Assembly (NCBI RefSeq): GCF_014356525.2
Contig: NC_052505.1
Coordinates: 6,423,171 to 6,487,170 of the forward strand
DNA length: 64,000 nt
Direction of reading: 5' to 3'
DNA from: Nilaparvata lugens
Lineage: Eukaryota; Arthropoda; Insecta; Hemiptera; Delphacidae
Shown in pieces: positions 1 to 64,000 of this stretch (positions are counted from its first letter, which is position 1; each line of letters begins with the position of its first letter). Both the position numbers and the translations under genes were made by a program. Below the pieces are notes generated by a model, which worked only from the letters and a program-made list of their open reading frames with translations, was not told where the DNA came from and ran no database searches.

Positions 1-3000
1 CGAGGGGTAGCCTACAAGATATACAGTTGAGGATTAAGCAATTTGTTAATTTTTCATTTTCAATTTTCAAAATAATTTATATAGTTTTTTATAATTTTTT
101 AAATATACATAACACTCATGACTATGATACACATTACAGGATAGTAAAGTTATAAGATACTGACTGATAAACAACAACTTATTTTTGAAGAAAGTAAAGT
201 AAATAAGATTAGTTGCGTAAGAACATAAATAGGATTTTAAATAATCCAATTCCAGATCATTGAAATGAACATTTAGATTGTTACACGTGCGAAATCATTA
301 TAATGCTAGTCAATTATGTAAGTACAATTTCTTATTGAATACACAATAAATATAATTTATTGAATATTGAAATATCAATTTCACCCTTACACTGCAAATG
401 TACTATTGTCTAACTTCAAACAGGAGATAATAAATAGAATTTCAAAACATATGCATTTGCATTTACAAATAAAATAAAACTGACATTGAATATAATAATT
501 CTCTCATTAATTTGCGTTTATTCTGCTATTGCCTGACTTCTTGGACTGTCAACATTAGTATATATTATATTATGCACATTAGATATAATGATTATTTATG
601 ACGAGCATTCGTGTTATTAGAATGCATTGCTGCCAGAGTTTCAAGCCGACTATATAGCTAATCGCATTACAAAGATTAATCTGCTATTTCTGCATCCAAA
701 CGAGCTGAGTTAGCGTGCCAAATTCCAGTGGGATTATGTTGGCTCAACCGGTACTCAAGCTTTTTGAAAAAAATGTGTGCGAGCATTAACCCATGTTACA
801 ATTTCATTCCACCACCATAATGAAATATTAGTGAAATCGCTCAGGTCGTTCATTATTTAGAAAACAGTTGATAAGCCAGTGCTGATTTGTGAAAATTAGT
901 TTGAAATTAAATTATTGGTACTGTTGTGGAAAATTTTATTACATTTGTCAAATAATTCTAATAAATGCATTTTTTTATTCGTGATGCATATCTTATTGTT
1001 TAACACTAGTAGAACACACCATTTGATAATAGTAGAAACATGATTACTTGTTAGTAAGCTATCAAACGTGTCATCTGCCCATCTGGGACCTAACTCACCC
1101 ATCTATCCTGAAAAGCTTTGAAGTGTCACTAATTCTCTGACGTTTGGAACGGATTGTCGAGTTTTTGAACAGCTGCAGCCATCTAGCGTCGTAATCACTA
1201 ACTAATCCTATCGCTTTTTTCTTTGCTTGTCAGTTGGGGTCTTTTCCTTATAGCGTCCTTCTATCCTTGATTGCGCTATCCTTCCATCTCTCTCATTTTG
1301 ATCTGCTATGCTCGATGCTCTCTGTTCATAAATTATCGTTCTTGCTCTTCCAATCTTCCTCCATATCATAAAATTGTACGATCCTTGAATCATAAAGCTT
1401 ATGTATCCTTAGTGCATATAATTTACAATTATTTCTCCTTTTTTAAAGTAGACTAGGTTTAAACACAGCGTATATTTTAAAGTCTAAATTTCTATAATAT
1501 GTTTATGAAAATATTCATCTCTCATTTTATCTAATCTCTTTATCGTTTACATGTTCTTCCATATTCTTATATTTTACTTCACATTCAAATTCACATTTCC
1601 TAATGAATATTCCAAATTCATGAGAATAATCAATAAGAGCAAATCTCCACGGATTTAATGCAAATCTCCAATGCAATTTATTCTTGTGAACAGCATTTAT
1701 CATATTATAACATAAATGTGTTCCTCGATTTGTTATGCCATACTGTATAATCTAGATCTAGTGAATAAAATTTACTTTCTCCTTTGTTTCAGGTGAGAAC
1801 TTTCAATTTTCCTCTTATGTACAGCAATCATTGCGTAAGTAACTACTTGTACTAATTTATTGCTTTAACCCCTATTATGTTTATTATATTAATTCCTTTT
1901 CTTCGTGTTCGCTTCTGCATGTTAAAGGTTCTCTTGATGTTTGCACCCATGTTGAATTATTTATTGTACCATGTATCAGATTATATTATCACCACTTTTT
2001 GTAAATCTTAAACTCAATATTTTTAAAAACTCATTATAATTTATTTCCATGATAATGCATACAGGATTGCTGAAACCAACCTGTGATCTTCCTAGTTACA
2101 CAATTTTCCAACAATATTCATTTCAATTGGTGTATTCTAATATTTGAAAGAATCAGTATCAATGATTTATCGATCAACTGAAATCAATGATCAGAGAGAG
2201 CATGTTTCCTGATTTCTCATGAGCTCCAACATGAATCTACCAATCTGATAGATGGTTACAAGTGGCCGGTTCTAAGCTGTGGAGTAAGTCTACTAAGCTA
2301 TAGCTTAGTGGTGCAAGCAATCTGAATTATGAAGCAAGCCGCTTGTTGATATTCAACATATTTATTAATGAATTTGATGTCCGGTCATTCTGATAACTGA
2401 AAGGTCATACAATCCGGCTGAATTTATTACTGTTGTTGACTATATTACTCAGTAAATATTGCTGAGAATTGTAACGACAAGTAACTGTATTCGCCTGCAT
2501 GAATTTATGAGAGCTATCCATCTTTCATTTGTATCATGTACCTGTGTTCCCCATACACGGACGGCTCAATCTGCAGCTCTGTCTCTCCCATAAATGGTTT
2601 GTTCGATTCACTTCTTCGTTGAACTATCATCCAATTTTGATTTATCTCCTTGTTAAATGTATAGGGACAATGTAATGAGCCAATATCTTCTGGATGTACA
2701 GCTAGTAGAAAATGGAGTTATCGGGGGAGTATGACGTGTTTGTTGTGAAGTGAATTCAAAATTACTCTTAATTACTCTTGAATAGTTCAAGATACTCTGA
2801 ATGAAATGAAGAGTATTTGCGGTAGGTCTGCATGTATGAAATCTTTACGATGAATGCACTTGTATTTTTTGTTAAAAAAATCATTGATGTTGAAATTAAA
2901 CTTGTACTTGTTGTTGAGACAATACTTCAATGTAATATACATAATTTCTAATTCATATAATACATGACCATCACATTAATGTATTTCGATTGATACATTG

Positions 3001-4184
3001 CAACATATGCAAACAAATGTATTATTATTTTGTTGCTAGAAAAGATAACGATTTGGAATATTGTGACCTCGAAAAAGAAGCCTTGTTCCAAAAATGCAGG
3101 GTTGTTGAGAAACTTTCTAATACTTTTAAGAAGACTCAAAGGATATATTTTCTGTATCTTTTGTCTACTAAACAGAGATTACATTTGGTGCGCTGAAGTG
3201 TCAGCTTATTCAGATTTGTGAATTGGGCAGCCATTCTGCCGGCTTCCAACCAAGGACTTGGCGAATGCCTCAATGCAATTTTGCGTGCTGACAATGCTCG
3301 CTTTAAAAAGAACCAGTTTCAAAAGTCGCTGACTATATTTATAATGGGACTTGACCGTCGAGTGTTGAACCTGCAGGCCATCTCTTGCTTTTTCGTAGGA
3401 GTTTTGTTTTTTAATCACACTAAAATTCCTGCTTTTAGAATGAAATCGGGACAGAACAGGTGTGCCACGTTGGGTAGCGCATTAAAATTGACCCAGTTCC
3501 CAGCACTCACCTTAACTGCCGCCGCACTAAACTAATCCTTTATTCGGGGTGCTTCTTTATATTTTATCGAGACATTTGAACAATCTGGCCAAAGTTATTC
3601 TTTCTCTCGCTTACCGTTAGCTCTTTATCGGCGCCTATAATTTTCTCTCTCTTATTTCTTCTCTTTTCCACTCTTGATAACTTGATACAATTTCCTCATT
3701 ATGATAATCCCCCATTCCAATTTGGTTGTCCACTTTTATCTAAACTCGAAATATTCAACAGCTTCTATATTATGTTAGCTTTCACATTGTTCGGTGCTAT
3801 CTTATTTTTCGGATGAGATGAGCTTCTGTCGACCTGAGTACATGATTTTCGAATTTCGGTCGCTGCTTTTTCTATTTAAATCGTTTCACACGTATCCATC
3901 CAACATTCCATGGAACCAACACAGATGAGGAGAAAAGAGATCGTTTAGATAAGCTGGGTTTGTGAAGATTGTCACGTATGTACTTAGTGCTATTGTATAT
4001 CAGTGTTACTTTATATCATTCAAAAACTTACATTCCAGTGATTTTATCTTAATTTCCAGTAGGATTTATATGGGTGTGACATGAACAACTTTTCAGGAAA
4101 GTAGCTGACTGAATAGATTTAATATGAATATAAGTAAGTGAATGACTATGATACTTATATCAGATACATGTACATACAGGTTCG

Positions 4185-4187
<3 letters not shown>
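1..4187. other. Noncoding AT-rich stretch
   Basis: I see no coding exon, RNA gene or clear mobile element here. Open frames are short, in AT-rich sequence, and lack recognisable domains. Positions 3215-3540 are somewhat richer in GC and hold a 105-codon open frame (3218-3535) that resembles nothing I know. The interval lies upstream of the recognisable grh exons and could be intergenic or grh 5' sequence. Confidence 0.6.

Positions 4188-4240
<53 letters not shown>
4188..4240. repeat. (TA)n microsatellite
   Basis: An uninterrupted TA dinucleotide run of about 53 bp. A spurious open frame (isoleucine-tyrosine repeat) runs through it. Confidence 0.95.
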
Positions 4241-4245
<5 letters not shown>

Positions 4246-4457
4246 GAAATCTGGACTACCTAATGCAAGACTCCATACTTTTTCAAAAATAACAAATAAC
4301 GATTCTATTGAAAATCTTGAGGGAATAACTAATAAAACACAAAATAAGATAGAATAGAGCTCTCTTTTGTAACTGAACTCGAAACATACAAAATGTTCAT
4401 TTTCACGGTTATTTTAATTTATTCTCATTACATCGATTCGAATTTTTCAATATTTTT

Positions 4458-5649
4458 ACTTTCCTTGCTCTATTACCATAGGTAAGGAAAGTATTGCTTT
4501 CCAAAAAAATTTAAGGTACCCCAATTTCATGTTTTCTATACGTTTCAAGGTCCCTTGAGTCCAAAAACATGATTTTTGGGTGTTGGTCTGTGTATGTGTG
4601 TGTGTGTGTATGTGTGTATGTCTGTGAACACGATAACTCCATTCCTAATTAACCGATTGACTTGAAATTTTAAACTTAAGTTCCTTATACCATGAGGATC
4701 CGACAATAAGAAATTCAATAAAATTCAATTCAAGATGGCGGAGAAAATGGCGGATAATTACTAAAAGACCATGTTTTTCACGTTTTTCTCGAAAACGGCT
4801 CTAACGATTTTTTTTCAAATTTATACCATGGATAGCTATTTATAAGCCCTATCAACTGGCATGGGTCTCATTTCTGGGAAAATTTCAGGAGCTCCTTAAT
4901 ATTCTTGAGAAAAATGGCGGATAATGACTAAAAAACCATGTTTTTCACGGTTTTCTCGAAAACGGCTCTAACGATTTTCTTCAATTTCATATCATAGATA
5001 GATATTCATAAGCACTATCAACTGGCATGAGTTTCATCTCTCAGAAAATTTCAGGAGCTCCGTAATATTCTTGAGAAAAATGGCGGATAATGACTGAAAA
5101 ACCATGTTTTTCACGGTTTTCTCGAAAACGGCTCTAACGATTCTCTTCGAATTCATACCATGGATAGATATTCATAAGCCCTATCAAATGAAATGAGTTT
5201 TTTCTGGAATAATTGCAGGAGCTCCGTAATATTCTTGAGAAAAATGGCAGATAATTGCTAGAAACCATGTTTTTCACGATTTTCTCAAAAATAACTTGAC
5301 CGATTTTTTTTCAAATTCATACCCTGTATAGTTAGTTATTTATCAGCTCTATCAACTGGCATAAGTCTCCTTTCTCGGAAACCAATGGGGGGTCCACTCC
5401 ATCCTTGGGAAATGGACTTAGTAACCTCCTTCTCGTGCATGAGGTAGGTAGGTAGCGCAGTTCATAAAAAGAACACATAGTCGAGATATTTCATCTGTAG
5501 AACAGCTGTTTTGACGACTTTTAAAAAAATGACGACTGAAAAAAATCATCGAATTTCACAATTCACACAAAGAAAAAGTACTCTGAAAACAATTATATAT
5601 ACTCATATACAGAAGTCTGATCGTAGTTTCAAATATGAGCAAGGAAAGT
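4458..5649. mobile_element. 1.2-kb inverted-repeat element, non-autonomous
   Basis: The ends are exact 13-bp inverted repeats: ACTTTCCTTGCTC at 4458-4470 and its reverse complement at 5637-5649. Inside there are a GT-rich tract (about 4592-4622), a unique left part, and about four tandem units of ~165 bp. No transposase frame is present, so it would be non-autonomous. The phrase AAGGTACCCCAATTTC and the sequence after it resemble a repeat I associate with hemipteran genomes; that is memory, not a search. I could not define a target duplication, so the true boundaries may differ by some tens of bases. Confidence 0.6.
4735..5395. repeat. ~165-bp tandem repeat, about 4 copies
   Basis: The marker ATGGCGGATAAT or a close variant recurs at 4747, 4914, 5080 and 5244, spacings of 167, 166 and 164 bp. 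Each unit also carries CCATGTTTTTCACG and TCTCGAAAACGGCTCTAACG. The last unit is the most diverged. The array is nested in the inverted-repeat element above. Confidence 0.85.
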
Positions 5650-6467
5650 TGTGTGAGTGTAGAACACCAGATTTTTACATTTAATTTTGAATAATAGAAA
5701 TAATTTGAAGTGTTTTCTTGAATCAAGTCTCCTGTGCTTAATGTATTTTTCGTTGGAATCTCATAATATATCCATTGGTCCAAGTCCAAATTGATGTTTA
5801 TTGATTAAAATGAAGCATCTTTCTATTTTAACATATTAAGATAGAATTTAAATCATTCACCAAACATTGCAAATGAGTGTATATTCTCCATCATGTATAT
5901 TCCACCATTTATATTCTCTATAATACCAAAATACATCCACTTTTCATTCACAACCGTCTTATACCAATACATTTTCAACCCCACGTAGATGCAGTACGGT
6001 ACGCCACTATACCAACTGTTTTCATTTTTTATCCATTCAAACTAGTTTCTCTGGCATGCATTCATTGTCAACCCTCTCTTTCCAATACCACCCTCGCTCG
6101 CTAGTGCACCTAGCAATCTTCTTCCTATCCTTTTCATCCCTTTCCTGTTCATCTTGTGCAAGTGCTGACACCACTTCCACCCCCCACGCCACCGCTTATC
6201 AATCCACCCGTGAAATAGCCTAACCGTTTCACTTGAACTATTATTCTATTCAAGTACTCTTCCGGATAGGTCATCATCTCCATTAACCGCCCCCTCATTC
6301 TATTGTAATCCGAGTAGGAACATTGAATTAGCATAACGGTGATTTTTTGTCGGTTCCGGATGAACTGACATTAAAACATCTTTTTGTTTACATCTTTCAT
6401 CACTAACGAATATGTCCTCATGCATGAAGATCTTGAAACACACAGTCTCCCGTTTCTGAATTTCAGT
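5650..6467. other. Noncoding, nothing recognised
   Basis: No gene or repeat is recognised. The segment 6050-6360 is more GC-rich than its surroundings but has no credible exon. Confidence 0.5.
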
Positions 6468-6557
6468 ACAATAATTTGTTGGTGTATAGTATTTTTGTTA
6501 TACAATAATTTTTGGTGTATAATATTTTTTTCTATACAATAATTTGTTGGTGTTAAG
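6468..6557. repeat. 34-bp tandem repeat, 2.6 copies
   Basis: ACAATAATTT followed by GTTGGTGTA-like sequence starts at 6468, 6502 and 6536, a 34-bp period with small indels. Confidence 0.8.
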
Positions 6558-6746
6558 TATATCAGATATAACCAAGGGAAGACATGAGTAAATACAGACA
6601 GTACTCTTATACAATTCAGTTACTGCTTCTGAACTGGAACGTTGTGGCTTTCTGCATTCTTGCACCGGTTTGAGCTTTCAATTGACACATTACATCAATT
6701 GGAAGTTGGATTTATACCTTTAGTACAATAAAGATCAGATGTTAGG

Positions 6747-6945
6747 TGTATCAATAGAAAGTTTCTCAATGAAATAGGTACTTGGGAATATATTCACTTT
6801 TAACTTGTCAAACTTATCAATAAAAAGTTTCTCAATGAGATAGGTACTTGGGAATATATTCACTTTTAACTTGTCAAACTTATCAATAAAAAGTTTCTCA
6901 ATGAAATAGGTACTTGGAAATATATTCACTTTCAACTGTTCAAAC
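6747..6945. repeat. 66-bp tandem repeat, 3 copies
   Basis: GTTTCTCAATGA starts at 6761, 6827 and 6893, a strict 66-bp period. Copies 1 and 2 are nearly identical; copy 3 diverges at its end. Because 66 is a multiple of three, the minus strand keeps an open frame of 22-residue repeats (6735-6968). I see no other coding evidence for that frame. Confidence 0.9.
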
Positions 6946-6969
6946 TGTTTTATAAAACATAAATACATT

Positions 6970-8218
6970 TAATGAATTTACTTGGAGAATATTCGCACAA
7001 ACTTTATACTATTGACTGATCTATTCCTTGATTGAAGACATACGATCTTTCCTCTCTCTCTTTACTTTTGATCACTTTCTGAACCAACGTTATAGACACA
7101 TCTCCTAACTCCAAAGAATAGCAATAATGTGGGCTTGATTTCTGTATATAAAAACACATTGGGGTGAACTTTCTAAAACTGCCAGGTTTGAGGAAAAAAT
7201 TATCGTGAAGGGTGAATTCGGAATGGAATCAACGAAAATGAAACATCAACCCTCCCCCTTCGTTTGATTTTGAAAAAAACGACCCCTCGTAATCTATTAA
7301 ATGAATATAGTAGGGGAAAAATCAATGCAATACTTGTTCACCTGTTGACTGCCGGCATGTGAATAGAGCTTTCTCGTTATTTTTCAGAAAAATGTGTTTT
7401 TAAAAAACTTATATGAAGTTGTTCGAAGTGAATGCTTCACACAGTGAGACTTTTGTGTTTGATATTCCTCATGAATAGGTCTTATGTTGAATGCATACTT
7501 TTGCTTAAGTGATCAGAAAGAATGATTCTATTGAGTCATGTAGAATTATTTATCTATAATCTAACAAAATTAAAAACTCCTGCGAAAACAAATCTATTCA
7601 ATTTATTTATTTATTTCAATTTTCACAACATTACATTTCATCAAGTACATATAATAACTTCTCTAGCTATTTAGCTATTTGAGAGGTATACAGTTAGAAA
7701 ATTTTCAGACAATAATTATTTTATAACTCTTTGATAATTCCAATGAACACAAAGTCAACAACAGAAGTTCGAAAACAGTTCAGTACAGATTGTCGGTACA
7801 CTTTTTTAGCATCTATTTTCAGAATATACTATTCTTTAACTGCTATGAATAAAGGATGTTGTGGGTACTACTGCTCTAACTATGCCTGTTCGATGATACT
7901 ATTTTTACATTATCTTGTTATCAAAGTATCCAGGCATTGCATGATATGTGACTTGTGATTGAGAACTATTAAAACAAATCTAAAATTGAAATTCATTAAA
8001 TAAATAGGTGGAATTTGTGAATGACAGAAGAATATGGATGATAATGATAATATAAATCAATACAGGATCCCAGTTATTATTGGGGTTTATTGAAGAATTT
8101 TACATTTTCCTAGTTCTCAATCCTCCTATTCATGCTCTAGGAAGATATTCATCATACTGAAATCAAATCGATCTAGACAATAATATTGGAAATTTAATTT
8201 TATAATGTGTCTAGTAGT
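6970..8218. other. Noncoding; short TTTA-rich tract
   Basis: No gene is recognised. At about 7595-7660 a TTTATTTATTTATTTCAATTT-like tract is followed by sequence typical of the A-rich tail of a minus-strand retroelement, but no body is attached. The 75-codon open frame 7731-7958 has no recognisable domain. Confidence 0.45.
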
Positions 8219-8312
8219 TTTCGAAAATTTGTAAACTAAATTTCAACTGCAATGGAATATATAATTTTCGAAAATTTGTTAACTTAATTTTAACTGCAAC
8301 GGAATATAATAT
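8219..8312. repeat. 47-bp tandem duplication
   Basis: TTTTCGAAAATTTGT starts at 8219 and 8266. Two units follow one another with several substitutions. Confidence 0.75.
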
Positions 8313-8639
8313 TATCTAGATGGAACTCTCAAACAAAACCGCTTCTCATAATGGATTAATGTTTATTTGAATAAATGAAATGAAGCAAGTGGGAAGGTAT
8401 CATTTGTAGTCGTGGCCTAATACTTGAACTAGAGCCTCATAAACTCATCTTATACAGCAGCCGTTTCAGATTGCTTTCTACTCAGTAGAATAGTAGTTCA
8501 TGTGGAAGTGATGTGTCTGACTGTATCAGAAATCTTGGAGCAGGGAGACGGTTAACCGGGAGGAGAAGAAGAAGATCGGATTGTAGATGAGTTCAATTCT
8601 GTAGCAAGCCAGCAAAAGAGAAAAAATAAGTACACAATC

Positions 8640-8920
8640 GTTGGCGTTATCTTTCAGCCGCCATCTTTCTTCTCCGCTTCTCTTTGCGCTTAAGCGGATT
8701 AATTTCCGCGTCTTTCGACACTGCTCGTCTCCCTCTTATCAGCTCGTCTCTATTCTGTGGAACTCGCACGATCGAGATAGTGAGTGGTCCACGCCTCTCA
8801 CTCGGCAGGCAGCAACTCCTGTTCGTGAGGGTCTCCTGTCGGTGGCGCGGAGATTACTGATAATTTTCGTGTTAAATGGCAGGATACACACAGTAGACTG
8901 AGTAGAGCGTCGTTTGTCTG
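8640..8920 (+). promoter_or_regulatory. GC/CpG-richer island, possible promoter or 5' UTR
   Basis: After kilobases of AT-rich DNA this block is CpG-rich, with pyrimidine-rich stretches at 8640-8760. Both strands contain open frames, which is what raised GC alone produces. I see no protein motif. A distal promoter or enhancer of grh is possible, but this rests on composition only and the strand is a guess. Confidence 0.25.
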
Positions 8921-9884
8921 GACTAATAACTTCGCACCGGAAGCTATCCTGTCTATCTACGCTAGACAGAATACAGCAATGAATAAAGTACAGTATTACA
9001 TTCTGAATTATATACGTGTAGGTTGTATAGAGCAGATTGGAGCTGAGAATATAGTTGGAAGATGAAGCTTTTTGGTCATAGATGAGTTGCAAGTTTATTT
9101 TGAAGAATAGGAGAACTCGAGTACTTGGACTTGAATATTCTTAAATAGTCAGCATTACAATTCATGTACGTTTGATGTCAATTCCAATACCTATGATAGA
9201 AGAAATTACTGAGGAAATTGATTACTTCATACCATTGAGTAACTTGGAGAAATTTTCCTCATTACGCTGTCTCATACAGTACAAAGTTTCCATCTTAGAT
9301 TTCCTTCTAATGTACTTTTTATCACAGTCTTGCCGTATCTCTCATCACATATATACATGAAATTAGGTTTCATATTGTAACTAATGAATTTTCCTTCTAC
9401 AAGAATATTAAAAACTATTATAAGCACATTATTTAGTTGACTACAGTAAAATGTGTACGATTAGAATCGACGACTCACAATAGGTTTTACATGCGACATT
9501 TGTTCCACGATCCTATTCAGCGGTCGGCCAAATAAGGTGCCCAATCTAATGCTAGTATCAATGCCGCTATTGAAAGGCTAATCAAATCGGGTGCTTTGCA
9601 TAAAGAAGGCAAGGTCAGTACAGTAATACAAACCCAATGATCGCTGTGAAGGAGAGTGTAGGAATAAAGGAAATGGAGAAATGTATGCTAAATACGTATA
9701 CTGATCAGGATAAGAGAAAATTAGCTCACTTACAGATTATTGTTGGTGAGAATCTGTGAAACTTGCACAATTCTCTCTCTTTCTGTCTCTCTTTTAGTAT
9801 TCTCTCTATGAGGGGTCCATCCTACAGTGTTGAACAGCCTTCGATTGACTCAATTTCACCATCCCAACTTTCCCCCATTAACCT
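8921..9884. other. Noncoding, nothing recognised
   Basis: No exon, RNA gene or repeat could be supported in this interval. Confidence 0.5.
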
Positions 9885-10080
9885 CTAGAGTACACGAGCT
9901 GTGTATTTATATGCAGGTGTTCCAGTGATATATTTTGTTAAACGGCCTGTGTCTATCTTGCGCCTGCGTACAGCACAGTGCACATCACCCGAGTTAATCG
10001 CCATAAACAATGGCTTTACGAGGCATTTATTGGGCGCCGTATAATAAGACAAGTACCGTTGATGATGCACATAACTAAAC
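9885..10080. promoter_or_regulatory. Candidate conserved noncoding element
   Basis: A high-complexity block with balanced base composition and clustered homeodomain-like (TTAATCGCC) and Sox-like (ACAATGG at 10007-10013) sites. It looks like an enhancer, but that is an impression from sequence texture; no alignment was possible. Confidence 0.2.
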
Positions 10081-10293
10081 AGCCTTTCAATAGGCTAAAG
10101 GCTAGTTAACTATAGCACTTTCCAATCGTAGCCATTGTACGAATTGGAGCCTAAATAATGCTCTCTGGCCTAATGAAGTATGTGATCCTCACTACTCTGT
10201 CCTGTTCAGATAACGATGCTACAGGATTCGACTGATTATTGTAAGGGAAATATAAGGGATGTCATCTCTCCTGTATTTGATAGTTCACAGTTG

Positions 10294-10375
10294 TCAGGGA
10301 GACTATTCTCTATTCAGGGAGAATAATTCACAATTCAGGGAAAATAATTCACAATCCAGGGAGAATATTGTAACC
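10294..10375. repeat. 21-bp tandem repeat, about 4 copies
   Basis: Units beginning TCAGGGAGA or TCAGGGAAA start at 10294, 10314, 10335 and 10356. The period is 20-21 bp with drift. Confidence 0.8.
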
Positions 10376-11071
10376 TGCATGATTGGGAGTAACTTACCAG
10401 ATAAGTGTTTCGGACTTTTTTATATGGGTCAGCCTATGGACACAGTATAATTTTGTAACATTCAATGAGTCCTCATTTGATGTTGTTATAATTCATTATA
10501 TTGTTACTATTATCAATAGTAATTCACCATTCTATAGTAATTCACCGCATTCTACCTAGTAGCCTATTCCAATCGTTGGGAGTTTCTAAGTTGGAACTTG
10601 CCTACTCAAAGTTCGCGAATAGAAAAGTTTTGATTTGACTTGAAATAAATAGCCTGAGAGAACGTGTCATGTAAATAGCCTAAAAATTTAATTATTCAGG
10701 GAAAGGCTAAAACTAGACAATGCAGAATCTCAGTATACAAAATATACAATAAAGTTAGTTAGAAAATTAAAACTGATGCAACAGATTTAGCCTAAGAAAC
10801 ATAAAAAATAGCTTGCATATCTTGTTAGATGAGTGAATTGACAAATGAAGAAATGGTTGAATGATACATTTTATATTACAATGATACAAAAAAATTATTA
10901 TAGTGTTCATACATCACCATAATGGAATATTATGACTTCGAAAATGGATATAATATTTAGTGTTATAATCAGAATACACATTTACCACAGGCATTGGCCC
11001 ATGTGTGGAGCCTTCTTCATCCTGTTTGTATACTTGTCATTTGTATTACACTCTATATGAACGAAGAAGGA
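10376..11071. other. Noncoding, nothing recognised
   Basis: AT-rich sequence without a credible exon or repeat. Confidence 0.5.
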
Positions 11072-11591
11072 AATAGTTATTTGTGCAACTAGTGCGCAAA
11101 GTGACAGTTTGCTGCACCGAAAGAAAAGGCGAGGGCGGAATGGTATCTTGAGTGCAGCAGAGGAACTTTGCGCACGTATTTCACATTAAGTTTTTCCTAC
11201 AGTTACCATTGAATATGAAAAGTGGGTAATTATGGGTAAAATTGCCTGAAATCCATCAAATGTTTTTCTGTGTAATTTTATTATTGATAAAAACCTTAAT
11301 CCTAAAATCCTAAAGTCCTCGTTGTCCTTGGTTATAATATATAATGTAATAATTAGCGCGTTGTGCTTGGTTGCACCTCTGCTCACTATAGCAGCCACAG
11401 CAGTCACTGTTGCCAACTTCATTTTGATTTTGCTGCACTGGTGCTCCATATAACCTACTAAGTATTTTGCGTTGCCATGTTGCAAATCTGGAGTGCAGAA
11501 AAATTTTTCCCGCACTAGAGCGGAAAAGTGATTCTTTGCGTTCTGTAATTAGTGCAGCAATGGCCACTTTTCAACGTAACTGTAGGAAAAA
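11072..11591 (-). mobile_element. ~520-bp interspersed repeat, copy A (inverted)
   Basis: This is the reverse complement of a second copy at 30525-31060. The core 11191-11591 is bounded by perfect 16-bp inverted repeats, TTTTTCCTACAGTTAC at 11191-11206 and its complement at 11576-11591. The homology with the second copy continues past the inverted repeat to about 11072, through a second imperfect palindrome built on GTGCGCAAAG and GTGCAGCA. Short frames on the minus strand (85 and 109 codons) are partly shared with copy B but shift phase, so I treat the element as noncoding. Its class is unknown; a miniature inverted-repeat element is the nearest description. Confidence 0.75.
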
Positions 11592-12166
11592 TTAATTTCA
11601 ATTTGAACTCAGTGAGTTAAATTTGTTCTAGCAGAACTAACCATTATCTACAAGTTACTAGAATACTGTAAAGTATGTGGAGTTATCGGCAACACTGTTT
11701 ACGTACATCATGTGACATTTGTAGTGCCTTGGCCTACACACTACTACACACACATACCTGAGTTGACAACTTGTTTGAATGAGTGGCTGCGACTGTGACC
11801 ATATGCATTTTGCAGTTGCGTCTGGTCACTTTTCGTGGTTTGTTTGTAAACAGAGTTATTGATGCGGTAGGATATAGGTAGAACCAGAAAAACCAGGTCA
11901 CCAGCCCTGGAAACTTGTTCAGTGTGTTTGCATACTAGCCTATATGGATGGAAGTTGTGTTGCGGCTACGACGGGTTTGTCCAGGATTGATGCAGTCCGG
12001 ATGCAGATGCAGTGCGGTGCAGAGTGCAGTGGATCGATGGCCCTAGGCTGCTCAGTCAATGACTCTGCCGGTCATTCTCAAGTTCAAAACTGATCATTCT
12101 TAGGCCAGTAATCCGGTTTTTAGGATTTATTCTATCTGAAACATCAAGTTTGTTTGAGTAAACTCT
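11592..12166. other. Noncoding, nothing recognised
   Basis: No gene is recognised. A GC-richer part at about 11750-12060 has no open frame of interest. Confidence 0.5.
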
Positions 12167-12300
12167 GTTATAATCGAATAACTTTGGACATCATAAATTT
12201 GGGAGAGGGATAGCACAAGGTTACCTTATTTTTCCTCTCCCTAACATTTTTAAGATGTACTTATTGTATGAATCAATAGATAATTAATAAAAAAGAATAA
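12167..12300 (+). mobile_element. 5'-truncated LINE 3' end with hairpin and A-rich tail
   Basis: GGGAGAGG at 12201-12208 pairs with CCTCTCCC at 12234-12241. An AATAAAAAAGAATAAATAAT tail follows. A second fragment of the same family lies at 31640-31735. A 3' stem-loop followed by a simple A-rich tail is usual for CR1- or RTE-like LINEs; the family assignment is inference. Confidence 0.55.
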
Positions 12301-12459
12301 ATAATACATGATGCACTAGTGTCACAAATGAACTTAGCACATCTAATCTGACTCACAAATAGTCATTATCGTGAATAAATGATAGTTTCATTCATTTCGA
12401 TGACATTTTTCTATTGATCAGTGTTATTTGCTGCGAAAATTATCTGATAATGTAGCTAG

Positions 12460-12461
<2 letters not shown>

Positions 12462-12506
<45 letters not shown>
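12462..12506. repeat. (TA)n microsatellite
   Basis: About 45 bp of pure TA repeat. Confidence 0.95.
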
Positions 12507-12508
<2 letters not shown>

Positions 12509-13726
12509 GCATTCAAACTAACTATGTACCATCATAGAGGTAAGATAGCATAAGAGAATTATATATTGTGCTATCTTTTCTCTATGCTACATCGAGTAAA
12601 GCTAAAAATTGATTAACCAATGAGCATCTGACCTTCAGTTTTCACTTCAATATCACTTGTTAATTGTACAGCGTTTTTGTTTCGAAAAAATTAAATCTGA
12701 TCAAGAATTGGTTGGAAAATAGTTTATTCTTGAAATTAATTTTGGTGAGGGCAAGTTCTGCTCATCAAACCAATTCTCCTAAAAGGGTGTGAATTTTGAT
12801 TCAAACTACACATTATGAAGGGTTGACTAAATTTATGATACTTTTATCTAATTAATGTGATGAGAAATAAATGGATTACAACATATCTTTTTGGCGGTTT
12901 AGAAAGATAAAAAGTGTTCCTCACTACTTTAACTATCTAACTCAATCTTGAGATCTTAAAACTAATTTTACACAATAAACCATCAAATGAGAAAAATATA
13001 ATATATTTTTCTCATTTCCATACAGAATATAGAAAGTGTGTTCAGCTCCAGAATTTTCATATACCAAAAATTCATAGAACATCATGTCACTCGCTAAGAA
13101 CGTATAAGTTAATATTCACATCGAATAATATTTTTGATAGTCTCAAGCCTCAACTGAGTCCAATTAGACAATCAAATCATTTATATGTTTGAAATCGTAG
13201 ACAACCCAATTCGTTAATCTTTAAGATTCATGTTCGGACCCTTAATACTCGAGTTTTCTCTTCCTTATTTTCCAGATTATTTCTTACTTCTGATTCAGTA
13301 ATGTTTGTCAAATAAACTCAATTTCAAGTCCATTGACGTTAATTTATCAGCGATACGCTTATCGCCTAAAAGAAAAATACATAATAATTGTGATATATCA
13401 TGAACCTGTTTGTTCTCTTTGTTGAAACTATTATAGTTTTTCAATTCATCGATTGAATTCACTTGATTGATTATTAATTCTATGGTGAATTTTGACAACA
13501 TTATGGTATTCCAAACGAAACAGTTCCCAACTGATTATCAGTTTTTCATCTCCCGAAGTAATGATCACTGAGTTTTATAGAAAACTGGAAAAATATTGGA
13601 TGCATTTTGGTAAATCTTATCAGAAATGTCTGGGGCTGAGCATAACTCAATGAAGCAATGCTACAGGTAGAGTCTACATACACGTTTCAGGTGTTTTGTA
13701 TAGCAAGTAGTCGATGTGAGTTGTGA
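12507..13726. other. Noncoding, nothing recognised
   Basis: AT-rich. A weak palindrome around 12540-12592 (GATAGCATAAGAGAA against TTCTCTATGCTA) may be a decayed repeat. No exon is supported. Confidence 0.5.
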
Positions 13727-14165
13727 GTGTGTGTGTGTGTGTGTGTGTCCACTATTGTCCACAGGTGGGGATAAGAGGAGGTACAGGTAGACGTGGTGGG
13801 GATGGATGGTGCGTGTGTGTGGCAGGGTGTAGCGGGGAGGAGGGTTGGTTGGAAGGGGCTTTCGTGGCTTACCCAGTCGGGTCCTAGTTTTTACCAGTAC
13901 TCTTCCACACCAGGCACGTTACAGGTGTTGGAAAATATTGCGAAAGATCATCAGCTCGCTAGCCGGAGGTGCGCGCGCGTCAGTGCTCCAGTGCCACCCG
14001 CAGTTTTCCGGCATTTTCCACTCGTGACCACTGTGCAATTCTGGATTTGTGCGTGAAACATGTCAGTGTCTGTGATTGATTTACTTCTCAGTTCGTAATA
14101 AATTTATCAAAACAAACAACAGTCGTCGGCTCGACCCCTGTAGCGGGCCGAGTGTTTTCCACCAG
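13727..14165 (+). promoter_or_regulatory. grh: CpG-rich island with (GT)n, candidate grh promoter or 5' UTR
   Basis: A (GT)n tract (about 13727-13748) leads into a GC-rich block with CGCGCGCGTCAGTGCTCC at about 13972-13989, which contains an arthropod initiator-like TCAGT. A very short upstream open frame starts at ATG 14060. An acceptor-like GTGTTTTCCACCAG ends at 14165. The block lies immediately before a candidate coding exon in the grh direction, so it could be the start of the transcript. No TATA box is evident, and the assignment rests on composition and position. Confidence 0.35.
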
Positions 14166-14316
14166 TGTTTGTCGTATCTGCTATAACGTCTTACTCGGGA
14201 AATTTTGTTTGTCCCCCCGAAGTGCCTCCGCCCGTTTTTAAGACGAAGCCAAAATTTTGGCAGCGCGGTCTGGACGACGACGAGGATACCTGGTTCGAGG
14301 AGTACAATAGTTTCAG
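14166..14316 (+). CDS. grh: Candidate upstream coding exon of grainyhead
   Basis: The reading frame is open from 14144 to 14316 and encodes an acidic, non-repetitive peptide with PPEVPPPVFKTKPKFW, then GLDDDEDTWFEEYNSF. It ends at a donor (CAG, then GTTGGT, at 14317). Two bases of a codon remain, which is exactly the phase the 39572 exon needs: AG plus G gives arginine. There is no ATG in this frame, so either the exon starts at the acceptor ending at 14165 and an earlier exon supplies the start, or this is 5' UTR and translation begins at ATG 39630. I do not recognise the peptide in known Grainyhead proteins. A chance open frame, or an exon of another + strand gene, remains possible; phase agreement alone has a one-in-three chance probability. 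Confidence 0.4.
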
Positions 14317-14320
14317 GTTG

Positions 14321-14608
14321 GTGTTCTCTCTCAAAGTTCAATTTTGAGAAAATTTTCATTCTAGGGCTAGGTTACCTTGTTTTTTAATAACAGTGTTCTC
14401 TCTCAAAGTTCAATTTTGAGAAAATTTTCATTCTAGGGCTAGGTTACCTTGTTTTTTAATAACAGTGTTCTCTCTCAAAGTTCAATTTTGAGAAAATTTT
14501 TATTCTAGGGCTAGGTTACCTTGTATTTTAATAACAGTGTTCTCTCTCAAAGTTCAATTTTGAGAAAATTTTCATTCTAGAGCTAGGTTACCTTGTTTTT
14601 TAATAACA
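14321..14608. repeat. 72-bp tandem repeat, 4 copies
   Basis: GTGTTCTCTCTCAAAG starts at 14321, 14393, 14465 and 14537, a period of exactly 72 bp with only a few substitutions. Each unit contains a small palindrome (CTCAAA paired with TTTTGAG). Each unit also contains CTTGTTTTTTAATAACAG, which resembles a splice acceptor. The array starts four bases after the proposed exon donor at 14317. Confidence 0.95.
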
Positions 14609-17266
14609 GTGGAAGATAACGAAATGTTCCCGGTAGAGTGCACAATCGACGAACCTTATAAAAATAGACACCTCAAGGAATTAAAGAATATATATCAATG
14701 ATTGAAAACGTAACTTGGAGGCTCTTCATAAATTCAAAGCATAGAGAATGAATTCTAGGAAGAACACTAAAAATGTGTAGTTTTTGGTTGAACGAGTTCA
14801 TGTCACAATATTTGTAAAATAATTTTGTTATAATATTGACCATAAAGTCATATTCAATTAAAATTTATTCATTCATGAAAAATCATATTATCAAGTAACA
14901 TATTATCATAATAGAGTAACAATAACGTAATGAATAAGATCATGAATTATATAATGAAGTAAATTTCATGGGAATAAACATGATCGTAACTTTAAAAAAA
15001 ATGGATCAAAATTCAAAAATTATCGATAACGTCTTGATCGTTTATTAAACAGAAAATACAATTCTTCATATTATTTTCATAAACTAATGATAATATAGAA
15101 ATATGATTTGTCACCCTATTTACTTGACACAACTGTAAGCTTGAACCGTGAATTTTCCAATGAATAGTTTGATGCGTACAATAGTTATCCCGAGAATACG
15201 ATGAGTGAAATTCTTATAGAAACTCTCCGTATAAGGTCAATTCTCCTAGAATTCATGTTCACCTATTAGATACCGAATTAGCAGTGAAGATAAGAGAAAT
15301 TTATTTCTAACGTGAAGAACTATGACCTCAACGATAAGTCAGTTGTGATGGTTCGATTGTATGAGGATTTTCCTCCAGATACTATTACGGGATAAAGTAG
15401 ATTAGGCTACTGCAAACTGAATCATTCTGTTTCCACTGAATTCTGCTTATATGAGATCAGAACGGCAAATAGTTTTCTGAATGAATCCCATAGGACATCT
15501 TGACGAAATTAGATCAACATTCATCGTTTCCGAGAATTTATGTAGGCTAATGATAAATCGAGAACATACACCACAGTGAGAAAATCGTGAAAGGTACTTC
15601 CCTATACTTGTTGATAGCTTTATCAAATTTTCGTGTCTTATAGTGATATTGTCCATACTTTTCATCATCGTTCACTCCACATGCTTGATGAGAGTTAAGG
15701 AAAAGCTTTATAAACTTCAACATATTGTTGATATGATTAATATAGGTAAATGTAAAACAAAATACCTCGGAAGTCCTGTACTTAACCCTGAAGTTCCTTT
15801 CCATTGTCGAATATTATGAGAAACTATAACATCCAGTTGGTAGCATAATCGGTTTCCTATGAAAATTTTGTCTCAGAATCTACCCAAGTGATCAACAATT
15901 GTACTAAATTGAAAATATCAATCTATGACTCAAAGTTCGGGAATTTTTTGGTTTCTCATGTTGAGCTCATCGTTTTCTATTGAGATTAATCAAATAGGGA
16001 GCTTGAGAAGATCGATTTTAGTATCAGAAAAGACATTGTTTTAGTGACAGATCAAAAAACGGTACATGCTACTTATAATTTACCGGCAAACCTTTATAAT
16101 CAAACTGATAGTTTTTGATCAATTCGAAAATTAATCTATGTCGTATAAAAACTTAAACAGTCCATTGTGATATTTCCAAATTTTCATTAAAACCATTTAT
16201 GGACTAAGTCAAACACATCTGCTTCTTTAATATCCAAAATTAAAATTTTATATAAACCATCAACTGAGTTTAATAGTTAAAAAAAACATTGATTTTGTAA
16301 ATCAAAAATAGAAATACCTTTAAATTAAAGGACTTATGAAAAAAAATTTTAAAACTTTGAATTCTTTCTTAATTAACTTACCTACACCAAGAAATATTTC
16401 TTACTGATGAAACTTGGGGTCAATTTTAGGTGTATGTTTAATAATTCAAATTGTTTCAGGTATCTTTCTATCAATACACTAGATTCAAGTCAATCAAAAG
16501 ACAGACGAAATTCATTACTTAAAAATGAATCAAATATTATTGCATAAGATTTTATCATTATGCTATCTTTTCTCTAAGATTTCAGTTAATCTAAATTTGC
16601 AGAAAGTCGTTGTAATATGAAATCAAGTGATGCTTTTTAGTGAATCATCTTGAGTTATCTTATGATTTTCCTCCTACTCTCCACCTTTAGTAGTATATAA
16701 CTACTAAAAGTATAAAAAACATGTAACTTTTGTTTGAATTATTCTGTGAAAACAATAAAATTCGAATGATTCAGCTATACAGTATTTCAATTAAGTGATT
16801 CCATTTATCATTAGTTTGGAAAAATAATGAGGCATTATTTCTCTATTGTGAATTTTTTTTGTATGCCAGAAAAATTAGATACAATCAGTAGGCTACTATA
16901 ATACTTTTATCGTTGCAACTTCCTTAAGATTAAAATTACTCGTATTTTTATAATTCATAGAATTGTGTATAAGAATATTATCTTAGGTATGAGTCGAACA
17001 TTGGCGATAGAATAAAATCATTTAAATTTTTCATATAAATCTGAATCATATTACTCCTTCACTATAACAAGTGTATCAAATATGTACCATTTAATTGACA
17101 ATTGAATGTTAAAGTTAAGTTCTTTCCTATTTGAATCACTTACACTATTTTCAGTCCGAATTAGTGCAAATAAAGCAATGGAAAAATGTAATCATTATCT
17201 ATGAAAAATAAATCAATTGGTTCGAATAGTGAGTGCAGGAGTAATTAAAGTTTACAAATTTTATTA
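14609..17266. other. Intronic AT-rich stretch, nothing recognised
   Basis: No coding exon, RNA gene or repeat stands out. If the 14166 exon is real, this lies in the 25-kb first grh intron. Confidence 0.5.
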
Positions 17267-17720
17267 TTAATGCTGAGATTTGTCGTTTTGCGAGTAGTGT
17301 AGTTTTGTCGCTGGCGTTGTCGCACATAGTGATAGAGCACAGAGCACAGGGGGTCGAGGAAGGTGATCAGAATGAGTGGCAAGACAATGAGTTCTGTCTC
17401 GCGATGAGGGGGCTGTATGACAGAGGAGAGGGCATCTGAATATTTTAGCGGTGTCCGTGCGGACCCTGGGCAGAGACAGAGAGAGATACGGGCTCAATTC
17501 GTGTGATGGACAGAGAGCGAAATAAGGGCTAAGACTATGGGAACGGCTAGTCGGGGTTATCTTGTGCGTGCGTGCGTATGGATGAATGGGGCGAGCAGAT
17601 TCACTGTTCGTTAGGGGAGGCATTGCAATGCATTCTGTCGCTGACCCCGGGCCATTCCCATGGCCAACGCGACCCTCGACTCTCGCATTCGGCTAGGGGC
17701 TAATCTAATGCAAAGTCCTA
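17267..17720. promoter_or_regulatory. GC-richer intronic island
   Basis: A sharp change to GC- and CpG-rich sequence with GAGAG-type motifs (GACAGAGAGAGA at about 17473-17490, GGACAGAGAGCGA at about 17508-17520). The minus strand holds a 118-codon open frame with no recognisable domain, expected from composition. It is a candidate GAGA-factor-type regulatory element, by inference only. Confidence 0.25.
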
Positions 17721-19473
17721 TAGCTGTAAGCTAGTGTGAACAAGTTAGGACAAGATGTGATTGAATGAATTGAAAATATAAGATTTTAGTAGTGGAGACG
17801 AGACTTCTAGGAAAAAATATGTGGTAATTTCCAATGAAATAAAAAATTACACTAATGATCACAGAATCAGTATGATGTTTCCCATTTGAATGTTCGAGAG
17901 AATTCCTGTAGAAATAGAGTTTTCCTTAAGTGTGGAAATATTTGAAACACGTATGATGACAGAGAATAAACTACAGGTGTATGATGCTGTAAAAATACGT
18001 ATGATAAATAAACTGTTGGAGTATAAATATGGAAGAATAATAATGGAATTTGCCACCATGTAATGGGAGTTGATTCATTAGTAGCCTAGATTATTTTCTT
18101 ACAATAATTACTTTGAAGAAATAACCATAGAAAATTGAATTATAGTACAGGGTTGCTAGAAGTGATGTTGAATTAAGTGAAAGATGATCACTAGTTCAAG
18201 ATAATTTCAAGTGAAATTATTTGTGAATAGTATCGAAATATAGAAGTCTAGTAGTAAATTGTGATAAATTCTAACGAGAAAAATTTGTTCTATTGAGAAA
18301 AGGGTCATTCTCAAAGTGAAAATTATTTTCCAGATGTATCTTTTCAGCTTTAGTTATTGTGATGAGCAATGTTTTCATAGTTCTCAGTAAACTATTCTTA
18401 TTATTCGATGATCACTGTGAAATTATTTGCTAAGAGAAGATGGTAACTTTGATGTCAAAGAAGGCAAACCTTACTATTGGGCAGCGAAAATCTCAAATCT
18501 GGTCCTAATCTCTGGAAAGTAAAGGAATGAGCGTGGAATTGCAATTGTTTTGATGAACTTACTGAAGTCATATGATTGAGATATAGGTTATTATAATTCC
18601 CATTTTCATTTGTTTCACTGAAAGAAATATGTCAACTCCTCGGATAATACTGAATTGATTATATAATATTTGTGTGCAATTCAAAAATACCCTTATCCTT
18701 GTATATTATGTTGTGGCTAGTTGATTAGATTACAAGCATAGAGAAGGATTGCATTACGCACTCAAGAAGAGACGAAGAATTTTAGAAGGATTTTGGATGT
18801 GATTTGATATATGGTTGGTCCACACCTTCGACAGATGAAACTGACACCTCTCGAATTGAGTCTCCTTCACTGTGTTATTTGTATCTCTTTCCTTACAAGT
18901 ATCCGTCTATACATAATATATAGCTAGAAATATTCGGATTACTAGCCAGAAATTTCACAACACAACAATGCAGCTATTGATTTCACGAAAATATTTTTCG
19001 GTCGAATTGTGTAATACAAGAAACTTTCACGCGATTGATAGCCAGCGGTGATATTTTGACATGAAATTCGGTACGTGTGTCAAGCTTAGCGATTCACTAA
19101 CATAACACAACAGTATTAGTTCTCTAATAAACAAATTATCTAATTTAAAGTCACTCTTCTCATCGAGATAAGATAGATAGACTATTTAAACGTTCATCAT
19201 ATCAAAAATATTTGTTGCAATAGAACAAAATATTCTTATAAGTTTGTGATGATTCTGTGTTCTGTATTCTCAGCAGTATTTCTCCTAGCCTTATAATCAA
19301 TAAAACATCTTTTTACGTGCCATTTCCGATTTGCTGTCTAGTTCAATCTCTTTTCGAGGTTTCATAAAATCTATAAAAATCCCATGTACTCATATTAGTG
19401 CTCAGTAGAAAATATCTCCAAGTGAACTGAAATCATATTCAACTCTTGATTCAACCAAAAGTAAATTTACTTG
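17721..19473. other. Intronic, nothing recognised
   Basis: AT-rich sequence without supported features. Confidence 0.5.
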
Positions 19474-19765
19474 AATTAACCTATTAGTCACATGTAAGAA
19501 ATAGTGGGATAGTAAATTTCAAGATTTCGCAAAACATGTCTAGTTCAAAAACATGGAAAATGTCTATGCGTGAAATAGAATATTTATTGATGGCATTTCA
19601 AAATTTAAACAATCATAATTAACCTATTATTAGTCATATGTAAGAAATATTGGGATAGTGGATTTCAAGATTTTGTAAAACATGTCTAGTTCATAAACAT
19701 GGAAAATGTCTGTGCGTGTAATAGAGTATTTATTGATGGCATTTCAACATTTAAACAATCATATT
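19474..19765. repeat. 143-bp tandem duplication
   Basis: AATTAACCTATTA starts at 19474 and 19617. The two units share long blocks such as TTTATTGATGGCATTTCAA and AAACATGGAAAATGTCT, with scattered substitutions. Confidence 0.9.
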
Positions 19766-22700
19766 TAAGCAAAATATTATACTCAAGCTATTGGTGAAGA
19801 AGCAGTGTTATGTTCCTCAATTTCTGATGATAGATTATTTAAAGATCCCCTATTTTCCTAGATTGCCTGACAAAGAAAAACTGACAATAGCTATGTGAGC
19901 ATTGGACGTGCGCGTGCGGGAGAGTGATTGTTGGCGTAGCTGTGCCACAGGTGGAGATCGGGCCCCCCTCTTCTTCTAGTCCCCCGCGAGAAATCCCCCC
20001 ACATACTCGGTTTCCCCCATCGGACGTGGTGTCATGAGAACAGAAGTGGGGTGACACGAGTGACTGACAGGCTTTGGACCAAGAAGGAGGGAAAGTAGAG
20101 GTGGAGCCGTAAGTTTGGACACAAACGTCGTCCTCGTATCGTTATCAGAATGAAAGAAAAGCTGCGCACTATTTTCTGTGAATGCCCGCCTCCAGCCTTA
20201 CAGTCAACCAATCCACAAGTCGGCTTCTTTTTCTTTTTCCACCTTTATTTCTCGTGCACTCTGTCTCTGTCATCAAACACTGCTAGACGTCTCAAGTCTT
20301 CGCGACGCTCACTCAAAGTCCAAAGTCGCCAACTGCGTACTCAATAAGCTCTGACCTGGAGTAATTGGCCTGTTCTCTATTCCTCAGTTTCGTTCGAATT
20401 TTCTCTCGTACACCCATACAATTGTCCTCATGGATGATGAATTTTGATCAAGCTACAGGGAGCTATAGAGGATATGATTATGAAATGCAAAGGGAATCTG
20501 ATTATTGTTAATGAAGTTCATGTTGGACATGAGTTTCAAAAAACTAACAACTTTGCATTACATGAATGCTCTTATAATAATTTTTCATAACCTATTTTTA
20601 TAAACAGTAGGAATTATTACCGTGAAATTAAGATTTGACATTGGAAATCATTTTCCAAAACATGATGAAGAGAGTTTAGATTTGCTGCCATAAGAAGCCG
20701 TGAGTTTGAAACACTCTTCAGTGCACAGCAGTCAAAAAATAAAACATAAGAGTCAGTTTGTATCAACACTCGGGCAGAAGTCGTAAATAAGAATTTACAC
20801 GGCAGTCAGGACGCAAGTTGCGTGGGTGAGAAAGAGAGAGACATTAAATGAGAGAGAGAATGTGTCATGTTTTTCGTAGGGCCAGAATTGTACCGTGTGT
20901 GTAAGTGTCCTGTCTAGGCGGTCCGTGTCCGAATCCATATACTTCTCCACTTCCCATACAGATGGACCGCTGTGAATGCTATCTATAGATAGAAGCAGAT
21001 AATAATGCCTAGATGCAATCCATCTATACACAGATATACAATTCTTTAGTCCCGCTTTCGGCGAGTTTTAATGGGCTACCGATGGTTTATAGTGCACGAA
21101 TTTAGCTACACTGGCGTATTCAACGCTGTGGGTCCCTGTCAAATCGGACAATGCTCTGTGGCCGATAGGTTACTTTTACCAAACTGCAAATCAGAAATAA
21201 TTGCACAATTAATTTTGAGCTTTAGGTGTCTGCCTCCATAACAGCACACGCCTAACAAACTATTATTGTATTTTCCATTATACAAATTTGAAGCTGTGGG
21301 AATAATGGGCGATGGAGGGCGAGTAATGTGCATTGGCCCAATGTGCTGTGCTCTCTTAATGAATGCGGCGATAAAATTCACGCTCCAAACTCTAGATGCT
21401 ATCATGAAATTTGTTTCTAGATGCTCGTTTTTATTGGTCGAGAACTAGGGAGAATTGTTTTCGGCGGCTGATGTGCGTGTTGAATTGGTTGGAAAACGAA
21501 CAGCATTTCATTGAGAATGGAACAAAAAAAATGTATTCCAATGTTTCGTGTTGTTGCACAATTGAATATTTGAGTTGATCTGTTTCAATGAACAATTTCA
21601 AAATAATCGATCATTTGAATAGAAAGCATAAAAAACTGTTCAAACAAAAGCAATCATGTTTTGTTGAATAATCAACATAATTATTATCATTCAACAATTT
21701 GGATATGAAATTCTAAATCTATGAAGTGTGTGGAATTGCTCAGATAGAAATAGCAGGATAGCAGGTGTTAGAAGTCAAGTGCGAAGAAGAGAATCTTTGG
21801 AATAATAACGGAATGATTTCCCTCAACGGTTCTCAATAGGGTACATCTTCACACAAATAAAATAAAAAGGAAAAATACTGAAGGAAATCACAAAGCAAAA
21901 TGTGAGCTATTCTTCCTTTGTGTGTTTGAAAACAAAAGAGGCCATTGACAGAGCAAATTGCGATGTTGCACTGGCGATATTGCATTAATGCAATTTTCTA
22001 CGGAAAGAGTGAGATAGCTTGTAATAACGCTGGTGGTGTACTGACTGCATGGTCTCCTCTGACCACAGCGTGTTGCATCTTCGGTAAATGATTTTCTCGA
22101 AAGCAAAGGTCGATGATTGGTGTTTTCCGAATTGAATGGATGCATGCATATATCGAATGGATGCATCTTCGAATGCACCGTTGTTTGTTTTGTAGTGGAG
22201 TGAAGGTGAATGCAGTTCATTGCAGCGAACATGCACTAAGAAAGATAATAACAAATTACCATTGAAGATGCCAACCCGCTGTGATGTGGTTATGCTGTGG
22301 GTTGGTGCGGTTTTGGTCGATCGCTATTGCACTGATTGCTGTTCGATTCTGCCAATATGTTCCCCAGCATTCCCTGATCCGTCACTGATGAATTACAGTC
22401 TTGTTCCACTTTGCTCGATATAGTAACCGATTGTACAAATGCATTCGCTAATAATGTAGGATTGCGTAAAACACTTATGGAATGTTAATGATGAGATTAT
22501 ACAATGCACAGCTACCACTGTTACAATCTAGCATTGATTTGTTTCGTGTTTCACTTTCTATCGATTGTTGAATTGATTACAGTTCCCTCTGTGAATTGTA
22601 AATCTAGGATTAGGAGATAAGAAGTTGAATATTTGAAGATTCAATTCACTATTCTTCAATATCAAATTCAAGACCAAATTTCATGTGGGACTATAACAAC

Positions 22701-24006
22701 TTCTACATAACGAATTAAAATAATTCTCAATGAATCAATACGAGAACTACAATATAGCAGGTGATAGTGAGGTTGGTTTGTGAATGTACATGGCAGATAG
22801 ATAGATGTGATATTTCAAATGAACGTGATAGAACTCAGATAATTGAAAGAAACATTTAATTGGCTGTGTGACATGCATCACTGATTCTGTATGATTATCA
22901 CAAGTATTGTTTCATGAGATGTTTATTGTCATTTTACCTAGGAGAAGTGAAAATGATGATGAAAACAAAGAAGTATACATGTTGACGAAAACAAAGAAGA
23001 AGTAGAGCCGTGAAATGGAGTATAAAATAGAATCACTTTTTCATGACGACGTGGCGGAGTTTCAACAGCAATGTCCACTTCAACCACTCAGCCACGTTGT
23101 GAACAATACAAAGTGATGATGGTAATGGAAAAAATTATACATCCAAGGTGAATAAACCAATCAACTAGAAATCGATGTATTCAAAATGTATTAGGCAAGA
23201 AAAGAAGAAGAAATGAAAATGCCTATATGAACGAACAATCATGGAGACATGAATTTTGGGTATTTTTCATTCTGGCGCTAACTGGACTAAGAACACAAGA
23301 ATCAACACAGTCCAGTTTTGTTTCAGTTTCTTCTCCAGCTACAGGCCAGTCCAAGTTGCTGGTGCCCTTTTATTTCTCCATTCTGACAAGCAGAGTGTGG
23401 GACGGCAGCGGCTACGATTTTCAGCCAACAAAGAGAATATAAATTTGCCGGGCCAAATCCGAAAACAGAACAATCGCAGGAGGTGGACATTTTTGGTAGA
23501 GGTCAGGTGACTCAATTGTTATCGAAAAAACCGGGTGAATCGAATAAATAGAAAAGAGGTGTATCAGAATACTGATACAAGACATGGAAGATTACGAGCT
23601 CATCAGACTTTGATATCACTGTAATATCGTTGTACTATCGTTTGATTTCAGATTGATCTATTTGATTGTCACGAGATTTCCTTAAATCTTATCGAACTCT
23701 TGTAAGAAACATAATATCTTCCATCACTCCATACTGAAGTATTTTCAATCGAAGAAAACCTGTAGAATCATTAATGTTACAAAAATTCAAGTTTTTTACC
23801 TTCTCCGTGCATCCTCGTATTGTTTCATTTTTGAATGAGTCAATAATTGAACGCGATATATTATTTGAAAAATGAATCAAGTTACAAATTAGATGTAAGT
23901 GGTTTCAACTTTATTAAAACAGTTCATTGCATTTTTTCCATTACTCAGATCATAATTCAATTCACTTTTTGTGTAGTCGAGAAGTTGATATTGTGGTTAT
24001 TATTCA
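19766..24006. other. Intronic stretch with several GC-richer islands
   Basis: No exon is recognised. Blocks at about 19880-20350, 20990-21420 and 22040-22420 have balanced composition and high complexity, with clustered E-box-like (CAGGTG) and homeodomain-like (TTAATGA) motifs. They could be regulatory elements. Open frames in them lack domains and overlap on both strands. Confidence 0.4.
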
Positions 24007-24151
24007 TATTAAATGAAAAAGACTAAGAAATTGTATTAAGCTTTTTTTGGTTTATCAGAGATTGACAATGGTGTAATAACCGAAACCGGTCTTTCTAAGT
24101 ATCAATAAATCGGTGGTTTTTTGATAATTTCTTAGTCTTTTTCATTTAATA
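24007..24151. mobile_element. 145-bp fold-back element with 26-bp perfect arms
   Basis: The segment 24007-24032 is the exact reverse complement of 24126-24151 (core AATGAAAAAGACTAAGAAAT). The ~93-bp loop contains AACCGAAACCGGTC. The size and perfect arms fit a MITE or fold-back element. I could not identify a target duplication. Confidence 0.75.
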
Positions 24152-25737
24152 ATTCAATTCCAATTTGAATGATGTATTCTTAAAATCCTGTTCATTCTAT
24201 TGGTTTTCAAATATAGGACTGGAAGTCCAAGTGACCCACGTTCTCTGTAATCTGTATTAGGTCTCTGTGAAGGATATTCATCTTAGTTGGTAAGCTTGGA
24301 ATGAATAGCTTCAGGGTTTCTACATGTCTGATGCGTTCGATAAATGTATGCGGCTTGGACTATGGAGAGGTGCCTAATGAGTAAGCATTTTCGGGGGTCT
24401 AATTAAGAGGCAGTGGAGCAGCATCACCAGCGGTGGTCGATCCGTCGATTCCCAAGGCTCAGTCAGCATCTTTGTTCGGGGTGTTGATAGGATGCTCACA
24501 GTGTCCACATCTCGGCTTGGACAATGGATGCTGCGGCAACCCTTCCTTCTCCACAGTCATCTCAGTTCTGCTCCTTCTTTTGTTGTCTACCTGTCCACCC
24601 CCCTCTCACTCATCTCCCTTCTCTTTTCGCTTCGATAGTCTTCTGCAGGCTCCTCTTTTCTTGCTCTCTTTCAGGCCACCCTTTCAGTCTATTTTTAATT
24701 GTTTTATCAACATTGTTAGTTCGTTCATAGTCCAACAGTTCCAATTATGTAGTCTACCCTCGTACAGTCTACCCAGGTATCGCTTTCTTCCTGTGTGACT
24801 GACTGCAGAAGGAACATCCTTATCTTGCATCCGATTCATGGTCAATTTCATGGTGTCAGAACTTGAAATCTGGTTGTCGATTCTTCCCAGTTCATTGTGC
24901 CCTTCAATATTACTCGTTTGTTATGGATGTGATAGATCTGAATAGTGGTAAATTGAGCGTCAGATAGCCTACTTTTTGAATTCAAGATTCATCATTCCAA
25001 TTTTCCAACTATAAAATGACTTTAAAATTCGTTGAACTTGGAGAAAATTTGGCAAAGTTTAACGTTCAATAGGAAAAATTGATAAGTGATAACAAAATTT
25101 GCTGAGATTCAAAATATTCAGAACCAAATAACTTTCTCTCCCAGAAAAAATTGAAAAGCTCAATATTCTGAGCATAGCTCAGAGCTCAGCATAGTCTGAT
25201 ATGCTTTAAGTTTTGTGAAAGTCGGAATATTCCCAGATTTTACTCTTTCAGTTTCATTCTATTCAGTGAGGACGCAACGGAGTGTTGCTTCCGGTTGAAG
25301 GGTTCCTGTCAAACGTTGTAATTCGGACAAAGGCGCAATCCTCCTGAATGTGTCAGTCGTGTCAAAGAAGATACCTTCTAATACCTAGTATTATAGTATT
25401 TTCAATAAAGGTATTCACATTACAATGCCAACCTTTCCTGCAGGTGCAGGAACTAGGAACTACCAATATATTTTGAAGAGTTCAATGACACTTTACAATA
25501 GATTTTTACCTCAACTTCTGCTAACTATTGTGGTTCATGAATAGTTGGAAATAGCTTGGGTTTAGTAATTTTAGTCAGTTAATTGTATTTTACAAGTAGT
25601 TGTTAATGGGGCCTTGCCCACAAATTCCCACGGATTGTTAGTTATTCTGGTCTGGATTGTTACCTTAATATTCTGAATATAATTATGTTCACGTTCAATT
25701 TCTAACTCTCGGAAAACATGTGTGAGTCTGTCTATCT
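24152..25737. other. Intronic, nothing recognised
   Basis: A pyrimidine-rich segment at 24430-24800 carries a 121-codon open frame dominated by Ser, Leu, Pro and Phe, typical of CT-rich sequence rather than a gene. Nothing else is supported. Confidence 0.5.
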
Positions 25738-25870
25738 AGTAGCATTTCGAATTGGCTATAAATAGTTGGAAGTGTCAGAGTATCTTTTATCAGTAGCCTG
25801 ATAGTGATACATTCAGTAGCATTTCGAATTGGCTAAGAATAGCTGGAAGTGTCAGAGTCTCTTTTATCAT
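25738..25870. repeat. 77-bp tandem duplication, partial second copy
   Basis: AGTAGCATTTCGAATTGGCT occurs at 25738 and 25815. Downstream, AGTGTCAGAGT and CTTTTATCA match in both units. Confidence 0.85.
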
Positions 25871-26948
25871 AATGTAATCTGAATGATGGCATTTATTCCA
25901 TCAGTATTATTGTCTCCAGGTTCAAGCACTTCAAAAGTTTGCTACCTACTTTACAGCGGTTGGCTATTTCGAATCAAATTAGGAGAATTTTCACCATATT
26001 GGAAGAATTTTTTTGTACGTTTTCATGATTTATTTCAAGCATGAGTATTTTTGAGTAAAAGTTATAAATTCCACGTCGCAGTGAAGAGGATTGAGAAGAT
26101 GATTGGCTAGCTGTCCTGAAAGAACGCGGAATAATAATTACAGCCTAATTATACACAAAAACATTTCAGCCTGTCTATGACTAACGTGTTATTACTGTCA
26201 AAGTACGTATAGTAGCAACAGCTCAACTTTCTCCAAACAAATTTTCCAAACGTAGAAACTATTGTTAGCAGTCTGGTTGCAAAACGATGTCTGCAATTAA
26301 TATGTTGAAACGTTGTCTATTTATCGGAACGAAGGAGAAATTCCAGCGACCAAGAATCTTCAATTGTACCGATGTGTTGAATGTTATGAGAACATCAAGA
26401 AGGATGAAATTTCTTGAATTATTCATTGTGTCAAAAGATAAGCAAACTCATTTAGACAAGAATTATGTTTTTCTGCTGGAATTGGAGCTCTACCAGAAGG
26501 TATCCCAGAAGGAGAAAAAACTATTCAAACGTTACATTATGAATTTGATCGTTTTTTGAATTTAAGCAGAAAAATTTACTCTTGGATGAGTGCTATCCCT
26601 CTCAGAAAAACTATTGAATCATTATTGTTAACGTTTCCACATGGAGAAATTAATCGAATGATTTTTATTTGCTAAGTATGCTCTTGTTACATTCAATAGA
26701 CAGTTTCCTTTTCTATGTGAGCGTAAAAAGTGATTCTTCATCATTCCAGTCGTTCAAATTCAAATAATTTATAAGCAGTTGAATGTATTCTCTAAAATCA
26801 ACTCGTTACATCTCGCTATGTATTTGAAAGTAATTTTATAATAATTGATTGCAAGTTGGTATAGTAAACGTTTGAGCCGTGAAGTTTCCTCTGCGAGAAT
26901 ACATAATTGCATATGAACAATCGGATTTATTTCCTACATTTCAACTTG
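25871..26948. other. Intronic, nothing recognised
   Basis: An open frame of 90 codons (26287-26559) has no recognisable domain and looks like chance. Nothing else is supported. Confidence 0.5.
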
Positions 26949-27040
26949 AAAATGACCTAAGTTAGGGTCGAAACTAGTTGTTCAACTATTTTAAAGTTTT
27001 AAATATACTGTAAAGGGTACTTCAAGATTTTTATATTGTT
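26949..27040 (+). mobile_element. Half copy of the fold-back family seen at 60.7 kb
   Basis: AAAATGACCTAAGTTAGGGT, then CGAAACTAGT and GGGTACT(T)CAAG, in the order seen in the right arm of the 60688-60870 fold-back element. The matching left arm is absent. Confidence 0.6.
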
Positions 27041-27179
27041 TTTATTAATTTTTTATTAATAATAATTATCATGCAATTATTGCATATCTATGATTTTCAA
27101 AACAAGTGTTCATCCAATCATAGTAATTAAGCTATCAGTATATTTGCTCAATTTCCATGTGAATTAAGCATTCACCTGC

Positions 27180-27620
27180 TACTTGTTACAAGATGCGTAT
27201 CAGGAATTTCGCAACAAGACTCACAACACCCACTCAACGCGAAATAGAGCAATTTGTCGGCGGGCGCATCCATCAAAGAGAAGCGCCACTATTAGTGTGA
27301 AGAGGCGCCACTATTTACGAGCGTGGCGCGCGCTCAAGCGTTCCAAAACGGAAGTGGAGCCGGAAGTGTCGGAATGAGAGCGCAAAGTGAGCGACAGTAT
27401 ACACCTGTTGACTCCCACTCAGTCTCTCTGTAGACTCATAGTCCACCGACGGACGACCTTCCCGCCCCGCCCGCCGCACCGGTGATTAATAACATTTTAA
27501 TTATCGCGGTGCGACCGGTAATGCAGAGTGTCTACACCATTAAACCGGTTGGACTGACAATCGAAATATATCCGATATACCGGTTTCCTCCCTGGCAACC
27601 TTTTTCAATACAACTGTCAT
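27180..27620. promoter_or_regulatory. CpG island with Grainyhead-type sites
   Basis: One of the most CpG-rich intronic blocks in the window (GGCGCGCGCTC, CCCGCCCCGCCCGCCGC). It contains a perfect palindromic Grainyhead consensus AACCGGTT at 27543-27550, a second match ACCGGTTT at 27579-27586, and two more CCGGT cores at about 27479 and 27512. TTAATTATC-type homeodomain sites lie between. Both the gene and the factor fit an autoregulatory enhancer or an internal promoter; this is inference. Confidence 0.4.
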
Positions 27621-30306
27621 TCATCTCGCCGTCTGTCACCACCCCCACCCCGACCTCCTACTCATTCATTCATTCATCGTTGCTCTTCTCATTGCGATTG
27701 TGATTCAACTCCAGATAATGACAGGCCATCATTATAATGCCACTGCAAAACTCATTCATATTGCGCAATGCAAAATTATCAGCATTAATCCTCATTGGAA
27801 TTATATCGGGAAACTTCTCTTTTTGGATCTCTGTCAATCTAATAAAATCACTGAAATAATTGGAAAATTACTCAAATCAATTCATTAAGTGTTGCAAAAG
27901 AGATTTTAGCTCCAGGTAAATGATTCTTGTATCTCCTGAAAATGTTTCTTCGGCTTCTGAGTTGAGAGAAGGAAAATAAACATTCCTTCGTTACTCGTTC
28001 AGCAAGAATTTAACTGATATATTGTAGGCTGCTCCATATTATTAAAATTATACTGTTATCGATGTGTGCGTCCAGCACGCATTAGTGAACTCTTTGTTAT
28101 TCATCATTTACCATATAGCATCTTGTAAACTATCTATGTAACATTTTGCTAAACTTTCGTTTAGGCTGGTATAAGTAATCCTCTCTAAGCTAGCAAATCA
28201 TAAATAAGCGCCTGGAACTTTGTTCGATTAAGAAATGCTGTAGCCTATTTCAAGAAGCCTACCACGAACCATGTTTCCCATTTGCTGTGCGCGTAATAGG
28301 AAGATGTGTGTTGCCTCCTACGAGCCTTCTGCGATCTGGGAGCGGACGACGTATTTTATGCGATCTCTATCGATTGTTGACCGTCGATAGTACAATCTAC
28401 AGGTATACAGCCTACGTTATGCAAATGGCTTATGCTCATTTCCACAGCCGAGGTTATTGCATTTAATTGATCTTTCTCCCCGCACATATTTATGCGCCCC
28501 GTTATTTATGCTCTCTCCCCTTCAGACTCTCCCCATTCACCTTATAATAACGGAACTCGAGTTGAAAATTTATGTGAAAACGCAAAGTTTTCCATCCTGT
28601 AATGAGGTACATCCTCCTATTTCATTTGCTAACTTTATAATATGGCTTCTATGCTTATTTGTTTCGAGTCATTTCAATAATCTTGAAACAAATTGTATAA
28701 CTGGGTCGTTTGCAACCAGTTGTTAATTCGCTAGTAAATCTAGTGGAGCTTCAGTTGACCTTCCACAATCCATTACCTGCTCTTACATTTGCTGAGAGGG
28801 ATTTTCCTTTGCAACACCATGTTTGGAATATATTTGGAGTATACCAGTAATATCTCAGTAACAATCAGAACTATAATTGCAGTGTATGAAGTGACTCATA
28901 ACTTAGGACGAATGATCTTTTTCTACATCTATCTACAAGGAAAGTCTTTCAGTTTTCCCATTCACTATACAAATTTTTCCGCTATTTGCAACGGATTGGA
29001 TTATTCCAATTACTCATTTCCGGTTCCATAATGTTTTATTTCCTTCACTAAAGGCGATTGCTATTGACATGATATCTTATCCAGTTCAAGCTATTCTCAT
29101 TTCTGTTATTATTCAGTTGAGTGTTATTTTTCAAGTACAGTATATTCTACTAAGCAACTATATCCTAGGACTACGATTCACATAGCATAGATTCCTGTGT
29201 TGTGAATACCACTTATAAATGTCCCATTCTATTATTCTATTATCATCTGACTCTCATCATTCGTGAAACACCCTTCCCCCTTCTGGATGAGCAGAGCAAA
29301 CAAAAAACAGATTGGTAGAGAAAGAGAAATGGCTTGCTAAACGTGTACGATCATTCATTTCGGCATGTAGAAGCCAAACTCATTGGGGCGTGGAATCGAA
29401 TTTATTTGGAACTATTTAATCAACTTCAGATTGAATTATTCCGAGCGCACAGTCACGTTGTTGGAGAATAATGGTTGGTGGGAGAGAGAGGGGAGGTTAA
29501 TGTTTGCTTTTCATTATCAGGGTTGAAAGGGTACTGATATTTGCACAAGACCTGGTTCCTGAGAACGGAGCGCGGGATGAGAAGATTGAGTGAAGAAAAA
29601 ATTTGAGACTGGAGACGTTGGAAGACGATGACAAATGAGCTTGGGCTAGGCTACGAAGTCCCGCAGCAGATAACGTATTAATTCGCCATCCATCCACGTC
29701 CGTTCGACAGCAGCGAAACCAAAAGACGCTCATAAATATTCAGTCGGCGTTCATGACAATCACCGTCTTCTACTCTGATATCTCTTCATCCTCGGGGACC
29801 CCAAACTAACATCATATCTGCCCCCTCCCCCTGCCCTCCCACATACTCCAATCGTGAAAGTCGAAACAATTAGGCCCCCAAAACCCCCTGAATGCACGTT
29901 AATTTTGAGCCTGCGGCTCTTGAAGCCCGGGATCTGATTACAATTTATTACCGAGCTCAATCAATGTTAAACGCTATTATATCCATAACGTAATACACGA
30001 CTCGGCCCTGCGGACCTCAAAACTTACAATACCTCACTCTTTACAGTCTCCACTGGAAATCTGTAGACTTTTTGTTATTTTGAACAGATTTATATGTAAA
30101 TAAATGCGAGATTTATCGGCATAGACATTGTGTATGCATGGCCTGTCCGTTGTTCGGAGCTGTAATTTCGCTAATGCGCTCCGCTCTGCTGTGGTTGTCG
30201 TCCGAATAAGGCAACAATGATTAAGATACCCGGCGACTAATGGCTTCACTCAAATTGAGCTGACGGAAATCGCTGAAAATGAACGCAGTTGACTATTCTA
30301 TACTTC
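27621..30306. other. Intronic stretch with high-complexity blocks
   Basis: No exon is recognised. Blocks at about 28220-28560 and 29640-30260 have balanced composition and no simple repeats, and could be conserved regulatory sequence. Short open frames on both strands lack domains. Confidence 0.4.
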
Positions 30307-30524
30307 ACGGTCATTGAGGCTTAATCAACTGTTTGACAAATTTGAATCGGTAATATGAGCACGCAGGATTTTTCAAATACTTGGTACATAGTGAACCTAA
30401 TACGCAAATGTAATACCTAAAATACGTAAAAATGAACCCAGCCCAAAGTAACTGAATTGTCCTAGTTCAATTCTATAATCATGGGCATGTTTTAGACACC
30501 TATTAGCCAGCTGTTAATTATTTT
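30307..30524 (+). repeat. 218-bp direct duplication, left copy
   Basis: It matches 31061-31278 almost base for base at a constant offset of 754. Shared stretches include GAGCACGCAGGATTTTTCAA and TAATCATGGGCATGTTTTAG. Differences are few (for example TCCTAGTT against TCTTAATT). It directly borders the 536-bp insert. Confidence 0.95.
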
Positions 30525-31060
30525 TCCTACAGTTACGTTGAAAAGTGGCCATTGCTGCACTGATTACAGAACGCAAAGAATCACTTTTCCGCTCTAGTGC
30601 GGGAAAAATTTTTCTGCACTCCAGATTTGCAACATGGCAACGCAAAATACTTAGTAGGTTATATGGAGCAACAGTGCAGCAAAATCAAAATGAAGTTGGT
30701 AACAGTGACTGCTGTGGCTGCTATAGTGAGCAGAGGTGCAACGAAGCACAACGCGCTAATTATTATTCATTATATATTATAACCAAGGACAACGAGGACT
30801 TTAGGATTTTACGATTAAGGTTTTTATCAATAATAAAATTACACAGAAAAACATTTGATGCATTTCAGGCAATTTTACCCATAATTACCCACTTTTCATA
30901 TTCAATGGTAACTGTAGGAAAAACTTAATGTGAAATACGTGCGCAAAGTTCCTCTGCTGCACTCAACAAACCATTCCGCCCTCGCCTACGGCTCGGGCGT
31001 TAACGTTTCTTTCGGTGCAGCAAACTCTCACTTTGCGCACTAGTTGCACAAATAACTATT
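30525..31060 (+). mobile_element. ~520-bp interspersed repeat, copy B
   Basis: The same repeat as copy A at 11072-11591, in the opposite orientation, ending AATAACTATT. The inverted repeats around the core are TTTTTCCTACAGTTAC at 30521-30536 and its complement at about 30907-30922. A 127-codon frame (30545-30928) runs through the core but is disrupted in copy A. This copy is slightly longer at the right palindrome (a CCTACGGCTCGGGCGTTAAC segment). It lies exactly between the two 218-bp duplicates. Confidence 0.8.
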
Positions 31061-31278
31061 ACGGTCATTGAGGCTTAATCTACTGTTTGACAAATTTGAA
31101 TCGGTAATATGAGCACGCAGGATTTTTCAAATACTTGGTACATAGTGAACCTAATACGCAAATGTAATACCTAAAATACGTAAAAATGAACCCAGCCCAA
31201 AGTAACTGAATTGTCTTAATTAAATTCTATAATCATGGGCATGTTTTAGACACCTATTAGCCAGTTGTTAATTATTTT
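31061..31278 (+). repeat. 218-bp direct duplication, right copy
   Basis: The partner of 30307-30524. The match begins at ACGGTCATTG and ends at AATTATTTT; beyond these points the flanks differ. Confidence 0.95.
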
Positions 31279-31639
31279 CTCAACCTGGGCCCTTCATAAT
31301 TGATAGTTTTCGTCTTTTGGATGATTACTTTTCAAGTTTGAAAGAATGCATAACATTTTTTCACAGTAGCACAGTGACAAAATTGAGAAATTCACTTTTA
31401 TTTTATTACAGATCAGAAAGTGGTTTAGATTTTTGATGTATTTAATAAGAATATGTGTTAAAAAATTTCTCTAATAAGTGAATATTCTCTATTTTAAAAA
31501 TAACTGAGTGTTTATTATTATTATTTTGGTATTTTGAAAATCTAAATTCAAAAGAATGGTTTGTATGAATATTTTTGGACTGAAAATTTTATGGAAATCT
31601 AGAAGACATAACCTCATTTTGGACTTTTAATGCTACCTA
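31279..31639. other. Intronic, nothing recognised
   Basis: AT-rich. It may be the body of the LINE fragment that ends at 31735, but no coding remnant is visible. Confidence 0.4.
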
Positions 31640-31735
31640 AAATTGGGAGAGAAATAGTACAAGGTATTCTTAGTTTTTCTCTCCCGATCTGTGCTCCATT
31701 GTAAAAAGGATAAATAAAATAAAATAAAGATTAAT
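31640..31735 (+). mobile_element. LINE 3' end with hairpin and A-rich tail
   Basis: GGGAGAG at 31645-31651 pairs with CTCTCCC at 31679-31685. A tail of GGATAAATAAAATAAAATAA follows. The loop is similar to that of the fragment at 12201-12241 (ATAGTACAAGGTATTCTTAG against ATAGCACAAGGTTACCTTAT). Confidence 0.6.
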
Positions 31736-32390
31736 ACTGCGATTTTTTACATATTTTCAATACATGATTTTCACGTCAGATTTATTTGAATGTATGGGAA
31801 ATTTCAAATACAGTATCTATAAAAATATCACTATAGCAAGTAGAATGAGTCTAGTGCATGACAATCATTTATGGCCCTAATCTTTTCTCTACAAGCTGGA
31901 CTGGAGAGACATCGCCTACCAATAGCATGCGAAAGACTCCTCAGTATACATGGGCGATAATGTTAGCATGCATAGAATCCAGTTTTAATTGGAAAGTCGG
32001 GTTGAACAGAACAAATTAAACTATGTAAATTTCCACGGCCAAGCTGTTATCGCCTGACATAATTAAAAAGTTGAAGATCTGGGTATGCAAATGGGGGTAT
32101 ATATGTTGTTGTTAGTCTCTATGATAAATATTAGGTGTCCTCACTTCTGAATTAACTCTCATGTAAACAAGAAATCAAATTATTTTGACCTACTCTTCGG
32201 TAATGGATCCCTTATGTACCAAGTTTCATTTGAATAAAACAGAAGATTGTTTGTTCACTGATCACTTTGAGTTCCAATTATCCAATGGATGATGAAATTT
32301 GGTAACTGTTATTGATACTGCCTGTATAAAAGATTTCATGTTTATTGAAAAAGGATCTTCCACTTTTTATCCAGTAGGTTACAATGTGCT
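31736..32390. other. Intronic, nothing recognised
   Basis: No supported feature. Confidence 0.5.
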
Positions 32391-32484
32391 CAATTTTTCA
32401 AATTGAGTACAATTTGAGTTCAATTTGTACAATTTTTCAAATTGAGTACCAATTTTTCAAATTGAGTACCAATTTTTCAAATTG
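32391..32484. repeat. 20-bp tandem repeat, about 5 copies
   Basis: CAATTTTTCAAATTGAGTAC recurs with one diverged unit (CAATTTGAGTTCAATTTGTA). Each unit is itself palindromic around CAAATTG. Confidence 0.85.
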
Positions 32485-34319
32485 GTTGGAAATATCAACA
32501 ATTAGAAAGTGATTTGGTTGAGCAAGTTTCAATTTTGTTCAATCATTTCAAAAATGTATTTGTTTTATCCCTCACTCTATGGAGGTGGTTTGTTATATCA
32601 ATTCAGAAGCACTACACTTCATAAACACTAGTTATGAAGTATTTATGTTATGAAAAGAAATGACACAATAAATTAATGACTTTATGCAATACTTGACCCT
32701 CATTACAATTTATGAATTCAAAGTAAACAATTATCCAGAACAATACTATTCCGCCTTTACTATCACAATTGAACAATACTGTACAATCAAGCCAGCTTAA
32801 AATCTGGGCTAGTTTGGAAGTGAGCATTTGTAGCACTTGTAGCGGTGCCTAGCTTGCATTTGCAAGTTGCTTGGTAACACAGTAGTCAGGCTTATCTCTG
32901 AGGCTGATCAGAGCCGTCAATTCAGTTCTCCTCTCTTTTTTAGACCGAATTTTAATTTGCATATTGCAAGGTGGTGTTACCTGAACCATCAGATTTTTAT
33001 CGCCTCCATCGGCTTCTTTCAATTCCGATTTTTTGCCCAAGCGAGAAGATTGATGAACGCAGATAGCAATAGGTACAAGGCGATAGGGTTACCACCCTTT
33101 TATTACCGTCTAGTTCAAACGAAACAGTTTCTCTCTCTCTCGACTTCTGTTTGCTACGCTTCAGTCTACACAATGAATTTTATTAGACACGGTATTTTTC
33201 ATGCAATAACTGCACTACGCTAGTGTCATCTGTCATTTCGGGGTTTAATATTAATAACAGCGCTTAGCATATTCTCCCCAACCCTGTGTCTTGGTTTTGT
33301 TGTCCAAAGTAAAGCTAACGACATTCCACTGTCACCAGATTCACAATGACTGCTCACAGATAACATTACCGCAAACTAATTACTGCTTATACACACCCAC
33401 CATCATACCAAAAAACTATGTGATCAAAGATTGTCCTGAAAATTATCTCATATCAGAATGGAAATTACCTGATCCAAACCAAATTTTAAATGGAGAGTTT
33501 CCCTTGTATTTATACATGTCTATTCCAATGCTGGGTGTTCATCATCATCATTGTATGTCAAGTTGACCGTCGGTTAGCTGACATAAGATTGTTGCCTCAC
33601 TCCAATTGGGGGAAGGGAAACGAACGAAATTTACTGATATTATTTTGAAGGTTCCTCACGTATCGACATTTTTGTCAACAGCATACTCGCTTATTTAGAG
33701 ATTCAATCTATCTGGGAGCAAGTTGTGATTTTGAGCTCAGATTGGTACTGAAATGTCCGGTGGCTAACAACTGAAATTATAATAGTACCTTCTTTTGGAG
33801 GCGATCTTAATAACTTGATGCCTTTTTCGAAGTATGCTACACAGTCTATTAACAATTTCATCGAGCTCTCTCAGATTAGCATTGATCCCAATCAGGGAGG
33901 CTGTGGGCAGGTTGCCTTGCCCGGATTGTAATGTCATGTCTTCTGGCTGTAACTATTGCATGTACTGCTGTTGTAGTTGAATGAAAGTTCCGTTAGAGGG
34001 CACGACGTACTATCGATAACCATTCAAAACTTTGGAATGTATCCGGCATCAGGATTGCTTGTTAGCAATTATTCTGTACGTACTGTACTCCCTTTAGGCT
34101 GTTGTGGCTTATACGGTATCACTCTCTCCTTCTAGTCTTGGTCGAGTCGTTTCGGTTTTGCGTATAATAAAAATGAAATAAAGAAGCGACTTGCGTAATC
34201 TGATAATTGCTGGCCAGTGGTGTACCAGCAAGAGTAAGCGCATACTGTCAGAAACGGATGTAGAGGCAATTGCGGTTCAAGATAACCATTTACGTGCACA
34301 ATTAATTGTACAAGACCTC
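32485..34319. other. Intronic, nothing recognised
   Basis: A 118-codon frame (32867-33223) and a 91-codon frame (33291-33566) have no recognisable domain. The sequence is moderately complex, and decayed transposon content is possible. Confidence 0.4.
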
Positions 34320-34800
34320 AATTACCGATAGGACGGCGACGGGAAGCGGCATCGCTCCCTATTTGCTGTTTCTGTAGCCAGCTGCAGCAGTAGAAACGTC
34401 CGCTGCTCAACCCGGGATGGTATCGCGACACTACTTCAATAACAATGATTCCGTTCTCTGGCCTCTGATTGGTGGATTTGCGCGCCATCCGCCATCGTCG
34501 ACTAAAACAATACGCGATCACCAGCTGACTGCCAATGAGACACGTGAAAAAATTCAACCGCAGAACTTCTTATTCCTGCGAGGAACAACACGAACACGCA
34601 AAAAATCATGGCTATGTGGAAACACATGGTTTGCCTCTGCTCTGACCTTATAGGGCTACGCTGCATCGGAATGCACCGCTCCAAGCCTTGAACGGATTTC
34701 CCCTTTGCAGTCGATATTTTCCAATTATCGATTTTTGAAAACAAAATCGAGAGAGGAATCCCACCAGAAGAGAATCCAATTCACGCACGTGAATCACTCA
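34320..34800. promoter_or_regulatory. GC-rich block with CCAAT and E-box motifs
   Basis: It contains ATTGGTGG (inverted CCAAT, about 34468), GCCAATGAG (about 34530), CACGTG at about 34541 and 34784, and several CAGCTG sites. Composition is balanced. This motif density suggests an enhancer or an alternative promoter, by inference. Confidence 0.3.
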
Positions 34801-35191
34801 ATCTTCAAACAATCTTATCAGCTCCTTTAATTAGCTTCCATTTACCAAATTATAATATTGATCCAATTTTTATTCCCCAAATATACCTTCCAGGCTATAC
34901 ACGAAGAAAGTAGCTTAGAAAGAGTTATGTGCTCCATTGACTACAGTGCCTTGCAGCCACTGGTTCTCGTTAAGTTGGTGATGTACAATATAGACCACTT
35001 TATTATAGTTAAAACTGTACATCACGTGATATATAATAGTAATTAATAAGAGAGTGGATCTGGTGAGGATATATCGCGTTGAGTGGTCTGATTTGTGGTG
35101 GTTGTTTTTGTGGAGAGTGCGTGAGTGCGCGCGCATCCGAATAACTCTTGTTACCTGACCGTAGTTAATGTTTGGGCCTTGAGAAGTGAAG

Positions 35192-35307
35192 TATAAAAAT
35201 AACTACTTCTTCGGACGAGACATGATACAGTGGGCAGTGGGCCTCGTCTATTGGGACGATGTTTCGGCTAGACGCTGGACCATTATCGTCGGACCCGTGG
35301 CACAACG
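35192..35307 (+). promoter_or_regulatory. Possible TATA promoter and short first exon
   Basis: TATAAAAAT at 35192-35200 stands about 30 bp upstream of ACATGATACAGTGGGCAGTG. An ATG at 35259 opens a short frame (MFRLDAGPLSSDPWHN) that would run into a weak GTACAT donor at 35308. The phase (one leftover base) would fit only the poor alternative acceptor at 39591 of the grh exon. It could be an alternative grh start, but the splice sites are weak. Confidence 0.2.
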
Positions 35308-38300
35308 GTACATTTTTGTGTTTAGATAAATTTCTTTTGTAGCCAGCTGCGGTCTAGTGTGTAGTGTGTCCCCTATTGAATTTACGTTCACTGACTAGAC
35401 AAGATAAGCTGCGTTGGTTGTCGGTGTACATTGATTAATTAGAATTCCACTTGAACATTGATTTATTGAACCGATCTAATTGTCGAGATTCAGTGAAACA
35501 AAGCAGTACCGTGTACATTGGTTCAATATTTATTACACAGATAAGGAACGTATTCTTATTTGAACAATTTTAAGAATTCAGGTAATTTTGAAGAATGTGG
35601 GTATTTATCTAGATTTTCAAGCTGAGTTTCTCCGGACTCATAGCTTTCACCTCACTCGAGCTTGAAGCTCCCGTCTTCTCTTTTTTCATATTTTCCTATT
35701 GTTATTTCCAGATTAAACGAAGGAACCTTTTCATTTTTTATATTTTTGTCTCACTTCGAATTTTCCCCATTAATATTTTTGAAATGATTTGCTCAAGTAT
35801 TATTAACTCAACTCTCGTTACAAGTATTTATTCTACACAATCCAAATCATTCTGTTGAAAGTTCAATTTTTTGATATTTTTCTCTCCAGTTCTTGATAAT
35901 CTACGTTTGTATACCAAGGTCTTCTGTAGTTGTACAATCCAACAATTTTCTATTGTTCTCGCAGAAAATTTTAGAACTGTAATAAACAATGTATAGTTGA
36001 AAGCAATTGAATGCTTGATTTGAATTGGAATGTTTTATTAATATTTTTTTGAATAGCATTGTTCGAGTAATAGATCTGTCATAACCTGACTTACAATGAA
36101 TAGATTCCTGGGATTCTTGAACCGATGCGAAACCCTACTTTGTTCTGAATTATTGCAGTACTGAATATCGTTACAAAATACATCCATGATGTATGTATAT
36201 AATGAGCGGATTTTATATTCATTCCTTTTTCTTTCGTTTCCAATATTATAATTTTTTCCAGTACTCTGTATCGTTATTCTTTTATTATATTCCAAAAATT
36301 ATTATTATTCTATTTGTAATATCTCCGAAAAAGGTACTCCATAATCTAATACATACTCTGAAATGCATCTCCATAATCACGATGGTGAAAAGATGGCAGG
36401 TGTAGCAGGATGATGATACGCTGCCGCACATCTATTATACTCATGCGAATTTTGAAATCTTGTAAATTAAATGTCAGCTGATTGTCAGGAGCTGTTGATG
36501 ATTAAGCCAGCAGCTTTCATGGTCATGTATAATTACTGCGGGTTTCCTCTCTTTACTGAAAAAAAATTCCAATTAGAACGTGAAGTAATAGACTGGAGTT
36601 ATGTTGTGTCAGATCGAAGATTCTCCAATTATCTTTTAATTTTATGGTTCTTGGAGAGAAAATTTTGCAGAAGGCATCTCATCTCGTTTTTCACGCAGGA
36701 ATGGTGGAGATACATTGGAATCGTGATGTTGATTTTGGAGTTTTGTGATTTCTATGAAATTCTCCACTTTCGAAGCTTATGTTTCTACCATCATTGTGTG
36801 AAAAATACTAAGATTTTAGAAAGTAATTGGTTAAAGAATCAACTGAATCTTGGAATAGCTTAGGAAAGCCTGAAAAAACCATTCACAAAACACTGTTAGG
36901 AATGGAAGATAAAAGCCAGAGAACTATTATTCTGTTTTGGGTCTTTCGATAAGTCTCCGAGATAAGATCCTTCATCCTTGAAGTTTGGACTCTCTATCAA
37001 TTACTGGACTACAGGTGCTTAATTAGCCATGATTAATGCTCAAGACAATTCGAGTGGAAGCTCTCGTGAGGCAGAAAAAACTTGATACAATCTCATGGAA
37101 CCCTTTAACTCGCCCGTAGACTCCACCAGCTGACTATGTCTTCCTATTCTGTTATGAGTAGAAACTGATTTTCATTTAAAAGCAGTTGTTTTTGTCCATC
37201 AGAATCACCCTAGTCTATAGAACAGCGAATTGTTAAACAAAACCTTTCTTGGAGGTTATCCCTTTTTCTTTACTTACTTCTATACCCTTTCACGGAGGCT
37301 ATCCCTTCCACTTTACTTGAGTTTTTCTTAAAGATCGATATTGATTTTTCCATTAATAGATTTTGGAATCCGTTAATGCGTCATCTCATTGGGTACAGGA
37401 TAGAATTTGTAGGTTCCCCTCTCTTAAAATTGAAGAAGATGATTTGAAATGGTGAATAATTAAATTTGAATTATTAAGATGAAATATTTGATCATGCTTG
37501 TTCATGCATTCAGTCCTACAAGCAGAATAACCGTTCAGGAAGCTCCTTCTTCTCTACAGGAATCAGACCTTTGTAATTCATTGCTAATTGATTCTCGTTG
37601 TTGTGCTTTTTAACAAGAGAAATAAATTGTTTACTGAGTTTATTAAATTAAGTAAATTTTTTGACAAGTTAATTGGTTTGTCCCATGTCGGATCTATCCG
37701 ATTATCCCGCATTCAAATTGAACAATATTTAAAATTATTGTGTATTGATTACTCAATATTATGTTCTTCATTTTTATTTGAAAGGCCTCCAGAACTGTAT
37801 ATTTTCCTGCCAGGAATAAACTTCGAATGTTTCTTGTACATCATATGATTTAAACATATTAATTCAATTCCATGATATCATAATTTCTCCGATTAGCAAA
37901 CCTTCCCTATGTTACGATCCTGAGAGTGTAAATTATTGGAATTGCTGTTTCATATTGTCCAGTGACTTCAAAATTGGAATCCCACGTTCACATTTATGAT
38001 TCTGTCACGACTTGGTCGTTTCCAAGTTTGTATCCTGTGAGAAAGTAGGAACTTGACCGTTTTCATAACTGTCAATATCACATCAGCAAGTGTAGAGAAA
38101 TAAAAGCTGTTAGCTAGGAATGATATTCTTCGGTAAATCCTTTCTTCAACTCTACTAGTCATGTAGAGTATATTATATTGGATACCAACAAATCATTACT
38201 CAAAATGAAATCGGATATAAATAATGAAAAACAGACGTAGATTTTTAAACATTATTGAATGAATATACATTCATGAATTACATACACCATTCAATCAAAA

Positions 38301-38666
38301 ATACTTCCAGATATTGTGCACTCTACATTCCCACTGTAAATATTGGAATTCAGCGATTCTGTCCTATAACATTTTCTGTTCTCATTTGATTAGTTTTAAG
38401 ATGTAATGATTGTAGAGAGTTGTTGATTCTCTATAACCCTGTCAACTTGTTTAAGCCTGATATTTTAAGAACAATAACTAATGTCATCCTCCATGAATGA
38501 AGGTGACAGATTATAAACATTCGATTTGATTTTGTGTAAAAAATGAGTTTGGAAGTGACTATTTTGACTCTTTTTATTATTTCTTTAAAATTCTGGATGC
38601 ATTACTTATTTCAAGTAGTGACAACTTTCAAGAAATTATAATTATTATTCATATTTAAAGCATTCC
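35308..38666. other. Intronic AT-rich stretch, nothing recognised
   Basis: No exon, RNA gene or repeat is supported. The 130-codon frame at 36471-36863 is rich in Phe, Tyr, Trp and Cys, and nothing in it resembles a known domain. Confidence 0.5.
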
Positions 38667-38740
38667 TGTACCACTGGCTCAGTAGTTAAGTGATTACACA
38701 GACCAAGTTTGGTTACTCTGGGCAGGAAATTCGATCACTA
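38667..38740 (+). mobile_element. Decayed tRNA-derived SINE head
   Basis: TGGCTCAGTAGTTAAG (38675-38690) matches an A box, and GGAAATTCGATCAC (38725-38738) resembles a B box at tRNA-like spacing. The cloverleaf pairing is poor, so this is not a functional tRNA. The SINE body downstream is not recognisable. Confidence 0.45.
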
Positions 38741-39571
38741 TAGCATGACATGAAAAAGCATGTTTTCCAGAAATTTTCTTCTCAATGTAAAAATTCTTGG
38801 AAAATATTGGTGTTTCTGTCTATTGCACAATGTATATTGAGTACACTCTTGGCATGTTGGGAATCACAGGGAATCACACAAGAGGCTGAAATCTCAAAAT
38901 TCCTTTCGGGAACTTCAATAACTGTTCATGGGTTTTCTTCACTTGAAAATTTCAGTGAATGGGGTAGTCTAGTCTAGTTTTAGTCTATTGAATCTTCTTT
39001 ACTTTTGGCTGTTTCTCAAATCAGTCAGTTACTCTTCCAATTTAATTCTTTCAGATTATATTTCCAATCAAATTTTTACACCAATCCAACCAATCAATTG
39101 AGTCTCTGTCCTTTGCCGGGCTGCTCAGTTAAATTTTCAATGAGTTGTTCATTCGGAACCAAGAGGAGTTCACTTGTGAATCATTACAAACTTTCTTGAA
39201 AACTCAAGTCAAATGATTTCAAATGATCCCAACTTGACTATTCCTTTCAATTTTCACTCTTTACTATCGTCTCATTTTGTTCATCCTCTCTGATTACAAT
39301 TCTTGGAAAATAAGTTTTAATCTTAATTTATATGACCCTGGAAAACTGGATTAGATTGATTAAATGACTTTCCAATTAGAGTCGAAGATCCTCTAGTTGT
39401 TTTGAAGTCTTTTGTTGTTGTTGTGTACAACATTGCACATTTCATTCTGTTAGTGAGTCGCTGTTCTCTGTGAAGTATGTTAATTAGTTGTGTAAATATG
39501 TGGCACTGGAGTGCGTGTGCGTGTTTGGGTGCACCGTGATGGTTGGCAATGGTGTTTGTTTGTGTGGACAG
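38741..39571. other. Intron end upstream of the grh exon
   Basis: No repeat or exon is seen. The last bases, TGTTTGTTTGTGTGGACAG, form a T/G-rich acceptor. Confidence 0.5.
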
Positions 39572-39880
39572 GAGGCGGCGTGAGTCGACAGGAGGCGGTC
39601 AGGGTGAGGAGGAGGCGGAGGGGCGGCTGATGGAGGGGAGTGAGGGGGGCCAGGGGGCCGTGACCGAAGATGCGGGGGGCGGAGGGGGCGGTTGGCGTGC
39701 CTACTACGAGCACCCCCTCACGGCTGCCACCTCCGCGATGCTCAACATCGGCTCGTCTGGCGCCCCCGACGAGATGGCTGCCCCGGCTGCGCCGCCCCCA
39801 CTCGTCTACGAGTACTACAAGCTGCCGCAACTCACGGCCACCGACCGTGATAAGCAGGCTGCTCTAGCCGACATCTGGCC
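39572..39880 (+). CDS. grh: Grainyhead exon, N-terminal transactivation region
   Basis: This exon encodes the N-terminal part of the Grainyhead transcription factor, which drives epidermal barrier and neuroblast programmes. After an acidic, Gly/Glu-rich lead it carries W-R-A-Y-Y-E-H-PLTAATSAML and YEYYKLP. This matches the conserved W-x-x-Y-x-x-PLTAATKAM and YDYYK-x-P of vertebrate GRHL1-3, which I recall from those families. GC content is far above the flanks, as in the other coding exons. The acceptor is CAG at 39571 and the donor is GTAAGT at 39881. The exon ends with two bases of a proline codon (phase 2). Incoming phase is 2, matching the 14316 donor. Other starts are possible: ATG 39549 by read-through, or ATG 39630 as the first internal methionine. 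The exact start is less certain than the identity. Confidence 0.9.
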
Positions 39881-42800
39881 GTAAGTCCCTCCAATTCCAA
39901 TCATCAAGAGAACCGAATGCATGTATCGCTACTACCCTTAACGCTTTTCGCTCACTTTTCTGCCTCAGCTTTGCTCACTTGTATGCTTCAGCTTCGCATT
40001 TATTCTCTACGTTTATTCATAACCAATTTCAATATTTGTTTTTTTAGCCCTAAACTCGAACAGAATCCACGCCTCTATGATCTGTTCCAATATAAGTGGA
40101 GCTGCTTCATTAATTCGATTATATTTTTGCAGTGTTCCATATTATTGCATACTTCGTAGCAATTTGTTGTCTAGTATAATGTTTCAATACAAATAATGGA
40201 GCTTCATTAATACGATTATATTTTAAAGTGTTTTATGTTATTGCTTACTGTGTAGCTATTTTGTGGTCTCTGTAGTATAACACAGTTGGTCATTTTTTTC
40301 TCCATCATCCTACAAAACGTTTCTTCAACTTGTAATCGTTTTAGGCTGGGCGCACACCAGTTAGTCAAGACAAGACAAGACAAGACATGATCAGACATAT
40401 TAAGTCACAATACTTCACATAGCTGCTTGTGACGCAACTCACACCGATTAGTCATTGCAATTAGACATGTCTTCATAAAGGATGATATGTTATCTGATTG
40501 TGAGGGAAGAATCCGGCTTTTCACTTGTCATAAAAGTAAATGATACTAATTTAGTTTTATAGAGTTGTATAAATCTATTCTTTCCATACTTTACCCGTTC
40601 ACCAGACCGTGTTACAGTGTTCAGTAACTGACGTTAAAAAAATGTTTTATCCAATATCACTGCTCTACATTTGAACAATATGTTTACTCTGACAACAATA
40701 TTGACAGTTGATATAGGCTTCACTGTAGTTTTGGATAAATATTTAAGAAACAAATATTTGGGAATATCTATCCAAAGTCTGAGTTATTTGATTCTGGATT
40801 GGACAAAAACGAGTGACGTTTCTCCTCCACTCTCTGAGGCATCCAAATTGAGTCGGGAGATATAATACGACACTTCAACAATGTAAGAGGACTCCTGGAA
40901 TTTCGTATACAGTTGGTTAGGTGGCTGAATTTATTATTTCTTCCTTTCCACGGTCGGCTTTCGTTCCAAAGAAAAAAATAGGAGAAGAGTGCGACGTTTC
41001 AAAGAAATTTGCCGCGGTTCCAACAAAAATCAAAGATGTCAGTGCGTCCTCCACATTCATTCTTCTCGTTCTTTCCCTCATTGTGAGGGAAGGATATTTG
41101 ATTACGAATGACGGTGCTAAAAAAATAGATAAGACCATGGTTGGGATGAATCTCTTGAAGAACAATGCTTGTGGCGTTGATAAAAAATTCAGTCGATAAA
41201 AAAGAGAGAGATATCAATAATCTAGAGAGAGATGCTAGGATTGAGAGAGAGTGGGATGGAGAACGATGATGATGATAATAAAACGTAGACAGCCATTTTC
41301 CCAGGAGGACAGACGACAGTAGAGGCAATTTATGGTTTAGTTTCTCCCTAACCTTGATATCAAACTCCACTCATCCTGCCCCTTAAGCCATCTCTATCGA
41401 GATACTTTTTAAAGCCATCCCTGTTGAGGCTCCAAGGAAGTCACATGCTTGCCTAATTGCATGATTGTGTTCCTCTCACCTCCCCCCTTCCTCCTCTCCC
41501 CACCCAACTCTCACCTAAGCATCTATACCTTTTCGAAATTTGAGACTTCACCTGGACTACAAATCTGTAACAAAACCGCGCCAACACATGTTCCTACTCG
41601 GCATCCGATTATAATATGAAGTACTAGGTGATAAATCATTTTAATATTTTCTTGTGTTCCGTAATACGGTTTCTTGTTCCTCACAACGGAGAAAGTTGGC
41701 TGGCACCTCTGTACTGTACAGTGGGGCCATCTTGTTTTCGATTGTTATCTTATTGATACATTTATTACACTTCATGAGTAATCCAAGGTGCTACTAGTCA
41801 CTTTCTCATTGTTCTATATCATAAGCACGAATAAAGAAGTACTCTAAAGAAGTACTTAGTACTCTACGTTGTTCTCGTAGTTCGACTTAGAAGTACGTTG
41901 TTCTTTACTCCGTGGTAAGAGGCTTATCATCTTACATCACAAAATGATAATTTTTCGGTGTTGTATTTCAAATTTGATTCACATACTACAACTTTTCATA
42001 TTTTCTTCGCAAAGACCAGAGATCTTCTGCTTCATCCCGACAATACAATCTCATCTTATACAGTTTTTATTTATTTATTCACAGTTTTACAGCTGTGCAA
42101 CATTGCATATTATTTTGCATATCTATTGATGAAGAAGTTCTAGAAAGTAGCAAAGATGGTTCTGTAGGCAGTAGTAGTGTTGCTATGCGGCGAATCTCCT
42201 ATCTAATCAATTGTAATAAGCCAATTATTGTCATCTATATAAATATTAAATCAATTCATCTAAAAAAACTTGAATGCATGGTTCCCAGTTCTCACCCCTG
42301 AACTCTTGAAAGAAGCTCAATAGATTTATCACGAGCAGAATGACTGCCAACACTCGGTAACGGATAGACCAAGAAGAAAAAGTTAACGGAAGTCAAGAAG
42401 TCAAGTTGTGGAAGTCATTATTCGAAACTAAGATGTTGTAGTTTTTTTCATCTCTGACAATAAAACATTCCACATTTCATCAAGTTTCAAGTATGGTCTT
42501 CTCAAATTCGAATTCTACGAATATTCCCAGTGCTTGAAGAAGATCAGAGAATAAGGTAAATATGGTACTCATTTGCCCTGTTGTCCCCAAAAGTCATATT
42601 TTGGTTCTTCGGTTTGGAAATAATCCCTCCATTTGTGTAATACCTATGTATTCAACTTGTGATAAATCCCTTCAACTATGATTTCGATTATCCTTCATCC
42701 TGATATGAGTTATTAGCAGATGGCAATGACTTTTGTAGCCGAAAATATATGTGCACACATTTTATCTGAACGGCCATATGTTAACTGATTGCAAAACACG

Positions 42801-43464
42801 TATCTTACAAGGTATCTCTTAATCTTAGTTCAAAGATAGGACAATGGTCGCTTGATCATAAGTCACTGGAGATTAAACGTAGATGGCGGCAAATAAATAA
42901 GCTGGCCTCAAGTAAAAGACCTTGATTTATGTTTGGTCATTCTTCACGATATTCATTCACTATTATGGAGCTCTCCCCTATTTATTCTCTGGACGTGAAG
43001 GTACGCGATTTATTTTTATTTCTCTCATCTTTTACTTCTAATCGTACTTTTTACTGGGAAGTTACTTTGAACCAAACGAGCTTCTGCAAATCTCAGCTCA
43101 CTACCTGTTTACGCATCCTGACACCGCCAAAACCATTCACATCCAAGATTAATTTCTAGATTAAATTTGAGAAGAAAGAGTTTCTTGAGTGGAATAATCA
43201 AGACGATGTGCTGCTGGTTGATGATGATGGTGATAATAATGATAATTTTTGTACGAATTCTTTTCCCGTATTATAATCCTTCTTGGAATTTTACCGTTAC
43301 TAAGCATACAATACTTTTGAATAACTTGATAGAGTTCCTTGAACTAGCCAAATTCATATTTGTCCGCTTATAAGTCAAACGTTTCCTATTATTTCATTTA
43401 TATTATTCTATAATTTCCACTAATTTCATCAACGTGAAAAATGCGTCACTCAGTAATTTGCTTT
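39881..43464. other. grh intron; minor repeats
   Basis: About 40096-40280 is a diverged tandem duplication (TGGAGCTGCTTCATTAATTC against TGGAGCTTCATTAATACG). About 40340-40480 (GCTGGGCGCACACCAGTTAG, CAAGACAAGACAAGACATG, CTCACACCGATTAGTC) looks like a short interspersed repeat built on two half-related arms. Open frames at 40921-41199 and 40999-41370 overlap on opposite strands and show no domain. No exon is supported. Confidence 0.45.
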
Positions 43465-44048
43465 ACAACCCGAGTTGAGAATATCTTAGCGACAATTGAA
43501 CTCTAGTGAGAAACATGCAATAAAACATGAGATGCTTGCCTGATAAACAACATCAGATGCTGAGATGAAGTTAACACTTTATCAACTATATATACTAGAT
43601 ACTTTCAATGTATACATGATTTCTTCTGTTATTGACATTTCAATAATATCCTGTCATAAATCGTTTCGCTCCACATTTTTGAGCTTAGGAGACTCCCACC
43701 ATAAGTTACAATCGGCGATGAACTGTGAATAAAACTTTTGCACTGAGCAAGAAGTTGTGTCACTGAGGTATAGAAAACAGCGTCAATCGAGGTTGCATGC
43801 CTCACGTGCATTTGCGTGCGTGTGTGTACTTAGTTGTGCGTGTGCGATAAGTTTCTTGCACCCTGCTAAAAGACAAGGCCATAAATCTGTTATGCGATGG
43901 GGCGGCTGGAGAAGAAGGCCTTTCCTGCTCTGTTTACCTGAATTACTTCCGACCAATGCTTTTCTACAATAAAATCATATACACAACCCGAGTTGAGAAT
44001 ATCTTAGCGACTATTGAACTCTGGAGAGAAATATGCAATAAAACATGA
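43465..44048. repeat. 66-bp direct repeats flanking 452 bp
   Basis: ACAACCCGAGTTGAGAATAT starts at 43465 and again at 43983, and the match runs for about 66 bp to AAAACATGA with a few substitutions. The segment between includes a GC-richer block (43780-43960) with a GTGTGTGTAC tract. Confidence 0.85.
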
Positions 44049-45435
44049 AATTCATGCAGAACGGATTAAATCTTTCTTTTTTAGTTCGCCCTTCACAATA
44101 GACACTGCTTCATTGTAACCCAGCTTCGAGTTTTGAAGCCAGAGTCAATAAATTGTTGAAGGGTGAAAACGTCGATGTCTCTTAGCATAACTCTTCTCAG
44201 AAAGGAATGTACCAAGAAATGAATACAAGGTATGATATTTCTGTGATTGAACTAGCTCAACAAATTATCAAATCCGGTGATTTCTGTTTGGAAATTAAGT
44301 TGAAGCTGATTTGGCACCACGAAATATCTTTTGTGGAAATAGGTGTTACATATTTTTCATTTTATGAAAGATGTTCTTGGAAATGAGAACATACAGTCCA
44401 ATGTTCAATGTTTTAAAGATACAATATTGATTCCTTGTTATTATTTATATTGAGCATGTTGAAAATTATCTCGTTTTAATTATGTTAGTAATATCTGATG
44501 GGTTGGTTGGTTGATGTGGTGTATTTTGTTCTAAACTGATGTAAACAATAAACAACAAGTATCACTTAGTGACCATCAGGTTGTGAGAGCAGGATACGTT
44601 GAATAGTTTTCCTTCATTGAAAACATCCTCACTTCCATTCTACTTGAAACTTGAAGTACACTTGAAACTGATGAGAGAGGATGATATTTGAAGAGAGTAC
44701 TGTAGAGAGAGGAAGAGAGTGGGAGATTTAGAGAGCAAGATTGCAGTAGCAGTGTTGAGGGGTGTCTTCGTGTGGGGCGGTGTTACGTTCTGATGAAATG
44801 GGGCGTAAGGGATTTCATTATATGAGTGTAGTACTCAGCCCACATTTACATAATGCCCATACACTGCGCTCAGTTTATCTTCCGCTATCTTCTTGCTATC
44901 TTCTCTTCGTCCCTTCCTCATCTCTTTCTTCGTACTTCAGCCCCTAACGGTCGCTTTTTTGATCCTCATCCGCATACGACGACGACATTGAGCGTTTTTC
45001 ATCACAATAGAAGAATAAGAGATTGCGTTTGTGGCAATAGTTGGGACCGAAAAAATGTCTCCGCATATGTGTCATTCGAGTTGAGATGTTGACATAAATT
45101 TCGCTGAGCCATATAGGTGGTAGGTAAGAAGTAGCTTTGTGGATTAGTTACTTGCGAAAATGTGCTTCCTTGTTCGCTATCAACTTCGAAAATGATTTTA
45201 ATAAATTTATTATAATACAGTAAGGAATCAGATAGTAGTTGAGAGCTATCAACTTTTCAATTGAAATAGAAGCCTCATCAAAATATCCCATACTTTTTTA
45301 TCAGAATGTTCTACTGTTGACTTTCAGTGCTGTATTGATAGAGAAGATAGCTAGAACAATATATCAAGAGTCAAGATAGAGAACATATCTTGTTCTAGGT
45401 TACATTCTTCAAGGAAATGAACACAATTTTCTATA
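44049..45435. other. Intronic, nothing recognised
   Basis: No exon or repeat is supported. A GA-rich then TC-rich region lies at 44670-44960. Confidence 0.5.
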
Positions 45436-45610
45436 AAAATTCCAGTTCCATGAATCTGAATATCCCGAAACATCCAATTTTCCAATGTTTGTGTATAAAT
45501 TCTAGTTCTATGAATCTGAACCTCTCGAAATATCCAATTTTAAATTTTTATGTATGAATTCTAGTTCCATGGATCTGAATCTCCCGAAATCCCGAAATAT
45601 CCAACCTTGT
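45436..45610. repeat. ~60-bp tandem repeat, 2.7 copies
   Basis: TCCAGTTCC or TCTAGTTC followed by ATG(A/G)ATCTGAA starts at 45441, 45501 and 45560. The last unit carries a small internal duplication of AATCCCGA. Confidence 0.85.
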
Positions 45611-48600
45611 TGCTTTTTCCAATGTTTATATTACGATGTTCTTATTCTACATATCATACTGAAAAAACATACAGACTGAGGATGAAGCAATGCTTTTGTG
45701 AGAAATCGATGATTGCATTCATTGGTTGGCACTCATCTCTAAGCAGGGATGCAGTCTGTCGGATTACAAGGGTTGCGCTTTGACAGGTGACGTCACCATA
45801 TCAGTTTCATATTACACTCACAATGCTCTGCTCTCCACCCCTGCCCAAAATAAAAAATCATTGGCTCCCCTTACTCTCTCGTAAACTACCTTGATAATAG
45901 AGAGTCGGCCTTTGTTGGAAACCTGCCTGTCCTCACCCATCAACTCTTTCTTATTTGGAAAAAATTGACATTCGATCCGACTGACGAAATGTTCCAAATC
46001 TAATTCTCAAAACGCCTGAGGTGTTGAATGGTGATGAATTTTCAATCGAACATCTCCTTTCGCCAACAAGCCAACACACGTCTTGTTAATACAAATTATG
46101 CGGAATTATGATGCCAGATGAACTTATCACAGAAAGGGTGTCGGGTGCTTCAACGATTCTTTCCATCGGATTCGAATCACTCGTTATCATGATTAAATGT
46201 GTCAGTCTCTTTAGTACATCTAGTTCTTCTTTTGATTCAATGTTCATTATATATATATATATATATATATGTGATATTCTTCCCCTCTTGACCACATTTT
46301 AATTCATTGTTTCACAAACTTCCACAAATTTCACTTCAATAACGTGAAATCAGACTAGTTCGGAAGTTCCTCAGTGAAACATCGTGAGAATATCAAGTTA
46401 GAATTTCTAATTTAAATTATTTGTTGTTACAACTGTATGAACCGAAGTTTATTGAACCAAATATACCAGAAAATACTTGAAGTTTTATTCTTTTGTAAAA
46501 CTGTTGAAGGAATTCTTGGTACAGGTACTTGGTTCAGCTGTAGCTGAACTGTTGCATCATATCAAAATCTATGGATTATGATGGTAAATAAGAATAAATG
46601 TGCTTTCTCCATTGTCCATTCCACAAACATCCTTCGGGAGAAGAGGAAAAGAGTAGATGGAAGATGTGAAGAGAGAGAATGAGAGGGGAAAAGAGGAATG
46701 GAAGAATGAAAAAAGAAAGAGACGAAACTAGTAGACAGGACGAGGAGAAATTGGAAGGACAGAAAGATTTATGCGCACAGTAAAGAGGATAACATTGGTT
46801 GTTGCGCTGCATTGGGCTTCGGTGACAAAACAAACAGAAAATAGAAATCTTCGAAAGACAGACAGCCAGTCATAAATTATTGGCCCATTAAAAGGCGAAC
46901 CGTACACTTAACGTATGACAATAGAAATAAAAGAATAAAAGTTATTGCCACCTCCGGTAATTTCCATCTGTACAAAATGTGTCTCTGTCAGGCCAAGTGG
47001 GAGATGCAGTTTGGTGTACAAATGACCGTCGCCCACTCCACTTGTAGTCATGGACCCCTTCTAGTCATTTCAATCTGTATCTTGCCCTTTCAGCTGATTG
47101 CTACATATTTCCAGATTTCCATCAATAGCAGCAGTCTACCCTCTTGACTGTCATCTCGTCAATGCATATTATGGTAATTTTCTATCATAGTTCACTTGCA
47201 ATAAGTTCATTATAATAGAGATGTTTTGTTTCTGATTGAGAAGTGTGAAGAAAGTGTGACACAAAACACAGACATGCACGTCACGCTCACGTCAATGTCC
47301 ATTCTGTAAACAGAAATAACTGTACAAAAGTCTTTCCGGAAACTGGAAATGGAAGAGAATCGTGACCGAATCTCATGACGCTGAGCCTCAGCCCTCGTTA
47401 CCCCTTGCTGTTCCATTGCCAGACATTTATTCAGCTTCTAGTTGTGTGCGCATACAGTAATTACTGATAAAATCAAACGCGAATATAATCAACAACACGA
47501 TTTCACATCGATGTGTGTTCAATACGGATGATGATTCATAATGGATAGAGAAATTTATCTCGTGTATCTTGTCATAATGGACACTTTAGCACAGTTCCCA
47601 CCATGCTGGTGTTGGTTGCAATTACCTTGACCAACCTGATTATTGACCTTCAATAATATTTCACCTGCCGTTCCAGCTCTGATAATGCCCTCATTCACCT
47701 TCCTCTCCCCAATTAATGCTCAACTATTTTGAGTTATGCTTATTGAATGAGAATGACCCCCATGCTGAACGATTTACCCATTCAATGCGATTCGATTTTT
47801 CGAAATTGTTATCACTTCATCAGACCCGAGAAAGCTTGATTTCATTTACGGTACTCGGATGATAGACCTACGTGCCACGAACACCAGATTAACCTTTACA
47901 CTTTCCGAGTAATTGCTTATTATTGGAACTGAGCTAGTTCGTTTATACAGTTGAAGAATAATGTTATGACCAACGAAATTTTCGTGCCGAGTATTGAACA
48001 TAACTGGATTAATTGAAGCTATTCAGATTATTGCTATCGTGACTCGTTAAACACGGTTGAACATGCACGCTCCAATCAGTCTGATGCTGAGTGTTTAATC
48101 CAACCTGTAAAAAGCGATTCGAATGTTCTGTTCAGGCGTCATATGTAGAATTTTCGTTGGCATGAAGACGTCCAGATCCATTCCAATCTTAGCATTCTTT
48201 TAGAATCTGCATTCTCTTCCCCAATTTTGAATATTAGTCTATATGATATACAATGATACAATGATTGAAGCCGAAGACATAATATCTCAATCAAAATTGA
48301 CAATAACTTTTAGAATTGAACAATGTAAATATTATAGAATAGATTGATCAAAAGAAAATTAGATTAGTCGATGCTATGGCGTGCGAATAACTTCAGTAGA
48401 ACGTTCAACCATCATTTTTAGAGCTTCTAGGAATCTATGTATTTTATATCTGATACCAGCATATTTATTAGAGTAGTAATCATGAAATGCGTGATTTCTA
48501 TTCATAGATATGATAATTCCATTGGAATTGTTTTGTTTTTATTTCTTCATTCCGCAGCTACTGATTCACTATTTTTAGAAATTTAATGGTGACTCCTTGA

Positions 48601-49280
48601 TCAATTTTCCGTTGCAGTAAACTTTTGAAAAACTTCTTCCGCCATAACTATGAAGAACCTGTTTAGTTTTTATGTTATGCAGATTCTTCAGCTTGTAATG
48701 AATTCATTGAAGTATAATGAATTCGTATATGATCGTTTGTGAATTTGGCCCAAGGGCGTAAACAACAGGCTGTTGATGGTGAGAGAGAATGGAAGATGCA
48801 GAAAAAGAAAGGAAAGGGACTGAGTAATGCAACCGAGCTGCTCTATTTGTAATTTGAAGAAAGGGAGGGGGGCTGTTTGATAGTGCAGCCTACAATGCAG
48901 AGAATTGCGATGACAAGACTTTTCTCCACCAACTATCACTAGTTCTTTCTTTTTTCCTAATTCTTTCCGTCTATCCCTTTCTTTGTCGTCAACCCTTTCT
49001 ACCCCCAGCTCGATTCTCATTCTATTATTCATAAAACTGGTTTACTTTTTCATCATCTGATGTATTCTCATTATTTAGCAACTGTTCATGTTAATGCTAT
49101 TTATGAGCATCCATTTTCTCCCACCGGCATTTCATTCATTTCAAGTGCTGCTCCCTCTCCACGACTTATCCTACTCTGATGTAGGATAATCATGTACCAG
49201 CATGCCCAGGGAAAGATTCACATGCATCTAAATGCAAATTCAAGTTTCTGATTGTTTTCTACATTGTTGCCATGCTATTT
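45611..49280. other. Intronic; one (TA)n tract
   Basis: A TA microsatellite occupies about 46248-46271. A purine-rich block (GAGAGAATGAGAGGGGAAAA) lies at 46620-46780. No exon is recognised; open frames on both strands at these tracts reflect composition. Confidence 0.45.
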
Positions 49281-49710
49281 GTGTTTGTGGTTCCTCTCCA
49301 ATCAATCGTCGGCATTTGATTCTGATGTCCTTTCTTGACTAATTTTCATTTATTTGAAGAGGATTGAGTAACAAAGATGTGCCCTTCAAGATTCTATCTG
49401 TGTTTGTGGTTCCTCTCCAATCAATCGACAGCATTTGATTCTGATGTCCTTTCTTGTCTAATTTCATTTATGTGAAGAGGTTTGAGGAACAAAGATGTGC
49501 CCTTCAAGATTCTATCTATTTTTGCTAGATTCATTGACATACCGAGCCAAAAAGTGATTTGTTCGATCAATATAAGTAAACTTTACATTTCCAAATCTGA
49601 ACGATTCGTTCTTTTGAGGAACGAATATATAGGCTACTCTTCAAGATGGTATCTATTTTTGCTGGATTTATTGGCATACCGAGCCAAGAAATGTTTTGTT
49701 CGATCAATAT
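49281..49710. repeat. Two adjacent tandem duplications
   Basis: GTGTTTGTGGTTCCTCTCC occurs at 49281 and 49400 (119-bp period). The next segment, CTTCAAGAT followed by TATCTATTTTTGCT and CATACCGAGCCAA, occurs at about 49502 and 49639 (137-bp offset). The two duplicated units overlap, so the region grew in at least two steps. Confidence 0.85.
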
Positions 49711-49859
49711 TGGGCATCATTATAAGTAAGCTCCACTTGTGTGCGGCCTATATTTCCACATCCAAACAATTTGTCCTAATACTTCTTTCTAAATGATTCA
49801 GCTCACAGTTCATCGTCATGAAGCTTCTGTGAGTGCTGGTGTTCTGGTGTGATAATGTA

Positions 49860-50400
49860 GGCCTGCACCTCCACTAATGGGTGCGGCACAAGTCGAAATT
49901 GCATTCGGCGCTATTGCAACGTCCATCTGCGTCCTCTGTCCAATGGAGGCCGTGTAATTTTCCCATACAGATTGTATCTGAGCAGAGCAGAGGAGATGCT
50001 GGGATGGGATGCCTGCGGACGGGGACTGTTGCGGGGTGCAACAGTGTGGTGATTCGGAACAGGGCGGAGGAGCCCTTGGCGCAAACCGGATTTCTACTGT
50101 TTTTTCGGGCCTGAAAGACGATCTAGAAACAATAGGAAGCGGATAGGAGTGTGTACCCACGTAAGGCCGCGGGCAGCTCATAAATCCTACTTCGACCTGC
50201 TACAGATGACGATAAGGAAGAAGGGAAAGGATACTCCATTCCCCCCCCCCCCAGTTACACTAGCTCTTTCGATACCGTACGTCGTCCTGGATATAGACAC
50301 GGTGATAAATATCCTCCCAACTAATTTCGCTTCAATTAGAGACAACCCCAGCTTCCAAATCTTGAAAATGATAGACACGCCCCGATCTGGCCAGTGATAC
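49860..50400. promoter_or_regulatory. GC-richer intronic block
   Basis: A high-complexity block with ATTCGGCGCTATTGCAACG and GTCCAATGGAGGCC, plus a run of about 14 C at 50242-50255. Open frames on both strands lack domains. It is a possible enhancer, judged by composition only. Confidence 0.2.
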
Positions 50401-51377
50401 GGGTCATTCTGCTATCAAAATTATTATAAATAATGGTTCACGATATCGATTAACTGCGTCACAAAGTCACAATGGAACTTTTGGTGTGGGGTAATCAGAA
50501 ATTGTCCGTTGTTCTGTCTGTTTCTTAACAATGGAAGTGATGATAAATATCTCGAATAATATAAGAAGAAAATGGAATGATATTATAATTGAACATTGTA
50601 AATTGGGTAGTGTTGAAGTTTTACTCGAGTTAATAAAATTTTTTGATTAAATAGCGGAAGAAACTGGGACTTCGGTTATTCTGATACAAAAGATTCATTC
50701 ATTTTAGTCTATGAGTTCAACATTGAAAATCCTCGTAAATTATCGTTTGTTTTATAGTACAAATTCAAAACAAAACGTTGTCATTATCTGAACTAATGCT
50801 CAATAGCTGCAATTCACTCAGCAAATGGCGTGATAAAAATAAATGGAAAAGAATGCTCGTGTGTATTTGAAGCTATTTTCTAGTTATCTACTGCGGACAG
50901 CAGTTCGGCCTTTGGAAAGTAGGATAAATTTGTTGTTTTGACATTTGCAGTGTTGTGTGAGCTACCACTGTGGTCAGTAAAGTATCGCCTTCCGCTCATT
51001 AACGCAAGTGTGTGCGCGCTCCTATGTTCTTTCTTGTTGTTCATTGTTGGTGTAATTGTGCTCGACTTTAATTGGAAAACTAACAAACAGTACACAAAAT
51101 AGGACTTCTTGTCCAAGCCTAAATACTATGCGGCATGCGGCAGGTGCGAAAGAATTTTGTAATAAGTCTTCCTTATTTTAACTACTTTACTTGGAGTGTG
51201 TATTTGATTGCTCTATTCAAGGTAGCTAAGTCAACATGCTAACTACTCTAACGTCTTGACTTCATCTGCTAGGATTCTCTCTCCATAGTTTAAAGTGGCT
51301 AATTTTCTGCATATTCTAACATTTGTAATCCTCCTAAGTAGATGAAAATATTGATGATATTCTATGTATGACTGAAT
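50401..51377. other. Intronic, nothing recognised
   Basis: No supported feature. Confidence 0.5.
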
Positions 51378-51436
51378 AAAAAACTTGGAGAGAAGTTTTC
51401 TCAATTATTAAGAGAAAACTTCTCTCCAAGTTTTTT
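51378..51436 (+). repeat. Perfect 25-bp inverted repeat (hairpin)
   Basis: The arm 51378-51402 (core ACTTGGAGAGAAGTTTTCTC) is the exact reverse complement of 51412-51436, with a 9-nt loop at 51403-51411. In the grh transcript it would fold into a 25-bp stem. A pre-miRNA or siRNA-like hairpin, or a very young palindrome, are all possible. The perfect pairing and short stem argue against a conserved miRNA. Confidence 0.85.
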
Positions 51437-52400
51437 TTGTTGTATTGCTATGAATCTGCAACAAGAAATTCTGAACAGATTATAGTGGTGATTGAAAAGA
51501 ATATCCAGGCGAATCTCAATCTTATCAATAAACACCCGATAACTACCCAGGCTGGTTACATTTTCCCCATATTACCTTCTAGTTGGCTAACAGTGCAAGA
51601 TATCAAATCAGTTTATAAAATTGAAAAGTTTCAAGCGTATTCTGAGTTTCTCCATGATTCGAGTGAACAGGAAAATTTCCCCTGTACAAAACGTTATTAA
51701 ACATTCTACTGGTTTGCATTTTTATAGCGCATGTGCATGTCCGCATCATGATACTCCTCTGCTTTTGCAATTTATCGGTTTATTACAATATTTTGAAGGC
51801 TGTGTAATTGATGCAAATGAATTCAAATGTTGATCGATTTGAATAAATTTATCGAGTAATTACTTTGGAAATGCCGATGTATGATTGATCGATCGTTTAG
51901 AATAAAGTGGTTTGAGGAGATTCATTATTTACTTACATAGTAAGTGCGGTTTCTATTTTTGTCTTGTAAATGTAGTTCCAACTTGAAAAATATGAAAACC
52001 TCAAGTATCTATTGAAATTTTATAGTATGTTGTAGGCATTTATTTTCCAGTAGAACGTCCATTTCTTCAAACTTTGCTGTTTCTGCCTTTTTAGTGCACA
52101 CTGATTGCTCCCTAAAATAGTGAAAAATGACATTTTCGGAATTCTTTTTGAAACATCTAGTATGCTAAAATAGATGAATCGTAAGGCAACCAATTCATGT
52201 AGTCTCGTATATATCTGTACCCCTATCCCGAAATTGGAAATCTTCAGTATCGACTAATGTCTTGCTATCTATCATCAAATGAAAAAGTAACTTGTATACG
52301 TACTGCCGAAGCAAGTACAGAAGTAACTTCCATTGTTTTATTCTCTGGCTCAATTATTTCTGAATAAACTAAATATTTGGCGTTATTTTGTATGTTACAG
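51437..52400. other. End of grh intron, nothing recognised
   Basis: A chance open frame of 87 codons lies at 51437-51700. The intron ends with TTTTGTATGTTACAG. Confidence 0.5.
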
Positions 52401-52632
52401 AGCTGGTACAGCAGGGACGGGCGCAGGCTCAGGAGCCCTTCTGACGTCACAGCTGAAAACGATAAACGGCGTAGTCGGGGGCTCAGCCCTCGAACTAGGA
52501 GGGCCCCCCCTGGGAGACCTCGGTCTCTTCCTGCACCACCCCAATTCCCACCCCATCAAGCGGGAGCCCGAAGACCTCAGTCACCATCGGAAGCAGTCAA
52601 CGCAAAACGCCGCTGATAAGGGCAGGCATAAG
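52401..52632 (+). CDS. grh: Grainyhead exon with IKREPEDL motif
   Basis: The exon starts after TATGTTACAG and completes the proline codon opened at 39880. It encodes a Gly/Ala/Leu-rich stretch, then LGLFLHHPNSHPIKREPEDL and a basic tail ending GRHK. Drosophila Grainyhead has a closely matching KREPEDL block in its N-terminal half. I-K-R-E fits a sumoylation consensus (hydrophobic-K-x-E). The donor is AAG then GTAGGC at 52633, phase 0. High GC against AT-rich introns supports coding. Downstream in-frame sequence soon meets a stop, consistent with splicing. Confidence 0.9.
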
Positions 52633-53431
52633 GTAGGCCTCACTCATTTTACTCATTAATAAGTTAATCATAAAATGAAATTAGTTAGATTAAAAAGAAT
52701 ACTGGAGTGGGTGATATGAATTTACAAAAAAGTATGTGACATTTTGAACTTTAAATTCAGTTGATGGATAACAAAAATCTACTTTTAAGCATTCTGCTTT
52801 TAACTAAGTAGTATTGTTCACAAACATAGAAAACTATGTTTCTAACACTGTTACTTGTGTAATCGAACATCGGAATAAATCATCCGTCTGTGAGGTTAAT
52901 CTTTCCGATCAGCCTAATAATGTAGTTTATCTATAGAACTGGTAATTCATTCAGGTAATACTTCTGCGAAGGTACTAAATAATTATAATGATGTTAACAA
53001 AGATCATTCTCAGTATTTTGATCCACATACCCTTTACTCATTCCAGCATTTTTTGTTCAAACCTTTCTGAACAAACTTGTTGAGATTGATGCAGTTTTCT
53101 CGTTTTTATAAAAAAACAAATTCCATGAATATATATTATTATATCTTGATTGGATTAGAACGGCGCCCTATCACTCATCATCATTTTATCATGTATTCAT
53201 TTTATTTTGTATTTCAGATAAATAACCGATTAAAACTATTTCTCAACTATTATACAGTATTATATTTTACAAACTTCATATTTTATTAATTTCACATCGG
53301 AATTGCTGACTTGATATCCTTGTGTACTACAGATTGAATCACACACCATCCTTGAAAATATTGACTGACAATCTGACAAAACACTGACAAATATTTGAAA
53401 AATACTGATTGTTGATTTTGTTGTTGCCCAG
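52633..53431. other. grh intron, 799 bp
   Basis: AT-rich and without recognisable repeats. It ends with GTTGTTGCCCAG. Confidence 0.7.
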
Positions 53432-53757
53432 GTGCTAGTGGTGACATCGGGCGGCCAGGACCTGGTTGTTGATGTGGTGAACAACAACACGACCGTAAAG
53501 GACGAGTTCGTGCACTCGCCGGCGCAGCGATCGCTGAACGGGGGCGGCACACCCTCATCAACATCCTCCCTCATCACCGGCGACGTCAACAGCGAACTGA
53601 TCGCCACCGCCGACGGACTCAAGCCGGCCGCCATGTACAACAGTTCGCACATTTTCACGACGGCCATCACGCCGCATGGCTCCAACACTCCCTCGCCCAT
53701 TCCCTACTCCGAGCACGGCCAGCAATACACCACCACCGTGTCTCAGGCCACCACTGG
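53432..53757 (+). CDS. grh: Grainyhead exon, Ser/Thr-rich activation region
   Basis: The exon opens in phase 0 after CCCAG and encodes VLVVTSGGQDLVVDVVNNN, then a Ser/Thr/Gly-rich part with SSLITGDVNSELIATADG and ITPHGSNTPSPIPYSEHGQQ. It ends with two bases of a glycine codon at the strong donor GTAAGT (53758). The codons have marked G/C at third positions, unlike the introns. No structured domain is visible. It fits the poorly conserved, low-complexity region between the activation segment and the DNA-binding domain of insect Grainyhead proteins. Assignment relies on phase continuity with its neighbours (0 in, 2 out) and composition. Confidence 0.88.
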
Positions 53758-53969
53758 GTAAGTAGCAACTAATCAAAATTCAATCGTTAAAGATATTGAT
53801 TAGAGTACTGATAGGTAAATAAAGGTATACATGAAAAAAGTATAATATGATTACATAGATACTCAATCGCAGGACACCACTGACTGGGCTAGTCTACTAA
53901 TTAAAACTCTATTCGTGAAAAATCTCTAAATAAGGATAGAAATATAAATTTACTTAGCAAGGTATTAAT
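53758..53969. other. Start of the LINE-bearing grh intron
   Basis: A short AT-rich stretch with no feature between the donor and the decayed reverse transcriptase remnant. Confidence 0.5.
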
Positions 53970-54480
53970 AGAAAAAATAAAGTAGTATTGAATAGGACTA
54001 AGGTCAAAGAACTGACGGCTGCAGTACATCATTGATAAATTTTTCCTGAGTTTGATCCCCGAGATGCACATTGTTCCATAGATTCTTCTATGATTCTTTT
54101 ATATTAAGATAGAAAGTATCATAGACTGTTATAGAAGTCATCAAATCAGAATATTATTTGTAGATGTGAATTAAAGTATAGGTCTACGGGTTTATAAATA
54201 TATGAATATGAAATTAGAATAGTATTAATAGTATTTAATAGGACTATCGTGAAGCAACATACTCCTGCAGTACATCATTGGTCAATATATTCTTTAAAGA
54301 CTTGATCTCTAAGGGGCACACTTTGTATATTTTGTTTGATAGAAAAAACCCATCAAATAATTTTACAAGTCTGATACAAGATGAAAGTATTCTTCCCGTT
54401 CTTAATCACAATCCTGGCATCCACACAAAGTGTGTCAAAGGCTACAGTTAAATCTATGAACACTATAATGAGAAGTCTTA
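53970..54480 (-). pseudogene. Decayed antisense LINE reverse transcriptase remnant
   Basis: Translating the minus strand at about 54475-54405 gives VFIDLTVAFDTL, a recognisable reverse transcriptase motif A (F-x-D-L-x-x-AFDT). Further along the minus strand, VLQEYVAS near 54265 and VLQPSVL near 54020 resemble the motif B phrase VPQGSVLGP. Stops and frameshifts are frequent, so this is a dead fragment. The motif B-like segment occurs twice (about 53978-54080 and 54225-54330), indicating an internal duplication. It is unrelated to the intact + strand element beside it. Confidence 0.55.
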
Positions 54481-54670
54481 TTGTAAGATTATTTTCATAC
54501 TGTCACCATTCTTCAAAAAAAATAACATCAACACTTCCCATCTAATCATGCTTATAGCTCGATGTGACTTTCATTAGAAATTAAAGGATTATTTCTAATC
54601 CTTCGCCAGCGTAAAAAACGGAAAAGTAAATATTTCCAAGGGCATTGCTACCATAGTAAATAGGAAATGT

Positions 54671-56359
54671 ATGAGCATTGATTACTTCAATAGTCTAACT
54701 ACTATATTTTCACAAACAAAGCAAATTGATGCGTCGGTGAAATTCGACGAGACATTGAAAATACTCAATTTGTTTTTATTGACAGATAATAGTAACTTGC
54801 TTTCCAATCTAGAAATATTACTATCTATGATCGATGAATGGGCTTCAGATAAACAAGCTCTGACAGTTGGAATTGATTTTTTTGGAACCATGGCTGATGT
54901 ATCTTGTATTGATCTCTTAAGTACTGTCTTGGCAACAAAACATATTAAATATGTGTTTTACTACAAGGGTATAAATAATCTTACATTTTTAAATATTCCA
55001 GAAGAGAAAAACAATGAGAAACCATGTCCAACGGGATACTTACCTGAAAAACCACCCAAACATGAATTTATAAATAGTATGCTGGAGCTCAGAAATCTTC
55101 TGAGTCAACATGATCAGATAAATTCTATTATTTACTATGAAATTCTGACTAACATTACAAAAAAAAACTTATTGAGCTCTTATTCGTACCTAATAGAGAT
55201 AAAGCGTAAAGAGATGAATATTTATGATAATAATCTAAGAACATTTCTATGGCCAACTAGGAAAAGTTATAGAATGGGCTTCTGCTTGGATAACGAAGGA
55301 ACCTACGTGGAATTCAACGAGAGTAATAAAAGATTCTTAACAAAAGAAAAATACATTCTTGTTAGTAGAGATACACAACTCATGTTAAACGGTGAGCTGT
55401 ATCAGAAAATATCATCAATTGACATTTCTGCTCCAAGTCTTCCTAATATTACGTGGATAGATGGTGTGCCAGGGTGTGGAAAGACGTTTGAAATACTGAA
55501 CCAGCATAAACCAGGAATAGATTTAGTTCTCAGTCAAACAAGAGCAGGAATCAAAGACATCAGAGAGGCTGTCATTCATAAGTACGGTAAGGATTACTGT
55601 AGAAAGATAATAAGATCAGATTACAGAACCGTTTCATCTTTCATTATAAATGGAGTGGGCAAGAAATATCATCGTGTCTTTATAGATGAGGCTGTACTGA
55701 TGCATGCTGGCTACATTGGTTTCATTGCGAAATTATCAGGATGCTCCGAAGTTTTCCTACTTGGTGATTCTAAACAGATTCCTTACATCGAAAGGAGTGG
55801 ACTGAAAGTTAGATGGTCTCATCCTTCAGTTTTTTGTGAGCCCACACGGAAAGTGACTTTAACTAGAAGATGTCCGATCGATGTATGCTGCGCACTATCC
55901 AAATTCTATGGTAAAATTGAAACAACTAGTGGAACTCTTCGCTCAATTAGGAAGACCATCTTTAACGGCGGTCTTCCACAGCTTGATCCAGAAACACTTG
56001 TATTAACATACACGCAGAATGAGAAAAAAATTATTCAAGAGTTACTAGGTGACAGGATTGATAAAACAATAAAAATTCACACGATACACGAAGCACAAGG
56101 TCTTACTTATAGAAATGTTATTCTAGTGAGGACAAATTCAAAGGATCTAGAGATCTATAACAGTGAAAGTCATGTGATTGTAGCACTCAGTAGGCACACT
56201 CATAGTTTCAACTATCTAACAACAGCGGAGAATGATCTCATATCATTGCTTATAAAAAACACATTAAGCTTTGATGATAAATATATAATGAGATGGCAGA
56301 GGAAAATAGAGGAGAACAAGCATGGAGGGGTGCGTATGAATAAGCATGATGATGAGTAA
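54671..56359 (+). CDS. LINE ORF1 with superfamily-1 RNA helicase domain
   Basis: The product is 562 residues. Residues 1 to about 250 match nothing I recognise. Residues 258-530 form a complete SF1 helicase: motif I GVPGCGKT (265-272), Ia LVLSQTR (285-291), II VFIDEA (336-341), III LLGDSKQIPY (363-372), IV LTRRCP (397-402), V TIHEAQGLTY (471-480), VI VIVALSRHT (502-510). The Walker lysine K271, D339-E340, Q369, Q476 and R508 are all present, so ATPase function is plausible. The RCP, HEAQG and VALSRHT signatures are those of tobamovirus/virgavirus (alphavirus-like) replicase helicases, more than of cellular Pif1 or UvrD. There is no CCHC knuckle or RRM as in usual LINE ORF1 proteins. The protein may bind or unwind element RNA, or act against silencing; both are speculation. 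The ATG at 54671 is the first of the frame. The ORF overlaps ORF2 by 14 nt. Confidence 0.92.
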   Translation: MSIDYFNSLTTIFSQTKQIDASVKFDETLKILNLFLLTDNSNLLSNLEILLSMIDEWASDKQALTVGIDFFGTMADVSCIDLLSTVLATKHIKYVFYYKGINNLTFLNIPEEKNNEKPCPTGYLPEKPPKHEFINSMLELRNLLSQHDQINSIIYYEILTNITKKNLLSSYSYLIEIKRKEMNIYDNNLRTFLWPTRKSYRMGFCLDNEGTYVEFNESNKRFLTKEKYILVSRDTQLMLNGELYQKISSIDISAPSLPNITWIDGVPGCGKTFEILNQHKPGIDLVLSQTRAGIKDIREAVIHKYGKDYCRKIIRSDYRTVSSFIINGVGKKYHRVFIDEAVLMHAGYIGFIAKLSGCSEVFLLGDSKQIPYIERSGLKVRWSHPSVFCEPTRKVTLTRRCPIDVCCALSKFYGKIETTSGTLRSIRKTIFNGGLPQLDPETLVLTYTQNEKKIIQELLGDRIDKTIKIHTIHEAQGLTYRNVILVRTNSKDLEIYNSESHVIVALSRHTHSFNYLTTAENDLISLLIKNTLSFDDKYIMRWQRKIEENKHGGVRMNKHDDE

Positions 56360-59300
56360 TAATAACGTGCTGGATGTGGCAAATGAACTTGATTCCGTGG
56401 ATGAGATAGAGGACAGTGTGATTGAGGATAAACAACAACTCCACGTTGCTCTTCAACACTCTAATATAACTGTATTTTCTCTCAATATCAGAAGTATTAG
56501 GAAGAACTTCGATGACCTGATGATTCAACTACAGGATATGTCCCATGATTTCGATATAATAATACTAACAGAATGCTGGATCAAAAGAGATTATACACAG
56601 AAGCAACTGAAGGACTACAATATTTTTCACTCTTTGAATAATCGTACTCAAAATGATGGAGTAATTGTATATGCAAAGGAAAATCTCAATGTACAATCGG
56701 TAGAACTAAATATCAGACAGGCCAACGTTCTTCATCTACGACTTCAAACATCAAAGGAGAGATATAATATATTAGCAGTGTACAGATCACCTTCCTACGC
56801 CAGCATAACAGAGTTTTTAGAGGACTTTGAAACAGTGCTTGGTAGACTGAGAGGTCAACTTATTATTTGCGCAGGAGACTTCAACATTAATACGCTACAG
56901 CCACATCAGCATTATCAACTTGATGATTATTACGACTTATTGAGTGAACACGGTTTGAAGAACTGCATTAAAAAGGCTACCAGAGTAACAGCGGGAACGT
57001 CTTCTTGTTTGGATCATATGTTGACCAACTGTAAAAGTAAAATCCATCCAATCGTGTATCACTCGAGTATCACAGACCACTTCATTACAATTCTTGGACT
57101 GGAAGAACATCAGTTAGACAGAACAAATGGGGATGAACAGAGCTCAACTAACTGTCAACTCTCATCTAACTGTAAATCTGTCAACTTGAACGGCTTGAGG
57201 AGAGGACTGCGAGTGGAACAATGGACGGAGGTTTTTGAGTCAAATAACACAGACTCAGCTTACGAAAAGTTCCTAGAAATTCTACAAAAACATATGGAGA
57301 GCAATACACATCATTACAGACAAAAGAAGAGGATCAAGAGCATAAAACCATGGATAACACGAGGACTTATCTCAGCTATAAGAACAAGGGATTCTCTAAA
57401 TAGAAGAAGGAAACTGGACCCAGAGAACGGAGAACTCGCTAACTACTACCGAAGATACAGAAATACACTGACGTCACTCATCCAAACTACAAAAGAAAAT
57501 TATTTCAAGATGCAACTAAATGAAGCAAACAATGATGTAAGAAAGACATGGAAAATAATCAAGGATGCTACAGATTCAGATCAGAAAAAGGATATACAAC
57601 TGAATGCTTTGAAAATTAATGGTGACATGGTCACACTGAAAGATAATCCTAGAGAACTATTGAGTCATGTAAATAATTTCTTTGTTAATATTGGAGAGAG
57701 TATGGCTAACAAAATATCTGAGAGTCTGAATAAAAATATTAACGAAATTATAGCAGATAATGTACCAGAATTGCATGTACAGAGTAATATGTTTCTTTTC
57801 CCCATAGATGAAAAGGAAATAATAAACACAATTGATTCTTTACACATCAATAGTGCACCAGGCCTAGATGGATTAGATAACAGGACCTTGAAAGGAATAA
57901 AAGATTTAATTTCTAAGCCTTTAACTCATATTTTTAATCTGAGCTTGTTATATGGTACTTTTCCAAGAGCAATGAAGCAAATCTGTGTCAGACCTATACA
58001 TAAAGCAGGCGATAAACTAATTATTAGTAATTATAGACCTATTTCACTGATTAGCAATGTATCAAAAATTTTAGAAAAACTAGTTAAATCAAGATTAATA
58101 AGCTTTTTAGAAATTAATAATATTCTTTCTCCTAACCAATTTGGCTTCCGCAAAGGTATAAGTACAGAATTAGCTGTACTAGAATTATCAAAATTTGTAA
58201 CTAGCAATTTAGAGGAAAAGAATAAATGTCTAGCAGTATTTTTAGATTTAGCAAAGGCCTTCGACTCTGTTTCCCATGACTTATTAATAAAAAAGCTTGA
58301 GGCAATAGGTATAAGAGGAGTGCCACTTGAATGGTTCAGATCCTACCTCAGCAATCGACAGCAAAAAACAAAGGTTGAGAACCATATGAGTGCAGAGGGT
58401 TCCATGAAGTTTGGAATACCTCAAGGAACAGTTTTAGGACCAATTTTGTATTCGATCTTTGCAAATGAGTTGTGCTCCATTCAAATTCAAGGTAGAGTTA
58501 TAGCCTTTGCTGACGATACAGCACTCCTTTTTCAAGGAAAAAACTGGGAAGAAGTGTTCCAAACAGCAGAGATAGAACTCACAAAAATCACTAGTTGGTT
58601 AAGAAATAACTTATTGTCATTGAATTCAGAAAAAACAAAATTTTTAGCTTTTTCTTTAACAAATAGCACAAAACCACACATGACAACAATGAAGCTCCAT
58701 AATTGTGATAGAAATTGTAACAATAATTGTAATTGCCCACTAATAGAACGCTCTGACAATATAAAGTATTTAGGAATAATAGTAGATGATTCATTGAAAT
58801 GGAACAAACACATAACATATACAACTGCCAAAATAAGGAAGCTTATATACAAATTCTATCAATTAAGGCGTATCATAGACAAAGAAATGTTAAAAACTGT
58901 ATACTTAACATTAGTTGAATCTCTTTTAAGGTACGGTCTGTTAGTTTGGGGTGCAGCTAACTTCAGTTTTATAGATCCATTATTTAAAACTCAAAAACGC
59001 ATTTTGAAAATAATGGGAAACAGGGAAATCCAGTTTTCAACTGTAGAATTATTTATAGAAAATAGAGTACTCAGCGTTAGGCAATTGTATATATTATTGT
59101 TATTAGGGTATATGAAAAAACATCAAAATAGGAACCATATCATAAATCATAGCCATAATACTAGAATAAGAGAACGTTACAATCAAGAAGTACCAAGAAT
59201 GAATACAGCGTTTGGGCAAAGATCACTAGGATATTTAGGGCCTAAAATATCTAATAGAATACCATTAGAAATCAAAGGAGAGGAAAATTTCAATAGGTTC

Positions 59301-59375
59301 AAAAGAAAAATTAGACATTGGTTATTCAGTATTGGGATACAAAGTAGTGAGGAACTAATAGTAAGTAGGATTTAG
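56346..59375 (+). CDS. LINE ORF2: endonuclease and reverse transcriptase
   Basis: The product is 1009 residues. The N-terminal endonuclease/exonuclease/phosphatase domain (about 40-250) has N47 in SLNIRS, E76 in LTECW, YRSPS (146-150), GDFNIN (177-182), D223-H224 in LDHMLTN, and SITDHF (241-246), so its catalytic set is complete. It nicks target DNA to prime reverse transcription. The reverse transcriptase (about 540-860) has SNYRPISLIS (561-570), motif A FLDLAKAFD (632-640), motif B GIPQGTVLGP (690-699) and the catalytic FADD (721-724). A Cys cluster, C-x3-C-x3-C-x-C (787-797), lies just before KYLGIIVDDSLKW. The C-terminus has RSLGYLGPKISNRIP and no RNase H. The frame is undamaged. Translation probably starts at the AUGAUGAUG overlapping the ORF1 stop. 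Clade placement between jockey, CR1 and L2/Daphne-like groups is uncertain. Confidence 0.95.
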   Translation: MMMSNNNVLDVANELDSVDEIEDSVIEDKQQLHVALQHSNITVFSLNIRSIRKNFDDLMIQLQDMSHDFDIIILTECWIKRDYTQKQLKDYNIFHSLNNRTQNDGVIVYAKENLNVQSVELNIRQANVLHLRLQTSKERYNILAVYRSPSYASITEFLEDFETVLGRLRGQLIICAGDFNINTLQPHQHYQLDDYYDLLSEHGLKNCIKKATRVTAGTSSCLDHMLTNCKSKIHPIVYHSSITDHFITILGLEEHQLDRTNGDEQSSTNCQLSSNCKSVNLNGLRRGLRVEQWTEVFESNNTDSAYEKFLEILQKHMESNTHHYRQKKRIKSIKPWITRGLISAIRTRDSLNRRRKLDPENGELANYYRRYRNTLTSLIQTTKENYFKMQLNEANNDVRKTWKIIKDATDSDQKKDIQLNALKINGDMVTLKDNPRELLSHVNNFFVNIGESMANKISESLNKNINEIIADNVPELHVQSNMFLFPIDEKEIINTIDSLHINSAPGLDGLDNRTLKGIKDLISKPLTHIFNLSLLYGTFPRAMKQICVRPIHKAGDKLIISNYRPISLISNVSKILEKLVKSRLISFLEINNILSPNQFGFRKGISTELAVLELSKFVTSNLEEKNKCLAVFLDLAKAFDSVSHDLLIKKLEAIGIRGVPLEWFRSYLSNRQQKTKVENHMSAEGSMKFGIPQGTVLGPILYSIFANELCSIQIQGRVIAFADDTALLFQGKNWEEVFQTAEIELTKITSWLRNNLLSLNSEKTKFLAFSLTNSTKPHMTTMKLHNCDRNCNNNCNCPLIERSDNIKYLGIIVDDSLKWNKHITYTTAKIRKLIYKFYQLRRIIDKEMLKTVYLTLVESLLRYGLLVWGAANFSFIDPLFKTQKRILKIMGNREIQFSTVELFIENRVLSVRQLYILLLLGYMKKHQNRNHIINHSHNTRIRERYNQEVPRMNTAFGQRSLGYLGPKISNRIPLEIKGEENFNRFKRKIRHWLFSIGIQSSEELIVSRI

Positions 59376-59651
59376 ATTTAAGCAGTATTCTTTTTAATAA
59401 GGTAATTTATATGTAGAAAATAGTACCTCGGTTTAGTATCTTTGTACTAGGTGATTCTTAGGGTAATAGATATAGTTTTAGATTTTTGGAATTTTTGTAT
59501 TATCTGTTGTAGCATAAATTAGTATTAATTTGATGATAACCTCGACACATATATTATATAGTGAGGTATCATTTTTGTAAACACTGAATATTGTTATATT
59601 ATTGAAAATATATGAAAAAAATATGTATTGTATGAATTTATGAATAAACTC

Positions 59652-59709
59652 CTCTGGATGTGTCGTCCAACATCCAGAGAAATTATTATTATTATTATTA
59701 TTATTATTT
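59652..59709 (+). terminator. LINE 3' terminal stem-loop and (ATT)n tail
   Basis: CTCTGGATGT (59652-59661) and ACATCCAGAG (59670-59679) form a perfect 10-bp stem with an 8-nt loop. About nine ATT repeats follow. In several LINE clades the element's reverse transcriptase recognises a 3' stem-loop and a short tandem tail replaces poly(A). That this hairpin does so here is inference. Confidence 0.8.
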
Positions 59710-59752
59710 CATTGGCTTTGATTGTGAAGAGTATAATATCATTACCCCTTTC

Positions 59753-59989
59753 TTCTCACTGTATATGTAAAACCTCTTGGTTTTGTATATGTTTGGACTT
59801 TTTAACAACAAAATGAACTTAATTCCAAAGTGAAAAGTGTAAATTTAAAGTATTGTGCTTACTACAACCTTAGTGTCCGGTTTCCCATTAGGGAACTTTG
59901 GACTATAATACGGTGAGGTTGAACTACCCTCGGGTCTCCCCACCATTGAAAGCCATACGCTAATAATAATAATAATAATTCTCACTGTA
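59753..59989 (+). mobile_element. 215-bp retroelement fragment with 11-bp target duplication
   Basis: TTCTCACTGTA at 59753-59763 is repeated at 59979-59989. The 215 bp between ends in CCACCATTGAAAGCCATACG, then (TAA)6-7. A tandem TAA tail and a short direct repeat are the signature of target-primed insertion of a 5'-truncated LINE or a SINE. No coding remnant is present, and no A/B boxes are clear. Confidence 0.8.
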
Positions 59990-60148
59990 CATCAAACGAT
60001 ATAGCCAGTTTGATTTTGTAGTTGCTCTACACCCTTTTTTATTGGTGATTTTTTTCTACTGTATTTTCTTTCTATTTTTAATGATTATGTATTTGCATGT
60101 ATTGGATGAATTGAAAGTGACTAATGATGATTGCTGTTGTGTTGACAG

Positions 60149-60458
60149 AGGATCGTTCACGGAGCCCTACTACCGCGGCGAGTACTTTGGCAGCGGAGGC
60201 GGCAGCGTGGACGCTGGCGGTGCCAGTCCCTACCGCAGCGTGGCGGGAGTGGGCGGCTACGAGAGCGGTGGCGTAGCGACGGGGGCGGGAGCGGGGGCGG
60301 CAGCCTTTGTGGAGCGCTACGTGCGGCAAAACAGCGCCGCCTACCACGGCAGTAAGGGTGTCATCGCCGCCGCCGGCCTCACCGTCGACCTGCCGTCACC
60401 TGATAGTGGCATCGGGGCCGACGCCATCACGCCTCGTGACCAGGCTCAAATCCAACAG
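60149..60458 (+). CDS. grh: Grainyhead exon with LTVDLPSPDSGIG block
   Basis: The exon begins after GTGTTGACAG and completes the glycine codon opened at 53757. It encodes GSFTEPYYRGEYFG, a Gly/Ala-rich low-complexity region, FVERYVRQNSAAYHG, then LTVDLPSPDSGIG and ITPRDQAQIQQ. The block LTVDLPSPDSGIG followed by ITPRD is a hallmark of insect Grainyhead just ahead of the DNA-binding domain; I recognise it from Drosophila Grh. The donor is CAG then GTAGGC at 60459, phase 0. GC is high throughout. Confidence 0.95.
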
Positions 60459-60687
60459 GTAGGCTACTCGCTCATTTCAATAATCACAATCCAGTACACA
60501 TAATATCGACTAAACATTGATAAGTTGATAACATGAATAAGCTCTTAAATACATAAATTTTGCAAGATACTTCTCAAATAATAATTTGAGTTATATAATA
60601 AGAGATCAAATTTCACCTATCATAACCTGATTACACAACTACTCAGGAAGATTTATAATTAATATAAACATAATTATCAAATATAAA
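60459..60687. other. Intron start, nothing recognised
   Basis: AT-rich sequence with no repeat or exon. Confidence 0.6.
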
Positions 60688-60870
60688 TTAATAAGAACAA
60701 TATGAAAACTTGTAGTACCCTTTATTAATAAAAATATTACGACTAGTTTCGACCGTAACTTGAGTCTTTTAAAAATATGTCATTGTCAAAATGACCTAAG
60801 TTATGAACGAAACTAGTCCTTGTAATATTTTCAATAATAAATGGTACTACAAGTTTTGTTCTTATTGATT
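60688..60870. mobile_element. ~180-bp fold-back element
   Basis: Two imperfect arms of about 60-80 bp pair around a short centre near 60785. ACTTGTAGTACC on the left pairs with GGTACTACAAGT on the right, and GACTAGTTTCG with CGAAACTAGTC. The outer TAATAAGAACA/TGTTCTTATTGA also pairs, with one small bulge. A related half-element lies at 26949-27040. There is no coding capacity; it is MITE-like. Confidence 0.8.
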
Positions 60871-61520
60871 TGTAAAAAAGTAACCCATTCAAGTGAAGTT
60901 TTTTTTATTAAATATATTATTAATGAGTTTGAACTCTCGAATTTCATAGAAAGTAATATTAGATATGATTAATATGCCCATATCTAATGATTACAATCCT
61001 TGAATTCGGATTTGCTTATTTTCAATTATCTTTGAGTATGAATCCTTGAATCCTATAGTGCTGATAGTATACCAGTACCTATCTTGGATAATAAATTCTT
61101 GAAGAACTACGAAAGAGGAAAAATGAATGTAGAATTTTGGGAGGAAAAATGGCCCTAGCATGATTATTAATTTTTGTAGAAGTGAGAAAAATATATTTAT
61201 TGAATTTTGTTTTTCTTTCTTATTTTCAATCGATTGCTAGTAATTTGGATCTCTTATGATAAACGTTTCTATCAAGTTACTCTGACTGTTCCAATAGAAT
61301 TCTCAAGTCCTGGATAGAGAACTAATAACTCAGATTTGAAAAATTGAAGCACCAATTCCAACTATAGTGTAAAAATTATATTTGAGAAGGTTTTTTTTAC
61401 CAAGACACTCCCCAAGTAAAGCATTGAAAACATAAATTTTTCCATTATAATTTTCCTCGATTACAAACCCATCAAGTTCTTTCGCTCTTTTCTTGCCTTC
61501 TTCATTCGTTCAGCACTTCC
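60871..61520. other. Intronic, nothing recognised
   Basis: AT-rich sequence without supported features. Confidence 0.5.
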
Positions 61521-62000
61521 TCGACGTCCTCACATTTCAAAATTCGTGCCTTTAGCTCGTTCTTTTTTGGCTGGCTTGTCGGTTTCTGGGCTGGCATTTT
61601 TCGTTAGACAATACAGCATAGCAAAAGGCCGTCGGCAAGTTGCAATGTTAGCCGTCATGTTGAGTGCGCCATGTTGTGAATACACTGCTCTGGTGGCCAG
61701 GCGTGGGATGATCAACATCAGCATCAACATCAACATCAGTTGGCTTCGACCCCCGTCGACTTCTCATTACAGAACGCATCCAAAGTGCTCACTGGTTCGC
61801 TTGTCATGTCCTCCCGCTCCCATGGCTGGCGTATATGCATACGTGCTATTCTGCCACCGAGTCTGTCTGCATACATTATTCAAGTTCGACACCCAACTAG
61901 TCCCCTTTCTTCCCGACGCTTTACAATTTGTACATGTGATAGACATGTTAGCGACCTTGGTGCTATACAATGTGAGAGGTGTGGTTTCAGGTATTTTAAA
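61521..62000 (+). other. GC-richer intronic block with overlapping open frames
   Basis: A 182-codon frame (61546-62094), an 89-codon frame (61740-62009) and minus-strand frames all coincide, so none is clearly coding. A CATCAGCATCAACATCAACA tract precedes TTGGCTTCGACC at 61740. An alternative grh exon or a regulatory element is possible, but I recognise no Grainyhead sequence in it. Confidence 0.25.
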
Positions 62001-62160
62001 AACGGATGAAAATAATCGAATATATCAGCGTTCTATGTTGGAGTCTCTTTCTAATCGAATGCAACCGCGTTTTAGACTGGAGTCTCTACATTGATTTTAA
62101 ATGGATACAGAGAAATTTAATCTAATTTCTTATAATATAATAATATGAATGATGTTTCAG

Positions 62161-62312
62161 ACGTTCGACTACACGGAAATGTGTGGAGCCGGTCAACTGC
62201 TGGACGGTGGCAGTCGACCCGCGCATGCGTCCCCCTCCCCCGGCGCCCGGTCACGGCCCTGGCACGACTTTGGACGCCAGAACGACGCCGACAAAATACA
62301 AATACCAAAAGT
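62161..62312 (+). CDS. grh: Grainyhead exon entering the DNA-binding domain
   Basis: The exon starts after ATGATGTTTCAG in phase 0 and encodes TFDYTEMCGAGQLL, a short Gly/Ser/Pro-rich linker, then SRPWHDFGRQNDADKIQIPK. That last block is nearly invariant in insect Grainyhead and immediately precedes the CP2-type DNA-binding domain. The preferred donor is GTGAGT at 62313 (exon ends 62312, two bases of a valine codon). A weaker donor, GTGTGA, would end it at 62310. The next expected exon (the start of the CP2 domain) is not found up to 64000, so the gene continues beyond the window. Confidence 0.95.
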
Positions 62313-62408
62313 GTGAGTACTCAATTACAATTCATCAATTAGTCATAAATAATTCTTTCCACAGGAACATTGGATAGATCATTTTGTGATGAGCCTAGAA
62401 AATTGGTT
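62313..62408. other. Start of the next grh intron
   Basis: It contains a strong-looking acceptor, AATTCTTTCCACAG, ending at 62365, only 53-55 bp after the donor. Reading on from it gives stops within a few to ~25 codons. Confidence 0.5.
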
Positions 62409-62525
62409 AAAGAAGATGAAGATGGTGGAGGAGAAAAAGTAGAAGAAGGAGAAGAAAAAGATGATGATGACGATGATGATGATGAAAAATAAAAAGGAAG
62501 AAGAAGAAGAAGAAGAAGAATATAT
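62409..62525 (+). repeat. Purine-rich GAA/GAT low-complexity tract
   Basis: Runs such as GATGATGATGACGATGATGA and GGAAGAAGAAGAAGAAGAAG on the + strand. Confidence 0.9.
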
Positions 62526-64000
62526 GAAAGAAGAATAAGGAGATTGAGAGAGAGATTGACTAGTTATTCGAAGAAGAATTTTCATCTTACATGAGTTAAC
62601 ATTCAATATTCAAAATCTATTGAAGTTAAGGAAATAATTCATTCCTCCATTCTTGATCTCTGTAAATAAGAGATAAATGAGCTTCAGCAGCTTCTGGTAG
62701 TATTTTCGATGTTGAAAAAATATAACAAAACTCATTAATTATTAAAGAATTATGAGTTCAACAAAGAGAATAGAATAATAATTTACAATGTTTTTAGCCT
62801 TTATTTATTCTCCTACTCCGTCAATAGTTGAAGATCGACCACGCGCTACCACTATCAGAAACTCTCATATCCTATAATATAATTCATTTTATGAAAATAT
62901 TAAAAACTCATGTCCTTCCTTCTAAAAAGTCGGAATGAAACCAGGAGAGGATTCAAATAGTTGTCACTCTACAATAATTCAAGAAGCCTCATTCCAGAAA
63001 GAGATATTAGACCCGGTAACAATGTTCCAAACTTCCAATATGAAAACAGCTGACGTTGAGGGCTGTCGGGTGCCCCCTGTTATGTGGAGAACTCAATCTG
63101 GGCTTTTCCCATGACACTGTAATTTGATATTTGATTTCTTTCACATTGAAAAGCTCAGAGAATATTTTAATACCATTAGAAGAAGGAATCGGAAACGTTA
63201 TCAGTCGGCGGCATTCTTGAAAGAAGCCTCGGCGAGTTCAGTGGGCTGTGGAATCTGTCAGGATCTCTTGGCATTCATCTTTTCAGTTTTCAACATACTT
63301 TTCAATCCGTTTTTCTACTGGAATGAATTTTTATTTAGCCTTTCAAGTGACAGGGAGAGAGTGAGACAAAAACTAACAGATCTTATTGCTGAGGATGGTG
63401 CTTTGAAGAATGCCGGACGTTTAGGCTTTCCAAAATGTTGCTCGTATAACTCAGCCGACGAAGACAACAACAAGGAGACAATACACTGTTATTTTATAGC
63501 TTTCTAATTTTGTTGTCATCTGAATAGTTTCTTCCCATATTTATTCAACTTAGAAGTTGACATGCTTTCCAATGTTGATGACCAAACAACATCATTCTGC
63601 ACTCCAGAATTTTGATTCACTGGATTCACTGAAAATTAGCAGTGTATGATTATACAGCAATGCGTTTGAAATGTATGGTTATACAATAATTTGTTTGAAA
63701 GATTCTCTGAAGCACATTAAATTAATGAGCCATTATAAAAATTTATTAGCAAATATTCAAGGGAAAAAGTTTTCTTTATGAATGCCGATGATCAAACTTA
63801 CAAGTCAAAATGTTCTTTAATGCTCTTCTAATTCCTAATCAAACTAGATCTTAGAATCGATCTAGATCTCGGATCTGGAAATCGATTCATCAACTGACTG
63901 ACTTAACAATTTAATTTCATAGTTGAGTATATTAGGTCATTTTACTATTAATAATAAGAAACTCATCCATCACCAATATCATAAATTTTCCAAGAATCGG
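62526..64000. other. Intronic, no further grh exon seen
   Basis: I searched by eye for the conserved start of the CP2 domain and did not find it. The 127-codon frame at 63124-63507 has no recognisable domain and no fitting splice context. Confidence 0.5.

Follow-up and report, generated by a model that had tools for sequence, protein, structure and literature searches.

A virus-type helicase as the predicted second of three open reading frames in a LINE of the brown planthopper, Nilaparvata lugens

A window of 64,000 nucleotides from the brown planthopper, Nilaparvata lugens (the whole stretch of DNA analysed here; NC_052505.1, positions 6,423,171 to 6,487,170), contains an open reading frame (ORF) of 562 codons on the plus strand, at positions 54671-56359, which overlaps the start of an endonuclease-reverse transcriptase (EN-RT) gene. 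The locus raises the question of what kind of helicase this ORF encodes, and what place it holds among the genes of the LINE to which it belongs. The ORF encodes a superfamily 1 (SF1) helicase of the alpha-like-virus type. A first interpretation made from the letters of the window (the sequence-only reading) had expected a Viral_helicase1 match in Pfam, intact SF1 motifs, and a viral rather than a cellular type of helicase, and on these three points it proved correct. PF01443 (Viral_helicase1) spans residues 263-517 of the 562-aa product (E 1.2e-39, 136.9 bits, cut-off 21), followed by far weaker matches to other SF1 models (AAA_19, 0.0017; UvrD_C_2, 0.016; UvrD_C, 0.021). The residues of the ATPase and helicase motifs are invariant in both alignments of relatives (A1, 28 rows; A2, 31 rows). 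Among solved structures, the replicase helicase of tomato mosaic virus (ToMV) is the best relative (2.3e-36), and an alphavirus helicase matches at 3.7e-16. When a profile of 31 helicase relatives was searched against the PDB, ToMV replicase scored 213 bits and alphavirus nsP2 107 bits, whereas the best cellular match, an AAA-family ATPase, scored 20.2 bits. The predicted fold of one helicase relative (P0002) has arthropod virga-like replicases among its best matches in a viral structure library.

The planthopper protein differs from these viral counterparts in its context. Relative to the ToMV replicase helicase (PDB 3vkw/3wrx), it adds an N-terminal domain of ~200 residues and comes without methyltransferase or RdRp. 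The helicases of Atrato virga-like virus 1, Bemisia tabaci virga-like virus 2, and Hubei virga-like virus 8 are structural matches by predicted fold, but they are parts of large RNA-virus replicases. Scans of viral contigs for helicase relatives yielded 10 stretches that fitted one pattern and, in a second scan, 109 stretches, none of which was confirmed in either scan.

The existence of the ORF and its virus-type helicase stand as first read, but position 54671 is not the start of the protein: in the window copy the frame is open back to 54599, giving 586 codons, and in longer copies it runs for 645 codons from its ATG. These longer copies reach ~1.5 kb further upstream than the window copy. 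Of 29 other loci, 25 are homologous to the window from exactly position 54599 onward; in the remaining 4 the homology begins further inside. Since this boundary lies inside the helicase frame and longer copies continue upstream, the copy in the window is truncated at its 5' end, at position 54599 (Table 1). It is therefore unable to make the full helicase protein and is without the gag-like ORF found upstream in longer copies. Truncation of the 5' end is common among LINE insertions. The hairpin and (ATT)n 3' end are common to other copies, and the flanking sequences differ at all five 3' junctions found among eight fetched copies. The candidate 8-nt target-site duplication is ambiguous because its 3' copy merges into the (ATT)n tail.

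The LINE is flanked by two coding stretches that look like exons and have AG/GT borders (53432-53761 and 60147-60460). Introns are generally bordered by GT and AG, and on the evidence of these stretches the LINE seemingly occupies a host intron in sense orientation. Of the two stretches, the one downstream may resemble grainy head. The window also contains tandem repeats of 72 nt and about 166 nt and a 98% inverted pair ~19 kb apart (14249-14680, 4744-5310, and 11072-11592/30520-31060).

Table 1 Features of the truncated LINE copy in the N. lugens window (positions count from the first letter of the window)
Feature	Position	Strand	Basis or remark
Candidate 5' copy of 8-nt target-site duplication, ATTATTTC	54588..54595	+	Sequence reading
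5'-truncated LINE copy, family A	54599..59710	+	Without upstream gag-like ORF and ~first 60 helicase codons
Remaining part of helicase ORF	54599..56359	+	586 open codons of 645; start in the sequence-only reading is internal ATG 54671
PF01443 viral SF1 helicase core	55457..56221	+	Residues 263-517; Pfam, PDB profile, predicted fold of relative P0002
Helicase stop/EN-RT start overlap, ATGATGATGAGTAA	56346..56359	+	Third ATG at 56352 gives 8-nt overlap as in families B, C, D
EN-RT ORF, 1009 codons, Exo_endo_phos endonuclease and RVT_1	56346..59375	+	ORF list, Pfam
3'-terminal perfect 10-bp hairpin, CTCTGGATGT / ACATCCAGAG, followed by (ATT)n tail	59652..59679	+	Folding z -4.16
(ATT)n microsatellite tail with candidate 3' target-site copy ATTATTTC at 59703-59710	59682..59710	+	

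The genome contains at least 150 PF01443 matches (150 of 807 candidates scored), and the pairing of helicase and EN-RT noticed in the sequence-only reading is not confined to the window. Scoring 45 of 56125 RT candidates gave 34 matches that reach residue 1; among these listed matches, 26 of the 34 (window included) have the helicase upstream, so other copies do join the helicase ORF to this EN-RT ORF, and the refuting condition set in that reading does not hold. Exactly the window's overlap is present in 18 of the 26 pairs, again with the window included, and 17 of the 26 also have the gag-like ORF.

The capture of a helicase is not new, since helicase-bearing "Jockey" LINEs of N. lugens were published in 2017. 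The main text of PMC5563155 (Morozov, Lazareva and Solovyev 2017) reports SF1-helicase LINEs of the Jockey superfamily in Hemiptera and Orthoptera, among them dozens of N. lugens sequences with a helicase ORF close to or overlapping the EN-RT ORF, called ORF1 and encoding a single-domain protein. As described there, these elements share with ours the species, the helicase type, and the direct overlap with the EN-RT ORF, and our assignment of the N. lugens RT to the Jockey superfamily is taken from the same text. The TRAS/R1 LINEs of Lepidoptera (Lazareva 2015, as cited in PMC5563155) are likewise non-LTR elements with a virus-type SF1 helicase, and its N-terminal domain is probably the same; according to that text, their helicase is fused to EN-RT at the C-terminus of ORF2, whereas the helicase of N. 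lugens is a separate ORF. An architecture unlike the C-terminal fusion had been proposed at the outset. The separate ORF before EN-RT holds, but the same layout had already been published for Jockey-type LINEs of this species.

While helicase LINEs are thus already known, even in N. lugens, the new part is the three-ORF architecture. Longer copies have a separate ORF of 422-430 codons upstream of the helicase, and the protein that it encodes in one full copy matches N. lugens LOC120356092 with 100% identity. Three CCHC knuckles were found by pattern in 16 of 18 of these gag-like proteins; Pfam searches with two of the proteins gave no significant domain, neither CCHC nor the RRM that proteins of this kind usually contain. 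On this sequence evidence, the full element consists of a gag-like CCHC ORF1, the helicase, and EN-RT, and the helicase is the second of three predicted ORFs. It had been read from the window as the element's ORF1, and as a replacement for an RRM/zinc-knuckle ORF1. Neither proposal is supported: longer copies have an ORF of ~430 codons upstream of the helicase and keep in it the triple-CCHC ORF1. The helicase is also placed in ORF1 in the main text of PMC5563155, whereas here a CCHC ORF1 precedes it. That main text, figures aside, mentions no third ORF and no macrodomain, and CCHC appears in it once, in a general sentence; a three-cistron layout is not described in the available text of the open-licence literature on helicase LINEs (PMC5563155, PMC6338049). 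Related triple-CCHC gag proteins are present in the wasp Mischocyttarus (P0165 and P0168), and P0165 ends in T-D-Y-G-K, like the gag proteins of helicase LINEs.

The order of the ORFs recurs across the genome. Among the matches listed, a gag frame lies directly upstream in 49 of 79 helicase matches, a count that includes two split elements twice (77 of 1217 helicase candidates and 98 of 1691 gag candidates were scored), and the gag-to-helicase spacing in family B is 253-254 nt in 17 of 20 cases. No scored helicase match stands beside 51 of the 98 listed gag matches, and no gag match beside 30 of the 79 listed helicase matches. All five unpaired gag loci that were opened contain helicase sequence, nearly complete in two and deleted or broken in three. 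As far as copies were fetched, the order gag-helicase-RT is the same in four families, A-D (helicase figures: B 53%, C 49%, D 45%). Pairs of copies with common 5' ends and different flanks are present in both family A and family B (two copies each). All three ORFs are stop-free in two listed copies, on C4 and C2810, both of family A. The RT frame is broken in both fetched copies of family B and both of family D, so that an intact three-ORF copy is seen only in family A.

The two junctions are built alike. Measured from the ATG to the end of the stop codon, the gag and helicase ORFs overlap by 14 nt in families A, B, and C and by 11 nt in D, while helicase and RT overlap by 8 nt in B, C, and D and by 14 nt in A, or by 8 nt from A's third ATG. 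At both junctions the next ORF is in the +1 frame in all four families. In 12 of 14 aligned relatives the gag protein has Y-G near its C-terminal end, with 1-3 residues after it, and the codons for this tail contain the ATG-G of the helicase. For four gag/helicase protein pairs from other sources, matched by equal length of the source sequence, every pair allows a nucleotide overlap that fits both proteins (11, 11, 11, and 17 nt); three of these overlaps fit 7-8 of 24 helicases and one fits only 1 of 24. In a control, each of ten gag tails fitted 0 to 10 of 119 RT proteins. The single helicase/RT pair of equal source length (P0010/P0036, 5415) has no compatible overlap up to 60 nt, and RNA folding beside the helicase/RT junction is unremarkable (z 1.23 and -1.19). 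Start/stop overlaps of 8-14 nt, each into the +1 frame, suggest serial reinitiation at both junctions.

The helicase protein consists of an N-terminal domain of about 200 residues followed by the SF1 helicase. The N-terminal domain aligns with that of the moth TRAS helicase type (hhalign E 9.8e-5, probability 58) and is probably common to the planthopper and TRAS helicases. Neither Pfam, searched with 13 members, nor a sequence profile against the PDB matched the N-terminal part to a macrodomain, and a macrodomain assignment by sequence was set aside as unsupported. The LAP N-domain, the OSH designs, and the Vtc4 crystallization carrier are presumably macrodomain-type folds. We constructed a phylogenetic tree of 22 of 33 helicase relatives together with families A-D, in which ToMV and one alphavirus were the only viruses. 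The LINE helicases are separated from both viruses with a support of 89, and support at several inner nodes is low (7 to 72). Against these two viruses only, the Jockey-type and moth TRAS-type helicases fall together, a grouping compatible with one capture as well as with two. In this tree with two viruses only, P0024 and P0025 group with the moth TRAS type (support 88). These two helicase proteins, of 754-756 aa, are extended at the N-terminus by a long stretch that resembles a coiled coil on visual inspection. Relative P0001 is nearly the same as N. lugens family C and is therefore not an independent relative. It is conceivable, but in our judgment unlikely, that these are true three-cistron LINEs, translated via two stop-coupled restarts, whose macro-like X domain and helicase were captured as one unit from an arthropod alpha-like virus; the unit being common to Jockey-type and moth TRAS-type elements, this would imply a single capture that moved between LINE clades.

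The family moved recently, as six copies (L002-L007) are 99.7-99.8% identical to the window, differing by only 0.2-0.3%, and families A and B contain many near-identical copies. Between families A-D the helicase has a pN of 0.32-0.38 versus a pS of 0.71-0.80, the latter near or at saturation; by this sequence measure, an ORF-wide average, purifying selection acts on the helicase ORF taken as a whole. The same A-run of the helicase (window equivalent 55159-55167) lacks 1 nt in six near-identical copies (L017-L022), and the 3' flanks are distinct in the four of them whose 3' junction was found, so that either these copies moved independently or the run tends to slip. A deletion shared by copies with distinct flanks hints that the helicase can be supplied in trans or is dispensable. 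The deletion may mean that the helicase is dispensable in cis, or it may reflect slippage in the A-run or an assembly error; since the lesion sits in a homopolymer, dispensability was not adopted as a conclusion from these six copies. Other copies are rearranged. In L051 (G000:C8:39381300-39383650) an internal deletion has produced one long ORF in which helicase residues 1-183 continue, without a change of frame, into the RT from its residue 124, and at the 3' end of L032 (G000:C4:10538500-10538842, 343 nt seen) the tail of a full copy abuts an RT-region piece of the same family and orientation.

We consider it probable that the window holds a 5'-truncated copy, inserted recently, of a brown planthopper LINE that is Jockey-type and tricistronic and is translated by serial restarts on one RNA, with a helicase that acts on the element's RNA or RNA/DNA. 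The element would encode, in order, a CCHC gag-like ORF1 protein, a protein made of the N-terminal domain and the helicase, and the endonuclease-reverse transcriptase. As the overlaps suggest, ribosomes on a single element RNA would terminate at the end of each of the first two ORFs, step back by 8-14 nt, and initiate again in the +1 frame. The second protein would most likely be an RNA helicase, powered by NTP, that acts on the RNA or RNA/DNA of the element itself. It might resolve duplexes so that packaging and target-primed reverse transcription can proceed, or it might remove dsRNA that would otherwise feed RNAi.

Alternatively, the helicase protein could be a silencing suppressor, binding dsRNA or siRNA and kept against RNAi, with unwinding secondary. 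This is a possibility that we favor less: the moth TRAS helicase is reported to suppress silencing weakly in Nicotiana (Lazareva 2015, as cited in the text of PMC5563155), but no residue of the ATPase and helicase motifs varies among 28 and 31 aligned relatives and the ORF is, on average over its length, under purifying selection, and invariant ATPase motifs speak against a pure binder, which would not need them. A passenger gene serving host antiviral defence rather than the element, as proposed in 2019 in the available text of PMC6338049, is improbable, since an overlapping cistron kept in four families, with many near-identical A and B copies, is what would be expected of a gene that serves the element. 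The idea that the helicase ORF is the element's true ORF1, with the CCHC ORF contributed by a neighbouring element, agrees with its naming as a single-domain ORF1 overlapping ORF2 in the text of PMC5563155 and with a window copy that has no CCHC ORF upstream, but we take it as refuted for the families seen by the constant gag-to-helicase spacing at many loci, the two A and two B copies that begin alike but differ in their flanks, the likeness of the four families, and the compatible overlaps in other sources.

In the tricistronic Jockey-type element that we propose, a virus-derived gene has been inserted between the two genes that are standard in LINEs, both junctions being start/stop overlaps, and the zinc-knuckle ORF1 has not been replaced. 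Translation of three cistrons in succession from one transposon RNA, as appears to take place here, would be rare in eukaryotes. With the helicase as a third component, the need for a helicase becomes genetically testable, and since N. lugens carries family A copies with three open ORFs, both this need and three-cistron translation can be tested in a living system.
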